From positions 4,009,156 to 4,073,155 of the forward strand of contig NZ_SIHJ01000001.1 of NCBI RefSeq assembly GCF_007859765.1: 64,000 nt of DNA. Reading direction: 5' to 3'. Source of the stretch: Posidoniimonas corsicana (lineage in GTDB: Bacteria; Planctomycetota; Planctomycetia; Pirellulales; Lacipirellulaceae). Within the stretch, counting starts at the first letter, position 1. Every line of letters begins with the position of its first letter. The notes below the pieces were generated by a model. The model was not told the origin of the DNA, did not search any database, and saw only the letters and a list, made by a program, of their open reading frames with translations. The translations under genes and the position numbers were made by a program. This document shows, one piece after another, positions 1 through 64,000 of this stretch.

Positions 1-2
1 AC

Positions 3-1541
3 CCAGAGCAGCCGCTCGCCGAGGCGGTCGCCGTCAAAGAGTCCACGATCCTAGCCGTCGGCCGGCGGTCAGAAGTCGAAGCGCTCCGATCGGATGGCGC
101 CCGGGTGATCGACGCCGGGGGCGGGCTGGTGATGCCCGGCGGGATCGATTCGCACATCCACCTGTTCGACGGGGGGCGAAACCTCAGCGGCGTGCAGCTC
201 CGCGACGCGGACTCGCGAGAGATATTCGCCAGCCGGATCGCCGAGCACGCCGCCACGCTCGCCCCGGGCGAGTGGATCATCGGCGGCGACTGGGACCACA
301 CCCTGTGGGGCGGCGAGCTCCCCACGCGGGACTGGATCGACGAGGCCGCCGGCGACCACCCCGTGTGGATCAATCGCCTGGACGGGCACATGGGGCTCGC
401 CAGCTCGAAGGCGTTGCGGATGGCGGGCATCGACGACGCCACACTGGCGCCCGACGGCGGCGCCATCGAGCACGACCCGTCCGGCCGCGTCACCGGCCTG
501 CTGCGCGACAACGCGATGGGCCTGATCGGCAAGGTGCTCCCGGATCCGTCCGCGCAGACGATGCTGGGGCACCTCGACGCGGCCACCGACTACCTGCTGG
601 CGCGCGGAGTGACCTCGGTCTGTCACATGGGGTCGATGCGGCAGCTCCAGGCGTTGCGCGCCGCGCGGGCGAGCGGCAGGCTGCGGATCCGTGTGCGCGC
701 CTACACGCCGCTGGGCCGGTGGGAGCTGCTGCGGGACGACATCGCCGAGCACGGCGCCGGCGACGACTGGCTGAGGGCGAACGGTCTGAAGGGTTTTGTC
801 GACGGCTCGCTGGGGTCGCACACCGCGGCGATGCTCGAGCCGTTCGACGACAAGCCGAGCGACCGCGGCCTGTTGGTCAACCGCCCCGAGGACCTGCTGG
901 CCTGGACCCGCGGCGCCGACCAGGCGGGCCTGCAGGTCGCGGTCCACGCGATCGGCGACCGCGCGATCCGCGTGCAGCTCGACAACTTCGAGCAGGTCGC
1001 CCGCGAGAACGGGCCGCGCGACCGTCGGTTCCGCATCGAGCACTCTCAACATATCCACCCCGCCGACCTCCCTAGGTTCGGTGAGCTGGCGGTGATCGCC
1101 AGTATGCAGCCCTACCACGCGGTTGACGACGGCCGCTGGGCCGAGCCGCTGATCGGCAAGGAGCGGTGCCGCACCACCTACGCCTTCCGGTCGCTGCTGG
1201 ACACCGGCGCCCGGCTCGCCTTCGGCAGCGATTGGTTCGTTGCGCCGGCCGACGTGATCGCGGGGCTCGACGCCGCCGTGCGCCGGCGGACGCTCGACGG
1301 CAAGAACCCCGACGGCTGGTACCCGGCCCAGCGGATCACGGTCGAGGAGGCCCTCCGCGCCTACACAGCCGACGCGGCCTACGCGATGTTCGATGAACAA
1401 CGCCTGGGCACGCTCGAGCCGGGCAAGTTGGCCGACATCGTTGTGCTCGATAAAAACCCGCTGGCGGACGCTGAGTCCCTTGGTGAGGCGAGCGTGCGGT
1501 TCACGATCGTCGACGGCGCCGTGCGGCACGAGGCGGAGTAG
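3..1541 (+). CDS. Amidohydrolase family 3 (YtcJ-like) metal-dependent hydrolase, 5' truncated
   Basis: The frame is open from the first bases of the window, so the true start lies upstream; about 512 residues are visible. Conserved landmarks of the amidohydrolase-3/YtcJ family are present in order: a metal-binding DSHIHL near residue 50, GLLRDNAM, a FVDGSLGSHTA segment, HAIGDRA, RIEHSQHI and a late FGSDW aspartate motif. The C-terminal part LEPGKLADIVVLDKNPL is the usual composite beta-sandwich ending. Members hydrolyse amides or cyclic amides using one or two metals; the substrate cannot be told. The few missing N-terminal residues would complete the first beta-sandwich strands. The gene converges with the barrel protein gene that ends at 1557. 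Confidence 0.9.
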   Translation, partial: PEQPLAEAVAVKESTILAVGRRSEVEALRSDGARVIDAGGGLVMPGGIDSHIHLFDGGRNLSGVQLRDADSREIFASRIAEHAATLAPGEWIIGGDWDHTLWGGELPTRDWIDEAAGDHPVWINRLDGHMGLASSKALRMAGIDDATLAPDGGAIEHDPSGRVTGLLRDNAMGLIGKVLPDPSAQTMLGHLDAATDYLLARGVTSVCHMGSMRQLQALRAARASGRLRIRVRAYTPLGRWELLRDDIAEHGAGDDWLRANGLKGFVDGSLGSHTAAMLEPFDDKPSDRGLLVNRPEDLLAWTRGADQAGLQVAVHAIGDRAIRVQLDNFEQVARENGPRDRRFRIEHSQHIHPADLPRFGELAVIASMQPYHAVDDGRWAEPLIGKERCRTTYAFRSLLDTGARLAFGSDWFVAPADVIAGLDAAVRRRTLDGKNPDGWYPAQRITVEEALRAYTADAAYAMFDEQRLGTLEPGKLADIVVLDKNPLADAESLGEASVRFTIVDGAVRHEAE

Positions 1542-1556
1542 CCCGCGGCGACTTCG

Positions 1557-3902
1557 CTACGGGAACACGTTGTTGCTGCCGTTGCCGCTGCCCGTGTTAT
1601 CGGCGGCCGCGCCGCCGGCGCCCGTGACGTCATAACCGGCGTCGGTGTTGTTGTTGGCGGAGTTGTTGCTGAACGTGCCGCCGGTGAAGCTGCCGATTTG
1701 AAAGCCGTCGTCGGTGTTGGCGTTGGACGTGTTGAATTGGAAGTCCCCGCCCGTCAGCGAGGCGACCTGGAAGCCGTCGACCGAGTTGCCGCTCGCGGAA
1801 TTCTGGCTGATCGCGCCCGCCGAGATGGCCGCGAAGGCAAACCCCTGGTCGGAGTTGCCGGTGGCCGTGTTGCCGGTGATGCTCCCCCCGGTCACGGAGC
1901 TGAGGAAGTCGATCCCGTCGTCGCCGTTGCCGCTCGCGGTGTTGGCTGAGAACACGCCGCCGGAGAGGTCGCTCACCTCGAAGCCGTCCCCGCCGTTGTT
2001 GCTGCTCCCGTTGCCGGTGATGTCTCCGCCCAGCACGGTCGTGAGCTGGATGCCGTCGGCGCCGTTGCCACTCGCCGTGTTGCCGCTGAACCGGCCGCCG
2101 TTGAACACCGACACGCGGGCGCCGTCGTTGGTGAAGCCGCTGAACGAGTTTCCGCTCACCTCGCTCGTGCCGAGCAGCGTGTTCGCCACGAGCCCCGAGG
2201 CGGTCACGCCGCCGCCGGTGAAAGTGTTGTCGATAATGTCGCCGCCGCTGAGGTTCTCGAGGTTTACGCCGGCGTTTGCCGCACCGCTGATGGCGTTGTT
2301 GGTAATCCTGAATCCGGTCACGTTGTTGCCGCCGATTCCGTTGGCGCCGCCAGAGATGGTGAGCCCGGTTACCGTGGAGTTGTCCGCCAGCTGGATCACG
2401 TTGTTGGCGGCGTCGCCGCTGACGGTGTACCGCCGCCCAAAGGTCGCCTGGGCGCCGGAGTTCAGGCCTTCGACGTCGAACTGGCCGCCGATGAACTGGT
2501 TCGGATTGAGCGCGATCGGCCCGGTCGCCGCGATGTTGATGTTGTCGGTCACCACGACGATGTCGCCGCCCGCGGCTACGTCCGCCACGGCGGACGCTCC
2601 GGAGTTGACCACGGTCACGTTGGACGCGACCGCGCCGGTCGAGCTGATCACCGCCTGCTCGGCCGCGCCGAACGCGCCGCCGGTCACGATCGACTCGGTC
2701 CGGCGGATGGCGGAGAGCATCCGGCGTTCGATCGGCGAGAGTTTCGTCGCCGCCCGGGCGCCGCGCCCAAACGGGATCCTCAGGTTGGCCGACGCGATCC
2801 ACTGCGACTCGCGGACCTTGTCCCACTGGTAGCTGATCCCATAGGTGAACCTGGACCCGGCGCCCAGGTAGGGGAGGTCGTAGCAGCGGCCCTCCAGCCG
2901 GGCGCGCGGTCCCGCGATGGTCTCGAAGCCGGCCTCGTTGGTGTCGAACCAGTAGCCGCCGATGTAGCCTCGGTACTCGTTGTCCGACCCAACCGGGGAG
3001 AACAGCAGCCCGTACTCGGCGTCCATGCCGTAGTACGCCCGCTCCAGCCCCTGCTGCACCACGATGTTGTTCGCGGAGTCCAGCGACGCGATGTTCTGGC
3101 CGGTGGTCTGCGTGCCGGTAAACGGCAGGTAGCCGTTGACCCGGTACTCCCACTCGAGGCTCATCAGCTCGTAGCCGACCATGCCCTGCTGGAAGTTGTT
3201 GTTGTAGGCGGAGTGCCGGATGTCGTAGAAGCCGTAGAAGGTTGAGATCAGGCCGTTGTCCAGCAGCTGCCGGCGGGCGAAGCCAAAGTTGCCCTCGCCG
3301 GCCCGCTCGTCGTCGTACTGACCGCGGAGGTCGAGGAACCAGAACGAGTTCTGCTGCTGCCAGAACGGGAGCATCAGGTTGCCCTGCAGCACCTCCGCCG
3401 GGTCGCCCATGCGGCCCTCGATCTCCGCGTGGGCCGGACGCGCCGGGAACAGGCTGGCGGACGGGGCCATCACCGGCGCCGGCTGCCCGTAGACCGGGGC
3501 GCACGCGTGCGGGCTGGCCGGCGGGCAGGCGTTGTACGAGGGGACCGACGCCCCGGGCGGCAGCGCGCCCGAGTACGGGGCGGCGTAGGGGGCGGCCGCC
3601 CCATAACCGGCGCCGGGCGGGGCGACGATGGCGGTCGACGCCGGCGGCGCGGCCGCGACCGGCGATCCGAATCGGTCGTCGATGGCGTACGCCCGCCCTG
3701 GCGGCTGGTACACCGCCGCTGGCGTGACGTGGTAGTCGACCATCCGCGGCTGCGAGGGCTCGTCCAGCACCACCGCTCCGGCCGCGGGGTCGTAGGCCGC
3801 GGTCATCTTCGACACGCCCGCCGACGCCCACTCCTGAGCTGCTGCGGCGCCCGACAGCAACGCCAGCATGCACGCGGTGGCGATTGGGGGGAGGGCCTTC
3901 AT
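1557..3902 (-). CDS. Inverse-autotransporter-like outer membrane protein with parallel beta-helix passenger
   Basis: 781 residues from the ATG at 3902, chosen because it begins a clear signal peptide (MKALPPIATACMLALLSGAA, then AAAQ); an upstream in-frame start adds 13 unlikely residues. After a Pro/Ala-rich linker (about 70-160) comes a beta-barrel-like region (about 170-390) with alternating aromatic strands such as FWFLDLRGQYDDE and RAYYGMDAEYGLLF, resembling the intimin/invasin-type inverse-autotransporter barrel. The C-terminal half (about 415-781) is a right-handed beta-helix with Asn/Gly-rich turns. Its last section has at least seven near-perfect 23-residue repeats of the form G-x-(I/F)-x-x-N-x-A-S-G-N-x-x-D-G-F. 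Barrel before passenger is the inverse-autotransporter order. Probable role: surface display or adhesion. The family assignment is by pattern and not by search. Confidence 0.75.
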   Translation of the reverse strand: MKALPPIATACMLALLSGAAAAQEWASAGVSKMTAAYDPAAGAVVLDEPSQPRMVDYHVTPAAVYQPPGRAYAIDDRFGSPVAAAPPASTAIVAPPGAGYGAAAPYAAPYSGALPPGASVPSYNACPPASPHACAPVYGQPAPVMAPSASLFPARPAHAEIEGRMGDPAEVLQGNLMLPFWQQQNSFWFLDLRGQYDDERAGEGNFGFARRQLLDNGLISTFYGFYDIRHSAYNNNFQQGMVGYELMSLEWEYRVNGYLPFTGTQTTGQNIASLDSANNIVVQQGLERAYYGMDAEYGLLFSPVGSDNEYRGYIGGYWFDTNEAGFETIAGPRARLEGRCYDLPYLGAGSRFTYGISYQWDKVRESQWIASANLRIPFGRGARAATKLSPIERRMLSAIRRTESIVTGGAFGAAEQAVISSTGAVASNVTVVNSGASAVADVAAGGDIVVVTDNINIAATGPIALNPNQFIGGQFDVEGLNSGAQATFGRRYTVSGDAANNVIQLADNSTVTGLTISGGANGIGGNNVTGFRITNNAISGAANAGVNLENLSGGDIIDNTFTGGGVTASGLVANTLLGTSEVSGNSFSGFTNDGARVSVFNGGRFSGNTASGNGADGIQLTTVLGGDITGNGSSNNGGDGFEVSDLSGGVFSANTASGNGDDGIDFLSSVTGGSITGNTATGNSDQGFAFAAISAGAISQNSASGNSVDGFQVASLTGGDFQFNTSNANTDDGFQIGSFTGGTFSNNSANNNTDAGYDVTGAGGAAADNTGSGNGSNNVFP

Positions 3903-3978
3903 GATCGGGCGGGGTGCGGTGCGGGGGACGCCGCGTGGCACGCGGCTACGCCGCTATTAGCAAATGCCCGCGTGGCGA

Positions 3979-5265
3979 TCAACGTCGCTCGGTCAGCAGC
4001 CCCGGCTTGGTCGCGTTCAGGATCTGTCGGACGGCGCGCCGATCGCCCAGCGGTATCCCCTCGAACCCCGCCGCAGGATCGTCCGCCAACGCAGCCGAGA
4101 GCCGTGCCTGCACCTCCGCCGCTGCCGCCAGCGGGAGCGCGTCGAACGCGTCGCTGTAGATTAGGTGGCTGCACGGGTAGCGGAACAGCCGGCGTTTCAG
4201 GTCGAGCTGCCGCAGCGACCGGCCCGAGTCGTCGCACGGCCCTCCTTGGGCGAACCGCTCGGCGAAGCCGCCCGCACCGCGGACGGCCGCCGGCAGTGCT
4301 GGCTCGTCAACCATCAGCAATCCGCGGACCAGCCTGTCTGCGGCGGCGGCGATCCGGCGTCGCGCGCTGTCCGAGACGTGCCCCTCCGGCCGCTGGAGCG
4401 CCGCGTTCAACGCGGCGTCGTAGTGAAGGGCCTGGCGCGTCTCGTGCGAGGCGCGGGCGATCAGGTTGTGCAAATGCGCCTGGTGCTCCATGACCAGCAG
4501 CGCGACGATGTCGCTGCCCGGCGCCGGGTACGCCCGCGTGTTCACCACGCCCTGCAGGGAGTCGGTCCGTTGGGAGAGCATCGGGGTGAGCTCGTCGTCA
4601 ACCACCATCAGGTTGCCGCGGTGCTTGAGCGGGTCGAGTACCGACGTCACGTACCAGCCGCCGTAGCGGCGTGCGTGCGGCGTGGCGGGCGTGGTGACCT
4701 CGCTCCCGAAGTCGAGGCGGGGCTCTCCGGTATCCGCCGGGAACACCGACCGCAGCAGGTACCCCGGCACGCCCTCGGTCTGGCGGGTGGCGTGGCAAGC
4801 CAGGCACTGGCCGCTGTCGCGGTTGATTACCGGGCGCGAGCGGTCGGTCTGATCGACCGTGTAGAAAACGGCGCCGAGGGTCGGATCGACCGCCGAGACC
4901 TCCAGCAGCGGCGCATCGGGGATCCAGCCGACGTAAACATCGTCGCTGAAGTAAAGCGCCCTGGGGCGACCCGGCGATATCATCCGCCGCTGCATGCTGG
5001 TCTTCGAGAACACCAGCGTCTGCGAGTCGGCGGGCACAGACAGGTAGTCGAGCAGCGCCGGCAGCCAGCCCTGGCGCTGGTCCCACTCCAGACTGACCAC
5101 GCCGTCGTCAATCGCGCTCTTGAGCTGCGCTACCGCGTCGGTCGGCGCGGTCTTGGAGTAGCGGACCGGCTCGGCCTCGTAGTCGAACTGGGCCACGCAG
5201 GCTTGCCCGCCAAGCACGTTCCAAGCGAAGAGCAACAGCGACGCGTGCAGCAGGGATCGGTTCAA
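3979..5265 (-). CDS. Secreted protein with single CxxCH haem-attachment motif
   Basis: 428 residues. The N-terminus (SLLHASLLLFAWNVLGGQACVAQ) is a signal peptide, possibly with Cys23 as a weak lipoprotein site. A single c-type haem motif, C154-x-x-C157-H158 (QCLACHATRQTEGVPG), lies mid-protein and suggests covalent haem bound in the periplasm. The rest is not a recognisable cytochrome c fold. The segments RALYFSDDVYVGWIPDAPLLEV and GWYVTSVLDPLKHRGNLM around the motif resemble planctomycete proteins annotated only as hypothetical. Distal Met/His ligands cannot be assigned with confidence. The gene runs in the same direction as the barrel gene downstream but is separated from it by about 75 bases. 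Electron transfer or sensing is possible; the function is unknown. Confidence 0.75.
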   Translation of the reverse strand: MNRSLLHASLLLFAWNVLGGQACVAQFDYEAEPVRYSKTAPTDAVAQLKSAIDDGVVSLEWDQRQGWLPALLDYLSVPADSQTLVFSKTSMQRRMISPGRPRALYFSDDVYVGWIPDAPLLEVSAVDPTLGAVFYTVDQTDRSRPVINRDSGQCLACHATRQTEGVPGYLLRSVFPADTGEPRLDFGSEVTTPATPHARRYGGWYVTSVLDPLKHRGNLMVVDDELTPMLSQRTDSLQGVVNTRAYPAPGSDIVALLVMEHQAHLHNLIARASHETRQALHYDAALNAALQRPEGHVSDSARRRIAAAADRLVRGLLMVDEPALPAAVRGAGGFAERFAQGGPCDDSGRSLRQLDLKRRLFRYPCSHLIYSDAFDALPLAAAAEVQARLSAALADDPAAGFEGIPLGDRRAVRQILNATKPGLLTERR

Positions 5266-5308
5266 GCGTTCGCCACCTTCCGGCTCCGCCTCAGCGGGGG
5301 TCGTCGGG

Positions 5309-5719
5309 CTACATCTGCTCCCGCATGACGTCGTTCAGCACGTCTTCAGAGACATAGATCGGCAGCTGCGGCTCGCAGGTCACCGCGACCGCGATCGCGT
5401 CGGACGGGCGGGAGTCGATCTCGATCAGCTCGCCCGCCTGCCGCACCCGCAGCTTCGCGTAGTAGGTGTGCTCGCGGAGCTCGTTGATCACCACGTCCTG
5501 CAGCTCGCCGCCCAGCGACTCGATCGTCTGCACCAGCAGGTCGTGCGTCAGCGGGCGGGGGGTCTCCACGCCACGCACGTGGCGGTCGATGCTGGTCGCC
5601 TCGAAGATGCCGATCAAGATGGGGAAGGTGCGCTCGCCGTCGATCTCCCTGAGGTAGATAACTTGCTGGTCGTTAATCTCGCTGATGATAATCCGCGAGA
5701 GCTGCATCGCGACGGGCAT
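5309..5719 (-). CDS. Bifunctional nuclease (BFN/DUF151) domain protein
   Basis: 136 residues from ATG 5719 (MPVAMQLSRII). The whole protein is one BFN (DUF151) domain: the REIDGERTFPILIGIFEATSI core, the HDLLVQTIESLGGEL helix and the DSRPSDAIAVAVTCEPQLPIYV signature. The family was named from a plant protein with DNase and RNase activity; in bacteria it is mostly uncharacterised and often linked to stress or anti-mutagenic roles. A longer in-frame start at 5797 would add 26 Arg/Pro-rich residues unlike the family, and it overlaps a -10-like TATAAT (5805-5800, minus strand), so the shorter start is preferred. The gene is co-directional with the upstream hemerythrin gene but 140 bases from it, so probably separately transcribed. 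Confidence 0.9.
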   Translation of the reverse strand: MPVAMQLSRIIISEINDQQVIYLREIDGERTFPILIGIFEATSIDRHVRGVETPRPLTHDLLVQTIESLGGELQDVVINELREHTYYAKLRVRQAGELIEIDSRPSDAIAVAVTCEPQLPIYVSEDVLNDVMREQM

Positions 5720-5799
5720 GGCTGTGCATCCTGAATGCCGCCGCGCGGAACGGCCTCCTCCGGAGGGTGCGGTCCGCGTCGGCTTAACGTGACGCACCG

Positions 5800-5805
5800 A
5801 TTATA
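5800..5805 (-). promoter_or_regulatory. Putative sigma70 -10 element for the BFN gene
   Basis: The minus strand reads TATAAT, about 80 bases before the BFN start codon. No convincing -35 hexamer lies 16-18 bases upstream, so this is a weak call. A TGACGCA heptamer occurs just downstream at 5790-5796 (plus strand) and matches the half-site of the dyad at 7973-7999; as a single copy it may be chance. Confidence 0.35.
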
Positions 5806-5860
5806 ACCTCCCGCCGCGGCGAAAGGGATGCGCCCGCCGCCCATTTACGGCCGGCCCCCG

Positions 5861-6307
5861 CTAGTCCTTGTCGCCGATGTCCTGCGTGTAGACCTCTTGA
5901 AAAAGATCGTGCTCCTTGCCCTCGTGCGCAACGAGGTCGTCGAACAGTCGACCGTAGCCCGCCTGCAGCTCCGCCCAAGCCGGCGCGGTGCGCTCGGCCG
6001 CCCGTGCCTGCGAAGCCAGGTCGCAGGCGGTGGACATCAGCCGCCGGTGATCGGCCACCAGGGCGACCACCCGGTCCGACACCCAGGGGGCGCGGCGGGC
6101 GAGGTGGTCGAAGCCGTCCTCCGACTCCTCGTACGTGAAGTGGGTGTCCAGGTGCTCGCGCAACGAATCCAGCAGCGAGACCACCATCGGGTCCTGCCAC
6201 GGCGGTCCCTGCAGCCGGCGTTTGAGGCTCCGCAGCAGCGACATCAGCTCTTCGTGCTCGTCCTGCAACGTGGGACGCGCCGGCTCTGTGTACTTCTCTT
6301 CGGACAT
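5861..6307 (-). CDS. Hemerythrin-like di-iron domain protein
   Basis: 148 residues from ATG 6307 (MSEEKYTEPARPT), preceded by GGAG at good spacing. It is a four-helix hemerythrin/HHE domain with candidate di-iron ligands H18, H52, H56, E60, H87, H128 and the H133-D134 pair. Such proteins bind O2 or react with NO/peroxide, and many store or sense O2 in the cytosol; there is no signal peptide or membrane segment. The gene lies just downstream of the globin-coupled sigma54 activator (stop at 6430), in the same direction, and has its own perfect -24/-12 element at 6354-6369. This strongly suggests it is a target of a sigma54 activator and not simply a read-through partner. A longer frame from 6358 would overlap that promoter and is rejected. 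Confidence 0.88.
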   Translation of the reverse strand: MSEEKYTEPARPTLQDEHEELMSLLRSLKRRLQGPPWQDPMVVSLLDSLREHLDTHFTYEESEDGFDHLARRAPWVSDRVVALVADHRRLMSTACDLASQARAAERTAPAWAELQAGYGRLFDDLVAHEGKEHDLFQEVYTQDIGDKD

Positions 6308-6353
6308 GACGATGCTCCGGAGATTGACGGGGGCGTGGTGACGCCCAAACCGA

Positions 6354-6369
6354 TGCAACCAACGTGCCA
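6354..6369 (-). promoter_or_regulatory. Sigma54 (-24/-12) promoter of the hemerythrin gene
   Basis: The minus strand reads TGGCACGTTGGTTGCA, a full match to the TGGCACG-N4-TTGCW consensus, with the invariant GG and GC dinucleotides at the required spacing. Predicted start is near 6343, giving a leader of about 36 bases to the ATG at 6307. Under equal base frequencies, fewer than one such perfect match is expected in a window this size, and it falls between a sigma54 activator gene and a di-iron protein gene. Confidence 0.8.
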
Positions 6370-6429
6370 GAGCTGCCGATTACCAGACAACACGATCGGC
6401 TAGTCGCGAATCGGCCCTGCGAAACAGGG

Positions 6430-7896
<1,467 letters not shown>

Positions 7897-7972
7897 CGTG
7901 ATTGCTTGCTGAGGGGGGATGGCCTGCCACAGGTTTTACCAGCCGCGGGCGGGCAAGTCAGGGCCTTGTGTG

Positions 7973-7999
7973 TGACGCATCGGCGCGCCGGGTGCGTCA
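7973..7999. promoter_or_regulatory. Dyad, candidate enhancer (UAS) for the globin-coupled activator
   Basis: Perfect inverted heptamers TGACGCA (7973-7979) and TGCGTCA (7993-7999) flank a 13-base spacer that itself contains the palindrome CGGCGCGCCG. The dyad centre is about 100 bases upstream of the start predicted for the sigma54 promoter at 8059-8074, a normal distance for an enhancer-binding protein site, and it lies between the activator gene and the operon. Confidence 0.55.
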
Positions 8000-8058
8000 G
8001 ATCGGCGCATGCGCGGCGTTGCTCTTAAGATTCCGGCCACAACCGTGCCGCCCCGCCA

Positions 8059-8074
8059 CGGCGCGACGTTTGCA
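8059..8074 (+). promoter_or_regulatory. Putative sigma54 promoter of the BON-CBS-UspA operon
   Basis: CGGCGCGACGTTTGCA matches TGGCACG-N4-TTGCW except for the first T and the A after GGC. The GG (8060-8061) and GC (8072-8073) dinucleotides are exactly spaced. Predicted start is near 8085, about 107 bases before the BON start codon. Confidence 0.6.
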
Positions 8075-8191
8075 TTCCAGAATTGCACGCGGCCAAGGCT
8101 CGCCGCGACCGGGGCTCAGGCGAATAATACAGGACGCCCGGCAAGCACACGCCCCCTCTGGCCACCGGGACGAATTCAGGAGGGCCTTGTC

Positions 8192-8503
8192 ATGATTGGC
8201 ACGAGCAAGTCGATCGCCCCCACCCCCTCACCCGCTCGCACCGCCGACGATGTCGTGCGGCTTGCGCTGGACCGCCTGGCGTCGAACGAGCATTTCGCCC
8301 ACCACCTGGACACGGTCCATGTGTCTTTTGAGCACGGGCGGCTGGTGCTGGCCGGACGCGTGCCTTCGTTCTACCTGAAGTCCGTGCTGCAGAACGCGGT
8401 CGGCGCCCTGCCGGCCGGCTGCCGCGTGGACAACCGGGTGGACGTGGTCTGCTGCGACGGCGTCAGCACGACGCGGCCCAGCCACGGGAGGGCACGGCGA
8501 TGA
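8192..8503 (+). CDS. BON-domain protein
   Basis: 103 residues from ATG 8192, selected because a strong AGGAGGG lies eight bases upstream. The core (about residues 15-85) has the BON pattern: an N-terminal helix VRLALDRLASN, a strand VHVSFEHGRLVLAGRVPSFYLKSVLQ, then a helix and NRVDVV. BON domains occur in proteins linked to osmotic or envelope stress and may bind phospholipid or small ligands. No signal peptide is visible, so it is probably cytosolic. It is first gene of a tightly coupled operon: its stop overlaps the CBS start as ATGA. The promoter region holds a -24/-12 element and a dyad. Partner and ligand are unknown. Confidence 0.85.
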   Translation: MIGTSKSIAPTPSPARTADDVVRLALDRLASNEHFAHHLDTVHVSFEHGRLVLAGRVPSFYLKSVLQNAVGALPAGCRVDNRVDVVCCDGVSTTRPSHGRARR

Positions 8504-9015
8504 AGAGCGCACTACAAGACGTAGACACCCTGTCGGTGGCCGACGTCATGTCGCGACTGGTGGTCACACTCGACGAGTCGGCCGCGATGAAAACCGCCGC
8601 CCGGGCGCTCCGCGGTTCGGACGTGACGGGCGCGCCGGTCGTGGACGACGCCGGCCGCGTTGTCGGCGTGCTGAGCGCGATGGACTTTGTGGAGCAGGCC
8701 ACCGGCGAGCAGGGCGACCGCTGCCCCGTCACCGAGGTGCTGGTCCGCGACACCCCCACCAGCCCCTACCGGATCGAACAGGTCTGCCACGACACGGTGG
8801 GCATGCACATGTCGCCGTACGTGCAGACCATCGACCGGTCGGCGTCGCTCCGCGACGCGAGCCGAGAGATGTGCGCCGAGCGGATCCACCGCTTAATTGT
8901 GATCGACGACCGGGGACGCCCGGTCGGCGTGGTCAGCCCCCTGGACCTCCTTGCTGTGTGGGCGGGCGCCCCCGCCGCCGACAGCCGGGGCCGTGCGAAA
9001 GGAGCCCCCAAGTGA
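8500..9015 (+). CDS. CBS-domain pair protein
   Basis: 171 residues with two CBS motifs (about 10-70 and 95-160), starting DTLSVADVMSRLVVTLDESAAM and containing GAPVVDDAGRVVGVLSAMDFVE and IVIDDRGRPVGVVSPLDLLA. Paired CBS modules bind adenine nucleotides and report energy state; here the module stands alone, with no enzyme or channel attached. The gene starts in an ATGA overlap with the BON gene and ends in a GTGA overlap with the UspA gene, so translation is probably coupled. Stand-alone CBS proteins beside Usp proteins are typical of hypoxia or dormancy regulons in other bacteria, which fits an oxygen-type sensor next door (inference). Confidence 0.9.
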   Translation: MKSALQDVDTLSVADVMSRLVVTLDESAAMKTAARALRGSDVTGAPVVDDAGRVVGVLSAMDFVEQATGEQGDRCPVTEVLVRDTPTSPYRIEQVCHDTVGMHMSPYVQTIDRSASLRDASREMCAERIHRLIVIDDRGRPVGVVSPLDLLAVWAGAPAADSRGRAKGAPK

Positions 9016-9452
9016 TTTCGTTCAAGAGAGAGAAGAGGATCCTCGTGCCCACGGACTTCTCCGCGCAGGCGGACCAGGCGGTGCTCGATGCGCTGGACAT
9101 GGTCGCCGACCCGTCGGACCTGAGCGTGCTGCACGTGGCGCCGCCGATGTCCAGCTACCCGGTGGCGGACCCCGCCATCGTGTGGGAGAGCATCACCGAG
9201 GAGGCCCGCTCCGAGCGCATCGAGGAGTCGTTCCGGGTGCACATCAAGGACCCGCGGGCGCAGGCGGTGCACTTCGCGGTGGCGTTCGGCGCGCCGGCCG
9301 AAGAGATCGTCGACTACGCCGAGGCCCACGAGATCGACATGATCATGATGCCGTCGCACGGCCGCAGCGGGCTGCGGCGGCTGCTGCTGGGGTCCGTGGC
9401 GGAGCGCGTGGTCCGCGCGGCCCACTGCCCGGTGATCGTGCTGCGCAACTAG
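9012..9452 (+). CDS. Universal stress protein (UspA family)
   Basis: 146 residues from GTG 9012, overlapping the CBS stop by four bases and preceded by GGAG. Features: N-terminal RILVPTDFSAQADQAVLDAL, central HEIDMIMMPSHGRSGLRRLL, and the nucleotide-binding G-x2-G-x(n)-GS pattern (GRSGLRRLLLGSVAERVVR) followed by AAHCPVIVL. An ATP-binding Usp is therefore expected. Usp proteins accumulate on starvation, hypoxia or oxidative stress. Third gene of the putative sigma54-driven operon; its stop overlaps that of the convergent PP2C gene by four bases. Confidence 0.92.
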   Translation: MISFKREKRILVPTDFSAQADQAVLDALDMVADPSDLSVLHVAPPMSSYPVADPAIVWESITEEARSERIEESFRVHIKDPRAQAVHFAVAFGAPAEEIVDYAEAHEIDMIMMPSHGRSGLRRLLLGSVAERVVRAAHCPVIVLRN

Positions 9453-10309
9453 CCGCGGCGGTAGGCCAGGAAAGTCAGGTCGTCGGGCTTGCTCGGCAGG
9501 CCGGGCGTCTCGTGCTGCATCCGCTCGCGCGCCAGCTCCGCGACCGCCGCCGCGCAGCGGTCCAGCGGCCCCGAACGGAGGCCCGCCACCAGCTCGCCCG
9601 GCAGCACGTTGTCGACGAGCCCGTCGGTGGCGATCAGCAGCGTGTCGAACTGCGCCATGGTCAGCACGGGGCCAATCTCGATCCGCATCTTCTCGTCGCC
9701 CACGCAGTTCGACACGATGTGCCGCTCCTCGTGCTGCAGCGCATCCTCCGGGTTGATCAGCCCGGCCGCCTCGGCGTAGCCGACCGGCGAGTGGGCGATC
9801 GACTCGAACTTGACGCGGCCGCGCTGACCCATCAGCAGGAAGCTGGCGTCGCCGACGTGGAACGAGCGCACGAAGGGCTCGCTCACCAGCGCCACCGCCA
9901 GCGTGGCGCCGGCGCCGTTGGCCAGGGCCAGCACGGCGCGGTTGGCCTCCTCGATGCCGTCGATGATCGCCGAGCGGAGCCGCTCGGGGTCCGGCTCGGC
10001 GTCGGCGAGCGCGCCGGCGAGCGCGTCGAGCGAGAGCCGGGCGGCGGTCTCGCCGGCGGCCTGGCCCCCCATCCCGTCCGCGACCGCCAGCACCAGGCTG
10101 CCGTCGCCGGTCTGGAACACCGCCAGCGCGTCCTCGTTGGGGGTCTCCTTGCCGGGGCTGCGGGCGGAGTACGCGGTCACGCGTCCGGCCGGCGTGCGCC
10201 AGTTAGACTGGGTCGGCTCGTCGCAGCGCGTCCACAGCGCGGACGCCCCTTCGCCCTCCTCGGGGAGGGGCTTCCAGCAGCCCGATCGCTTCGCCTTGGT
10301 CAGGACCAC
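9449..10309 (-). CDS. PP2C-family serine/threonine protein phosphatase
   Basis: 286 residues. PP2C metal-binding motifs are complete: NEDA (58-61), VADGMGG (76-82), GDAS (153-156), a late ATDGL and a C-terminal DDLTFLAY. The enzyme should be a Mn/Mg-dependent soluble phosphatase. About 40 residues precede the domain and have no recognised motif. The start overlaps the end of the upstream kinase gene by 10 bases, so the kinase and phosphatase are translated as a pair and probably act on shared substrates. Convergent with the UspA gene. Confidence 0.92.
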   Translation of the reverse strand: MVLTKAKRSGCWKPLPEEGEGASALWTRCDEPTQSNWRTPAGRVTAYSARSPGKETPNEDALAVFQTGDGSLVLAVADGMGGQAAGETAARLSLDALAGALADAEPDPERLRSAIIDGIEEANRAVLALANGAGATLAVALVSEPFVRSFHVGDASFLLMGQRGRVKFESIAHSPVGYAEAAGLINPEDALQHEERHIVSNCVGDEKMRIEIGPVLTMAQFDTLLIATDGLVDNVLPGELVAGLRSGPLDRCAAAVAELARERMQHETPGLPSKPDDLTFLAYRRG

Positions 10310-11019
10310 TGCATGGTCTCCAGGTACTGCCGCAACTGGCCCGCCGTGCGGTACTGCTTGAGGATAAGCGATCTCTTCAGGCCCCGGCAGATCTCTTTGA
10401 CCTCCAGCGGCTGTTTCGCGTACCGCGGGGCGCCGCCGATGGCGTCGTAGAAGATCCGCACCAGGTCGACGACGTCGTCCTGGATGTCGGCCGAGGTGGC
10501 GGGGCCGTAGTGGTACATGTCGAGCAGCTTAAGGTCGAACGAGATCCCGAACCGCCGCACGATGATGTTCCCCATGTGCAGGTCGCCGTGGTACTCGCGG
10601 GCGGCGTGGATGCCCTCCATGCCGGCGGCCAACGCGTGCAGCAGGTGCAGCCCCTGGAACACGCCGATCCGCCCGCCGCGTTGGCGTTTGAGGAAGTCCT
10701 CCAGCAGCTCGCCCTCGACGAACTCGGACACCAGGAACACGACGCCGTGCCCCTCGATCTCGATGATGTCGCTGGCGTGGTACTGGATCAGGATCGGGAA
10801 CGCCCGCAGCTTGTGCAGCTTCTGGGCGTACACCCGCGACGCCTTGCGGCGGCGGTTGCGGTGGGGGAAGAAGAACTTGCCCGCGCGTTCGATGTTGGTG
10901 TCGATCTCGCGGAGCTTGTAGACCTCGCCCTCCCAGCCGACGCCCAGGCGGCTGAGCACCTCGTACCGGTTGCCGATCCGTGCGCCCGGCTTGAAGTCGA
11001 AGGATTGGATTGATGACAT
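10300..11019 (-). CDS. Small serine/threonine kinase-like protein with DMY in place of DFG
   Basis: 239 residues, a minimal kinase domain without sensor or membrane segment. Visible landmarks: glycine loop LGVGWEGEVYKLRE (25-38), candidate ATP-site Lys48, catalytic loop HGDLHMGN (144-151), and a metal-binding Asp167 in LLDMYHYG where DFG is expected. The D-x4-N spacing of the catalytic loop is intact, so activity is plausible, but the activation segment is unusual and short. It is closer in look to atypical LPS-kinase/RIO-like families than to the large planctomycete STKs. It overlaps the PP2C gene by 10 bases. Confidence 0.82.
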   Translation of the reverse strand: MSSIQSFDFKPGARIGNRYEVLSRLGVGWEGEVYKLREIDTNIERAGKFFFPHRNRRRKASRVYAQKLHKLRAFPILIQYHASDIIEIEGHGVVFLVSEFVEGELLEDFLKRQRGGRIGVFQGLHLLHALAAGMEGIHAAREYHGDLHMGNIIVRRFGISFDLKLLDMYHYGPATSADIQDDVVDLVRIFYDAIGGAPRYAKQPLEVKEICRGLKRSLILKQYRTAGQLRQYLETMQWS

Positions 11020-11043
11020 CGGCGGTCTGGCTCCGGCCCTATT

Positions 11044-12135
11044 CTAGCTTGTGAGCCGTTCCCACGCGTCCACCAGCAGCCCGGCGGCCCGCGTCACGTC
11101 TTCCGGCTCGGTGTGCCAGCCCACCGACAGCCGCACGCTCCCCTGCGCCCGGTCGGGCTCGGCGCCCATCGCCCGCAGGGTGGGGCAGAGGCTGACGCCC
11201 CCGCCCGCGCCGCTGGCCAGCGGCGTCGCACACAGTTCGGGGCACGCGGCCAGGAGTGATTCGGCCGAGACGCCGGGCAACGCGACCGCGACCGTGTTCG
11301 GCAGCCGCTCGAAGCCCTCCCCCCAGACCACCAACTCCTCACCGACGCCCGAGCGCAGCTCGTCGACCAGCCGCTGGGTCATGCCGGCCATCCGCGCGGC
11401 CGATTCGGTGACGCACCGCGCCGCCAGCTCGGCGGCGGCGCCGAAGCCGGCGATGGCCGCCACGTCCGGTGTGCCGGGGCCGAGCAGCCCGCCCCGCGCC
11501 CGCGGCGGCCCGACGCCGCAGCCGGCTCTCACGTACAGCGCGCCGACGCCCTTGGGGCCGTAGCACTTGTGCGCGGTGAGCGTCAGCAGGTCGACGCCCA
11601 GTTCGCCAACGTCGACCGGTATCTTCCCAAACGACTGCGAGGCGTCCGTGTGCAGCAGCACGCCACGCCCCTCAAGCAGCGCTGCGACGTCGGACACCGG
11701 CTGCACCAGCCCGACCTCGTTGTTGGCGTGCACGACGCTGACCAGGGTCTCGCCGTCGACGGCCGCGTCGGCGACCGCCTCGGCCGCCGCCACACCGCTC
11801 GGCGGCACGCTCACCACCACCAGGTCCTCGCCACACGGCGCGTCGCGCACCGCGTGGTGGTCCACCGCCGTGGTGACCGCCCAGCGGGGACGCATCGCCA
11901 GGGCCGCGTGGCAGCTCTCGGTGGCGCCGCTGCAGAAGTAGACCTCCTCCGCCGCAGCGCCGATCGCAGCGGCCACGCGGGCGCGTGCGTCCTCGATCGC
12001 CTGCGCCGCGGCGCGGCCCAGCATGTGATCGGCAAATGGGTGCCCATACTGGTCCGCCAGGAACGGCAGCATCGCCTCCTGCGCCGGCGGCGCAAGGGGG
12101 GTGGTCGCGTTGTGGTCGAGGTAGATCGGACGCAT
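11044..12135 (-). CDS. Cysteine desulfurase-like PLP enzyme lacking the canonical catalytic Cys
   Basis: 363 residues from ATG 12135 (a GTG directly before is also possible). Class V aminotransferase/NifS fold: YLDHNATTPLAP at the N-terminus, SGATESCHAAL, a HTDASQSFGKIPVDV segment, and the PLP lysine in LTLTAHKCYGPKGVGALYVR. The family's catalytic loop SSGSACxSG is replaced by ASGAGGGVSLCPTL: the expected Cys aligns with Gly, with a Cys six residues later. Sulfur transfer by the usual persulfide may therefore be lost, or moved to another Cys; other PLP chemistry is possible. No isc/suf partner lies nearby. The nearest neighbours are a kinase-phosphatase pair and DUF3467. Confidence 0.85.
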   Translation of the reverse strand: MRPIYLDHNATTPLAPPAQEAMLPFLADQYGHPFADHMLGRAAAQAIEDARARVAAAIGAAAEEVYFCSGATESCHAALAMRPRWAVTTAVDHHAVRDAPCGEDLVVVSVPPSGVAAAEAVADAAVDGETLVSVVHANNEVGLVQPVSDVAALLEGRGVLLHTDASQSFGKIPVDVGELGVDLLTLTAHKCYGPKGVGALYVRAGCGVGPPRARGGLLGPGTPDVAAIAGFGAAAELAARCVTESAARMAGMTQRLVDELRSGVGEELVVWGEGFERLPNTVAVALPGVSAESLLAACPELCATPLASGAGGGVSLCPTLRAMGAEPDRAQGSVRLSVGWHTEPEDVTRAAGLLVDAWERLTS

Positions 12136-12218
12136 CACGGAGGGCCGGGCCTGGCGGAATTTACGCTACAAGCCAAGCATACCTTACGTCTCAGACAATG
12201 CGTCGCGTCGCGGCGGGG

Positions 12219-12566
12219 CTAGCTCTGCTTGCCGACCACCCGCTTCTGGACGTCGGTTTCCAGCACGCCGAAAGCCTGCTCGTGCCGCTGGACCGAGAGG
12301 TGCAGCGCCTGCAGCATCCGCTTGGCGGTGTAGTAGTTCGTGACGATCCGCTGCTTCACCTCGACCGGCTCGGTCGGCACGCCGTACGGCTGGCTGTTGA
12401 GCCCGAAGTCCAGGATCAGCTCCTCGGGCGTGCCGGTCACCCGGCAGAAGTTGGCGTAGGTGCACAGCGCGTCTTTGTCGTTGATCTCGACGCGCGGCCG
12501 CTGCTGCGCCGCCTCGGGGGCGGGGGCTTCTGCTTTTTCCGGAGCGTTTTCGGGCGTGTCCGCCAT
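12219..12566 (-). CDS. DUF3467 protein
   Basis: 115 residues. After an Ala/Pro/Glu-rich N-terminal 25 residues comes a DUF3467 domain, VEINDKDALCTYANFCRVTG, then ELILDFGLNS and QRIVTNYYTAKRMLQALHLS, ending in a helix. DUF3467 is a short conserved family, common in planctomycetes, with no established role. It is soluble with no signal peptide. It runs in the same direction as the desulfurase-like gene downstream (84-base gap). Confidence 0.88.
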   Translation of the reverse strand: MADTPENAPEKAEAPAPEAAQQRPRVEINDKDALCTYANFCRVTGTPEELILDFGLNSQPYGVPTEPVEVKQRIVTNYYTAKRMLQALHLSVQRHEQAFGVLETDVQKRVVGKQS

Positions 12567-12767
12567 GGGGGAATCCTCTTGAATAATCTGGTGTTCCGAA
12601 CGGAGTATTGGCGCGCCGGGCCGCGGGCGCTCGGCGTCAGGGGGCCGCGTATCTCCGCAATTCTAGGGCATGCCGCCGGGGCCCGCCATGGGTTGGGGCC
12701 CGTTTGCCGCGTCGGCGTCGGTGGCGGGTCCGCGTGTCCGTCACAACCTGCGCCAATTGCCGCGTCG

Positions 12768-13430
12768 CTAGTCGTCCTGCTTGGGCTCGATCTTCAGGAT
12801 CACGCTCACCGCGTCGGCGCCGCGGGTCACGTACTCGGCGGCCTTGCGCAGCTCGAGCGGCTTCAGCAGCCCGTGGTGACGCGCCTCGCCGCGCTCGGCC
12901 ACCCAGTTGCGGCCCTTGATCAGCAGCAGCCGGTCGAACGCGTCCCACCGCGGCGCCAGCCAGTACAGCAGCTTCCGCATCGGCGCAACCGCCCGCGCCA
13001 CCAGCGTGTCGAACGTGGTGGCCTCCAGCAGGTCCTCCGCCCGCGCGGGGTACACCTTCACGTTCAGGCCGAGTGTGGTGACCATCTGATCGAGCGCCTG
13101 GGCCTTCTTCGCGACCGACTCGCACAGGCTCACCTTCAGGTCGGGTCGGGCGATCGCCAGAATCACGCCCGGCACGCCGCCGCCGGAGCCGACGTCCAGT
13201 ACCCGCTCGCCCTCGTCCAGCAGGTTGGCCAGCTCCAGCGAGTCGCCCACGTCACGCGTGACAAACTTCTCCAGCGTGGTGTGCCGGGTAAGGTTCATCT
13301 TCTCGTTCCAGGCCCACAGCTCGCGGCGGTAGGCGTCGAGCAGCTCAATCTGCTCTTCGGGCAGCTCGTACTCGAACCGGGCCAGGACCTCGGCCAGGGT
13401 TTCTTCGGGTTCAACAGGCGATTCGGCCAC
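12768..13430 (-). CDS. rsmG: 16S rRNA (guanine527-N7)-methyltransferase RsmG
   Basis: 220 residues from GTG 13430. The RsmG pattern is clear: N-terminal helices with LLDAYRRELWAWNEKMNLT, SAM-binding VLDVGSGGGVPGVILAI, KKAQALDQMVTTLGLNV, and VARAVAPMRKLLYWLAP. It methylates N7 of G527 in the 530 loop of 16S rRNA. Extending to the upstream in-frame start at 13529 would add 33 residues unlike the family. In many genomes rsmG sits beside parAB at the origin; here parAB is some 24 kb away. Confidence 0.93.
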   Translation of the reverse strand: MAESPVEPEETLAEVLARFEYELPEEQIELLDAYRRELWAWNEKMNLTRHTTLEKFVTRDVGDSLELANLLDEGERVLDVGSGGGVPGVILAIARPDLKVSLCESVAKKAQALDQMVTTLGLNVKVYPARAEDLLEATTFDTLVARAVAPMRKLLYWLAPRWDAFDRLLLIKGRNWVAERGEARHHGLLKPLELRKAAEYVTRGADAVSVILKIEPKQDD

Positions 13431-13532
13431 GTTAGGTCTGTAGTTTGAGGCTTGAGAAACCGGTAGTATCCAGCATGGCGGCCCGGTCCGCCAGCCGGTC
13501 CGATCTCTCCGAACTCCAAGGCAGACCACACG

Positions 13533-14171
13533 ATGCGTGCTCGAATCTTAGTGGTGTCAGGAGCCCTACTGGCAAGTATGGCCGGCTGCACGGCCGCCAC
13601 GTTCGAGAATCTGATCGGTCAGCCGACCGCCGAGAGAGCCTCTGACGGCGAGCCGCTCGACAAGCAATTAGAAGGCGCCTGGATCGTCTTGGATAAGGAG
13701 CAGCAGCCCAAACAACGCCTGCAAGTTGAGTACCCAGGCGACGGAACCCTGCGTGTCGGCGAGTCTCAGTGGAGCGCTAAGGAGTTTTCCACCCGTTCTC
13801 AGACGCTAATCATAACCGAGAATGATGGCCAACTATTCCTCCACTTTGACGCGAGCCTCAACGCAGACGGGCAAGTGGCATCGTCGCCGCCCAAGTACTT
13901 GACTTTCTTGCTACGGTTCGAGCCTGGCGGCGCCAAGCTGTTCGCCGCTAGGATCGACCGGCTGCGCGACGCCGTCCGCTCCGGCGAGCTCTCCGGGTTC
14001 GAGTACGGCCAACCGGTGGGCGACGACGGCCAGACCCCAGAGGGCGACGGCAGCGTCTTCATCGACAGCCCGAGCGAGCAACTCGCTAAGGAGTTCGCTG
14101 CGGACCGCATCGATAAGTGGTTTAACACCGCCGAACCGCTGCAGCTCAAGCGGGTCGCCAAACGGGATTGA
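13533..14171 (+). CDS. Small lipoprotein, paralogue of the protein at 16035
   Basis: 212 residues with a classic lipobox, LLASMAGC (Cys19), so a lipoprotein of the inner or outer membrane. The body contains LEGAWIVLDKE, VEYPGDGTLRVG, YLTFLLRFEP, and a C-terminal FAADRIDKWFNTAEPLQLKR. The last motif and the general order match the second lipoprotein at 16035 (FTADRVEEFFNLDEPHEVFRR; YRGDGRVV; FDGVWVGEKE), so the two are paralogues flanking truB. No domain of known function is recognised. Confidence 0.8.
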   Translation: MRARILVVSGALLASMAGCTAATFENLIGQPTAERASDGEPLDKQLEGAWIVLDKEQQPKQRLQVEYPGDGTLRVGESQWSAKEFSTRSQTLIITENDGQLFLHFDASLNADGQVASSPPKYLTFLLRFEPGGAKLFAARIDRLRDAVRSGELSGFEYGQPVGDDGQTPEGDGSVFIDSPSEQLAKEFAADRIDKWFNTAEPLQLKRVAKRD

Positions 14172-14243
14172 ATAGTCCGCCTCTTCACGTGCCTTGCCTG
14201 GTTGACCACACCACTACCGTCAGCTGCCGCAACCGATCATCGA

Positions 14244-14296
14244 CGCCGACTTTTGTCCCATTTGGCGCTATCGATCCTTAGGGACAAAAGTCGGCG
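14244..14296. repeat. Inverted repeat 1 of the GACTTTTGTCC family
   Basis: Left arm CGCCGACTTTTGTCCC (14244-14259) and its exact reverse complement (14281-14296) are separated by 21 bases: a 16-bp perfect stem. No T-tract follows, so it is not an obvious terminator. Confidence 0.8.
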
Positions 14297-14370
14297 CCTG
14301 CGTCCCCGGTCGGTTTCGGTTCACACTGCAATAGCAGTCGTTTCCACGCCCGACCGTGCTGACGCGGTCG

Positions 14371-14410
14371 GACTTTTGTCCATCTGTTCGCGCCGATAGG
14401 GACAAAAGTC
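14371..14410. repeat. Inverted repeat 2 of the GACTTTTGTCC family
   Basis: GACTTTTGTCC (14371-14381) and GGACAAAAGTC (14400-14410) repeat the 11-base core of the preceding element with an 18-base loop. A third half copy, GGACAAAAGTCG, is at 16021-16032 just before the paralogous lipoprotein gene. Confidence 0.8.
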
Positions 14411-14730
14411 TCGGCCAGGCGTTTAAACTCCGCGAGAACGGGATTGCCGCACGGCCTGCCGACAGGTTGATGGGGCTGTCTGACCCTGCATGCCGCGCCT
14501 TAAGATCTCATTCTACGGGGGCAAGTGGCCAGTTTCGACGACGAAGTGGCTGGTAACCGCGAGCTCGCTGCGTTGCGCGGAGCGCCCCTTCGAACAGGAA
14601 AGCGATGACCCCACGGACCATCAACACCCTCCCCTAGCCCCTCCGTCCAAGAGGGAGGGGGAGGCGCTGCCTACCCGATCCGCGCGGTCCCGCGACTAAC
14701 CACCCACCACCCACCAACCACCACTCCCCC

Positions 14731-15603
14731 ATGTTCGGCCTGCTCAACGTCAACAAGCCGCCCGGCCTCACGTCACGCGATGTCGTGAACCGTGTCCAGT
14801 GGCTGCTGCGACAGTCGGGCGGCAAGACCAAGGTCGGCCACGCCGGCACGCTCGACCCGATCGCGTCCGGCGTGCTGGTGCTGTGCCTCGGCCCGGCCAC
14901 GCGGCTGATCGAGCGGGTGCAGCAGATGGAGAAGCGGTACGTGGGCACGTTCCGACTCGGCTGCACCAGCCCGAGCGACGACATTGAGATCGAACCGACG
15001 CCGCTCGACAACCCGCCGATCCCCACGCTCGACCAGATCGAGGCGGCTTTGCCGGCGTTCACCGGGCGGATCGAGCAAGTCCCGCCGTGCTACTCGGCGG
15101 TGAAGATCGCCGGCAAGAAGTCTTACGAGCGGGTCCGCCGCGGCGAGACGGTCGAGCTCGCCGCGCGACCGGTCCACATCTACGGCGTTGAGATCGTCCG
15201 GTACGAATACCCGGAGCTGCAGCTCGCCATCCGCTGCGGCAGCGGCACGTACATTCGCTCGCTGGGCCGCGACCTGGCCGCCGCGCTGGGGACCAGCGCG
15301 GTCATGAGCGACCTGGTGCGGACCGCCATCGGCCCGTTCTCCATCGCCGACGCGATGCGCGGCAGCTCGATCGAGATCGAGACGGTTCACCAGCACCTGC
15401 ACTCGCCGCTCGACGCCCTCCCCTTGCTCCCGCGCCGCCCGCTGACCGACGAGGACGAGAAGCTGCTGCGCAACGGCATGCCGATCGACGGCCCGCTCGA
15501 CTCCCCGGAGTCCGCCGGCGTCAATCAGCACGGCGCGCTGGTCGCTCTGCTGGCGCCGAAGCAGGGCAAGCTGTGGCCCAGCCGGGTGTTTGTGGCAGGG
15601 TGA
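14731..15603 (+). CDS. truB: tRNA pseudouridine(55) synthase TruB
   Basis: 290 residues. TruB signature at the N-terminus: GLLNVNKPPGLTSRDVV, then KVGHAGTLDPIASGVLVLC with the catalytic Asp in GTLDP, followed by KRYVGTFRLG and CYSAVKIAGKKSYERVRRGE. It makes pseudouridine 55 in the T-arm of tRNAs. Length is normal for a bacterial TruB with a reduced C-terminal region. The gene stands alone, flanked by the two paralogous lipoproteins and without the common infB-rbfA-truB-rpsO arrangement. Confidence 0.95.
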   Translation: MFGLLNVNKPPGLTSRDVVNRVQWLLRQSGGKTKVGHAGTLDPIASGVLVLCLGPATRLIERVQQMEKRYVGTFRLGCTSPSDDIEIEPTPLDNPPIPTLDQIEAALPAFTGRIEQVPPCYSAVKIAGKKSYERVRRGETVELAARPVHIYGVEIVRYEYPELQLAIRCGSGTYIRSLGRDLAAALGTSAVMSDLVRTAIGPFSIADAMRGSSIEIETVHQHLHSPLDALPLLPRRPLTDEDEKLLRNGMPIDGPLDSPESAGVNQHGALVALLAPKQGKLWPSRVFVAG

Positions 15604-15684
15604 AACGTCGACAGAAAGGCCCCACGGTTCGCCCGACCGTGAAGAAGTTGGGAGCTCGGCCTAAGGATTTAGCTCGCTAGCCTT

Positions 15685-15703
15685 CCTGGTTCGGAAAACC
15701 AGG
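15685..15703 (+). terminator. Weak hairpin downstream of truB
   Basis: CCTGGTT and AACCAGG pair around a five-base loop, about 80 bases after the truB stop. There is no run of T afterwards, so intrinsic termination is doubtful. Confidence 0.25.
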
Positions 15704-16020
15704 GATTGTATCTGTCACCCGGCCAAACCCGCAAAAACTCAAGAAGCTCGGCCAGCGTTTACGGGTCATCGGGGCGCAACGCACCGTCCCGCGAAGGCTA
15801 CGCCCCACCACACAGCCAGTCCCGCTAGATCTGTTCTCCATACAGGTCACCTCGCGTACGCGTCCGATTCAAGTGCATTCCTGGAATCGGGTGGGCAATT
15901 CGCAGATTGCGTGTGCGGACTTGCGGCGCAGACAAGCATTCCCATGCCGATCACGGCTCAGAGTATACTGACCGCTTGCAGGGCGCATCGGCGAACGCGA
16001 CCAGCGACAGGTTCTCTCTA

Positions 16021-16032
16021 GGACAAAAGTCG
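16021..16032. repeat. Half copy of the GACTTTTGTCC repeat
   Basis: GGACAAAAGTCG, identical over 12 bases to the right arm of inverted repeat 1, ends two bases before the second lipoprotein's start codon. No partner arm was found nearby. Confidence 0.7.
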
Positions 16033-16034
16033 AT

Positions 16035-16862
16035 ATGCACGCGAGTTGGAAAAAACACCGATTGCGTAGTCAAGTGGAAATCTCCGCTGAGCGCTACTGC
16101 GAGGTCATTCTGACCACAATTCTCCTTCAACTGATTGGTTGTTCAGGAGTTATTCTTCAACAGCCGATTGGCCCACCTGCCGGCGAACGGACCGCGGCTG
16201 GCGTTCGGCTAGTCGACATATTTGACGGAGTATGGGTTGGCGAGAAAGAACTCAAGAATATCAAGGACGCTCAGACCACGGATTTTGGTCCGCTAGCCGA
16301 CGCGGATATGGCGCGAGCGACCCGAGAGTCGCGGGGATATGGAAAAACTGATGAGGCGTTTCTCCTGAAGTATCGCGGCGATGGCCGGGTTGTTGCAGCA
16401 GTTCCAAATTGGGACGGCGAGCAGATTCGGCTCTGGAACGACGAACTACTCATCTTCGAGATCGACGGAGAGCTGTATGGTCACCACGAAGTGAAACGAG
16501 AGGGCGGGGATCGGAAGAATCCGCGAGACGGTGGCGAGGTTGTCGGCCGCTACTTTGTCGTGCTGATCCGTCCCGACAAGAACGCACTACACACCTATTT
16601 ACCCAATGCTAGCCATGTAGCGGCCGCCGTGGAGAGAGGCGAGCTTGCGGGGCACGTCAACTGGGATCTGGACGACGACGAGCCGTCTGTCAGCTCTGTC
16701 GTGCTGACGGGAGATCCAGCGGCACAAGCCAAGGTATTCACCGCCGACCGCGTCGAAGAGTTCTTCAACCTCGATGAGCCGCACGAGGTCTTTCGGCGGA
16801 TGATTCCTCTCGAATACTCGCCGTACCGTGAGCCCAGGGATGGCAAAAAGAAGACCGAATAG
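16035..16862 (+). CDS. Second paralogous lipoprotein
   Basis: 275 residues. A hydrophobic stretch ending in LLQLIGC (Cys36) is a probable lipobox; the 20-odd polar residues before it are long for a signal peptide, so a later non-ATG start is possible. The body parallels the 13533 lipoprotein: FDGVWVGEKE, LKYRGDGRVVAAV, FVVLIRPDKNALHTYLP, and the end motif FTADRVEEFFNLDEPHEVFRR. Codon use is noticeably less GC-rich than in the housekeeping neighbours, suggesting recent acquisition or relaxed constraint. Function unknown. Confidence 0.75.
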   Translation: MHASWKKHRLRSQVEISAERYCEVILTTILLQLIGCSGVILQQPIGPPAGERTAAGVRLVDIFDGVWVGEKELKNIKDAQTTDFGPLADADMARATRESRGYGKTDEAFLLKYRGDGRVVAAVPNWDGEQIRLWNDELLIFEIDGELYGHHEVKREGGDRKNPRDGGEVVGRYFVVLIRPDKNALHTYLPNASHVAAAVERGELAGHVNWDLDDDEPSVSSVVLTGDPAAQAKVFTADRVEEFFNLDEPHEVFRRMIPLEYSPYREPRDGKKKTE

Positions 16863-17207
16863 CTGCCCCCCTATACGATCACCTCAAGCCGCTTCACGGC
16901 TGCTTAGCGCTCGCAACGCCATCAATTCTCCAAGTACGCGATCACGCGACGATTAGGACGGTCGTAACGCCCGCGCCGGTTGCGGCGCCGCCGAGTTTCG
17001 CGCCGGTGCTAGCGTCCCGTTTGCCAAGGCTCACTTTGTGGGCTAGTGGCCGCCGATGCTCCTCGATAGCGCCCGTGGTCTGCGCGTGCCGGGGGCGCTC
17101 CGCGATAGCGGAAGCCCCCGGATTTCGGGACAGGCTTGGTGAGTACATCTCGGGGGCTCCCCTGGCGGGGGGCGCCCCGGCACCCAATCCCCGACACCGT
17201 TCGCCCT
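16863..17207. other. Intergenic region before ftsK, nothing recognised
   Basis: 345 bases. The second half is very GC-rich with G-runs. An in-frame ATG at 17136 could extend FtsK by 24 residues but gives Arg/Pro-rich sequence unlike a membrane-protein start. No promoter with good hexamers was seen. Confidence 0.4.
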
Positions 17208-20027
<2,820 letters not shown>

Positions 20028-20042
20028 CAACCGAGGCACAGG

Positions 20043-20867
20043 CTACTCGCCGAGCCGCCACACGGTGACTTCCTTCGTCGGCCGGCTGATGCCGTACACC
20101 ACGCCGGGCGTTGATCGGTCCCACGCCACGCCCTGCCCCGTCACGCCGAGCGACAGCGTCCGCTCCAGCTTGAGCGTCGAGCCGCACCGTGGCAGGCTGA
20201 GCTCGTACAGTTCACCGCGGTCATGACCGGTAACGTACAGCCTGCCGTCGGGCGACCACCCGCCGCCCGAGCAGCTGTGCGGCGTGAACCGCTCGAGCAC
20301 TTCCTCCGGGAAGACCCAGCCGGCGGTGCGCCGCCACTGGTCGTCGAACTTCACGAGCGACGTGTACGTGTGCGGCTTGGCCCGCGGGTCGTCGTTGACG
20401 CGCTGGGAATAGTGGGCGAACACGGCCCACCAGGCTTCGTCGTGCCAGTCGACCCAGGTGAGCGACCCCTCGTAGATGCCGAAGCTGTGCGACCCGACGT
20501 GCTGCAGCGTCTGGGCGTCGAAGATCTCCAGCGAGCTGGTCTCGGGGTACTGCGGGAAGTTGGAGTGGGCGCAGTACAGCAGCCCCTCCCGCACCACGCC
20601 CGAGTTGAGGTGCCGCAGCGGGTACTCCTCGGTCGCGCGCCACTGGCCGGCCGCCTTGCCGGTCCGCTTGTCGTACCTGCCGATGCGCGAGTTGGCGATG
20701 GCGTAGAAGTGCGCGGCGTCGACCGCGACCGCCTGCACGGCCTCGGGGGCGTCGAACTGCGCAACCGGCGTCAGGTCGTGCGCGCTGGCAATCGGGCACC
20801 ACAGCCCGCCGACCACGGCGGGCAGCAGGCGGCTGATGGCTTGGGCTACGGGCGTGCGGCGGTCCAT
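20043..20867 (-). CDS. Secreted protein, probable beta-propeller-like fold
   Basis: 274 residues from ATG 20867 (MDRRTPVAQA), with a signal peptide (ISRLLPAVVGGLWCPIASAH). Short repeating strand patterns ending in x-Y-D or W-D, such as AVDAAHFYAIANSRIGRYD, LEIFDAQTLQHVGSH, GWSPDGRLYVTGHDRGELYEL and VVYGISRPTKEVTVWRL, suggest a six-bladed-like propeller. No catalytic residues are recognised; it resembles planctomycete proteins of unknown function. Convergent with ftsK. Confidence 0.7.
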   Translation of the reverse strand: MDRRTPVAQAISRLLPAVVGGLWCPIASAHDLTPVAQFDAPEAVQAVAVDAAHFYAIANSRIGRYDKRTGKAAGQWRATEEYPLRHLNSGVVREGLLYCAHSNFPQYPETSSLEIFDAQTLQHVGSHSFGIYEGSLTWVDWHDEAWWAVFAHYSQRVNDDPRAKPHTYTSLVKFDDQWRRTAGWVFPEEVLERFTPHSCSGGGWSPDGRLYVTGHDRGELYELSLPRCGSTLKLERTLSLGVTGQGVAWDRSTPGVVYGISRPTKEVTVWRLGE

Positions 20868-20978
20868 GCCGCGATCATAGCCGCCGCGCGTTAGGAGATT
20901 GTGAAGCCGTCTGCTCTCGGGGGACAAATCAGCGGCCCAGCTTGGGCTCGAAGCCGGGCCCCCCGGCAGCGGGAGCAG

Positions 20979-23621
20979 CTACTCCTTGGGCTTCTCGTCT
21001 TCTTTCGCGTCGTCCTTGTCGGTCAGCTCCTTCACCTGCTCCTCCAGCTTGTCCTGCTGCTTCTGCAGCTCGCGGACCAGCTTGCGCAGCTCCTTGACCT
21101 CGGCGGGCGCCGTGGGGGCGTCGGCCTCGATCTTCTCGATCGCCTGCTTGGCGGCGCGGCCCAGGCGGTCGTCGCGTTCGCTGAGCGTCCGCAGCGCCGC
21201 CACCGCGCGGCGGTCGCCGAGGCTGCCGAGCGCCGTGGCGGCCGCCGACTGGACCCGGCTGGACGGGTCGTTCAGGTAGTTGAGGATCAGCTCGCGGGCG
21301 GCGTCGGCGTGCTCGGTCTCCTTGGCGAGCGAGCCGAGCGACTGCAGCCCCTCGGCCATGCCGCGGCTGTCGAGCTCGTGCCGCCGGGCGTTGAGCACGC
21401 GCATCACCGCGGGCGTCAGGGCGGGGTCGGCGGTCTTGGCCGCGGCGTCGATGGCGGCCACCGCGGGCGCGTTGCGGAAGTTCTTGGAGGTCATCGCCTG
21501 GCGGAGGGCGTCGTACGCCTCGGGCGTGCTGTAGGCGGACAGGCCACGCACGGCAGCGGCGACGATCTCGGGGTTCTTCTCGCTGGCGACAACCTCCTGC
21601 AGTCGCTCCTGCGCGGCCGGGCGGTAGTAGTCGCCGATCGCGCGGACCACCGCCTGGCGGACGCGGGCGTCGTCCTGGCCGGTGGACGCGATCAGCGCGT
21701 CGAACGCCTCGTCGGTCTGGCGGTCGCCCAGCTCCTTGGCGGCCGCGAGGCGGACGCCGTAGAACGGGTCGGAACCCAGAGCCTGCTTCAGCGCCTCGAG
21801 GGACTTCTTGTCCTTCTTCTTGCCGAGCTCCTCCACCGCGATCAGCCGGCCAATCACGTCGTCGTGGTTCTTGAGCTGCTCCTCCAGCATCTCCTGTGGC
21901 TTGCTGAACTCGACCTTGGCCAGCACCGTGTAATCCGGGTCGAACCGCACCAGGCTCGGCTTGCCGGGCAGGGGCACGTAGAAGTCGTGCTGCTTGCCGT
22001 TGATGACGATGTCGTGGTCGACCGGCTTGCCGTCAACGGTGAAGCGGAGCTTGGTCGGGATCTGGAACAGCAGCACGTCGTCGTTGACGTCCTGCGTCTG
22101 CTTGACGGTCACGCGGGCCATGCCCTCCTTCGGCAGCCACTTGTAGCTGATGTCCAGCTTGGGGAACCCGCCGTGGAACACGTACTGGTCGAAGAACCGG
22201 TCGAGCGACCGGCCAGACGCGTCTTCCAGCGCGGCGATCAGGTCGGGCGTGCTGACGCTCGACAGCGCGTTCTTCTCCAGGTAGGTCTTAATCGCCTGGC
22301 GGTACACGTCCTCGCCCAGCTGGCTGCGGAGCATGTGCAGCACCCAGCTCCCCTTGGGGTAGGCGCGGAAGTCGAACTGGTCCCAGGCGGCCTCGTAGTC
22401 GCGGTAGACGATGGGCCGGGTGTCCTTCTCTTGCGTCAGCACGCGGCCCTGGGCGTCGCGGTACAGGCCGTACAGCATGTGGTCGCGGCCCAGCTTGTGC
22501 CCGTCGTACAGGTGGGTGTAGTAGGTGGCGAAGCCCTCGTTGAGCCACAGGTTGGCCCAGTCCTCGCAGGTCACGTAGTCGCCGAACCACTGGTGGGCCA
22601 GCTCGTGCGCGTCGAGGTTGCGGCTCGACTTGATGTTTTCGGTCTCGGTCGAAAAGACCGTGTTGTCGGTCAGGACCGTGAGGGTGGTGTTCTCCATGCC
22701 GCCGGCGATGAAGTCCTTGCAAGTGACCTGGTCGTACTTGTCCCACGGGTAGGGCACGCCGATCTCGTCCTGGTAGAACGCCATGATCTGGGCCGTGTCG
22801 GCGAACGAGTTCTTGGCGTGCTCCTCAAGCGAGGGCTGCGTGTAGAAGCCGAGCGGGATATCACCGGCCTTGTCCTCGAACTTCACCAGCCGCCCGGCCA
22901 CCAGGCAGATCAGGTAGCTGGGGTGGGTTTTGTCCTGCTTCCAGTGCACCGCCTTGAGGCCGGTCTGCGGGTCGACCTCGCTCGACACCACGCTCCCGTT
23001 GGACAGCACGGTCAGCTCCTCGGGCACGCGGCAGATCACCTCGCTGGTCGAGCGCTCGTTGGGGTAGTCGAAGTTGGGGAACCAGTGCCGGGCCTCGTGC
23101 GGCTCGCCCTGGGTCCACAGGTGCATGTCGCCGTCTTCGTAGCCGTCTTTCTTGGTGCGGAAGTACAGGCCCTTCTCCGGCTGGGCGGAGTACTTCACCG
23201 TCACCTCGGCCTCGCGTCCTACCTTCAGGGGCTCGGCGAACAGGATCGTAAGCTGGCGGCCGTCGTTGTCCCACTCCTTGATCTCCTGCGATCCTTCGAC
23301 GCTCTCGATCCGCAGGTCAACCGCGTCGAGCGTGACCTCCTCGACCGGGCGGCTGATCGGCTGGAACGTGAGAGTGGTCTCGCCGACCAGGGTGTGGTCG
23401 TCGTAGTCGGGGGTGACGTCGATCTTGATATTCAGCACGTCCACTACGCGGTCCGGAGCGTACTTGCGCTCGCCGGTGACCTGGCCCGGCTCGGCTGCGG
23501 CCCGCCGAAGGCCCTGGCAGTACCGGCAGACGCACAGCTCTTCGGCGGACAGGATTGCGGCGAAGGGGCCGACAGCAACGCTAGCAGCTAGCGTCGCGCA
23601 GAGGATCAGGGATCGGATCAT
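20979..23621 (-). CDS. M1-family zinc aminopeptidase with C-terminal HEAT-like repeats
   Basis: 880 residues with a signal peptide (MIRSLILCATLAASVAVG). Catalytic core: substrate-anchoring GGMEN (307-311), zinc motif HELAH (339-343) with distal Glu362 in NEGFA. The N-terminal beta-domain (about 55-260) is typical of M1/leukotriene-A4-hydrolase-like enzymes. From about 570 to 840 the protein has repeated helical units around ALGSDPFYGVRLAAAKELGD, TGQDDARVRQAVVRAIGD and SSRVQSAAATALGSLGD, that is HEAT-like repeats. It ends in a charged coiled coil (VRELQKQQDKLEEQVKELTD). Cys30-x-C and C35 after the signal peptide may form a disulfide or metal site. Likely a periplasmic peptidase. Confidence 0.93.
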   Translation of the reverse strand: MIRSLILCATLAASVAVGPFAAILSAEELCVCRYCQGLRRAAAEPGQVTGERKYAPDRVVDVLNIKIDVTPDYDDHTLVGETTLTFQPISRPVEEVTLDAVDLRIESVEGSQEIKEWDNDGRQLTILFAEPLKVGREAEVTVKYSAQPEKGLYFRTKKDGYEDGDMHLWTQGEPHEARHWFPNFDYPNERSTSEVICRVPEELTVLSNGSVVSSEVDPQTGLKAVHWKQDKTHPSYLICLVAGRLVKFEDKAGDIPLGFYTQPSLEEHAKNSFADTAQIMAFYQDEIGVPYPWDKYDQVTCKDFIAGGMENTTLTVLTDNTVFSTETENIKSSRNLDAHELAHQWFGDYVTCEDWANLWLNEGFATYYTHLYDGHKLGRDHMLYGLYRDAQGRVLTQEKDTRPIVYRDYEAAWDQFDFRAYPKGSWVLHMLRSQLGEDVYRQAIKTYLEKNALSSVSTPDLIAALEDASGRSLDRFFDQYVFHGGFPKLDISYKWLPKEGMARVTVKQTQDVNDDVLLFQIPTKLRFTVDGKPVDHDIVINGKQHDFYVPLPGKPSLVRFDPDYTVLAKVEFSKPQEMLEEQLKNHDDVIGRLIAVEELGKKKDKKSLEALKQALGSDPFYGVRLAAAKELGDRQTDEAFDALIASTGQDDARVRQAVVRAIGDYYRPAAQERLQEVVASEKNPEIVAAAVRGLSAYSTPEAYDALRQAMTSKNFRNAPAVAAIDAAAKTADPALTPAVMRVLNARRHELDSRGMAEGLQSLGSLAKETEHADAARELILNYLNDPSSRVQSAAATALGSLGDRRAVAALRTLSERDDRLGRAAKQAIEKIEADAPTAPAEVKELRKLVRELQKQQDKLEEQVKELTDKDDAKEDEKPKE

Positions 23622-23911
23622 CGGTGGCAGTTTCTCGGTGGCTGGACGCCGCGGGCAAGGCCGCGGCGCGATGATGCGGTGGGGGTTCGTCCCGGTGACG
23701 CCGCCTCCGGGTCAAGCAAAGTATAGCCCCCCTGTTGCAACGATGGGACTGGGCAGTTTGTTCGGGTTAGGCAGGAATCGCCCCGGCTCGCGGCCCCTCT
23801 CGGACAGGCATTGGAGCCGCTATTGACGGCCTGCGGCGGTAATTCCTAGGCTCCCCGCCCCCGGAAGGCGTCCGGCGGCCTGCACCGGCCTGCGTTTCAC
23901 CAAGGAAAGTC

Positions 23912-25309
23912 ATGAGCAAACGCCCCCACCTGTCGCGTCCCCTGGCGTTCGGCGCCGCGGTCCTGCTGGCGTGCCTGAGCGTCGCGTCCCCTTCTGCGCG
24001 GGCGATCGACTGGCCGTTCCTCGGCGGCGGCGATGATGCGCCCGCCCAGGCGGCCGGCCCCGGCACCGAGGACTGGTGGAAGCGCAACAAGAAGAAGGCC
24101 ATCATGACCCCCGGCAAGGGGTTCCAGGTGCCCGGCTACGAGGGCTACTTCGACGCCAAGGGCCGACCGATGGACGCGCCGGCCGACGAGGTGATCGACA
24201 AGCTGGTCGAGGACGACAAGCCCGCCGGCCTGCTGCCGGCCCTCGACCCGAAGATCGGCATCAACAACATCAAGAAGGCGGTCGGCCAGGGCCCCAGTGC
24301 GCAGGCCGCCCAGCAGGCTCTCGACGCGGGCAAGGCGTTGTTCCAGCAGGAGGAGTACGCCAAGGCGGAGGACCAGTTCGAGGCCGCCGCCAACGCGTTG
24401 CCGGGCTCGCAGATCGAGGCCGAGGCGCTGTTCCTGCTGGGCGAGAGCTACTTCTGGCAGAACAAGTACGTCGACGCCCGCGACACCTTCAACGACCTCG
24501 TCAGCAAGCACCCCAACACGCGCCACCTCGACACGCTGGTCGGACGCCAGTGGGTCATCGCGCAGTACTGGGAGCGGCACTACTTCGACTACAAGCAGAC
24601 GTCGCGGCTGCGGCCCAACCTGCTGGACGGCACGCGGCCCACGTTCGACACCATCGGTCAGGCGGTCAACACGTACGACAACATCCGGCTGAACGACCCC
24701 ACCGGCCCCTGGGCGGACGACGCCATCATGGCGACCGCCAGCATCTACTTCCGCCAGAACCGCTACGGCGACGCCGACTACCACTACTCGCTGCTGCGGA
24801 AGGAATACCCGCGTAGCGAGCACCAGTTCAACGCGCACATCCTGGGCCTGCAGGCCAAGCTGCGCAAGTACCAGGGCGCCGACTACGACGGCACCGTGCT
24901 CGAAGAGGCCAAGGCGCTGCTGAAGCAGATCCGCACCCAGTTTGCCGGCCGCCTGACGGACGAAGAAAAGGAACGGCTGCGGAACGCGCAGGCGGAGGTC
25001 GCCAAGGCGACCGAAGAGCGCGACCTTCGCATGGCCGAGTACTACGACAAGACCTCGCACTACGGCGCCGCCCGCCAGTACTACGCGCGGATCTCGCAGA
25101 AGTACGGATCTTCGCCGGTCGCCCAGCAGGCCCGCGAGCGGCTGGCCGAGATCGGCGGCGAGCCGTCGCACCCCGACCGGCCCCTCGAGTGGCTGGTCGA
25201 CTGGTTCCCGGAGAGCAAGGAGCGGTCGATCGTCAACCAGATCCCCGAGCTGCGTCGCGACGCCGAGACGCGCATCGCCGAGGCGCCGAGCGATTCCACG
25301 ACGCGCTAG
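23912..25309 (+). CDS. BamD-like TPR outer membrane assembly protein
   Basis: 465 residues from ATG 23912, preceded by AAGGAAA. Signal peptide (LAFGAAVLLACLSVASPSARA); Cys21 lies inside it, so a lipoprotein form is uncertain. Tetratricopeptide-type repeats follow: QQALDAGKALFQQEEYAKAE, AEALFLLGESYFWQNKYVDA, AIMATASIYFRQNRYGDADY and a last unit YGAARQYYARISQKYGSSPV. This arrangement resembles BamD, the scaffold of beta-barrel insertion into the outer membrane, but the protein is about 200 residues longer than the enterobacterial one. LptE is encoded next, supporting an outer-membrane biogenesis role. Confidence 0.8.
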   Translation: MSKRPHLSRPLAFGAAVLLACLSVASPSARAIDWPFLGGGDDAPAQAAGPGTEDWWKRNKKKAIMTPGKGFQVPGYEGYFDAKGRPMDAPADEVIDKLVEDDKPAGLLPALDPKIGINNIKKAVGQGPSAQAAQQALDAGKALFQQEEYAKAEDQFEAAANALPGSQIEAEALFLLGESYFWQNKYVDARDTFNDLVSKHPNTRHLDTLVGRQWVIAQYWERHYFDYKQTSRLRPNLLDGTRPTFDTIGQAVNTYDNIRLNDPTGPWADDAIMATASIYFRQNRYGDADYHYSLLRKEYPRSEHQFNAHILGLQAKLRKYQGADYDGTVLEEAKALLKQIRTQFAGRLTDEEKERLRNAQAEVAKATEERDLRMAEYYDKTSHYGAARQYYARISQKYGSSPVAQQARERLAEIGGEPSHPDRPLEWLVDWFPESKERSIVNQIPELRRDAETRIAEAPSDSTTR

Positions 25310-25440
25310 CGACGCCGAGCAGACGACGGACCCGATCCGTCAGAGAACCCGCGGTTGAAGCGATCCATCCGCGACACACGAACCTGGGGCATCCGACGGC
25401 CGTAGGCCCTCGGCAACAGTCAACACACCGGCCACCGTTG

Positions 25441-25989
25441 ATGACGTCGCACCGCCGACAACTCGCCTCGCCCACCGGTTGGTGGCGCCTCTCGCTCCTG
25501 CTGCTCGCAACGGCCGGGTGCGCGAACTACCAGGCCGGTTCCGGCTCGCTCTACGCGCCGGACGTGCACACCGTGTACGTGCCGATGATCGAGTCGCAGA
25601 GCTTCCGACGCGACCTGGGCGAGCGGCTGACCGAGGCCATCGCCAAAGAGATCGAGCTCAAGACGCCGTTCAAGGTGGTCGGCGACCCGTCGGCCGACAG
25701 CGTGCTGACCGTGCGCCTGCACAATGACGTGCGCCGCGTCGTGGCCGAGGACGGCCTGGACCAGGCGCGGCTGATGGACAACCTGCTGTACGCCGATGTG
25801 TCGTGGATCAACCGCCGGCGGCTGCCGATCGTGCCCGCTCAGTCGATGCCGCTGCCCGGCGGCCTGATCGACGTGCAGCAGAGCACCCCGCTGATGCCGG
25901 CCGCCGGCCAGACCGTGGCCTCGCAGCAGCAGCTCGCCATCCAGCGGTTGGCCGAGCAGATCGTGGGGTTGATGGAAGAGCGTTGGTGA
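25441..25989 (+). CDS. lptE: LptE-family LPS-assembly lipoprotein
   Basis: 182 residues from ATG 25441 with lipobox LLLLATAGC (Cys at about 24). The body, SFRRDLGERLTEAIAKEIELKTPFKVV followed by ADSVLTVRLHNDVRRVVAED, matches the LptE/RlpB domain, which plugs the LptD barrel delivering LPS to the outer leaflet. It follows the BamD-like gene by 131 bases. Planctomycete LptE annotation is by domain similarity; here it rests on recognisable pattern only. Confidence 0.8.
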   Translation: MTSHRRQLASPTGWWRLSLLLLATAGCANYQAGSGSLYAPDVHTVYVPMIESQSFRRDLGERLTEAIAKEIELKTPFKVVGDPSADSVLTVRLHNDVRRVVAEDGLDQARLMDNLLYADVSWINRRRLPIVPAQSMPLPGGLIDVQQSTPLMPAAGQTVASQQQLAIQRLAEQIVGLMEERW

Positions 25990-26723
25990 GCAACTCTGGC
26001 TTCATGCCACAGTTCACCACGTCCTACCTGCTCAAGCTGACGGCTTTCACGGCCGTGTGCTGCGTGCCGTTGGCAATGAACAAATCGAGCGGGTTTGTCT
26101 GGACCTCCTTCTTGCTGCCGGTTGGCGTCGCGACGCTGATCGCGTCGGAGGTCAAGCAACAAGGGGAGTACCGGCTGCGACTCGAGGAGCGGCCGGACGC
26201 GGACGTCGAAATCAAGGCTGCCGGTGGCCGCTACGCACAATGGATGCATCGATGGCGGATCGTGGCGGCAGGGTTCTTCTTGTCGCCCCTGTTCGGCTGC
26301 CCCGCACTGAACGTCGTTGATCCCGAACCGGTTGCCCTGTGGCTGCCGATCACGCTGGCGCTCGCGGCGGTTGCGTTCTTGCTGCTGACCGTCTCGACCC
26401 GCCGATCCGTGCTCGTCGACGACCGACGCTTGGTCACCGACTTCCTGCTGCTCGGGCGGAAGTGCTGGTGGCCGCTGCGGTGGAACGTGGCCGATGGAGA
26501 TGTCCTCGCAGTGTACACAAGCCGCGCAGCACGGACTTCCGGAATCCCGGAGTTTCAGTTCTGGGAGGCGCTGTACGTCTGCCGCGGCGGCCGGCGGTAC
26601 TACGTCGCTGGCATGACGACGCGCGACCGAACCAGCACCGGTATGGAAGAAGCCGCCCACCGGCTTGCAAAGCTGATCCGCATCCCGTTCGTCGGCTACC
26701 GCGAGTATCAGACGATCGCCTGA
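25986..26723 (+). CDS. Membrane protein of unknown function
   Basis: 245 residues if started at GTG 25986, which overlaps the lptE stop as GTGA and has GGAAG seven bases upstream; an ATG at 26004 is the alternative. Two N-terminal membrane segments (LLKLTAFTAVCCVPLAM, FVWTSFLLPVGVATLIA) and two more near residues 90-140 precede a C-terminal cytosolic part with a PH-like strand pattern (RSVLVDDRRLVTDFLLLGRKCWW). No known family is recognised. Coupling to lptE may reflect operon membership only. Confidence 0.7.
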   Translation: MSNSGFMPQFTTSYLLKLTAFTAVCCVPLAMNKSSGFVWTSFLLPVGVATLIASEVKQQGEYRLRLEERPDADVEIKAAGGRYAQWMHRWRIVAAGFFLSPLFGCPALNVVDPEPVALWLPITLALAAVAFLLLTVSTRRSVLVDDRRLVTDFLLLGRKCWWPLRWNVADGDVLAVYTSRAARTSGIPEFQFWEALYVCRGGRRYYVAGMTTRDRTSTGMEEAAHRLAKLIRIPFVGYREYQTIA

Positions 26724-26822
26724 CACCCGGTCGCGCATCGCGGCCTCAGCCCGCCGAGGCGCTTGGCGGCGGGCAGCACACGGGTCCGCCACACCAGTGC
26801 CCCGACCGGGTAGAATACCTGC

Positions 26823-27713
26823 ATGCCACCATCCGCCCTGCCCGACCGCGCCTCCTCCTGGCGGCTCCGCTCCACAACGCTCGACCTCAGCGGCCTGCCG
26901 CTGCTGATGGGGATCGTTAACGTCACGCCGGACAGCTTCTCTGACGGCGGGCGGTTCGAGGAGACGGACTCCGCGGTCGAGCACGCGTTGGAGCTGGCCG
27001 CGGCCGGCGCGGCGATCCTCGACATCGGCGGCGAGAGCACGCGGCCCTACGCGGAAGTCGTAGACGCAGGGGAAGAGCTCGACCGCGTGCTGCCGGTCGT
27101 GGAGCGGCTGGCCAGGGAGACCAGCGTGCCGCTCTCGATCGACACCAGCAAAGCCGCGGTCGCCGAGGCCGCCGTGGCCGCCGGCGCCGAGATCATCAAC
27201 GACGTCACCGGGCTCGAGGGGGACTCGCGGATGCTGGAGGTCGCCCGGGCGACCGGCGCCGGGGTGTGCGCGATGCACATGCGAGGCACGCCGCAGACCA
27301 TGCAGGACGATCCGCGGTACGACGACGTCGTCACGGAGATCCTCGACTACCTCCGCCAGCGGCGGGACAGTCTGCTCGACGCTGGGATCGAGCAAGAACG
27401 GGTCTGCCTGGACCCGGGCATCGGCTTCGGCAAGACGCACCAGCACAACCTCCGCCTGATGGCCGCGGCCGAACAGTTCCACCAGCTCGGTTGTCCCCTG
27501 TTGGTGGGGCACTCGCGTAAGGGCTTCCTGGCCCACATACTGGGGGATAAGGAGGCCGACCGCACGGCGGCCACGGTCGGCTCGGCGTTGGCCCTCGCCC
27601 GCCAAGGGATCCAGGTGATCCGCGTGCACGACGTCCGCCCGGTCCGCGAGGCGGTGCTAGCATTCGCCGCGTGCGGCGGTTTGGGCGACCCTTCGTCGCA
27701 GCTAACTCGTTAG
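26823..27713 (+). CDS. folP: Dihydropteroate synthase
   Basis: 296 residues. DHPS landmarks: LLMGIVNVTPDSFSDGGRF, GESTRPYAEVVDAGEEL, VPLSIDTSKAAVAEAAVAAG, EIINDVTGL, VCAMHMRGTPQTMQ, DPGIGFGKTHQHNL, VGHSRKGFL and the terminal VIRVHDVRPVREAV. It joins 6-hydroxymethyl-dihydropterin pyrophosphate and p-aminobenzoate in folate synthesis. A TAGAAT just before the start codon suggests a very short leader. No other folate genes adjoin. Confidence 0.95.
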   Translation: MPPSALPDRASSWRLRSTTLDLSGLPLLMGIVNVTPDSFSDGGRFEETDSAVEHALELAAAGAAILDIGGESTRPYAEVVDAGEELDRVLPVVERLARETSVPLSIDTSKAAVAEAAVAAGAEIINDVTGLEGDSRMLEVARATGAGVCAMHMRGTPQTMQDDPRYDDVVTEILDYLRQRRDSLLDAGIEQERVCLDPGIGFGKTHQHNLRLMAAAEQFHQLGCPLLVGHSRKGFLAHILGDKEADRTAATVGSALALARQGIQVIRVHDVRPVREAVLAFAACGGLGDPSSQLTR

Positions 27714-27819
27714 CTAGCATTAACTTACAGGCGTTGGCGGTCAGCGTTGCTCCTAATCGCTGAGCCTGCCATACTCGACCCGGCGCGCTGCGCCAGACCC
27801 AAGACCAAACTGCTTAGTT

Positions 27820-29100
27820 ATGCCTTCCGATCAGACACAAACCGCCGACCTGGGGACCTACTGCCGCGACGTTGCGGCGCGGGCCAAGGCGGCCTCGGCC
27901 AAGCTCACAACCGTTTCCGGCCAGCAGAAGATCGACTGGCTGCGGTCCTCCGCGCGGCTGCTGCGCGAAAACGCGGCGGCGTTGAATCAGGCCAACCAGC
28001 AGGACCTGGACGCCGCGCCCGACTACGGGCTGACCGATGCGCAGGTCGACCGGCTGCGGCTGACGCCCGACCGGATCGAGTCGATCGCGGTCGGCCTGGA
28101 AGAAGTCGCCGCCCTGCCCGACCCGGTCGGACGGGTGCTCGACTCGACCGTCCGCCCCAACGGGCTGCGTATCGACAAGGTCTGCGTGCCGCTGGGCGTG
28201 GTGTTCTTCATCTACGAGTCGCGTCCGAACGTGACGGCCGACGCGGCCGCCATCTGCGTGAAGGGCGGCAACGCGGTGATCCTCCGCGGCGGCAAGGAGG
28301 CCCAGCACTCCAGCCGCGCGATCGTCGAGATCATCTCCGACGCCGCCGAGGCGGCCGGCCTGCCGCGGGACGCGGTGCAGCTGGTCTCGACCACCGACCG
28401 CGCGGCGGTGGGGCACTTCCTCAAGCAGTCCGAGCTGATCGACGTGGCCATCCCGCGCGGCGGCGAGGGGCTGATCCGCCGCGTCGTGGCCGAGGCGACC
28501 ATGCCGGTCATCAAGCACTTCGACGGCAACTGCCACGTGTACGTCGACGCGGCCGCCGACCTGGACGCGGCCGAGGCGATCGTGGTGAACAGCAAGTGCC
28601 ACCGGCTGGGCGTGTGCAACGCCGCCGAGTCGCTGGTGGTCCACGCCGACATCGCCGCCGAGGCGGTCCCCCGCCTGGTGGTGGCGCTCAACCAGCAGGA
28701 GATCGAGGTCCGCGGCTGCCCCAAGGTGTGCGAGCTCGCCCCCTCGGCCGTGCCCGCGACCGACGAGGACTTCGGCGCCGAGTTTCTGGGCCCCACCATC
28801 TCGGCCGTGGTGGTCGGCTCGCTGGACGAGGCGATCGAGCACATCAACAAGTACAGCTCCGGCCACACCGAAGCGATTGTCACGACCGACCTGGCGGCGT
28901 CCGAGGAGTTCGCCGAGCGGATCGACAGCGCGGCGGTGGTGATCAACGCCAGCACCCGGTTCAACGACGGCGGCGAGTTCGGACTGGGCGCCGAGATCGG
29001 CATCAGCACCGACAAGTTTCACGCCCGCGGCCCCTGCGGCGTGGACGAGCTGACCAGCTACAAGTACATCGTGCACGGCCAGGGGCAGACAAGGAAGTAA
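27820..29100 (+). CDS. proA: Gamma-glutamyl phosphate reductase
   Basis: 426 residues, normal ProA length. The catalytic Cys is in [17 protein letters not shown]; other signatures are [32 protein letters not shown], the cofactor-loop region [15 protein letters not shown] and [20 protein letters not shown]. It reduces glutamyl-5-phosphate to the semialdehyde in proline synthesis, using NADPH. ProB is not adjacent. Confidence 0.96.
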
Positions 29101-29159
29101 CGCGTCGGCCGCGGCCGGCGTGACGGACAGGACGAACTCGTTCTCGCAAGGACGCGACA

Positions 29160-30239
29160 ATGGGCGACGTGCTCAGCCAAGCGGAAGTTGAAAACCTGCT
29201 CAACTCGCTGGACGGCGACCCCGCCGCGCCCGCGCCGACGCTCACCGCGCCCAAGGCCGCGCCGTCGTTCGCCGGCATGCCGGCGTCGCCCCAGCGCGCC
29301 CGCGAGAAGGTCACCCCCTACGACTTCAAGCGCCCGGAACGCGTCGGCAAGGACCAGATGCGGGCGCTGCAGACGATGCACGAGGGCTTCGGGCGCAACT
29401 ACGGCGCCGCGCTCTCGGCGTTGCTGCGGACCATCGTCGAGGTGAAGCTCACGAGCGTCGACCAGCTGACGTACAGCGAGTTCATCTTCAGCCTGGAGAA
29501 CCCGACCTGCTTCAACCTGATCAACGCCGCGCCGCTCGAGGGGCAGCTGATCCTGGACATCAACCCGTCGCTGCTGTTCCCGATCATCGACCGCCTGCTG
29601 GGCGGCGGCAGCGACTCCTCGCCCCCCGCCCGGCGCCCGCTCACCGAGATCGAGCTGCTGCTGGTGGGACGCATCACCAGCCTGTTCCTCAACGAGATGA
29701 AGCAGGCGTGGGAGAACGTGATCGAGCTGGACCTGAGCGTCGAGCGCGTAGAGAGCAACCCGCAGCTGGTGCAGATCGTCCCGCCGAACGAGGTGGTGGT
29801 GCTGATCAGCTTCGAGCTAACGCTCGGCGAGATCCGCGGCATGGTCAACCTGTGCATCCCGTTCAACTCGATCGAGCGGATCGGTCAGGAGCTCAGCGCC
29901 AACAGCTGGGTGACCTACTCCAGCAAGCCCGCCACGCCCGAGGCGATCAACAACCTGGGGCTGCAGGTGCAGTCGGCCGCGGTGGAGGTGGTCGTCGAGC
30001 TGGCGGACACCAACATCAGCACGGCCGACTTTATCGGGCTGCGGGTGGGGGACATCATCGCCACCGAGAAGGACGTGCGCGAGCCGCTCAGCGTGCTGGT
30101 CGAGGGCCGCCGGAAGTTCGAGGCCACGGCCGGCGCGTTCAAGGGACGCAAGGCGATCCAGGTCGTCGGCGCCGCGGCCGACCCCCGACGCGACGCCCAG
30201 CAGCACGCCAGCAAGCCGCCCGAGGAGGGCGCGGCCTAA
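29160..30239 (+). CDS. fliM: Flagellar motor switch protein FliM
   Basis: 359 residues. N-terminal LSQAEVENLLNSL is the CheY-P binding segment (EIDALL-type). The CheC-like middle domain (about 55-245) has PERVGKDQMRALQTMHEGF, GRNYGAALSALLRTIVEV, and GGGSD. The C-terminal SpoA/FliN-like domain (about 265-335) has VVVELADTNISTADFIGLRVGDII and VLVEGRRKFEA. FliM sits in the C-ring and controls rotation. No other flagellar gene lies in the window, so this copy is isolated. Its stop overlaps that of cstA on the other strand. Confidence 0.93.
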   Translation: MGDVLSQAEVENLLNSLDGDPAAPAPTLTAPKAAPSFAGMPASPQRAREKVTPYDFKRPERVGKDQMRALQTMHEGFGRNYGAALSALLRTIVEVKLTSVDQLTYSEFIFSLENPTCFNLINAAPLEGQLILDINPSLLFPIIDRLLGGGSDSSPPARRPLTEIELLLVGRITSLFLNEMKQAWENVIELDLSVERVESNPQLVQIVPPNEVVVLISFELTLGEIRGMVNLCIPFNSIERIGQELSANSWVTYSSKPATPEAINNLGLQVQSAAVEVVVELADTNISTADFIGLRVGDIIATEKDVREPLSVLVEGRRKFEATAGAFKGRKAIQVVGAAADPRRDAQQHASKPPEEGAA

Positions 30240-32098
30240 CCGCCCGCAACGCGGGGGGCGTCCGCCGCGGCGTCCTCCAGCACGCCCCGCGCGCGGGGCA
30301 GCACCAGCAGCGCCTCGACCACCATCCACGCCTGCAGCAAGAGGATCACCACGCCGAAGCCGAGCAGCAGCCGCTTGCCGTTCGGGTAGAAGTCGGTGGT
30401 GATGTTCTCCACCATCGCCAGGCCCGGGACCACGAGCATCAGCATCATCGGCGCGGCCGCGAACCACACCGGCAGGCCCCGCCGCAGCAGGTAGAACACA
30501 ATCACCAGCAGCGCCAGGCCCGCGAGCAGCTGGTTGGTGGCGCCGAACAACGGCCACAGGATCAGCCCCCCAGAGCCCGGTCCGGCGCCGCCGTCGGTCA
30601 GCGCGACCGCGCCGCCGGTCACCACCGCAACGCCGGTCGCGACGTACTTGTTGGTCAGCGGCGCCACGTACAGCGTCTGCCCCAACTCCTGGATCACGTA
30701 TCGCTGCAGCCGTGTGGCGGTGTCCAGCGTGGTGGCGGCGAAGCAGGCCACCAGCACGGCGATGATCGCCACGCTCATCCGCTTGGGGACTCCCAGTGTG
30801 CTGACGAAATTGGCGCCGCCTTCCACGAACCCGCCCACCATCTGCCGCAGCTTGTGGTTGCCCCAGCCCCCCTTTGTGAGCGCCTTCCCGTTCTGAACGA
30901 CCGGCTCACCCTGCTCGTCGAGCACCGGCGTGATCCGCGCATCGTAGCTGTGACGCCAGGCCGCGGCGCCGGTGAGGGTTTCCCCCTCGGGCGTCGTGAC
31001 GCCCATACCGAGCCCGGCGCAGCAGGCCAGGATCACCACCACGGCCAGCGCCCCCTCCAGCAGCATGCCGCCGTAGCCTACCATCCGCGCGTCGGGCTCG
31101 GTGTCGATCTGCTTGCTGGTGGTCCCACTCGCGACCAGGCAGTGGAAGCCGCTGCACGCCCCGCACGCGATGGTGATGAACAAGAAAGGGAAGATGGGCG
31201 GCGCGTCGTCGGGGATCTCGGTGGCGACCATCGGCGCGGCCGACAGGCTCGCCTTGCCGGTCAGGCCCGCGGCCGCCAACCCGCCGACCAGCAGCACCAA
31301 CGCCACCATGAGCTGGTGGCTGTTGATATAGTCCCGCGGCTGCAGCAGCAGCCACACCGGGAGCACACTCGCCAGGAAGCAGTAGGCCAGCAGCAACGCC
31401 GTCCAGATGATCACTGGCTTGCCGTAGGCTCCCAGGGCCTCAACGGCCGGCAGCTTGAAGCTGAGCCCCAGCTCGGGCGCGTAGGCGCCAATCGCCACCG
31501 TGCCGTAAAGGATCGCCAGCGCGGCGATCGACGGCCACAGCAGCCCCACGCCCCGCCGGTACACCAACAGGCCAACCACCACCGCCAGCGGCATCGCGGT
31601 CCAGACGCTCAGCACCGACTCGGGGTAGTAGTCGAAGATCAGCGCGATCACCAGCCCGAAGATCGCCAGCACGACCATCAGCGCGAAGAACAACACTAAG
31701 AGGAACAGCAGCTTCGCACGCGGCGAGATCAGCCGGCCGGCGACCTCGCCAATCGTCTGGCCCCGGTTGCGGAGGCTCAGCACCAGCGAGCCAAAGTCGT
31801 GCACGGCGCCGACGAAGATCGACCCCAGCACCACCCACAGCAGCGCCGGCAGCCAGCCCCAGAACACGGCGATCGCCGGCCCCACGATCGGCCCGGTCCC
31901 CGCGATGCTGGTGAAGTGGTGGCCGAAGATCACGCCCCGGCGGGTAGGGACAAAATCGACGTCGTCCCGCAGCGCATGGCTGGGCGCCACCGCCTTGGCG
32001 TCCAGGCGGAACACCCTCTGCCCGATCCAGCGGCCGTAGGTGTGATAGGCGGCAATAAACGCGAAGAAGGACGCAGCAGCGACAGCCAGCGTGAACAT
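30236..32098 (-). CDS. cstA: Carbon starvation protein CstA (peptide/pyruvate transporter family)
   Basis: 620 residues with about 16-18 predicted membrane segments. CstA signatures: N-terminal YHTYGRWIGQRVFRLD, FGHHFTSIAGTGPIVGPAIA, VHDFGSLVLSLRNRGQTIGEV, SGFHCLVASGTTSKQI and the late DTATRLQRYVIQE and LFGATNQLLAGLAL. CstA-type carriers import peptides or pyruvate, typically on starvation. The insertion near residues 345-385 (GVTTPEGETLTGAAAWRHSY onward) is a periplasmic or cytosolic loop. Confidence 0.95.
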   Translation of the reverse strand: MFTLAVAAASFFAFIAAYHTYGRWIGQRVFRLDAKAVAPSHALRDDVDFVPTRRGVIFGHHFTSIAGTGPIVGPAIAVFWGWLPALLWVVLGSIFVGAVHDFGSLVLSLRNRGQTIGEVAGRLISPRAKLLFLLVLFFALMVVLAIFGLVIALIFDYYPESVLSVWTAMPLAVVVGLLVYRRGVGLLWPSIAALAILYGTVAIGAYAPELGLSFKLPAVEALGAYGKPVIIWTALLLAYCFLASVLPVWLLLQPRDYINSHQLMVALVLLVGGLAAAGLTGKASLSAAPMVATEIPDDAPPIFPFLFITIACGACSGFHCLVASGTTSKQIDTEPDARMVGYGGMLLEGALAVVVILACCAGLGMGVTTPEGETLTGAAAWRHSYDARITPVLDEQGEPVVQNGKALTKGGWGNHKLRQMVGGFVEGGANFVSTLGVPKRMSVAIIAVLVACFAATTLDTATRLQRYVIQELGQTLYVAPLTNKYVATGVAVVTGGAVALTDGGAGPGSGGLILWPLFGATNQLLAGLALLVIVFYLLRRGLPVWFAAAPMMLMLVVPGLAMVENITTDFYPNGKRLLLGFGVVILLLQAWMVVEALLVLPRARGVLEDAAADAPRVAGG

Positions 32099-32296
32099 GC
32101 GGAAGGGCGCTCTCGGGCCGAGGAGAAGGGACTCCCCTCAGTGTAGTGCGGGCGCCCCGCCCGGCGCCACGTGGCGCCGGGCCTCGGCGGCCCGGCGCCC
32201 ACCCGGCGGCCGGGTTCCAGCGGCTGGGGGCGTGCATTAAACTGCCCTGCTTGCTCGGTACCCCCTCACGCGTTCCCTCCTTCCCGCCCCGACACC

Positions 32297-33664
<1,368 letters not shown>

Positions 33665-33685
33665 CCGGGCGCCCCGCCGGGCGAC

Positions 33686-33701
33686 TGTTTCACGTGAAAC
33701 G
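33686..33701. promoter_or_regulatory. parS site 1
   Basis: TGTTTCACGTGAAACG matches the bacterial parS consensus TGTTTCACGTGAAACA at 15 of 16 positions. It is the binding and loading site for the ParB encoded at 38393. Confidence 0.92.
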
Positions 33702-33734
33702 CTCACGCAGGAAACTCCGTGCGCGCGTGCTGGG

Positions 33735-33750
33735 TGTTTCACGTGAAACA
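33735..33750. promoter_or_regulatory. parS site 2 (perfect)
   Basis: TGTTTCACGTGAAACA is a perfect 16-base palindromic parS, 49 bases from site 1. The bases after it (GGCAAGCGG) are repeated after site 3. Confidence 0.95.
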
Positions 33751-33873
33751 GGCAAGCGGTAGTCGGGCCACGCTGCGCTGGCACCTCGCCGCTTGAGTCT
33801 AGCCTTCCGGCTGCCAGCCCCCAGCCTCCCCTGCGGAAGCAGCACGCCTAAGTGTCGCCCCAAGGGCGGTGGC

Positions 33874-34683
33874 TCAGTCGAACGGCGAGGCCGGTTCCTC
33901 CTCCACGCTGCGCTCGGCCCTCGCCGCCGGCATCGGGAACCGCCGCTCCAGCAGCCTGTGCGAAGCCCACACGCTCAGCGGGAGCAGCAGCACCTCCGCC
34001 AACAGCCCGCCTAGCAACAGCCGTGCCGCGGGCACGTCGAGCAGCCCGCTGAGCCGCAGCAGCCCCATCACGAAGCTGGCCACCGCCGTGACGCCGAACA
34101 TGGCCGCCAGGCTGATCTGCAGGTTCATCGACCGCCGCGAGGCGATGATCTGCGAGTCGGCGGACCAGAACGCGCCCCGGACGTAGCTCTTCAGCTCGCG
34201 GGTCGCGACGTACGTGGCCGCCGGCTGGATGATCATCACCGCGGCCACCGGCCCCCAGAAGAAGTCTGCCGGCTCAGCCACGACCCCGCCGCAGATCGGC
34301 AGCACGCCGGTCACCGCGGCGCCGCCGGCGATGAACCCGGCCAGCCAGTCCTGCCGCACCGGCGTGCCGGACAGCGCGAACACCGCCGCCACGGCGGCCA
34401 GCACCAGCGCGCCGACGATCAGGAACCAGAAGTAGCCCAGCCCCGCCAGGCCAACCACGGCCAGCGCCTCGCCCCACGCGGTCTGCGGGTCGAGCCAGCC
34501 CAGCGGCGTCCGCCCGAACCGCCCGCCCCACAGCCGGGCCGCCACGGCGACCGGCACGTACGCGGCGCCCGCGAACGCGATCGCCGAGTGGATCTCCCGC
34601 CAGTTCACGTCCTGCAGCCGGCGCGGCCGCCGCTCCAGCAGCGCAAGGCGTCGAATCGAGGGACGGGGCTGCTCGTAGCTCAT
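33874..34683 (-). CDS. Membrane protein, paralogue A of a four-gene tandem family
   Basis: 269 residues from ATG 34683. Six or so membrane segments; the conserved region MNLQISLAAMFGVTAVASF followed by VMGLLRLSGLLDVPAARLLL corresponds to the FSIxQLL-LT-VVS-LR-GLL module of the next three genes. It is the most divergent copy and lacks the VGGAYGG-type motif. The parS site 3 lies just upstream of its start, and an in-frame upstream start would translate the parS site itself (PVSRET), so it is rejected. Function unknown. Confidence 0.75.
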   Translation of the reverse strand: MSYEQPRPSIRRLALLERRPRRLQDVNWREIHSAIAFAGAAYVPVAVAARLWGGRFGRTPLGWLDPQTAWGEALAVVGLAGLGYFWFLIVGALVLAAVAAVFALSGTPVRQDWLAGFIAGGAAVTGVLPICGGVVAEPADFFWGPVAAVMIIQPAATYVATRELKSYVRGAFWSADSQIIASRRSMNLQISLAAMFGVTAVASFVMGLLRLSGLLDVPAARLLLGGLLAEVLLLPLSVWASHRLLERRFPMPAARAERSVEEEPASPFD

Positions 34684-34695
34684 CTGACGGTTGCT

Positions 34696-34711
34696 GGTTT
34701 CACGTGAAACA
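34696..34711. promoter_or_regulatory. parS site 3
   Basis: GGTTTCACGTGAAACA, one mismatch to consensus. With the nine bases that follow it forms a direct repeat with site 2 and its flank. Confidence 0.92.
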
Positions 34712-34728
34712 GGCAAGCGGCGCGGGCG

Positions 34729-35610
34729 TCACTCGGCCGGCGCTGCGGCGGCGTCCCGACGCGCGGCCGCCATCCGGTCTAGCGTATCGTGAAAGTGCTT
34801 GGCCCGCACGTTGTGCCGCCACCGGGCGATCCCTCGCGCCGGGTACTGGCTGATTGCCTGCCACACCACCCACACGCCCATCAGCGCGAGCAGGCCGCCG
34901 CTCAGCAGCCCGACTGCCCGCAATAGCCCCAGCGGCACGCTCACCACCGCCGTCAGCACGAGCAGCTGCCCGACCGAGAACGACAACCCCGTCCCCGCCG
35001 ACGCCCGGCGTTGCAACCTACGGTCGGCATCGCGCTGGTTAGAAATCCCCGCGTAGGCGCCCGCCACCTGCAGACAGAAGGTAGCCAGCAGCAGCCCGCC
35101 ACAGAGGGCCCAAGCAATCGTAGCGGGGTCGCTGTCGCGAAACACGATCCACTCAGTTGGCAGGTTGAGCACGAGCGCGACCAACGCCCCGGCGAAGCAG
35201 CCGAGGATCTCCCAGTTGATCCGCCACCGCGAGAACCGGACGACGCTCCACAGGCAGAACAGGACCACCAGAGAGACTAGGCCCACGCCCACCGCCGCCA
35301 GGATGGCGCCAAACGCCAGCGCGGCGGTCTGCATCAACACCTGCTCGATCAACCACTGCCACTCAGAACCGTTCCATGCGTGCAAGGTCGTCCGCCAAAC
35401 GACTGCCGACCCGCCCGCTAGGATTGTGTAGACGCCACCGCCCAGCGCGAGGTAGCAGGCTAGGTAGGTCCACGGCCCCTGCCGCGTGTCCGCGTAGAAC
35501 GCCAGCCGCGCCGGCATGCCGGGTGGTCCTGGCTCACCTTCATCCTCTAAGGCAGGCGGGGCCTGCGGGAGCGGAATCGGGCGGATGAATCGTTTGGCAA
35601 GCCTGCCCAT
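34729..35610 (-). CDS. Membrane protein, paralogue B
   Basis: 293 residues with about six membrane segments. The C-terminal module LSFSVGQLLVLTAVVSVPLG then LLRAVGLLSGGLLALMGVWV aligns with paralogues C and D, preceded by VAGAYAGI where they have VGGAYGG. The FSxxQLL-LTxVVS pattern is common in planctomycete membrane proteins, usually at the N-terminus; here it is internal. Six bases separate it from paralogue C, so they are likely co-transcribed. Function unknown. Confidence 0.78.
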   Translation of the reverse strand: MGRLAKRFIRPIPLPQAPPALEDEGEPGPPGMPARLAFYADTRQGPWTYLACYLALGGGVYTILAGGSAVVWRTTLHAWNGSEWQWLIEQVLMQTAALAFGAILAAVGVGLVSLVVLFCLWSVVRFSRWRINWEILGCFAGALVALVLNLPTEWIVFRDSDPATIAWALCGGLLLATFCLQVAGAYAGISNQRDADRRLQRRASAGTGLSFSVGQLLVLTAVVSVPLGLLRAVGLLSGGLLALMGVWVVWQAISQYPARGIARWRHNVRAKHFHDTLDRMAAARRDAAAAPAE

Positions 35611-35616
35611 GGCGGT

Positions 35617-36513
35617 CTAGGATCCTCCCGCCACCGGCGGTTCAGGGGCCCCGCTGGTGGGCGTTGCCGGCATTGTGAGCAGCCCACGGCCCGGCCGGTT
35701 TCTCCGCAGCCGCCGCGCGAGCGCGATGGCCAAACGCCGCGAGACAACGTGCCACACCAGCCAGCAACCGACGAGGAAGAACGTCGCTGAGTTCAGCAGC
35801 CCCGCCAGACGCAGCGCGGCCAGCAGCAGGCTGACCACGACCGTCAGCCCCAGCAGCTGCCGGATGCTGAACGCCATTCGGCCCTCATACTGCACGGCGC
35901 CCGGCAGCCCGAGGGACTCGCGCTGCTGCTCGATCCCAACTCCGCCGTAGGCGCCGCCGACCTGCCCGACAAAGACCGCCAGCAGAGGACCAATCGCCAC
36001 GACGACAACCAGCATGACGAACTCGACGGGCTGAACCATCCCGCCTAGCTGCCAGTGCAGATCCTGCAGGCCGAGGTAGCAGATCGGAGCGAAGTACGCG
36101 AAGGCCACCGCGCTGCCGCCGAACGCGCCCGCGGCCGGCCAGGTCAAATGCAGGCCCAGCAACCGGACCATGGACCAGATGACGAATAGCACGGGAACAC
36201 AAACCACGGCCGTCACAAAGATGAGGATCATCCCCACAACAACCGTCATCGCGATGGATGCCGCCAGCCGCTCGAGAAGGGCGAGCGACCCCGGCGCATC
36301 GCCGGTGATCAGCATCCCAAGTGAAGCAACGCCTATCGCGGGGACCAACGCCACGCACGGATACAGTCCGGCCGACACTGCGATGCCGACGCCTATCGCC
36401 GGCCACGGCTCGTCGGGTGGGTTCGCTGGACGCAGCCCACCGGGCTCTGGCGTCGGTGCTGGCCCGCCATGGCTTCCGGCCTCGCCAGCGGGGCGTTCCT
36501 GATCCGACGTCAT
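35617..36513 (-). CDS. Membrane protein, paralogue C
   Basis: 298 residues from ATG 36513, which overlaps the stop of paralogue D as ATGA. Segments include VGIAVSAGLYPCVALVPAIG, FVGQVGGAYGGVGIEQQRE, MAFSIRQLLGLTVVVSLLLA and LRLAGLLNSATFFLVGCWLV. The order of motifs equals that of paralogue D. The polar N-terminal 45 residues are Pro/Gly-rich. No enzymatic motif; unknown function. Confidence 0.78.
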   Translation of the reverse strand: MTSDQERPAGEAGSHGGPAPTPEPGGLRPANPPDEPWPAIGVGIAVSAGLYPCVALVPAIGVASLGMLITGDAPGSLALLERLAASIAMTVVVGMILIFVTAVVCVPVLFVIWSMVRLLGLHLTWPAAGAFGGSAVAFAYFAPICYLGLQDLHWQLGGMVQPVEFVMLVVVVAIGPLLAVFVGQVGGAYGGVGIEQQRESLGLPGAVQYEGRMAFSIRQLLGLTVVVSLLLAALRLAGLLNSATFFLVGCWLVWHVVSRRLAIALARRLRRNRPGRGLLTMPATPTSGAPEPPVAGGS

Positions 36514-37421
36514 CGCACGGCACCTTCGCTTTCGGCCGGCTTGCCCGAAGCGATCAGGTACCCGCGGGGCTTCGGCCGGCGGAGGAAGCGCATCACCCGC
36601 TCCGCGATCCAGATCGCCGGGCGGCGCAGCGCGACCTGCAGCCCGAGCCAACACGCCAGGGCCAACAGCATGGCGGCGTTCAGCAGCCCCACCATGCGCA
36701 GCGCCGTGAGCGCGAGGCTTAGGACCAGCGTAAGGCTGAACAGCTGGCCGATGCTGAATGAGACCCGCCCGGGACGTTCATTTAAATCCCGAGGGCAGAA
36801 GCTGAACCCTGCCCGCTGCAGCACCAAGCCGCCGTAAGCGCCGCCGACCTGCCCGATGAGGGTCGCCAGAACTGGGCCGAGCAGGATAAGAAGTATTCGC
36901 CGTGGGAGCCAATCCGCCCAAGTCCCGTCCACTAACTCCAATAGCACTAATTGGCAGGTGTGGTAGCTGACCGGAAGCCAACCGGCAAAACCAACCGCTC
37001 CGCCAGAGATCGCTCCGACTGTTGTCCAAGTCGCCCCGACACGCAACAGACGGATTGCGCCCCAAACCAAGAACATCGCTGGAACACAGATGATGGCAGC
37101 CAGGCATGCCGCGCTGGCGCCGCCCACAATGGTGACTGTGCCCGCGACCAGAATCATTTCGAGCAACTCGCTTGACGCGGGTAGCTCGGCATGAACGACT
37201 GATACCGCAGCGCCAATCCCCATCGATACCAATATGGCAATACCAGGATAGACGCTGGCCGCTACGGCGACCCCGATCCACACCGAGTTCCACTCAGGGT
37301 GATGAAACGGTGTCGGCGAACTTTGCGCCATGTCTCCCTCAGGCCGCTCCGCGCGAACGTGGGCCAACCGGGCGACAATCTCGTCGGACGCCTCGGCGGG
37401 GGCCGGTTCTGGTTCATCCAT
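36510..37421 (-). CDS. Membrane protein, paralogue D
   Basis: 303 residues from ATG 37421 (MDEPEPAPAEASDE), chosen because the sequence upstream in frame is low-complexity and unlike paralogue C. Motifs: VGVAVAASVYPGIAILVSMG-type first segment, LIGQVGGAYGGLVLQRAGFS, VSFSIGQLFSLTLVLSLALT and LRMVGLLNAAMLLALACWLG. It is first gene of the four-paralogue run, divergent from parA with 232 bases between the start codons. Base composition dips locally in the middle, which may mark different history. Confidence 0.72.
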   Translation of the reverse strand: MDEPEPAPAEASDEIVARLAHVRAERPEGDMAQSSPTPFHHPEWNSVWIGVAVAASVYPGIAILVSMGIGAAVSVVHAELPASSELLEMILVAGTVTIVGGASAACLAAIICVPAMFLVWGAIRLLRVGATWTTVGAISGGAVGFAGWLPVSYHTCQLVLLELVDGTWADWLPRRILLILLGPVLATLIGQVGGAYGGLVLQRAGFSFCPRDLNERPGRVSFSIGQLFSLTLVLSLALTALRMVGLLNAAMLLALACWLGLQVALRRPAIWIAERVMRFLRRPKPRGYLIASGKPAESEGAVR

Positions 37422-37653
37422 TGCTATCACCACCGCCTGTACGCCGAAAACCCCGGAACGATTGCCGTTCCGCCGCCGGCCCCCCGATTCTACAATCCCC
37501 CGCCGCGCGATACGAACCGGCGGCAGCTGCTTCCCCCGATCGGCCCGCGCCGCCGGGGTTGAGACCGGAACCAAACGCGGCCCCACCCCTGGCGGGGTGG
37601 GCTTGATGAAGCTTCCGCTTCTTCCAACCACCAACCACCAGCCACCAACCGAG

Positions 37654-38400
37654 ATGGGCCGCGTCCACTGCATCGCAAACCAGAAGGGCGGCGTCGGCAA
37701 GACGACCACCGCCGTCAACCTGGCGGCCGGCTGCGCCAAGGCCGGGCTCCGCACGCTGCTGGTCGACCTCGACCCCCAGTGCAACGCCACCAGCGCGCTG
37801 GGCCGCACGCCCTCGCCGCGGCACCCGCTGGTCGAGAAAACGCCCATCGCCGACTCGGTCGCGCCGACCGAGATCCCCGACCTCGAGGTGCTGCCCGGCA
37901 GTCGCAGCTTCCAGGACGCCGACGCGCTGGCTAACGCCGACGACAGCCAGTCCCGGCTGGTCGCCGACCACCTGACCGCCAGCCTCAGCGTGTACGACGC
38001 GGTGCTCGTAGATTGCCCCCCTTCGCTCGGCGCTCTCACCCAGACTGCCCTCGCCATGGCGGACGAGGTGATCATGCCATTGGAATGTGAGTACTTTGCG
38101 ATGGAGGGGCTGACTCAAATGATTGATCTCATCAAACGGGTGATGCAGAGAACGAATAGCCGATTACAGTTCGGCGGGATCTTGCTGACCAAGTACGACG
38201 ACTCGCTAGACCTCACCGGCGAGGTTGAGCGTGAGGTCCGCGACTTTTTCGGCGACATCGTGTTCCACACCGTGGCGCCCCGCGATGTCGCCCTGGCCGA
38301 GGCGCCCAGCCACGGCCAATGCATTATGGACTACGCCCCCCGCTCCCGCGGAGCGAGGGCCTACATAGAGCTATGCCAGGAGGTGCTAGGACGTGTCTAA
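37654..38400 (+). CDS. parA: Chromosome partitioning ATPase ParA
   Basis: 248 residues from ATG 37654. Deviant Walker A ANQKGGVGKTTTAVNLA at the N-terminus, LLVDLDPQCNATSALG, VLVDCPPSLGALTQTALAMAD and a C-terminal NSRLQFGGILLTKYDD region identify a chromosomal ParA/Soj. ATP-dependent dimers bind DNA non-specifically and drive segregation with ParB-parS. The parB gene overlaps by eight bases. The segment DYAPRSRGARAYIELCQEVL is the usual C-terminus. Confidence 0.96.
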   Translation: MGRVHCIANQKGGVGKTTTAVNLAAGCAKAGLRTLLVDLDPQCNATSALGRTPSPRHPLVEKTPIADSVAPTEIPDLEVLPGSRSFQDADALANADDSQSRLVADHLTASLSVYDAVLVDCPPSLGALTQTALAMADEVIMPLECEYFAMEGLTQMIDLIKRVMQRTNSRLQFGGILLTKYDDSLDLTGEVEREVRDFFGDIVFHTVAPRDVALAEAPSHGQCIMDYAPRSRGARAYIELCQEVLGRV

Positions 38401-39475
38401 TCAACAACGCCGTTTGGGTCGGGGACTGGAAGCCTTGCTGGGACGCTCGCTCGACGAGCAGCCATCCGGACAGCCATCGCCGGCCGAACCGCCCGCGCCG
38501 GTCGCCGCCGCGCCCGAGGGCGAGGACCCGGCCATCATGAACCGCGACGAGTCCGGCCAGCTGTGGCTGGAGCTGGGCGTGATCAAGCCCAACCCGCACC
38601 AGCCGCGCAAGCACTTCGACGAGGTCGAGATCGCCGACCTGGCGGACAGCATCCGCGAGCACGGCGTGCTGCAGCCGCTGGTGGTGCGCCGCGTCGAGGA
38701 CCGCTTCGAGCTGATCGCCGGCGAGCGCCGACTGCGGGCGGCCCAGGCCGCTAGCTGGCAGCGGGTGCCGGTGCAGCTCAAAGAGGTCACCGACCAGCAG
38801 ATGGCGGAGATCGCCATCGTCGAAAACGTGCAGCGGAAGGACCTCGGCCCGCTCGAAAAAGCCGCCAGCTTCCACAAGTACCTGCAGGACTACAACTGCA
38901 CGCAGGACGAGTTGGCCAAGCGGATCCACATCGACCGCTCGACCATCGCCAACCTGATCCGCCTGCTGGAGCTGCCCGAGCAGGTCAAGCAGATGATCAC
39001 CGCCGGCGAGCTCACCCAGGGCCACGCCCGGGCGCTGCTGCCGCTGGGCGAGTTCGACCAGCAGATCGACATGGCCAAGCGGATCAAGCGCGACGGGCTG
39101 TCGGTCCGCGCGACCGAGCAGGCCATCCAGGAGGCCAACCGCGGCGACGACGAGCAGCTCCGCGTCGTCGGCGAGGACGGCGTCAGCCGCAAGCCGGGCG
39201 CCGCCCGCAACGACCAGCTCGCCTCGCTCGAACAGGAGCTGCAGACCGCGTTGGGGACGAAGGTCTCGCTTTCGCGCAACGCGAAGGGCAAGGGCAAGAT
39301 CACCATCCAGTTCAAGGACGCCGACGAGTTCGAGCGGCTTCGCCAGCACCTCACCGGCCAGTCCGCCCAGCAGCCGATCGAGCAGCCGGCGGGCGGCGAG
39401 CCGGCCGCGATCCAGCCTGGTTTCGAGCAGCCGCACGACGGCTATCAGGACGGCGGGTTCGTGGCCGCCGGCTAG
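38393..39475 (+). CDS. parB: Chromosome partitioning protein ParB
   Basis: 360 residues from GTG 38393, overlapping parA. N-terminal RRLGRGLEALLGR, CTP-binding motifs NPHQPRKHFDE and GERRLRAAQAAS, ENVQRKDLGPLEKA, then the HTH TQDELAKRIHIDRSTIANLI that reads parS. The C-terminal dimer part (about 275-320) contains TKVSLSRNAKGKGKITIQF. A CTP-dependent clamp loaded at parS is expected; three parS sites lie 3-5 kb upstream. Confidence 0.96.
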   Translation: MSNQQRRLGRGLEALLGRSLDEQPSGQPSPAEPPAPVAAAPEGEDPAIMNRDESGQLWLELGVIKPNPHQPRKHFDEVEIADLADSIREHGVLQPLVVRRVEDRFELIAGERRLRAAQAASWQRVPVQLKEVTDQQMAEIAIVENVQRKDLGPLEKAASFHKYLQDYNCTQDELAKRIHIDRSTIANLIRLLELPEQVKQMITAGELTQGHARALLPLGEFDQQIDMAKRIKRDGLSVRATEQAIQEANRGDDEQLRVVGEDGVSRKPGAARNDQLASLEQELQTALGTKVSLSRNAKGKGKITIQFKDADEFERLRQHLTGQSAQQPIEQPAGGEPAAIQPGFEQPHDGYQDGGFVAAG

Positions 39476-39546
39476 CCGGTCCGTTGCCGCGAACCGCCGG
39501 CCGGGTTAGGATGTCGAGTCTGGCGAGGGCCCACCGGCCCCAGCCA

Positions 39547-39620
39547 CGGGGCGTGGCGCAGCCTGGTAGCGCGACTGCTTTGGGAGCAGTAGGTCGCACG
39601 TTCGAATCGTGTCGCCCCGA
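39547..39620 (+). tRNA. tRNA-Pro (UGG)
   Basis: A 74-base cloverleaf: acceptor CGGGGCG (39547-39553) pairs with CGCCCCG (39613-39619), A discriminator at 39620; D-arm with GCGCAGCCTGGTAGCGC; anticodon stem ACTGC/GCAGT around loop TTTGGGA with anticodon TGG; T-arm with TTCGAAT. CCA is not encoded. A strong hairpin terminator follows. Confidence 0.95.
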
Positions 39621-39629
39621 CTCTGTCTC

Positions 39630-39662
39630 AACGGGCTTGCGTTTTGCGAGCCCGTTTTCTTT
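39630..39662 (+). terminator. Intrinsic terminator after tRNA-Pro
   Basis: ACGGGCTTGC (39631-39640) pairs with GCGAGCCCGT (39646-39655) with one G-T pair, around a GTTTT loop, followed by TTTCTTT. Confidence 0.85.
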
Positions 39663-39739
39663 GCGCCCACCGTCCTCGCCGAAAGGCGACCGGAATGTCG
39701 GTCAAGCAAAGCGGGCGCGCCCCCAGGTCGGCGACGCAA

Positions 39740-41608
39740 CTACGCGCGTCCGACTGCCGCGTCAGACCGCACCGAGCGATGCGCGGACGCGGATTCAAAC
39801 TCCGCTTCATCCGTGCTAGGCCCGCTCTCATCGGGCTCCACGCCGAATTCCTCGTCCGCGTCGAACCACGGGTCGGCGGAGGATCTCTCGCCGATGGAAT
39901 CGAGGAGTTGCATCAGGGCGGCGTCGACTCGGCTTGCCCGCGCTGGCGTGGCGGCCACTTGCACCGGCGCGCGGTGGGGGCCTTGCTGGGTGGCTGTCGT
40001 TAGGGCCGCGTCGGCGATGGCGGTGATCTGCTCGGCCGGGCCGTCTTCCTCGTGGTGCTGGTGAATCTTCTCGACCAGGTCGCGCGATGCCTCGTCAGCA
40101 AAGTACATGTCGGGCTTCAGCGGGCCTCCTTTACCGCCCTTGGGACCACCCTTGCCTCCCCCGCCCCCGCCGCCACCGCCGATCTTCTCGAAGACCAAGT
40201 CGTACTGGTCCTGGACGCCGCTGGGGCTCTCGACGCTGGCGTACGCCGCTACGCCGGACGCAAGGTCAACGCTCACCGATCCGCTGGTCGAAGTCGCCAC
40301 CACCGAACCGGACGCGTCGTACACCTTGAGGGTGACGTCGGCGCCGCTGTCCATCTGGGCCGTGACTTGGAACGTGCCACCCTTGCGGGCGGTGAAGCTG
40401 TAGAAGTCGACGTCCGAGGTCGAGTGCAGCGTGGCGTCGGTGATGGTCTTGCTGTTGAAGCGGCCGAGGCTGGTCGCCTGGGCGAGCGAGTCGTTCGCCT
40501 CGTAGCGGTCCGCCGATGGCGCCGAGGGCGGGTCTGGCGTGGGGTCGGGATCGGGGGTGGGGTCGCCCCCACCGCCTCCGCCGCTACCGCCTCCGCCGAA
40601 GTCGACCGCCAGATGGTAGGCGCCCATCCCGAACTCGTCGGTCGTCGCGCCGTCTGCCATCACGTAGTACACATCGCCCGCCGCCACGCCAGTAATCACC
40701 AGTTCGGCGGTCGTGCCGTAGGCGCCGCCCACGTCTGCCGATCCGACTAGCGCGCCGCTGGCGTCGTACACGTTTACGCGCGGGGCGAGCAGGCTCAACC
40801 CGCTGGCGTCGACCGACACGCTGAGGGTCCCATCCCCCCCGTCGGGCGCGACGATCTGGTAGAAGTCCACGTCCGCCATAGAGGTCAGGTCCGCGTCGAC
40901 CGACAGCGAGCCGTCCGCGCCGAGCTGCAACGCCGAAGCCGATTGGCGCGAGTTGTTGCTAGCGGCGGCATCAAACGCGTCCTCGCTGCGGGCGCCGTAG
41001 ATCGACTGCACGCCGGCGATGTCGTCGGCCGTCAGACCGGTGAGGATTCCCTGGTAGGAGGAGTTCATCACCGATCCGCCGGAGTGCCCCAGGCCGATGG
41101 AGTGGCCCGCCTCGTGGAGCAGCACGGAGTAGAGGTCGTACCCGGAGCCAACCTGGTAGTTGAACTTGGGGTCGATAAAAATGTCGCCGCCCAGGTCGTT
41201 GTAGCTGACCGGGTAGTAGGCGTAGGCCAGCGGGCCGTCGAGGGCGTGGGCGCCCAGGCGGATGTCGCCGAACCGCCCGTTGTCCTGCACCACGCCCGAG
41301 CTGCCGCTCGGGTCGCCGTTATCGGCCACCTCGTGGAAGTTCAGGTTCGAAACATTGGCCCACGTCTGCAGCGCCCGAGCGAACTCGCGCTGCCAGACCT
41401 CGGTCGGCGCGATGCCGTCCAGCTTGCTGAACAGCGTGTTCGTGTAGCCTTCAGCGGTTGCCCCCTCAGGGATATAGCTGAACGAGACGCTGGGGTCCGC
41501 CCACTCGTAGCCGGTGGCGGCGAACAGAACCAGGCGGTTCTCGAGGGGCTCGAACGACGGACGCAGCGCCCGCGCAGAGCGGTAGCTGGGACTGCTTGGC
41601 AGCGGCAT
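39740..41608 (-). CDS. Secreted matrixin-like zinc metalloprotease with two pre-peptidase C-terminal-type domains
   Basis: 622 residues. The N-terminus has the planctomycete LEPR-like motif FEPLENRLVL (19-28) in place of a normal signal peptide. The protease domain (about 30-205) has HEAGHSIGLGH (165-175), the matrixin zinc motif, followed by the Met-turn SVMNSSY (Met181). Two beta-sandwich units follow (about 225-350 and 370-470), each with the D-x-D-F-Y pattern (DVDFYQIVAPDGGDG; DVDFYSFTARKGG) of pre-peptidase C-terminal domains, linked by Gly-rich spacers. Then a charged tail. It should be an extracellular endopeptidase. The leading region is short, so latency by a classic cysteine switch is not seen. 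Confidence 0.88.
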   Translation of the reverse strand: MPLPSSPSYRSARALRPSFEPLENRLVLFAATGYEWADPSVSFSYIPEGATAEGYTNTLFSKLDGIAPTEVWQREFARALQTWANVSNLNFHEVADNGDPSGSSGVVQDNGRFGDIRLGAHALDGPLAYAYYPVSYNDLGGDIFIDPKFNYQVGSGYDLYSVLLHEAGHSIGLGHSGGSVMNSSYQGILTGLTADDIAGVQSIYGARSEDAFDAAASNNSRQSASALQLGADGSLSVDADLTSMADVDFYQIVAPDGGDGTLSVSVDASGLSLLAPRVNVYDASGALVGSADVGGAYGTTAELVITGVAAGDVYYVMADGATTDEFGMGAYHLAVDFGGGGSGGGGGGDPTPDPDPTPDPPSAPSADRYEANDSLAQATSLGRFNSKTITDATLHSTSDVDFYSFTARKGGTFQVTAQMDSGADVTLKVYDASGSVVATSTSGSVSVDLASGVAAYASVESPSGVQDQYDLVFEKIGGGGGGGGGKGGPKGGKGGPLKPDMYFADEASRDLVEKIHQHHEEDGPAEQITAIADAALTTATQQGPHRAPVQVAATPARASRVDAALMQLLDSIGERSSADPWFDADEEFGVEPDESGPSTDEAEFESASAHRSVRSDAAVGRA

Positions 41609-41992
41609 GACTCTCTCCTCAGTTCCGACCTGCCCGCTGCCCCGCTAAACGGGGGGTCAACGAGCGATGAAAAGGTGTGGGAATCGACGTTCCCACCGGA
41701 GGCTGCCCAATGGAAAGCGTACGTCAATTTGAGGGGTGAGCGTCGACTTTTTTGGTCGCAGCGTCAAGGAAGATCGGGGGTTCTGCGGGCTTCACGCACC
41801 CATTTGGGGGGTTGGCTGTATCGATTGAGTCCGACTTGGACGGCGAAAATGCTATGCATTTGATTGACACAACGGCCAGCCGCACGATATGATGCCGTCC
41901 GCAGTCGCACATCCCTCCGCCGGGCATCCAATTCCAGGGTGCCGACTGGAGTCGCATGTTGGTGACGCTTAAAGAATGAATTGAGGGACGGC
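41609..41992. other. Divergent intergenic region with a sigma70 promoter
   Basis: 384 bases between the metalloprotease and the PEP-CTERM gene. It carries the promoter at 41864-41893 for the rightward gene. Base composition is lower in GC than in the flanking genes; no coding frame is supported. Confidence 0.6.
41864..41893 (+). promoter_or_regulatory. Sigma70-type promoter of the PEP-CTERM gene
   Basis: TTGACA (41864-41869) and TATGAT (41888-41893) with an 18-base spacer. Start expected near 41900, giving a leader of about 93 bases to ATG 41993. Confidence 0.75.
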
Positions 41993-42745
41993 ATGAACGT
42001 GCAACTTAGAGCTTTCGTCGTCGGGCTGAGTGCGATCGTCATTTGCATGACTAGCTTTGCTAGCGTCGGGCAGGGAGCGGTTGAGTTTACGCTCAATTTT
42101 GATTCAACCTCGGTTTCTTCAAACACTCCGGCTACCGGCGCATCGGCCTCGGTGGGCTTTGAGTTCGTCTTCGTTGACGCTAACACCACCCTACTGAACC
42201 TCTTCATCACCAACACGACCGGAACGCTAACTCCATTTGGGTCGGGAGCGACCACTAGCATGCTGACTGGGTTCGGCTTCGATATTGTGTCGGCGTACAG
42301 CTATGTTGATGGATCATTCGCCGGAGGGACCTACCTCGACACTCTAATAGAGAACGCTGACGCACAACCATTCAGCACCCTCGACTTGGCCGCGGCAGAC
42401 AACTCCAATTACAACGGCGGCAACGCGAACGCGGCGATGCCAGAAGGGGGAAGTGACACGGTGAGCTTTAGCTTCACTGGGGGCGACGCTACATCGATGG
42501 CCGCCGACTTCAAGGCGGCCTTCTTCGACCCGCTAGATTCGGAATACCTACTGCAAGCCGCTACGAGGTTCCAGCAGGTGGACGGTGATGCCAACTACGA
42601 CGGAGCAGGTAGCGACAAGCTGGAGTTTCGCCCCCCACCTGTAGTTCCTGGCGGCGGGCAGGGTGACGTTCCAGAGCCGGTCAGCGTAATCGTCTGGGCC
42701 GGACTCAGCGGAGTTGTGGGCCTGGCCACGATCCGACGCCGCTAA
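41993..42745 (+). CDS. PEP-CTERM exported protein
   Basis: 250 residues from ATG 41993, five bases after a GAGGGA. Signal peptide (VVGLSAIVICMTSFASVGQG), a Thr/Ser/Asn-rich beta-type body, and the C-terminal sorting tail: VPEPVSVIVWAGLSGVVG then LATIRRR, that is PEP motif, membrane segment and basic end. PEP-CTERM tails are processed by exosortase and associated with surface or EPS-linked proteins; no exosortase lies in the window. The coding sequence is less GC-rich than its neighbours. Body function unknown. Confidence 0.85.
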   Translation: MNVQLRAFVVGLSAIVICMTSFASVGQGAVEFTLNFDSTSVSSNTPATGASASVGFEFVFVDANTTLLNLFITNTTGTLTPFGSGATTSMLTGFGFDIVSAYSYVDGSFAGGTYLDTLIENADAQPFSTLDLAAADNSNYNGGNANAAMPEGGSDTVSFSFTGGDATSMAADFKAAFFDPLDSEYLLQAATRFQQVDGDANYDGAGSDKLEFRPPPVVPGGGQGDVPEPVSVIVWAGLSGVVGLATIRRR

Positions 42746-42765
42746 TTAGCTCATACAAAGCCAAT

Positions 42766-42803
42766 AAGCCCGTGCCCCCATTGGGGACACGGGCTTGTTC
42801 TTG
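42766..42803 (+). terminator. Intrinsic terminator after the PEP-CTERM gene
   Basis: AAGCCCGTGCCCC (42766-42778) pairs with GGGGACACGGGCTT (42783-42796, one bulged base), followed by GTTCTTG. The stem reads well in both directions. Confidence 0.75.
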
Positions 42804-42986
42804 CGCTGTGAAGAACCTTAGCTTCGTATGCTCCTTTGTGGAAGCCGTAGAGCTTCACTGAAGGTCGCAGCAGACCGCTCTCTATATGACGGGTGGCATT
42901 GAACTCATTCAAAGCACCTGCTGTAGGCCTCTACAACCCGACTTGGCCCAATCTGTTCCCGTATAGCGATTGGTTAACAGCCTGCG

Positions 42987-43475
42987 TCACCTGACGCACA
43001 GCACCATCGCCGGCTCGGCGGGCCGTGGCGCCCCTAGCGGCCAGCGGAACTTCCTTTCCTCCTCGGTGATCGGCAGGTCGTTGATGCTCGCCTCGCGGCG
43101 GCGCATCAGGCCGTCGGCGTCGAACTCCCACAGCTCGTTGCCGTAGGCCCGCCACCAGTCGCCCCGGCGGTCGTGGTACTCGTACTGGAATCGCACCGCG
43201 ATCCGGTTCGCCTCGAACGCCCACAGGTCCTTCATCAGCCGGTAGTCGAGTTCCTTCCGCCACTTGCCGGCGAGGAACTCGCGGATCTGGGCGCGGCCCT
43301 GCACGAACTGGTCGCGGTTGCGCCAGGTGGAGTCCTCGCTGTAGGCCAGCGCGACGCGTTCTGGGTCGCGGGAGTTCCACGCGTCTTCGGCCGCGCGGAC
43401 TTTGGCCAGGGCGGTTTGCTGGGTGAACGGCGGGACGATCTTGCCCACTTGCGGGCTGGCTGTTGAGGTCGGCAT
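42987..43475 (-). CDS. DUF1348 (NTF2/SnoaL-like) protein
   Basis: 162 residues from ATG 43475. DUF1348 pattern: [76 protein letters not shown]. This is a cone-shaped NTF2-like fold; family function is unknown, and many members accompany peroxide or redox genes. It follows the AhpD-like gene by 68 bases on the same strand and is probably in its operon, downstream of a sigma54 promoter. Confidence 0.9.
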
Positions 43476-43543
43476 CTCTGCTCTCAATTGGCGGTGAAAA
43501 AGTAGCCCGGGTCGCCGGCGCTGGCGACCCGGGCAGGGACCAG

Positions 43544-44134
43544 CTAGGCGACGCTGCAGCCGGTGGAGCACGCGGCGCCGTCCGACGCGTGGCCGTCCAG
43601 CGGCTCGGCGGCGGGGAAGTCGACCTCGGTGTGGGCCAGGTTGTTGAAGTAGTTGGTCAGCACGTTGAGCGAGACGTGCGCCACCACCTCGGCCACGGCC
43701 GCGTCGTCGAAGCCGGCGGCGCGGAACGCGTCGAGCGACGCGTCGTCAACGCGGCCGCGGGTCTGGACGATCGCCTGAGCGAAACGCGCGACAGCGCGGT
43801 TGGCGGGGTCGTCTCCTCCGGCCCGGCGGGCGGCGGCGATCGCGTCGGCCGACAGGCCGACCGACTTGCCGATCGCCGAGTGGGCCGCCAGGCAGTACTC
43901 GCAGCCGTTGGCCTCGGCCACGGCCAGCGCGACGATCTCGCGCTGCTCTGCAGTCAGCGCCTCACCCGACGCCAACGCGTCGGAGAAGTCGAGGTAGCCC
44001 TTCAACGCCGCGGGCGACTTGCCCAGGCTGAGCAGCAGGTTGGGCACGCGGCCGAGCTTGTTTTTGACCGCCGCGAACAGCTTGGTCTGCTGAGGGTTGG
44101 CGGCGTCCAAGGCGACGGTGGAGATGCGGGGCAT
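43544..44134 (-). CDS. AhpD-like/carboxymuconolactone decarboxylase family peroxidase
   Basis: 196 residues from ATG 44134 ([14 protein letters not shown]). The AhpD redox motif is intact: E74-x3-C78-x2-C81-x3-H85 ([12 protein letters not shown]). Proteins with it reduce peroxides or act as thiol relays. The C-terminus ends in ACSTGCSVA, two further Cys not present in typical members, perhaps an added redox pair. Starting at an upstream in-frame ATG (44323) would place translation over the sigma54 promoter and the operator region, so the short form is chosen. AAGGA lies upstream. It heads an operon with DUF1348. Confidence 0.9.
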
Positions 44135-44197
44135 GGTGGGATCCTTGTGCAGGAGTGAGGGGTTCGGCGAGCCAGCCGCTCGCTCGACGCACCCCTT

Positions 44198-44213
44198 TGC
44201 ACCAACCGTGCCA
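44198..44213 (-). promoter_or_regulatory. Sigma54 promoter of the AhpD-DUF1348 operon
   Basis: The minus strand reads TGGCACGGTTGGTGCA, one mismatch (first T of TTGC) to TGGCACG-N4-TTGCW; GG and GC spacing is exact. Predicted start near 44187, leader about 53 bases. Confidence 0.75.
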
Positions 44214-44282
44214 GTCGCCGAACATTCCCTTAAGCCGTTTAAATGAAACCACTTACAGCCGCAATAGCCCAACAGTACAATC

Positions 44283-44335
44283 AACGACATTTCGTTTTTT
44301 AACGATATCTCGCTGGACGCCAACGGAAGTTCGTT
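44283..44335. promoter_or_regulatory. AACGA/TCGTT half-site array, candidate enhancer for the GAF-sigma54 activator
   Basis: Half-sites AACGA (44283-44287), TCGTT (44292-44296), AACGA (44301-44305) and TCGTT (44331-44335). The middle two form a perfect palindrome TCGTT-TTTT-AACGA (14 bases), centred about 111 bases upstream of the sigma54 start. The first three half-sites are nine bases apart. Confidence 0.6.
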
Positions 44336-44346
44336 AAACTCGTGGC

Positions 44347-45960
44347 ATGGACGCCATGCCTGCCCACACGCCCGTCTTCGAGGATCCGAAGCGGCTGCTG
44401 CTCGATCTGGCCCAGCAGCGGGACCTGCCGTCGCTGCTCGACCTGCTGGTCACCCGGATCGGCGACTCCGACACCGTGGCGTTGGTGCGTGTCTGGCTGC
44501 TCAGGCCGGGCGACATCTGCGACGCCTGTCTGTTCCGAGAAGAATGCCCCGACCGTTCCCGTTGCCTGCACCTAGCAGCGAGCAGCGGCCGCTCCGTTGT
44601 TGATCCGGACCGGGACCTGAGCCGGCTGGACGGCCGCTTTCGCAGGTTCCCGGTCGGCGTGCGGAAGGTCGGTCGGATCGCTATGACCGGCGACCCGATC
44701 GAGGCGCCGGACCTGGCCGACATGCCCGACTGGATCGCTGATCCAGAGTGGGTTCGTTCCGAGGGGGTCATCGGCTTCGCGGGCCAGCCGCTGAGCCACC
44801 ACGGGATGGTGCTGGGCGTGCTCGGGGTGTTCAGCCGCGTGCGGATCAGCGACGAGTGCCTGGACTGGATGAGGATGATAGCGGACCACGCCGCCGCGTC
44901 CATCGCGCACTCGCACGCGTGGGACGAGCTGCAGCTGCTCAGGCGGCGTCTCGAGGAGGAGAACGAGTACCTGCAGCAGGAGGTCACGGTCGAGCAGGGC
45001 TTCGGCGAGATGCTGGGGACCAGCCCGGCGCTGCGCAACGTGGGCCGGCAGATCGAGCTGGTGGCCAAGACCGACTCGACCGTGCTGATCCTCGGCGAGA
45101 GCGGCGCCGGCAAGGAGCTGGTCGCGCGTGAGCTGCACCGGCACAGCGCCCGGGCGGGGCGGCCGTTGATCAAGGTGAACTGCGCGGCGGTGCCGCGCGA
45201 GCTGTTCGAGAGCGAGTTCTTCGGCCACGCCAAGGGGGCGTTCACCGGCGCGCTGCGCGACCGGGTGGGGCGGTTCGAGCTGGCCGACGGCGGCACGCTT
45301 TTCCTGGACGAGGTGGGCGAGGTCCCGATCGACCTGCAGAGCAAGCTGCTCCGCGTGCTGCAGGAGGGGGAGATCGAGCGGGTGGGTGAGGAGCAGACCC
45401 GCCGCGTGGACGTCCGCGTGATCGCGGCCACCAACCGCGACCTGCGCGACGAGTCGCGACGCGGCCGGTTCCGTGAGGACCTCTTCTACCGGCTGAGCGT
45501 GTTTCCCATCGAACTACCGCCGCTGCGGGATCGGCGCGAGGACATCCCGCTGCTCGCGGAACACTTCCTGGCGGCCTCGGCGCGCAGGATCGGGGTCGCC
45601 GCGCCGCGTTTGACCAAGGCGTTGGCGCGGCAGCTTGCTCAGTACGACTGGCCGGGCAACATCCGCGAGCTGCAGCACGTCATCGAGCGGGCGGTGATCC
45701 TGTGCCAGGGGGGCCCGCTGCGGGTGAGCCTGGGTGAGCCCAGTGGCGCCAACGCCAGCCCGCCCGTAGCCGCGGCGCCGGAGGTGCTCACGGATCAGCA
45801 GTTCCGGGAGATGGAGAAGCAGAACCTGCAACGCGCGCTCGCCGCCACGCGGGGCAAGGTCTACGGGCCGGGCGGCGCCGCGGAGCTGCTGGGCGTCCGC
45901 CCCACGACGCTCAACTCCCGCCTGGCGGCGATGGGCGTCAAAAAGCCGCCGGCCGACTAG
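44347..45960 (+). CDS. Sigma54-dependent activator with GAF domain and four-Cys cluster
   Basis: 537 residues. Residues about 12-195 form a GAF-type sensory domain. It carries an unusual cluster C58-x2-C61-x5-C67-x5-C73 (ICDACLFREECPDRSRC), suited to a metal or Fe-S site or a thiol switch. The AAA+ domain (about 220-445) has Walker A GESGAGKE, sigma54 loop GAFTGA (298-303-like) and Walker B TLFLDEVGE. The Fis HTH at the end, AAELLGVRPTTLNSRLAAMG, resembles the NorR/FhlA type. It is divergent from the AhpD-DUF1348 operon, whose promoter is -24/-12; the half-site array between them is the likely binding site. Signal: probably peroxide, NO or redox (inference). It converges on the GH25 gene with a 23-base overlap. 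Confidence 0.92.
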   Translation: MDAMPAHTPVFEDPKRLLLDLAQQRDLPSLLDLLVTRIGDSDTVALVRVWLLRPGDICDACLFREECPDRSRCLHLAASSGRSVVDPDRDLSRLDGRFRRFPVGVRKVGRIAMTGDPIEAPDLADMPDWIADPEWVRSEGVIGFAGQPLSHHGMVLGVLGVFSRVRISDECLDWMRMIADHAAASIAHSHAWDELQLLRRRLEEENEYLQQEVTVEQGFGEMLGTSPALRNVGRQIELVAKTDSTVLILGESGAGKELVARELHRHSARAGRPLIKVNCAAVPRELFESEFFGHAKGAFTGALRDRVGRFELADGGTLFLDEVGEVPIDLQSKLLRVLQEGEIERVGEEQTRRVDVRVIAATNRDLRDESRRGRFREDLFYRLSVFPIELPPLRDRREDIPLLAEHFLAASARRIGVAAPRLTKALARQLAQYDWPGNIRELQHVIERAVILCQGGPLRVSLGEPSGANASPPVAAAPEVLTDQQFREMEKQNLQRALAATRGKVYGPGGAAELLGVRPTTLNSRLAAMGVKKPPAD

Positions 45961-48076
45961 CCCGACGGCGGGCGATGGTGATACCCGCCGCCATGACTGC
46001 CAGCCCGGTCAGGGCGGCAGGCTCTGGGGCCGCCGACGACGACGCGCTCGCCGAAGTTGCGCCGAAGTTGTTGCGCCAGGCGACGTAGTCCTGTTGGCTG
46101 ACGGCGCCGGTGCTGGCCGGGTCGCGGTTGGGAAGTATGAACTCTGACCCCAGGTTGTCGCGCCAGACAGCGTAGTCGGCCGCGTCGACGACGCCGTCCG
46201 CGTTGTAGTCGCCGACGAGCTGAACGGCCGTGACCTCAAGCATACCGCTGCCGGCCAGCAGCGGGGTTTCGAACTGGGCGCCGGAGCCCACGCCGCCGTA
46301 CACGCCCGCGGGCATCGAGGCGCCGTCCAGCGTCAGCATGCCGATGGCGTCGGGCGTCCCGGTCCAGTCAAGCGTCAACAGGGCGCCACTCGCCAGCGCC
46401 ACATTGGCCGCGTCGTTGAGCCGCAGTCCGTCGAGTAACAACTCGCCTTGCTGCACATCGAGGTCGCCGGCGTAGGCGGTGGCCTGCCCCAGCGCAAGCG
46501 TGCCCAGCCCGGACTTGGCGAACGAGCCGTTGATCATCTCGACCAGCACCCGTACGTCCGTGGCGGCCGCCCCGTCCGCGACGTCCCACAGGTAGTCCTG
46601 CCCGCCCAGGTCGATCCGGCCGTCGGCGGTCTCGTCACCGGCGGTCTGGATCACGGCCTCCTGGCTGCCGTGCGGGCCGATCACGATGTCGCCCACGATC
46701 GAGAGCTCCCCGGGCGTTCTTCGTGCGCCGGCGAGCTGCAGCGAGGTGAACGCCAGCTCGCCGGCTAGCGTGAGCTGCTGGCCCGCATCGACGGCGATGG
46801 TGTGAGCGCCTAACGCCCCGCCGGTCACCGACAACGCCCCGGTAACCGCGACGCTGGGGCCGGGCGAGTCGCTCGACGGTGTGTGGTTCACGGCAAGCGA
46901 CCCGCCGGTGATGTCGAGCGTCTGCTGGACGACCAGCTTGCGGATGCTGTGGGCGCCCGACGAGTGGGTCACCGTCAGGTCGCCGGCGTCGCGGTCGATG
47001 ACGACGGTGTCGTCGCCCGCTGGCAGCCGCACGGCGGGGAGCGTCAGCGGACCGACGCGCGGGTCCTGGCGTCGCCCTTGCACCGGGGCGATCGGCGCCT
47101 GGCCGCTGTTCCAGTTATCGAGCGTGGTCCACTCGCCGGTCTCGCCGCCGGTCCACAGCGCGGGCACGAGCTGGTCCTTCAGGAACTCGATACCGCCCTG
47201 AGCCACGTTCAGGTCGAGGTTGCTGTTGCCGTTGTTGTACCCGCTCAACCGGCCGGTGCTGGCGTACTGCCAGAAGCCCCACGGGTGCTCCGGGTTGGGC
47301 GCGTCGTCCCACGGTCCGTAGATCGGGCCGTAGGTGTCGGCCGGGTGACCGGTCTGCACCGGGATGGCGTCGGGGTTGTCCTGGTTGGGCCACCGCGCGG
47401 CCCACAGAACGGGGTAGGCCGCGACCACCTCGTCCTGCAGGGCCGGCGAGGCGCCCTGCAGGTAGTTGGCGTAGTTGCCGTTGGTGTAGATAACCGGGCG
47501 GACCCCCATCACCTCGTAGACCCGATCGGAGAAGTCGATCGAGAACTGCGCCAGCTCGTCGCGGGTGTGCTGCGCCTGCCCCGCCTCGAGGTCGAACACG
47601 GGCAGCAGGTAGCCCGGCCGCATCCACGCGCCGGCCATCTCGATGAAGTGGTCCGCCTCATCCACGCCCGTGTTCGCGACGCCGCCCGAGTTCTGCGTGC
47701 TCTCTATGATGTCCGGCCGGGCGAAGTGGTACGGCCCTGCCAGCAGCCCGGCGTTGGTAGCGCGGGTGATGTTCTGCACAAAGTAGGGGTCGTCGTACCG
47801 CTGCGACTGCGTGTTGCGGTTCAGGTTGTTGCCGGGGTCGTTCTGGTTGTAGAAGCCGGTGGTCCCGCCGCGGCTCGAACGGATGAAGACGAAGTCGCGG
47901 TTGTTGGTGTTGTGGATCTCGCTCCACGAGTTGGCCGAGATCTCCGTCTGCCACGACGAGACATCCAGCCCCAGCGAGCGCTGCTGGGCGTGTGCCTGGG
48001 GCAGAGGCGACAAGAGGGTGGCCGCAAGGCTCAGTAGGGCGACGCGGCTTACGTATTTTGACACGGGCAGGGGCAT
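45938..48076 (-). CDS. Secreted GH25 lysozyme with dockerin-like and PEP-CTERM tail
   Basis: 712 residues. Signal peptide (VSRVALLSLAATLLSPLPQAHA). GH25 muramidase domain (about 33-290): LGLDVSSWQ with Asp38 and the D162-L-E164 pair in VFDLEAGQ, consistent with the DxE catalytic motif. A long beta-rich region follows (about 305-600). Near the end come a dockerin-type EF-hand pair, DYNADGVVDAADYAVWRDNL with NRDPASTGAVSQQDYVAWRN, then APEPAALTGLAVMAAGI and RRRASR, a PEP-CTERM tail. It should cleave peptidoglycan glycan or similar beta-1,4 linkages outside the cell. Exosortase is not in the window. Confidence 0.88.
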   Translation of the reverse strand: MPLPVSKYVSRVALLSLAATLLSPLPQAHAQQRSLGLDVSSWQTEISANSWSEIHNTNNRDFVFIRSSRGGTTGFYNQNDPGNNLNRNTQSQRYDDPYFVQNITRATNAGLLAGPYHFARPDIIESTQNSGGVANTGVDEADHFIEMAGAWMRPGYLLPVFDLEAGQAQHTRDELAQFSIDFSDRVYEVMGVRPVIYTNGNYANYLQGASPALQDEVVAAYPVLWAARWPNQDNPDAIPVQTGHPADTYGPIYGPWDDAPNPEHPWGFWQYASTGRLSGYNNGNSNLDLNVAQGGIEFLKDQLVPALWTGGETGEWTTLDNWNSGQAPIAPVQGRRQDPRVGPLTLPAVRLPAGDDTVVIDRDAGDLTVTHSSGAHSIRKLVVQQTLDITGGSLAVNHTPSSDSPGPSVAVTGALSVTGGALGAHTIAVDAGQQLTLAGELAFTSLQLAGARRTPGELSIVGDIVIGPHGSQEAVIQTAGDETADGRIDLGGQDYLWDVADGAAATDVRVLVEMINGSFAKSGLGTLALGQATAYAGDLDVQQGELLLDGLRLNDAANVALASGALLTLDWTGTPDAIGMLTLDGASMPAGVYGGVGSGAQFETPLLAGSGMLEVTAVQLVGDYNADGVVDAADYAVWRDNLGSEFILPNRDPASTGAVSQQDYVAWRNNFGATSASASSSAAPEPAALTGLAVMAAGITIARRRASRPAAF

Positions 48077-48366
48077 GCGGCTTCCGAGACAGGCCGCTCG
48101 GGGAGGGAGGGAGTAGCAGCAGGAGCGACTCTTTGAGGCTATTCAAAACCCGGGCGCCGGGCAACGAAAGCGTCGCGCACGCGTGGCGCCAACTTTGCGC
48201 AAACCCTGTTTCCGCAGTGCGCTTGGAGCGCACAGTCACCCTGCAGCGTCGGGTGCCCGCACCAGGCCCGCGGCCGCCATCGACCGCCGACGGCGAACTT
48301 TGCCGCCGCCCGGCGGCGCGACTATACTCCCGCTTCCACCCCGCTTTCCCGCCTGCCGCGCTGCCG
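48077..48366. other. Divergent intergenic region, no gene seen
   Basis: 290 bases between the GH25 and EEP genes. Contains the sigma70-like promoter at 48300-48328. Short frames here have no supported coding character. Confidence 0.4.
48300..48328 (+). promoter_or_regulatory. Sigma70-like promoter of the EEP gene
   Basis: TTGCCG (48300-48305), 17-base spacer, TATACT (48323-48328). Start near 48335, about 32 bases before the ATG. Confidence 0.55.
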
Positions 48367-49173
48367 ATGATGGCTTATCGACTCCTCCCTGTGCTTCCCT
48401 GGTGGCTGTGCCTGTTGGCCTGGGCGACAACCGCCTCGGCAGACGGGCCGACGCTGCGGGTGATGAGCTTCAACATCCACCACGGCGTGGGCGTCGATGG
48501 CCGGTTGGACTTGGAGCGGATCGCCGCAGTGATCCGTGCCGCGTCGCCCGACCTGGTCGCGCTGCAGGAGGTCGACGCAGGCGCCGCGCGGACCGACCGT
48601 GTCGACCAGCCGAAGACGCTCGCCCGCCTCACCGGTATGCACGCCATCTTCGGCGACAACATCCCGTACCAGGGCGGTCGGTACGGCAACGCGGTGCTGT
48701 CGCGGTGGCCGGTGGCGCGGCACGAGAACCACAAACTGCCCAGCCACTACGACGGCGAGCAGCGCGGCGTGCTGGAGGTCTGGCCCCAGACTCCCAAGGG
48801 ATTCCCACAGGTCCGGCTGCTCGCCACGCACTTCGACTACCGCCCGGGCAGTAAGGAGCGCGTCGAATCGGCCAGGATGACCAACCGGATGCTGACCGGC
48901 GGAGGCGACGAACTGACGCTGCTGGTCGGCGACCTCAACGCGACGCCCGATAGCCCGACCTTGGATGAGCTCAAGAAGCACTGGCGTTCTGCGAACGACT
49001 CCCCTGCCCTCACGTTCCCCGTCGACGAACCGACCAAGCAGATCGATTACGTGCTGCTGCCCAAGGCAAGCGGCTGGCGGGTGGAACGCTTTGAAGTGCT
49101 GAACGAAGCGGTCGCGTCGGATCACCGAGCGCTCATCGCGACGCTGGTAGCGCCCGCCGCCCGCGGGCAGTAA
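48367..49173 (+). CDS. Secreted endonuclease/exonuclease/phosphatase (EEP) family protein
   Basis: 268 residues from ATG 48367 (a second ATG follows directly). Signal peptide (LLPVLPWWLCLLAWATTASA). EEP motifs: MSFNIHHG, LVALQEVDAG, YGNAVLSRWP, LLATHFDYR, LLVGDLNATPDSP and ASDHRALIA, giving the metal-binding Asn/Glu, catalytic GDxN and the terminal Asp-His pair. A secreted phosphodiesterase, sphingomyelinase-like or nuclease role is possible; substrate unknown. Tail-to-tail with the next gene. Confidence 0.93.
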   Translation: MMAYRLLPVLPWWLCLLAWATTASADGPTLRVMSFNIHHGVGVDGRLDLERIAAVIRAASPDLVALQEVDAGAARTDRVDQPKTLARLTGMHAIFGDNIPYQGGRYGNAVLSRWPVARHENHKLPSHYDGEQRGVLEVWPQTPKGFPQVRLLATHFDYRPGSKERVESARMTNRMLTGGGDELTLLVGDLNATPDSPTLDELKKHWRSANDSPALTFPVDEPTKQIDYVLLPKASGWRVERFEVLNEAVASDHRALIATLVAPAARGQ

Positions 49174-49179
49174 ACCGCG

Positions 49180-51630
49180 TTACTGGGCGGCAACCGGTGC
49201 GGGCCCACCGGCGTACCCGCACGCCCTCCCCAGCAGGCTCGGGTCGCTTGGCAGCAAGCGGGTCCAGGGCACGGGAAGGTCGTCATACCAGAAGCAGCCG
49301 CTAAGGCTGGCCGGCTCGCCGCGGTCGGCGGGCGTTACGTTGGCCGCGTGGGCTAGCTGGATGCAGTAATCCTCCACCGCGGCCATCACCTCGTCACTCT
49401 GGATCTCACCTACGCCCATCACAAAGCACTCGTAGCCCAGCAACGTACCCTGCTTGCTGATGGCCAGCAGCTTGCGGGCGATCGGCCGCCCGTGCTCGTC
49501 GTAGGCGTAGACCACTTGCTTGTTGGCGTGGGCGGCGTTGGTGAGCACCGCGAGGTTATTGCAGCCGTCCAGACTGAGGCAGGTCTGGAACCGCGTCCCC
49601 ATGAGCAGTACATCGAGCAGACCGTTGGCCACAGCGACCCGGGCCCAGCCGGCCGAATGCCCAAACGTAGCGCCGGGCGGCCGGAGCCACCGACGAACCC
49701 GCACGCCGTCCGCCCGCGCGGCGCGGATCCACGCCTGGTTGCAATCAAGGTGAAGCTTGTAACCCGGGCCGTGCCGGGCGTGCTTGGCGAGCACCTCCTG
49801 CAGCAGCCTCCGCTGGTTGGCGTCCATGTCCGATCTCCAGCTCGTAAACTCCCGGCAGCGTGACAGCGGCTCGTCCTTGATCAGTTCCGCGAGTTCGGCC
49901 CCTAGCAATCTTTCGCTCGCATCGCGGAGCCCTCGCAGCAACGCCTGATTGGCGGTCGAGACCGCCGCACGGCAGACGGCCTTCGCCCCCCGCTCCGGCA
50001 GTCGGGCGGCGGCGTGATGTCGACGGGCTAGTTTCTCGAGTCGGACGAGCTGTGGCTGGGACGCTCGGCCGGACGCGGCGAGGGAATGCAGGTAGGCAAG
50101 CTCCCGCGCGGACGCGTCCCTGCCAGCCTCGACCGCGGTACGCGCGTGCCCGGCGCCACATGCGTCGGCCAAGCAATGCCAGACACCAAGATCGTCGACG
50201 CTCGCGCCGCGCGGGACCGCGGCCGTCTGCAGCCAATCCTCTACCGCTGCGAGCGTCTCGGGTTGGTCAACCGCCCACAACATCGGGCCCGCGAGGGTGG
50301 ACTTCAGCTGACGCAAAACGCGCGGCGACCGGGCGTCGGCGGGCAGTCGGTTGACCCAGTCGACGTAGCCCCGGATGACGCTCCGTGCGCGCCGATGCTG
50401 GCAGGCGTCCGCGAACAGGTCGACCTTCGACATCATCTCCAAGCCCGCTGACTCGGCGTCCTCGACCAGCCGCCGGAACCACCTGGTCCGCAGGCCCGCG
50501 TCGCCGACCCGATCGCCAAGGCTGTGATCGAGCGCCCAGCGGACGTCCTCTACTCGTTCGCCGCGGGCGAGCTGCGTGCGGATCGACTCGTAGTGCCAGC
50601 AGGAGGTTCCGCTGTGCCCTCCGAGGAAGTCGACCAGGCGGCCGAAACCAGGCTTGGGCAGCTCGTCGAGCAACATAGCTGCCGACCGTTGCACCCAGTG
50701 GCCGTTGACGCTTGCGCCCCACTCGGCGGCCAACGCGTCTGGCTCGGCGTGCTGGTCGCAGGCGACCAGGGCGGCGACCGCGGCAAGCTGCGTTGACCGG
50801 CAGCCGTCGCTGCATTCGTTCACCGCCTGCCGGCACGCTTCCACCTGGGCCTGCAATCGCGAAGGGAGCGACCGGCGGAACTTCTTGCCCAGCAGACCGG
50901 CGCGCATCGCCAGGTCCGCCGGCAGCCGGCGGGCCCACTCCTCGATCTCCATGCGGATGCCGCGGAGCGGCTCGACCGCCAACCGGCGCCGCCACACCTG
51001 AAGTTGCGCGAGCGTGCTGCGGAGCTGGTCCCGGGCACGCGACTCTCGGCTGGTCGGCGGCAGCCGCCGGTAGGCCTGCATGAACCGCTCGGCCGCCGAC
51101 CGGCCGCTCAGCCAGAAGACGATCCGGGTGAACCCTGGCAGCTCCGCGTCGCCTAGCTGATGGCAGCCTGCCGAGCGGGCGAGCGCGTCGAGCTCCGCTT
51201 GCTGCTCCTCATCGATTAGCAGTCCAAACCCGTCCTCGCTGGTCGTGGGTTGGTTGTAGAGCCCGTACAAGTAGTCGAGCCTCCGCCGGACGCGGCGCAG
51301 CTCGGCGGCCTGTCGGCGGGAGACGCCGTGGCGCTGCCGCTCGGCCCAGCGTTCCCGTCGCCGCACCCGGTGCGCGACGCGGGCAAGCAGCCCGGCGGTG
51401 AGCGGTTCGGTCAGATCCTCGGTGAAGCCGAGCTGCCGCGGTGCTAGCTTGTCGGACTTCATAACGCCCGCGTGGGCCAGGTTGTCGAGCAGGCGGTGGG
51501 GGTCCGGCTGTCCACGGACCAGCACGACCCGGCCATCACTCATCCGGAGCGTGCGGGCGCGAAGGTCGGAGGCCAGTCGACCGAACGACTGCCGGCGGAT
51601 CGGAAGTTGGTTCGAAGAGTGTGGGCGCAT
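49180..51630 (-). CDS. Large helical protein of unknown function (816 residues)
   Basis: 816 residues, soluble, no signal peptide, rich in Arg, Ala and Leu with long predicted helices over residues 60-600. The C-terminal quarter (about 640-780) is the only part with a family-like look: LLDVLLMGTRFQTCLSLDG, ANKQVVYAYDEHGRPIARKL and GTLLGYECFVMG form a compact beta-rich module with conserved Cys, Asn-Asn, Asp and Arg. It resembles proteins annotated hypothetical in planctomycetes and other large-genome bacteria. No Walker, nuclease or kinase motif is seen. Flanked by the EEP gene and the papain-like/transglutaminase gene. Function cannot be stated. Confidence 0.8.
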   Translation of the reverse strand: MRPHSSNQLPIRRQSFGRLASDLRARTLRMSDGRVVLVRGQPDPHRLLDNLAHAGVMKSDKLAPRQLGFTEDLTEPLTAGLLARVAHRVRRRERWAERQRHGVSRRQAAELRRVRRRLDYLYGLYNQPTTSEDGFGLLIDEEQQAELDALARSAGCHQLGDAELPGFTRIVFWLSGRSAAERFMQAYRRLPPTSRESRARDQLRSTLAQLQVWRRRLAVEPLRGIRMEIEEWARRLPADLAMRAGLLGKKFRRSLPSRLQAQVEACRQAVNECSDGCRSTQLAAVAALVACDQHAEPDALAAEWGASVNGHWVQRSAAMLLDELPKPGFGRLVDFLGGHSGTSCWHYESIRTQLARGERVEDVRWALDHSLGDRVGDAGLRTRWFRRLVEDAESAGLEMMSKVDLFADACQHRRARSVIRGYVDWVNRLPADARSPRVLRQLKSTLAGPMLWAVDQPETLAAVEDWLQTAAVPRGASVDDLGVWHCLADACGAGHARTAVEAGRDASARELAYLHSLAASGRASQPQLVRLEKLARRHHAAARLPERGAKAVCRAAVSTANQALLRGLRDASERLLGAELAELIKDEPLSRCREFTSWRSDMDANQRRLLQEVLAKHARHGPGYKLHLDCNQAWIRAARADGVRVRRWLRPPGATFGHSAGWARVAVANGLLDVLLMGTRFQTCLSLDGCNNLAVLTNAAHANKQVVYAYDEHGRPIARKLLAISKQGTLLGYECFVMGVGEIQSDEVMAAVEDYCIQLAHAANVTPADRGEPASLSGCFWYDDLPVPWTRLLPSDPSLLGRACGYAGGPAPVAAQ

Positions 51631-51888
51631 GGGGAACCTTCACGCGGACGACGCGGGCGCGCAGCGGCCAGCGCGTTGCTGGTGAGTGGGAACGGCGCGC
51701 GGAGAGTCCGCGCGCCGGGAGCCTGCCCGTCAGGGCGTGCCGGGGGCGTGGTTAGCCCTGGGTCAGCTTGTGGAGGAGGTTCAGCATCGCTCGGCGCCAC
51801 CCGTTGCGGGCGGTTGGATTGGGGAACAGCGCGGCCACCAACGTCCGTGGCCGACAGCTAGGACCGCCCGCCTTGAAGAGGGTTCGCG

Positions 51889-53895
51889 TTATTCCTGCGC
51901 CGGCGAGGGTTCGAGCGGTTCGGTGTGGACGTCGAAGTCCCAGTTCCACTCGTCGAAGTAGAGGTTGTGCCCGTCGATCTCCACCTCGCCCCGCTGGAAG
52001 TCGTTGGGCTCGCTGCGGTAGCTGGTCTTCGGCGGGTGGAGCTCCTGCGCGTAGTCGAGGTTCACGATCATGCGGTACGGGTCGAGCCCGCCGCACAGGA
52101 AGTCCTGTACGCGGGGGTCGGCGTGCTTGCGGACCCCGTGCGAGGCGTCGGCCGGCAGCCAGCCCCACGGCTCGACGTAGAACTCCGACCAGTCGTGCAT
52201 GTTCTCTTCGCCCGGCTTGGTCTGCCAGCCGCTCTGCCAGCGGGCCGGCACGCCGGCGGCGCGGCACAGCGTGATGAAAACGGTCCCCTGCACGCCGCAG
52301 TCGCCCCGCCCCGCCGACAGCCCCTTCTGCCCGAGGCTGTCGATGATGCTGTACTCCATCTCCGCGCACCACGGGATGTTCGCGGAGACCCAGCGGAAGA
52401 TCTTGCGGGCGCGGATCAGCGGGTTCGGCTCGTCGCCCACGATCTCCGCTGCCAGCCGCCGCGTTGGATCGTCCAGGACGATGTGCGGCGCCCGCTCGGC
52501 GGTATAGGTCGTGTAGAGCTCGCCAATTTTGTCGTACTCGAGCACCATCGCGGGGTTCAGCCGCGGCGCCCACGCGTGGGTGACGAATTCGTACTCCGCA
52601 ACGAATGACAGTGGCTTGGCTGGGTCGACCACTTCCTGCTCGAGGTAGATCGTGCGGTGGCCCTGACGCGGGGGTGCGATCTGGTGCTCCGCGGGCGCTG
52701 ACCGGATCAGCTTCACGTTCCGCTGCTGCTGGTACTCTTGCGGGTAGGGGAGCCACGCCCGGACCGTCGCCCCCTTGGCCGCGTGTGGGTTGTTCGGTTT
52801 CACGGTGAGCGTGTAGGTCACGTGGTGCTTCACGGGGTAGATGGCCGGCCCGTCTGCGTTACCGGACATGGCCACCAGCCTCGCGATCAGCCCGGTCTGG
52901 TCGAACCCCTGTCGCTGGTCCTGCTTCTCCCGCCGGCGGGCCGCGTCCGAGTTGAAGCGGAACAAGTTCGACGCCGCGCGGCGGAAGTACCGCGTCTTGC
53001 CATCGATCACGCGGAGCTGCAGGTCGCCCGCGTCGCGCCAGCGGGCCAGGTCGGACTCGTCGGCGTCGGGGACCTGGCGGCGGACTTCGGCGAGCAGCTC
53101 TTCTTCCGTGAGCGAAAACTCCCGCCGCGTGCGGCGGATCCGCTCGAGCGCGATGGCGGCTTCCGACGCGACCGGCGCGGTGGGGTCGGGGATCAGCGCG
53201 CGGAGCGCCTCCTCGGCCTCGGCGTACTGCCCGGCGTCGACAAGTCGGTTGGCTTCTTCCATGGTGTGGTCTCGATCGTTCGCGGGTGGTGCGTCCAAAC
53301 GGCAGACGTAGGTCCGCTGGCGGACGACGCTCCCGCCCTTGCCCTCGGCGTCGGCGAAGTACTCGGTGCGGTCGCCGATGCCGTCGGTCGACTTCTGTGA
53401 GCTGCGGTAGCGGAGCCCGACGATCTCGCCCCCCTCACGCACCCAGTCGAGCAGCACCACGCTGTGCCCCGATCCGCTGGTCCGCCAGAGCTGCACAAAG
53501 TCGCCCGGCTGGGCGTCGGCGTGCTCGACCCGGCACCCGATGCCGAGCCGCTCGACCGCTTTCACCACGAGCGTCTCGCGGCTGTTTGGGCCGTCGCCGT
53601 ACCAGTCGCGCTGGAACCGCTTGAGCTGTTCGAACGTCTTGTTGTCCAGCAGCCCGCGCTGCTGCGCTACCTCGAACACGACCGCCAGCGTGTACCCACA
53701 GCAAAACGAGCCCTCGCCCTTCGGCAGCACCACCTGACCCCGGTGCGTGAGCGTGACCGGCGATCCCGAATTGCCGGGGGTCCAGTGGTACCCGCCGCCG
53801 TTGGCGTAGCGTTCAGCCACGTCCAGGACCTCGTCGGCGTCGGCGGAGCCGGCCGCAAGCACAACCGCGGCGCCAAGTATTGCCCAGCGTTTCAA
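51889..53895 (-). CDS. Secreted fusion: papain-like amidase module plus transglutaminase-like protease
   Basis: 668 residues with a signal peptide (MKRWAILGAAVVLAAGSADA). N-terminal module (about 22-205): GEGSFCCGYTLAVVFEVAQQ (candidate nucleophile Cys65 or Cys66) and SGHSVVLLDWV (His144, Asp150), the Cys-His order of NlpC/P60- or CHAP-like peptidases. A mid region (about 210-330) has helical and charged sequence. The C-terminal transglutaminase-like domain (about 350-640) has the triad GDCGVQGTVFITLCRAAG (Cys near 532), NMHDWSEFYVEPWGWLPAD (His near 566, Asp near 581). Two cysteine-protease modules in one secreted protein suggest wall or peptide processing. Divergent from the 54082 gene. Confidence 0.85.
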   Translation of the reverse strand: MKRWAILGAAVVLAAGSADADEVLDVAERYANGGGYHWTPGNSGSPVTLTHRGQVVLPKGEGSFCCGYTLAVVFEVAQQRGLLDNKTFEQLKRFQRDWYGDGPNSRETLVVKAVERLGIGCRVEHADAQPGDFVQLWRTSGSGHSVVLLDWVREGGEIVGLRYRSSQKSTDGIGDRTEYFADAEGKGGSVVRQRTYVCRLDAPPANDRDHTMEEANRLVDAGQYAEAEEALRALIPDPTAPVASEAAIALERIRRTRREFSLTEEELLAEVRRQVPDADESDLARWRDAGDLQLRVIDGKTRYFRRAASNLFRFNSDAARRREKQDQRQGFDQTGLIARLVAMSGNADGPAIYPVKHHVTYTLTVKPNNPHAAKGATVRAWLPYPQEYQQQRNVKLIRSAPAEHQIAPPRQGHRTIYLEQEVVDPAKPLSFVAEYEFVTHAWAPRLNPAMVLEYDKIGELYTTYTAERAPHIVLDDPTRRLAAEIVGDEPNPLIRARKIFRWVSANIPWCAEMEYSIIDSLGQKGLSAGRGDCGVQGTVFITLCRAAGVPARWQSGWQTKPGEENMHDWSEFYVEPWGWLPADASHGVRKHADPRVQDFLCGGLDPYRMIVNLDYAQELHPPKTSYRSEPNDFQRGEVEIDGHNLYFDEWNWDFDVHTEPLEPSPAQE

Positions 53896-54081
53896 GTCGC
53901 TGCTCCTTGTCGGTGCATAGGATCGGCAGGCGACCGGTCGCCTACCCCTGATATACTAGCCGCGGGGCGGGCTGCAATCGCGGCCCCACGTTCTCGCAAT
54001 AGCGCAGAACAGCGGTGGGTGGCGGGCGTTTCGAGCGGAAGGTGATTGGCGTTCCGGTTGGTTTTCTCTCTGGAGACATCG

Positions 54082-55362
54082 ATGCCTACGCGACTGCTGC
54101 TGATCGCCGCCCTGATTGCCATCCCGTCCGCGTGCCGCGCCGCCGAGCCCGCCCATGTACAGCAGGCTTCGGAGCTGCTCGACCTTGAGAGGCTCCCGCT
54201 GCCAGAGGGGGCGGAGCAGCAGCGCTACCGCCGGGCGGCGGCGTTGCGGTACGGGACCACCGAGCCGAGCGAGCCGGCGTTCGCGTACGTCGCAGACCGG
54301 ATCAAAGCGCTCGGCTGGAAGGAACTGCCCGGCGGCACGCACGCCGGGGGCTTCGCCAGCGCGTACTTCGAGCGTGACGGGTTTCTCGTCTACCTCTCCG
54401 CGTCGCCCGGCGGCGAGTTGGCGACGCAGGTCATGCTCGACCACAAGGGCAACGTTACGCCGACCGAGCTGCCGCTGCCCACGGTCGTGGAGCCGATGTA
54501 CGAATTCCCGGGCGTGGCGATGTTCTCTTCGCCCAACGACCCCGACTCCACGGCCAAAAAGATCCGCGAAACCATGACCGCCGCAGGCTGGCGCCCCTAC
54601 GGCGGCGCGGGCGACTCGGCCTACTACCGCAACAACGCCGTGCTGGCGATGATCTCCACGCAGAGCGCTCCGGCCCAGGGCGGGGCGACGATGGTCTCGT
54701 GCACAGTGCAGATGCTGTCGCTAGAGCTCCCCGCCCCCGAGTTCGCCGACGACTTCCGCTACACCGACGGCACAACCGCCATCAGCTTTGACTGCGACAA
54801 GTCCGTCCAGGAAGTGGCCGACTACTACCGCCAGGCGCTGGCGCCGGCGGGCTGGAAAGCCACCACCGAGAAGCCGATCCCCATCAAGTGGAAGCAGGTC
54901 ACGATCCTCCGCAACGACCGGCAGGAGATGATCACCCTCGAAACGCACGACTTCGAGGGCCGCACGCGGGCGAAGCTCGACCACCAGAACGCCGCTGAAG
55001 TGGCGATGGAGAGTTTTCGGCAGTCGGTCGAGGCGGGACGCGTGGCCACCTACCGCGACGGCGAGAAGCCGCGCGTAGTTGTTGACGCCAAGGGTCTGCC
55101 CACGCCGAAGCAGCCCCGACCGTACGCGCTGCGGTACGTGCTGGACGAGGGCCGCGGATTCGCAGCGGGCGAGCGGCTGGCGGCAAACTTCGCGAAGCAG
55201 GGCTGGAAGGCCGTCCGCACACAAACAGACCGCCCCGTGATCCGTGAGTGGCTGCTGGAGCGCGGCGAGAGCCAACTGCACGTGCTGGCGGTCGATGCGC
55301 CAAAGGGTGTGTCGTGGGCCTCGGTCGTGGGGGTGGGAGCGACCCTCGCGCCGGGCAGCTAA
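54082..55362 (+). CDS. Secreted protein with four GW-type repeats
   Basis: 426 residues from ATG 54082, preceded by TGGAGA. Signal peptide (MPTRLLLIAALIAIPSACRAA; Cys18 makes a lipoprotein possible). Four copies of a short unit with the end pattern Y-x(n)-L-x-x-x-GWK: ADRIKALGWKELPG, TMTAAGWRPYG, YRQALAPAGWKATTE, ANFAKQGWKAVRT. Each is preceded by beta-strand sequence (for example AYFERDGFLVYLSASPGG), so the protein may be an array of small alpha/beta domains. No catalytic motif. Function unknown. Confidence 0.78.
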   Translation: MPTRLLLIAALIAIPSACRAAEPAHVQQASELLDLERLPLPEGAEQQRYRRAAALRYGTTEPSEPAFAYVADRIKALGWKELPGGTHAGGFASAYFERDGFLVYLSASPGGELATQVMLDHKGNVTPTELPLPTVVEPMYEFPGVAMFSSPNDPDSTAKKIRETMTAAGWRPYGGAGDSAYYRNNAVLAMISTQSAPAQGGATMVSCTVQMLSLELPAPEFADDFRYTDGTTAISFDCDKSVQEVADYYRQALAPAGWKATTEKPIPIKWKQVTILRNDRQEMITLETHDFEGRTRAKLDHQNAAEVAMESFRQSVEAGRVATYRDGEKPRVVVDAKGLPTPKQPRPYALRYVLDEGRGFAAGERLAANFAKQGWKAVRTQTDRPVIREWLLERGESQLHVLAVDAPKGVSWASVVGVGATLAPGS

Positions 55363-55881
55363 AGAGATGGAGCAGCGTTACCGGCTCGGCCGGTCATCGC
55401 CCTGCTTCGCAACAAGGAGCACGTCGATCACGTTCGCTTGCTTCATCGAATCCCTCCCTTCGCTGCCTGGCCACTCTGCAGCACCCCATTTCTCCTCACG
55501 CGTGCACTCGTGGCACTCGCTGCACCGTTGCCGGACCGGGATCAGTGGATGGCATGACGGTCTTGTCGTCCGGTTACGCGCCACGTCCCCTAAGGCGGTT
55601 GCGCGTGGCTACAGTCGAGATGGACCGGGACTCCGCCCCGGGCCGAGGCGATTCTAGTTGTGGAGCAGCGGCGTGCTGCCTGGGTGGAGCGACCTAAGGT
55701 GTGTAGCGCAAGATGTCGGGCGGCGGACGGGAACCCGATGCAACCGTGATAATCTGGTCGGGGGCCGTCCACGCATTTTCGCGCCTACCCGACAATGAGA
55801 GGCTGCTTGACCTGACGCCGCCCGAAGGATTCAACTATCGGTCACAACCGGCCCCCTCCTCTTCACACCCGTCAGGACAAG
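55363..55881. other. Intergenic region, nothing recognised
   Basis: 519 bases of lower GC content, without a supported gene, RNA or repeat. Short open frames exist but have no start signal or family-like sequence. Confidence 0.5.
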
Positions 55882-56565
55882 ATGACCGAGCCAACGCAGG
55901 ACGCCCAACGCACCTTCCAGGTTGAAGAAGAGGCCAAAGGCGGCTCGGGGTGTTTGCGGGGCTGCCTGATCGCCTTGCTAGTCGCCGTTGTGCTGGGCGT
56001 CATCGCCGGCGTGCTCATTGCGCGCAACTGGAGGTCGCTGATGGCGGGCGGTATCGCCGCGGTGACCGAGGCGGGGATCGACTCGTCTGGGCTGCCGCCG
56101 GCCGAGAAGGAAGAGGTGAAGGCCGAGTTCCGCCGCCTGACCGACGGCTTCCAAGACGGCTCGATCAGCAACGAGCAGCTGCAACGCGTGATGGACGGCA
56201 TCGTCGCGTCGCCGCTGTTCGCCGCGCTGCCGGTGTTCGTGCTCGACTCGGGCTACATCGAAGTGTCCGGTCTGAGTGAAGAGCAGAAGGCGGCCGGCCG
56301 CATGGCGGTGCAGCGGTTCCTGCAGGGCGTTGCAGACGGCACGATCCCGCCCGAGAAGGTTGAGGCCGTGCTGGCGCCGGTCGCCGACCGCGACGCCGAC
56401 GGCGGCTGGAAGCTCCGTGAGGAGGTCACCGACGAACAACTCTCCGCCGCGCTCGCGGCGGCAACGGCGGCCGCGGACGAGGCGGGCGTCCCCGCGGAAG
56501 TCCCCGGCCTGGACGTCTCGGAAGAGATCCGCAAGCTCATCGACGCGGGGCTCGCCGGGGAGTAG
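55882..56565 (+). CDS. Single-pass membrane protein of unknown function
   Basis: 227 residues. Polar N-terminus, then one membrane segment (GCLIALLVAVVLGVIAGVLIA, about 30-50), then a mainly helical acidic domain outside or in the periplasm with APLFAALPVFVLDSGYIEV-like and LSEEQKAAGRMAVQRFL motifs. It resembles planctomycete proteins without assigned role. It lies just before the secretion operon but separated by 167 bases, so membership is unclear. Confidence 0.75.
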   Translation: MTEPTQDAQRTFQVEEEAKGGSGCLRGCLIALLVAVVLGVIAGVLIARNWRSLMAGGIAAVTEAGIDSSGLPPAEKEEVKAEFRRLTDGFQDGSISNEQLQRVMDGIVASPLFAALPVFVLDSGYIEVSGLSEEQKAAGRMAVQRFLQGVADGTIPPEKVEAVLAPVADRDADGGWKLREEVTDEQLSAALAAATAAADEAGVPAEVPGLDVSEEIRKLIDAGLAGE

Positions 56566-56732
56566 CGCCACCGGCGCGTTCCCGCCGCGGGCGCATTGAA
56601 AACTAGCCTGAGTGATCCGACGTCGTCGGGCGAATAGGGATGCAGACCAACCGCATCCCCTTGCCTTAGCCGCGTGCGCGGCGCCGAACGATGATCGCTC
56701 TTAGCCCTGAATTCAAACAGAGGTCAAGAACG

Positions 56733-57920
56733 ATGTTCGAAGACGGCTCCACGCCCGCCGACAGCTCCGGCAAGTGCCTGCTCAACGAGACCTCCGCCGG
56801 CCGCGGCCCCGCTGGCGACGCGCCCGAGATTGTCGACTCGCTCATCCACCAGACGTTCGAGCTCGGCGCCAGCGACATGCACCTGCTGCCGATGGCCAAT
56901 GGCCTGCGGGTCCACTGGCGGATCGACGGGGTTCTCCACCACGCCGGCGACCTGCCCAAGTCGGTCGCCTCGCACGTGATCACCCGCGTCAAGGTGCTGG
57001 CCGACCTGATCACCTACGAGAGCCACACGCCGCAAGAGGGCCGCATGCGCACCAGCCCCGACCGACCGCCGGTGCGCATCACGACGATGCCCACCCTGTT
57101 CGGCGAGCAGGTGGTGGCCCGCGTGCTGCCGGGCGGCGCCCAGCACATGGCCCGGCTCGACGACCTCGGCATGCCGGCCACCACGCACCAGATCCTCAGC
57201 GAGGCGCTCCGCCAGACCACCGGCGCCATCCTCATCGCCGGCCCATCCGGCAGCGGCAAGTCGACGACCGCGTACGCCGTGATCCGCGAGATCGGCGCGG
57301 TGTCGGTCGGCGCCCGCAGCATCTCGTCGCTCGAGGACCCGGTCGAGGTGGTGCTGCCCGGGGTGGCCCAGTCCCAGGCCGCCGCGCACGCCGGGTTCGA
57401 CATCAACACCGGCCTGCGGGCGTTGGTGCGGCAGGACCCCGAGGTGATCCTGGTGGGAGAGATCCGCGACGCGGAGTCCGCGCGGATCGCGTTCCAGGCG
57501 GCGCTCACCGGGCAGCTGCTCGTCACCACGTTCCACGCCAGCGACATCGTCACCGCCATCACGCGGCTGATCGACATGGGCATCCCGCCTTACGTGCTCC
57601 GCGGCGCAACCCAGGCCATTGTGGTGCAGCGGCTGCTGCGCCGGCTGTGCGCGTGCTCCCACCCCGACAAGCTGGTCGGCTGCGGCAACTGCCGCGGGAC
57701 CGGCTACAAGGGCCGGGTGGTGATCGCCGAAGCGGCCGACGTCCGCGAGGCGGACCTGTCCGAAGAGATCCGCGAGGACTACGACCGCGACCGCCTGCAC
57801 AGCAAGCTGCACGACCACGGATCGCAGAGCCTGTACGAGCAGGCCGAGTCGCTCATCGCCGAGGGCGTCACGACGCGCCTCGAGATGCAGCGCGTGCTCG
57901 GCTTCCCCCACCAGTCCTGA
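56733..57920 (+). CDS. GspE/PilB-type secretion ATPase
   Basis: 395 residues from ATG 56733, with AGGTC upstream; an ATG at 56691 would add 14. It has the PilT/GspE C-terminal core: DIHEL-like GASDMHLLPMANG, Walker A AGPSGSGKST (about 169-176), Asp box and Walker B VILVGEIRDAESA, His box LLVTTFHASD, and a zinc ribbon CACSHPDK plus GCGNCRGTGYKGR (about 305-325), typical of GspE and absent from PilT. The usual long N1 domain of GspE is missing, so the protein is close to minimal. Hexameric motor for pseudopilus assembly, with the three GspF-like proteins that follow. Confidence 0.92.
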   Translation: MFEDGSTPADSSGKCLLNETSAGRGPAGDAPEIVDSLIHQTFELGASDMHLLPMANGLRVHWRIDGVLHHAGDLPKSVASHVITRVKVLADLITYESHTPQEGRMRTSPDRPPVRITTMPTLFGEQVVARVLPGGAQHMARLDDLGMPATTHQILSEALRQTTGAILIAGPSGSGKSTTAYAVIREIGAVSVGARSISSLEDPVEVVLPGVAQSQAAAHAGFDINTGLRALVRQDPEVILVGEIRDAESARIAFQAALTGQLLVTTFHASDIVTAITRLIDMGIPPYVLRGATQAIVVQRLLRRLCACSHPDKLVGCGNCRGTGYKGRVVIAEAADVREADLSEEIREDYDRDRLHSKLHDHGSQSLYEQAESLIAEGVTTRLEMQRVLGFPHQS

Positions 57921-57933
57921 GCCGCCCCGTTCC

Positions 57934-58971
57934 ATGCCCGCGCCCACGATCGACGACCTCATCACGCTGAACCAGGAGATCCTGGCGATCGCGCGGGCGC
58001 GGGTCCCGGTCGCCGGCGAACTGGTGGCCGCGGCCAAGCAGATGCCCGCCGGCGCCGCGATGCTGGCCGAGCTGATCGCCAACGAGCTGGAAAAGGGTAA
58101 GACGCTCGACCAGGCGGTCGCCGCGCAGCAGGCGCGGCTGCCCAAATTCTACACCGCGGTGGTGGCGGCCGGCGTCAACGCGGGCCGCCTGCCGGCGGCC
58201 CTCGAGGGGCTGAGCGAGGCGCTCTCGCGCATGCGGAGCCTCCGCTGGCGGGTGCTCAGCGCGTTCGTGTACCCGCTGTTCGTCGTGGCGTTGGCGTGGG
58301 TGCTGGCCGTGGTCGCCGCGACCTACCTGGCGCCAACCTTCGACTGGATGGAGCTCGGCCGCTCGCCGGCGATCAATGCGCTGCGGGTCTCGCCGACGGT
58401 GTTCTGGCCGCTCGTGCTGAGCGTGCCGATCGCGTTGTCGCTGCTGGCGCTGGTCAACTTCATCGGCGCCATGCGGGCCCGCCGCTCGTTCTCCACCGGC
58501 GTCTGGCTGGCCGACCGGCTGCCGGGCGTCCGCGCGGTCTGCCGCTGGACCGCCTACGCCAACTTCGCGGAGCTGCTGTCGCTGCTCACCGCCCACCGCG
58601 CTCCGCTGCCCGAAGCCCTCAGGATGGCGGGCGACGCGGTCGACTGGCGCCCGCTCAGTGACGCCGCCGGCAGCCTGGCGACCGAGGTCGAGGCCGGCAA
58701 GCCGGTCGAGTCCGCCGGCCCGTCGCTCCGCCGCCTCCCGCCGTTGGTGCGGCTCGCACTGCTGTCGAGCGCGGACCAGCCGTCGCTCGCCGCGTTGCTG
58801 GCCCAGGGCGCCGACAGCTACCACCGCCGCGCGCTGGCGTCGCTCAACAACCTTGGGCTGTTCCTGCCGGCGGCGGCCACGGCGCTGGTTGGCGGCTCGG
58901 CGGTAGCGGTCTATGCGCTTTTGGTGCTCGGCCCCTACTTCAACTCACTAAGCGACCTGGCGCGTCCCTAA
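57934..58971 (+). CDS. GspF-like inner membrane platform protein 1
   Basis: 345 residues. Two T2SSF-type halves: an N-terminal helical domain (AALEGLSEALSRMRSLRWRV), membrane segments FVYPLFVVALAWVLAVV and WPLVLSVPIALSLLALV, then a second helical domain with YANFAELLSLLTAHRAPLPE and a terminal membrane segment ending VLGPYFNSLSDL. GspF/PilC proteins link the cytoplasmic ATPase to the pseudopilus. Starts 14 bases after gspE stop. First of three tandem copies. Confidence 0.88.
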   Translation: MPAPTIDDLITLNQEILAIARARVPVAGELVAAAKQMPAGAAMLAELIANELEKGKTLDQAVAAQQARLPKFYTAVVAAGVNAGRLPAALEGLSEALSRMRSLRWRVLSAFVYPLFVVALAWVLAVVAATYLAPTFDWMELGRSPAINALRVSPTVFWPLVLSVPIALSLLALVNFIGAMRARRSFSTGVWLADRLPGVRAVCRWTAYANFAELLSLLTAHRAPLPEALRMAGDAVDWRPLSDAAGSLATEVEAGKPVESAGPSLRRLPPLVRLALLSSADQPSLAALLAQGADSYHRRALASLNNLGLFLPAAATALVGGSAVAVYALLVLGPYFNSLSDLARP

Positions 58972-58989
58972 CCCGTGGACGCAGGCCCA

Positions 58990-60030
58990 ATGCCCGACAG
59001 CCTCAACAACCCGATCTCCTCCGGCTGGTCCGACGACCCCGCCGCGCGGATGGCGCTGTGGATGGACCAGCGGCTGCCGCTGCCGCAGATGCTGCGGGCG
59101 CTGGCCGAGGACCACGGCGGCCGCGCCGCGCCCGGCCTGCGGGCGATGGCCGACCGGGCCGAGGCGGGCGACGACTTGGCCGAGGCGTTCCGCGCAACCA
59201 GCGGTCAGCTGCCCCGTGAGCTGCGGCGTCAGCTCGCGGTGGCGGCCGAGTCCGGCAACCTCCGGACCGCCATCCCGGCCGCGGCCGGCGCGCGCGTCAC
59301 CGGCCGCGGGCTGGCGACCGAAGGGCTCGCGATCCTGGGGTACCCGGCGGCGGTGGCGGCAGCGGTCGCGTTGATCCTGCTGCTGTTCTCGCTGTTCCTG
59401 ATCCCTCAGTTCGAATCCATCTTCTCCGACTTCGGCCTCGACCTGCCGGCCCTGACCGAGGTGGTGATCGCCGGATCACGGGTGCTGCCCGTCGCATTGG
59501 CCGTGACGGCCTGCTTGCTGGTCGCGGCCGCGGTGCTGTGGCGGGTCCCGGTTGTGGATCGGTGGCTCCACTGGCTGGCCACGGCCGTGCCGCTGTTCGG
59601 CCGGCTGTGGAGCTGCTTCGGACACCAGTCGTTCTCGCAGCTGCTGGCCGCGTACACGGCGGCCGGCATGCAGGGCGCCGACGCGCTGCGGGCGGCTGCC
59701 GCGGGGCTCTCCGACCAGAACCTGGCGCACGCGGCCCGCACGGTCGCAGCCCGCTGCGAGGCGGGCGCCGGCATGGGCGAGGCGATGGCCCACAGCCGGC
59801 ACTTCGAGCGCTCGCTGTCGTCCCTGGTTCAGTGGGGCGAGCAGCACGGCGACCTGCCGGCCGCGCTTGCCGAGGCCGCCGCCGGCTACCAATCGCAGAT
59901 GCAGAACCTGCTGACGCTGGTCCGTCGGGTAACGCCGCCGGCCCTGTTTACTGTCGTCGCCGGGACGGTCCTGGTGATGGTGGTTTCGCTGTTCCTCCCC
60001 CTCGTTAGCCTCATCCAGAACCTTGCCTGA
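58990..60030 (+). CDS. GspF-like inner membrane platform protein 2
   Basis: 346 residues from ATG 58990 (a GTG 15 bases earlier is possible). T2SSF pattern: helical domain MDQRLPLPQMLRALAEDHG, membrane segments AVAAAVALILLLFSLFLIPQ and VALAVTACLLVAAAVLW, then CFGHQSFSQLLAAYTAAGMQ, FERSLSSLVQWGEQHGDLP and the terminal VVAGTVLVMVVSLFLPLVSL. The ending VSLIQNLA is typical of the family. Its stop overlaps the start of the third copy. Confidence 0.88.
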   Translation: MPDSLNNPISSGWSDDPAARMALWMDQRLPLPQMLRALAEDHGGRAAPGLRAMADRAEAGDDLAEAFRATSGQLPRELRRQLAVAAESGNLRTAIPAAAGARVTGRGLATEGLAILGYPAAVAAAVALILLLFSLFLIPQFESIFSDFGLDLPALTEVVIAGSRVLPVALAVTACLLVAAAVLWRVPVVDRWLHWLATAVPLFGRLWSCFGHQSFSQLLAAYTAAGMQGADALRAAAAGLSDQNLAHAARTVAARCEAGAGMGEAMAHSRHFERSLSSLVQWGEQHGDLPAALAEAAAGYQSQMQNLLTLVRRVTPPALFTVVAGTVLVMVVSLFLPLVSLIQNLA

Positions 60031-61310
60031 TGAGCTCACCCGTTGAACTCGCACTGATGCTGCTGCTGATCGTCGGCGCGCCGCTGCTGGGCGTGCTGAT
60101 CCGGGCGGCGCTGCGCCTGGTCTACGGCGCCCGGGGACCGGCCGACGGGGATGACCTGCACGCCGGCCTGACGATCCTGGCGTGGGCGCTCATCGTGCTC
60201 GGCGCGGTGATGATCTCGTTCGCGAGCCTGATGTTCGGCGTGGTGATCACCGCCATCTTCTGCGGCGCGTTGCTGGAGTACGTGCTCGCCCGCCGCCGGC
60301 TGCAGCGTCAGACCGCCTGGGCAATGCTGAACCAGGCGACCCGACGCGGGCACAGCGTGGCGGAGCTGGTGTCGCTGCAGAAGAGCCGCTTCAGCGGCGT
60401 TGTCCGGAACGACCTCGAAGGCTTCGCCTGGCAGGTCGCCAACGGCGAGTCGCTGCCGATGTCTGTGGCGATCTGGCGAAGGGCGTTCCCGCGCGAGGCG
60501 CAGGGCTACGCCGCCATCGGCAAGCAGGACGGGACGCTGCCGGTCGAGCCGGACGACGCTTCGCAGCGGCCGATGGACTCGACGCCGGGCGGGACCGACA
60601 CCCTCGCGTACCTGGCGTGGGTTGGGGTCACCGGCGTGCTGCTGGTGACCGCCATGATGATCTGGATCGTCCCTGCTTTCCGGCAGATCTTTCTTGACTT
60701 CTCCATGGACCTCCCGCGCGTCACCCAGACTTTCCTGGATGTGACCGCCGTCTTCAAAGGCAGCGGCCTGGCGGCGTTGTTCGTCATCGTGCTGTCGCTG
60801 GGCGCGCTCGCGGCGCTCGTGCTCTTCTTCTGCTACCTTGCGGACGTCCCCGTGCTGCAGGGGCTTACCGATCGGCTGATGTTCGCCCGCCATCGCGGGC
60901 AGCTGCTGCGGCTGCTGGCGATCGCCGCCGAGCGCGGCCAGCCGTTCGCCAAGACCCTGCAGAACCTCGCGATGGGGCACCCCCAGTTCCCCGTGGGCTG
61001 CGCGCAGCGGCCGCTGCAGAAGTCGATGCGGGCGGCGGCCAGCGGCGTGGACTGGAAAGACGCGCTGGCCCGGGTCGGCCTGCTGAAATGGCACGAGCTG
61101 CCCCTGCTGGCCGCGGCCGAGAAGTCGAACAACCTCCCGTGGGCGCTGAGGGCGCTCTCCGAGCGGATCGTCAACCGGTCGCACGCGCGATGGGAGGCGG
61201 TGCGCGGCGTCGCCACGGTTGGGGCGACCATCGTGGTCGGCCTGCTTGTGATGTGGTTCTGCGTCGCGATGTTCGCGCCGCTGGTGAAGCTGATCTCTAA
61301 CCTCGCCTAG
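60030..61310 (+). CDS. GspF-like inner membrane platform protein 3, extended N-terminus
   Basis: 426 residues; starts at ATG 60030, one base inside the upstream stop. Two N-terminal membrane segments (LMLLLIVGAPLLGVLIRAAL; LTILAWALIVLGAVMISFAS) and another (VVITAIFCGALLEYVL) precede a T2SSF-type region with AYAAIGKQDGTLPVE-like, WVGVTGVLLVTAMMIWIVP and a terminal GATIVVGLLVMWFCVAMFAPL ending LVKLISNLA. Length and topology differ from the first two, so it may have a distinct docking role. Confidence 0.82.
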   Translation: MSSPVELALMLLLIVGAPLLGVLIRAALRLVYGARGPADGDDLHAGLTILAWALIVLGAVMISFASLMFGVVITAIFCGALLEYVLARRRLQRQTAWAMLNQATRRGHSVAELVSLQKSRFSGVVRNDLEGFAWQVANGESLPMSVAIWRRAFPREAQGYAAIGKQDGTLPVEPDDASQRPMDSTPGGTDTLAYLAWVGVTGVLLVTAMMIWIVPAFRQIFLDFSMDLPRVTQTFLDVTAVFKGSGLAALFVIVLSLGALAALVLFFCYLADVPVLQGLTDRLMFARHRGQLLRLLAIAAERGQPFAKTLQNLAMGHPQFPVGCAQRPLQKSMRAAASGVDWKDALARVGLLKWHELPLLAAAEKSNNLPWALRALSERIVNRSHARWEAVRGVATVGATIVVGLLVMWFCVAMFAPLVKLISNLA

Positions 61311-61323
61311 CCGCTGAGACCCG

Positions 61324-61755
61324 ATGCGTATCCCGAATCACAACCCGCGACGGCCTGGCGTCACCATCTTCGAGTGCGTTGGCGCGTTGGCGTTGCTGGC
61401 GGTCCTGCTCGGGCTGGTGGCCCAGATGACCGTGCAGGTCGACCGCCAGGCTCACGCCCGTTGGCACAGCCGACTGGCGAGCGCCACGCTCAGTAACCTG
61501 ATGGAGCAGGCCGCCGCCACGCCGTGGGCCGAGCTCGAGAGCGGACCGCTGAGCCAGCAATTAGCAGAGCAGGCGAGTGCGACGCCGCTGCCGGGGGCCG
61601 AGCTGGCCGTCGAAGTCACATCGCCGGATTCCGATCTGGCCGAGAAGAAAGTCACGCTGACGCTCTCATGGCGGTCAGGCGCGTCTCAAGAAGGCCGCCG
61701 GCTCAGCCTCACCAGCTTTGTGTACGCGGAGCCGGAGGAGGAGGACAGCCCATGA
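61324..61755 (+). CDS. Pseudopilin-like protein (minor)
   Basis: 143 residues. Prepilin-type leader ending RRPG followed by VTIFECVGALALLAVLLG: the conserved Glu5 is present and the helix continues to about residue 45. The body has short beta strands (AELAVEVTSPDSDLAEKKV). Likely a minor pseudopilin of GspI/J/PilV kind, cleaved by a prepilin peptidase that is not in the window. Ends in an ATGA overlap with the next gene. Confidence 0.82.
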   Translation: MRIPNHNPRRPGVTIFECVGALALLAVLLGLVAQMTVQVDRQAHARWHSRLASATLSNLMEQAAATPWAELESGPLSQQLAEQASATPLPGAELAVEVTSPDSDLAEKKVTLTLSWRSGASQEGRRLSLTSFVYAEPEEEDSP

Positions 61756-62237
61756 CGCAACGCACAACCGCCCGCCGGGGCGTCAGCCTGATCGAGGTGC
61801 TGGTGGCCATCACCATCGGATCGGTGGTCATGGCCGCCGTGGCGACCGGAACCGCCACCCTGCTGCGGGTCAACCAGCGCGTGCAGTCGCGGGCGAACGC
61901 CGGCCCGCAGGTCGAGCAGCTCGCGCGTCGGCTCCGCGCCGACCTCCGCGACGCGGATCAGGCCACGTGGGACGCCGACTCCGGCCGGATTGAGCTGACG
62001 CTCGCCGACGGCGCAGCGATCTCGTACACCAACGAGGGCGACCGGTGCCTGCGTGAGCAGGACGGCCGCGTGGAGCCCTACCGGCTGCCCGCCGCCGAGC
62101 TGCACTGCGAGGTCGACTCCGCCGCCGCGCCCGACTACTTCGAGGTGACCGTGCAGATCGACCCCGCACGCCGCCTGCCGGTCGGCGCCTGCCTGGGCGG
62201 CGCCCACCGCCTGCTGCTGGAAGGAGGGTCGCCATGA
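61752..62237 (+). CDS. Pseudopilin-like protein (GspJ/PilW-like)
   Basis: 161 residues from ATG 61752 (ATGA overlap). Leader RRG then VSLIEVLVAITIGSVVMAAV, a standard type IV prepilin site with Glu5. The C-terminal part (RLRADLRDADQATWDADSG) resembles GspJ/PilW minor pilins, which cap the pseudopilus. The final EGGSP overlaps the next start by four bases. Confidence 0.87.
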   Translation: MTQRTTARRGVSLIEVLVAITIGSVVMAAVATGTATLLRVNQRVQSRANAGPQVEQLARRLRADLRDADQATWDADSGRIELTLADGAAISYTNEGDRCLREQDGRVEPYRLPAAELHCEVDSAAAPDYFEVTVQIDPARRLPVGACLGGAHRLLLEGGSP

Positions 62238-62674
62238 CGCCCCGCCCGAACGCCAACCGCCGCGGCGGATTCTCGACGATCGCGGTGCTCGCGTTGTTCG
62301 CGCTGGCCGGCGCGTTGTTCCTCGTCTGGACGCGCGACGCGCTGCAGCAGCAGCGGCAGGTGCGATTGAACCACGAGCACGCCCAGGCCGAGCAGCTGGC
62401 CGCCGCCGCGTTGTCACGCGCGACGGCTCAGCTCGCGGCCGACGCGGAATACGACGGCGAGGTCTGGCGGCTGACGGCCGACGACCTCGCCCAAACCTAC
62501 GACGCCGAAGCGGCGATCTCGGTCGACGACGACGACGATCAGCCAACCACCATCACCGCCGTGGTCACGCTGCCCCCAGGCGACGCGCCGCGGGTCAGCG
62601 TCACGCGGTCGACAGTCCTCCACGACACCACCCCTACTAGCGACCCCGACCCCAGTCCGGGAGACTCCCCATGA
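62234..62674 (+). CDS. GspK/PilX-like minor pseudopilin
   Basis: 146 residues. Leader RRGG then FSTIAVLALFALAGALFLV; position +5 is Ala, not Glu, as is common in GspK-type tip proteins. The body (HAQAEQLAAAALSRATAQLA) is PilX/GspK-like, shortened relative to GspK, then an Asp-rich stretch (VDDDDDQ) and a Pro/Asp-rich tail. Starts and ends with ATGA overlaps, so the pilin genes are translationally coupled. Confidence 0.78.
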   Translation: MTPRPNANRRGGFSTIAVLALFALAGALFLVWTRDALQQQRQVRLNHEHAQAEQLAAAALSRATAQLAADAEYDGEVWRLTADDLAQTYDAEAAISVDDDDDQPTTITAVVTLPPGDAPRVSVTRSTVLHDTTPTSDPDPSPGDSP

Positions 62675-63696
62675 CCAGAAACAACCGCATCGGTTTTACC
62701 CTCGTCGAGCTGCTGGTGGTGATCGCCATCATCGGCATCCTGATCGCGCTGCTCCTGCCGGCGGTGCAGGCCGCCCGCGAGGCGGCCCGCCGCTCGGAGT
62801 GCACCAACAACCTGCGGCAGACGCTGATGGCGGTGCACGGCTACGAGTCCGCCCACGAGGTCTACCCCATGGGCGTGTCGAACCCCACCGGGCCGGTGCT
62901 CAACCTGCCGCAGGGCGACCACAAGGGCTGGGTCGGGCGGGTGCTGCCCTACCTGGGCGAGCAGGTCCGCTACCGCAACATCGACTGGGAAGTCGGCGCC
63001 TACCACGCCAAGAACAATCCCGTGCGGCAGAGCATCATCGGCATCCTGCTGTGCCCCTCCTGGCCGGGCGACGAGGCCCCCGGCTCCAGCTACGCCGGCG
63101 TCCACAACGACGTCGAGACCCCCATCGACGGCGACAACAACGGCATGCTCTTCCTCAACAGCAAGCTCGGCATGAACGACGTCGAGGACGGCGCCAGCTA
63201 CACCCTGCTGCTCGGCGAGAAGGAGTTCTCCAACGTGCACTCGCTCGGCTGGATCTCCGGCACGCCGTCCACGCTGCGGAACCTCGGGACCAAACTCAAC
63301 GACGAAACCAACTCCACCTGGCGCGGCGCCAACCGCAGCGAGCTGATGGAGCTCCCCCCCTGGTACGAAGAGTCGAACTCCTTCAGCGCGCAGGGCCGGG
63401 GAGAGTTCGGCGGCGAGTTTGGCTTTGGCGGCGACTTCGGAGCTGAGCCCGACGAAGCGGAAGCAGAGACCGACGAGGACGAACAGCCGTCCAACAAGGA
63501 CCCGCTGTTCGCGGTCGGAGGCAACCCCAAGGCGCCGCGGGAGGTGGGTGGGTTCTCCAGCCCCCACCCCGGCATCGTGACCTTCGCCCTGGTCGACGGG
63601 TCCGTGCAGATGTTCAGCAACGACACCGACCTCAAGGTCATGCAGGCGCTCGCCAACCGCAAGGACGGCGTCATGCTTGACAGCACCGATTTCTAG
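62671..63696 (+). CDS. DUF1559 pseudopilin-type protein
   Basis: 341 residues. Strong prepilin motif GFTLVELLVVIAIIGILIAL with Glu5, then the DUF1559 hallmark VQAAREAARRSECTNNLRQ and a long extracellular domain. The C-terminus has HPGIVTFALVDGSVQMFSND, the usual H-x-G-x(n)-DGSVQ ending. DUF1559 proteins are a large planctomycete family; most are orphan genes, while this one is in a secretion operon, which supports a pseudopilin role. An acidic insertion (about 255-275) contains GFGGDFGAEPDEAEAETDED-like sequence. Starts in an ATGA overlap. Confidence 0.93.
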   Translation: MTRNNRIGFTLVELLVVIAIIGILIALLLPAVQAAREAARRSECTNNLRQTLMAVHGYESAHEVYPMGVSNPTGPVLNLPQGDHKGWVGRVLPYLGEQVRYRNIDWEVGAYHAKNNPVRQSIIGILLCPSWPGDEAPGSSYAGVHNDVETPIDGDNNGMLFLNSKLGMNDVEDGASYTLLLGEKEFSNVHSLGWISGTPSTLRNLGTKLNDETNSTWRGANRSELMELPPWYEESNSFSAQGRGEFGGEFGFGGDFGAEPDEAEAETDEDEQPSNKDPLFAVGGNPKAPREVGGFSSPHPGIVTFALVDGSVQMFSNDTDLKVMQALANRKDGVMLDSTDF

Positions 63697-63807
63697 GGAA
63701 TTCGCTGGTGTGGCGACATCCTGGCGGCGCGCAGGTAGACTATTAGCTGAGCCTACCGCCCCCAGCCCCGCCGCTCCCTCCGGCCGGACCACGGCCGAAT
63801 TCCCGCT

Positions 63808-64000
63808 ATGGACGATACAGCCCGCCATCGGGTTCCCCCGGCAGCACGGCCCAGGTCTTGCCGCCCCCAACCTGGCCAGCCACGGTGGTTCGGCCTCTGG
63901 GTCGCCGCCGCGGCGCTGCTCTGGGCATCGCCGGCGCCGGCGCAGCAGGACGGCGCCACCGCCAGCAACAGCGCCCCAGCGAGCGAGAGCGCCACGGCCG
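63808..64000 (+). CDS. Start of a secreted protein, cut by the window end (possible secretin)
   Basis: 64 residues are visible from ATG 63808: an Arg/Pro-rich lead, a hydrophobic signal (WFGLWVAAAALLWASPAPAQ) and the beginning of a Ser/Ala/Thr-rich mature part. Immediately downstream of the pseudopilin operon after a 111-base gap, it could be the GspD-type secretin missing from the cluster, but no secretin motif is in view. Confidence 0.45.
   Translation, partial: MDDTARHRVPPAARPRSCRPQPGQPRWFGLWVAAAALLWASPAPAQQDGATASNSAPASESATA

Follow-up and report, generated by a model that had tools for sequence, protein, structure and literature searches.

The C-terminal module of an 816-residue orphan protein encoded in the window (the whole stretch of 64,000 nucleotides of Posidoniimonas corsicana DNA that was analysed) is, as judged from its alignment, not an ordinary GNAT, as it lacks the usual CoA-binding loop and carries conserved residues of its own. 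Structure prediction suggests that its alpha/beta domain is probably GNAT-like and not a brand-new fold. Because a GNAT-like predicted fold without the CoA loop is combined here with a separate set of conserved residues, the protein might be a non-canonical transferase of the GNAT fold that is tethered to a solenoid and has a non-standard site for its donor, a prediction that we favour tentatively and place a little short of an even chance. The analysis makes an orphan family testable, as it now has a predicted GNAT-like head, candidate active-site residues, no usual donor loop, and bodies that differ among its members. The features of the gene and its product are listed in Table 1.

Table 1. 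Features of the ORF and of the encoded protein, with window positions.
Feature	Window positions	Strand	Basis
Whole ORF, 816 amino acids (816 codons), without annotated family	49180..51630	-	ORF and relatives
GAAGG, ribosome-binding-site-like, 6 bases 5' of the ATG	51637..51641	-	Sequence; putative as a ribosome-binding site
N-terminal cap, residues about 14-63: helix, beta-hairpin (26-29, 35-38), helix	51442..51591	-	Full-length AlphaFold model
Alpha-helical, solenoid-like body, residues about 64-505	50116..51441	-	Full-length AlphaFold model; related N-termini in 15 of 41 rows
Helical neck of the conserved module, residues 506-651, with Asn631 and Trp648	49678..50115	-	Models and alignment
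GNAT-like alpha/beta domain, residues 652-790	49261..49677	-	Models and fold searches
TCLSLDGCNN motif (683-692), with Cys684	49555..49584	-	Sequence and alignment
ANK...ARKL stretch (702-721), with Asn703, Lys704 and Arg719	49468..49527	-	Sequence and alignment
WYDD motif (781-784), with Asp784	49279..49290	-	Sequence and alignment

Gene, architecture and distribution

The initial annotation had described a protein of 816 residues with a long helical body and a conserved C-terminal module, without naming the strand. The protein is indeed present as a single ORF on the minus strand, the full-length AlphaFold model bore out the helical body, and an alignment of 66 modules did the same for the conservation of the C-terminal part. 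The ORF is more than chance, and we regard it as a real gene because of the GAAGG before the ATG and the conservation of the protein across genomes; relatives in three genomes have 34%, 30% and 28% identity to it over most of its length. No signal peptide was apparent by eye, and the protein is stand-alone and probably cytoplasmic. The three stretches quoted in the initial annotation, TCLSLDGCNN, ANKQVVYAYDEHGRPIARKL and GYECF, correspond to residues 683-692, 702-721 and 732-736, respectively.

In the full-length model the body consists almost entirely of helices, with pLDDT values per 10-residue block ranging from 67 to 97, and the term solenoid was read off this run of helices in the predicted body of the window protein. 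Alpha-solenoid frequencies in Planctomycetes are given as comparable to those of eukaryotes in an excerpt of PMC3837014, and a solenoid body would therefore not be unusual in this group. The module (about 290 amino acids) comprises the helical neck and an alpha/beta domain of about 140 amino acids and is the constant part across relatives. N-termini related to the window body were detected by iterated hmmsearch in 15 of 41 rows (14 distinct ones, L002 and L007 being one gene), and the bodies of the other groups displayed no kinship to it that hhalign could detect. Among 15 hhalign pairs of N-terminal bodies, the only signal, a weak one (39%), came from M against M2 (Myxococcota-type; L021 with L022), and five pairs of C-terminal extensions yielded none. 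The window protein, its near relatives and the Verrucomicrobia-type proteins have 0-54 residues after the module, the remaining proteins 163-196 or 483-716. Sequence comparison thus describes a constant head on differing bodies, which were either swapped or merely diverged. In three distant relatives (genomes G410, G493 and G525; loci L062, L065, L066 and L069-L071), core and neck matched separately, about 250-290 bases apart, as if the GNAT-like core were an independent domain.

The only match to the protein in its own genome (6.77 Mb) was the protein itself. A full-length search of 59 related genomes gave matches in five, its own genome counted and one of the five by the module only; a genome of the same genus (G001) had no match in this search, and when the site was compared with G001, the best matches of the flanking genes lay on separate contigs (C5 and C8), so that no insertion site was shown. 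With the module alignment as query, one-per-species genomes yielded 37 loci out of 76 pattern matches. According to their record titles, which mostly denote MAGs, these loci belong to Planctomycetota or its subgroups, Lentisphaerae, Verrucomicrobia, Myxococcales/Polyangia/Labilithrix and Armatimonadetes, with one further title naming Bacteroidetes, two 'proteobacterium' and two simply 'bacterium'. The module was present in at least 12 of 296 genomes of the window's order and at least 13 of 392 of its phylum, in at least 8 of 288 of the phylum around the genome of L033, and in at least 11 of 235 of the phylum around that of L012; all four tallies include the centre genome and are lower bounds, as the scoring took in part of each genome's candidates (6 to 11 of them in the larger searches). 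The distribution is patchy: in the order and the three phyla, roughly 3-5% of the genomes sampled carry the module. Of 14 carriers reached through the loci, 13 had one match and one had two.

Module identity of the relatives to the window copy ranges from 19 to 35%, and in a tree of 66 modules the nearest rows to the window are Aeoliella straminimaris (L007; labelled as Lacipirellulaceae, Planctomycetota), whose protein is more typical than the window copy, and another member of the window's family. One relative (L004, 1438-4018, genome G039) is split into two frames near its N-terminus, with ORFs of 705 and 277 amino acids, and represents either a frameshift or a decaying copy. A phage or plasmid origin was considered and set aside, as a tblastn search of phages and plasmids with the window module produced no hits at E up to 1; for a viral origin, two scans of viral contigs with the module alignments found none.

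Predicted fold and conserved residues

Searches of Pfam, NCBIfam, PADLOC and PHROGs with the whole protein (E up to 10) were without a match, as was a search of PDB sequences. Pfam searches with eight relatives and NCBIfam searches with seven produced nothing convincing (two weak rows for one protein and one weak row, respectively). When 39 modules were searched against Pfam at E up to 1, 23 families each matched a single module (best E 0.022), and the module profile gave four rows at E 0.1-1.4 against PDB sequences; both results were taken as chance. A sequence profile linking the module to GNATs was not found. The initial annotation had concluded that no known motif fits and that the family is unknown, a view staked on the lack of a clear match to a characterised family. 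With respect to described families this view stands, but it does not extend to the predicted fold, for which GNAT-like matches were obtained.

The AlphaFold model of the module, built from 39 sequences, has a mean pLDDT of 94.9 and a pTM of 0.82, and the full-length model (pLDDT 88.9, pTM 0.77) contains the same domain; confidence is low at the chain start and in residues 794-816. The predicted strands are b0 (654-658), b1 (661-667), b2 (704-710), b3 (716-725) and b4 (729-737), and the predicted helices a1 (671-680, two short helices in the module model), a2 (694-700) and a3 (742-762). As in the module, GNATs have the element order b0-b1-a1-a2-b2-b3-b4-a3 in the excerpted text of PMC4964394. 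After a3 there is at most a very short strand (b5), followed by the WYDD loop, and the canonical alpha4-beta6 was seen in neither the module model nor the full-length model.

In a Foldseek search of the PDB with the module, the best 50 of 655 matches (E up to 10) were all acetyltransferases or FemX, with a best E of 0.0077 and a probability near 1.0 in the top rows; neither the module nor the full model had a match down to E 0.001, and the best E of the full model was 0.11. VIA-align placed the module closest to NatD (Z 9.2, 136 residues, rmsd 4.0 A), an aminoglycoside acetyltransferase being third (Z 8.9, 107 residues, rmsd 2.8 A), and reached Z 10.2 at best with the full model, where the rows all cover 652-798. 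According to the tool, background comparisons often reach a best Z of 7-8, and values of about 9-10 are only somewhat higher. The fold lists of the full model were filled by the GNAT-like domain. Because these Z and E values are statistically modest, we base the fold assignment on how uniform the hits are and on the order of the elements. Among viral models (BFVD), the best 50 of 829 matches (E up to 10) included 11 named as acetyltransferase, GNAT or NAT_SF and seven named as PcfJ or PcfJ-like, the best row being an uncharacterised phage protein (E 1.8e-5).

The 66-module alignment was compiled without identical duplicates and without 10 matches of fewer than 150 profile positions, and the broken relative L004 is counted by its module. 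Trp648 and Arg719 are found in 66 of 66 modules, Cys684 and Lys704 in 65, Asn703 in 64, Asn631 of the neck in 61, and Asp784 in all 63 rows that have a residue at that position. Cysteine, asparagine, aspartate and arginine had been said to be clustered as in an active or binding site; Cys, Asn, Lys, Arg, Asp and Trp did prove near-invariant, in a manner that would be as in a catalytic or binding site, but the Asp of the quoted YDEHG (D711) lies outside the conserved set. The near-invariant acidic positions are instead 784 (63/63) and 701, which is Asp in 63 of 66 modules and His in the window copy.

The loop between b4 and a3, where the acyl-CoA P-loop pattern (Gln/Arg-x-x-Gly-x-Gly/Ala) is expected, varies in sequence and length among the 66 modules. 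Five of them have the pattern, which is near chance level (mean of 2.1 in shuffled sequences, with 21 of 200 shuffles reaching five). As a control, 22 of 25 PF00583 matches of the same genome (out of 27) carry it, counted over the whole match and hence a longer stretch, and in at least one of the 22 (L140) it lies outside the P-loop. The window module has no P-loop pattern, its sole occurrence being at residue 802 in the low-confidence tail. Three of the five hits (L103, L014 and L105) fall within the Lentisphaerae-type clade, in which R-R-x-G-[IV]-A at the start of a3 fits the pattern; from its sequence, this stretch could be a relic or chance. Atypical P-loops do occur in some GNATs, as stated in part of PMC4964394. 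Compared with the GNAT superfamily (PF00583 and relatives), the module thus has in common the predicted order of elements and best 50 PDB rows made up of acetyltransferases and FemX, but differs in its P-loop pattern, absent from the window module and near chance level in the family, in having no profile match and no alpha4-beta6 seen in the models, and in its own set of Cys, Asn, Lys, Arg and Asp.

The window copy is divergent. At position 701 it is the only one of the 66 modules with His (63 have Asp), and at position 736 the only one with Phe (64 have Tyr); position 785 is Leu, where Gly predominates (53 of 62). Its branch in the 66-row tree is 1.19 long, against 0.38 and 0.48 for its closest relatives. 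Because His701, Phe736 and Leu785 replace the Asp, Tyr and Gly of most relatives, the activity of the window copy may be altered or weakened.

Possible function and alternative readings

We rank a transferase as the most likely reading, followed by a GNAT fold that only binds. In a transferase, the helical body would hold a protein or a nucleic acid as its macromolecular partner, which the GNAT-like domain would modify by group transfer in a pocket that might be lined by W648, C684, N703, K704, R719 and D784. The donor would either not be acyl-CoA, or be acyl-CoA bound without the usual P-loop; from GNAT topology, Arg719 (b3) and the Tyr position 736 (end of b4) would lie near the CoA phosphate site of ordinary GNATs.

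The conserved residues may, however, hold a ligand without performing chemistry. The domain would then be a GNAT-fold pseudo-enzyme that no longer binds a donor and instead provides a scaffold with a terminal module for specific binding or dimerisation; we consider this reading unlikely on the whole, though it comes second. Near-chance occurrence of the P-loop pattern, the variable sequence and length of the beta4-alpha3 loop, the unseen alpha4-beta6 and the change of two near-invariant residues in the window copy would all agree with such a loss, but W648, C684, N703, K704, R719 and D784 are kept in at least 63 rows from several phyla at 19-35% module identity, which exceeds the needs of a plain scaffold.

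More speculative, and improbable as it stands, is the view that the module belongs with PcfJ in an undescribed clade of GNAT-fold transferases, which would have given up the P-loop for a Cys/Asn/Lys/Arg/Asp centre and another donor, and in which a constant head would sit on interchangeable helical bodies, on chromosomes of several phyla and, in the case of PcfJ, on plasmids and phages. Still less probable is the narrower claim that the module belongs to the PcfJ (PF14284) superfamily as a chromosomal branch and acts like PcfJ of conjugative plasmids and phages. We took PcfJ proteins from planctomycetes and viral contigs and aligned 16 of them. The PcfJ motif reads G-x-x-x-x-H-C-V and that of the module G-x-x-F-x-T-C-L, equally spaced and with Thr instead of His, and the spacing G-x-x-x-x-[T/H]-C-[L/V] is common to most rows of the PcfJ alignment and the modules. 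The seven PcfJ- or PcfJ-like-named entries among the best 50 (of 829) BFVD fold matches point in the same direction, as do the superposition of both motifs by hhalign, with a forced long alignment that continues strand by strand, and the long N-terminal body that likewise precedes the domain in planctomycete PcfJ proteins. Against this, the hhalign probability is under 1%, 10 of 150 column shuffles scored as high as its 14.0, and other comparisons gave no meaningful alignment. Pfam PcfJ is also absent from the families matched by the 39 modules (E up to 1), its model has no match in the protein's own genome, and by eye the T-x-E and G-x-x-N positions of PcfJ are without counterpart in the module. 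The module therefore resembles PcfJ (PF14284) in its viral PcfJ-like fold matches, in a Cys spaced alike from a conserved Gly and in the long N-terminal body that comes first, but differs in the lack of significant profile similarity, in its other conserved residues and in not matching the Pfam model. On these sequences PcfJ would be a lead and not a family assignment, and kinship is unproven; if the link held, it would provide a mechanistic idea for PcfJ too. The name pCFJ also denotes a plasmid in C. elegans work. Titles and abstract beginnings of the literature on PcfJ with acetyltransferase, GNAT or conjugative, and on PcfJ-like, assign no GNAT-like fold to PcfJ, and in the excerpt of PMC10782964 PcfJ and GNAT are merely separate entries of one table. 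One planctomycete contig (genome G049) carries two PcfJ-family genes, L075 and L077, about 7 kb apart.

A tRNA-dependent aminoacyl transferase of the FemX, ATE1 or LFTR kind is very unlikely. FemX is the top Foldseek row and accounts for five of the best 50, but its E value of 0.008 is practically the same as those of acetyltransferases (0.010 to 0.012). FemX is absent from the 50 entries listed by VIA-align, which need not speak against it. FemX has two GNAT-like domains. Excerpts of PMC4964394 and PMC10115844 describe GNAT-fold enzymes of this kind as taking the amino acid from aminoacyl-tRNA, and such a donor would fit the absent P-loop. A basic helix patch serves tRNA binding in the excerpted part of PMC10115844, but such a patch was not seen on alpha3 of the module, equivalence of the helices being assumed: residues 738-752 have a net charge of -3 in the window protein and a median of 0, with at least +2 in 8 of 66 modules and less than +2 in 58. 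Because the start of a3 is not basic, again on the assumed equivalence, a tRNA-dependent mode appears less likely. FemX and the GNAT-fold aminoacyl-tRNA transferases thus share with the module the GNAT-like fold and, as far as these excerpts go, the dispensability of acyl-CoA, but differ from it in that the module mostly has no basic alpha3 start, has no sequence match to them and, in the model, contains a single GNAT-like domain.

An anti-phage defence effector is scarcely credible: the patchy distribution and the single copy per genome in 13 of 14 carriers would be in keeping with it, but the protein itself is unmatched in PADLOC at E up to 10 and in the phage, plasmid and viral collections, its neighbours include no family-wide partner, and the linkage to defence genes that the initial annotation had proposed to look for did not emerge in 65 of 122 neighbour ORFs, where among the 25 of 47 PADLOC families shown none recurred in more than one member.

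Genomic neighbourhood

Around the gene, the window encodes a sigma-54 activator, GH25-family, endonuclease/exonuclease/phosphatase-family and transglutaminase-like proteins, and a type II/IV secretion ATPase. That this context gives no function, as had been suspected, agrees with the relatives, whose neighbours share no family-wide partner: the most frequent neighbour cluster is present at five of 38 loci, one of which is that of the window. The 37 loci other than the window have 122 listed neighbour ORFs, which were called by a simple longest-ORF rule and some of which may be spurious. In a subset of 65 of these, five matched planctomycete cytochrome families and two bestrophin, and each remaining family, among the 25 of 60 shown, was matched by one.

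Two neighbours in the window may be described further. The 712-residue protein at 45938-48076 (minus strand) contains a Glycosyl hydrolase family 25 domain and, because its C-terminus appears by eye to be dockerin-like and PEP-CTERM-like, is probably a secreted cell-wall hydrolase. The type II/IV secretion ATPase at 56691-57920 (plus strand) heads a run of co-directional ORFs to about 63700, which may represent a type II secretion or pilus cluster.
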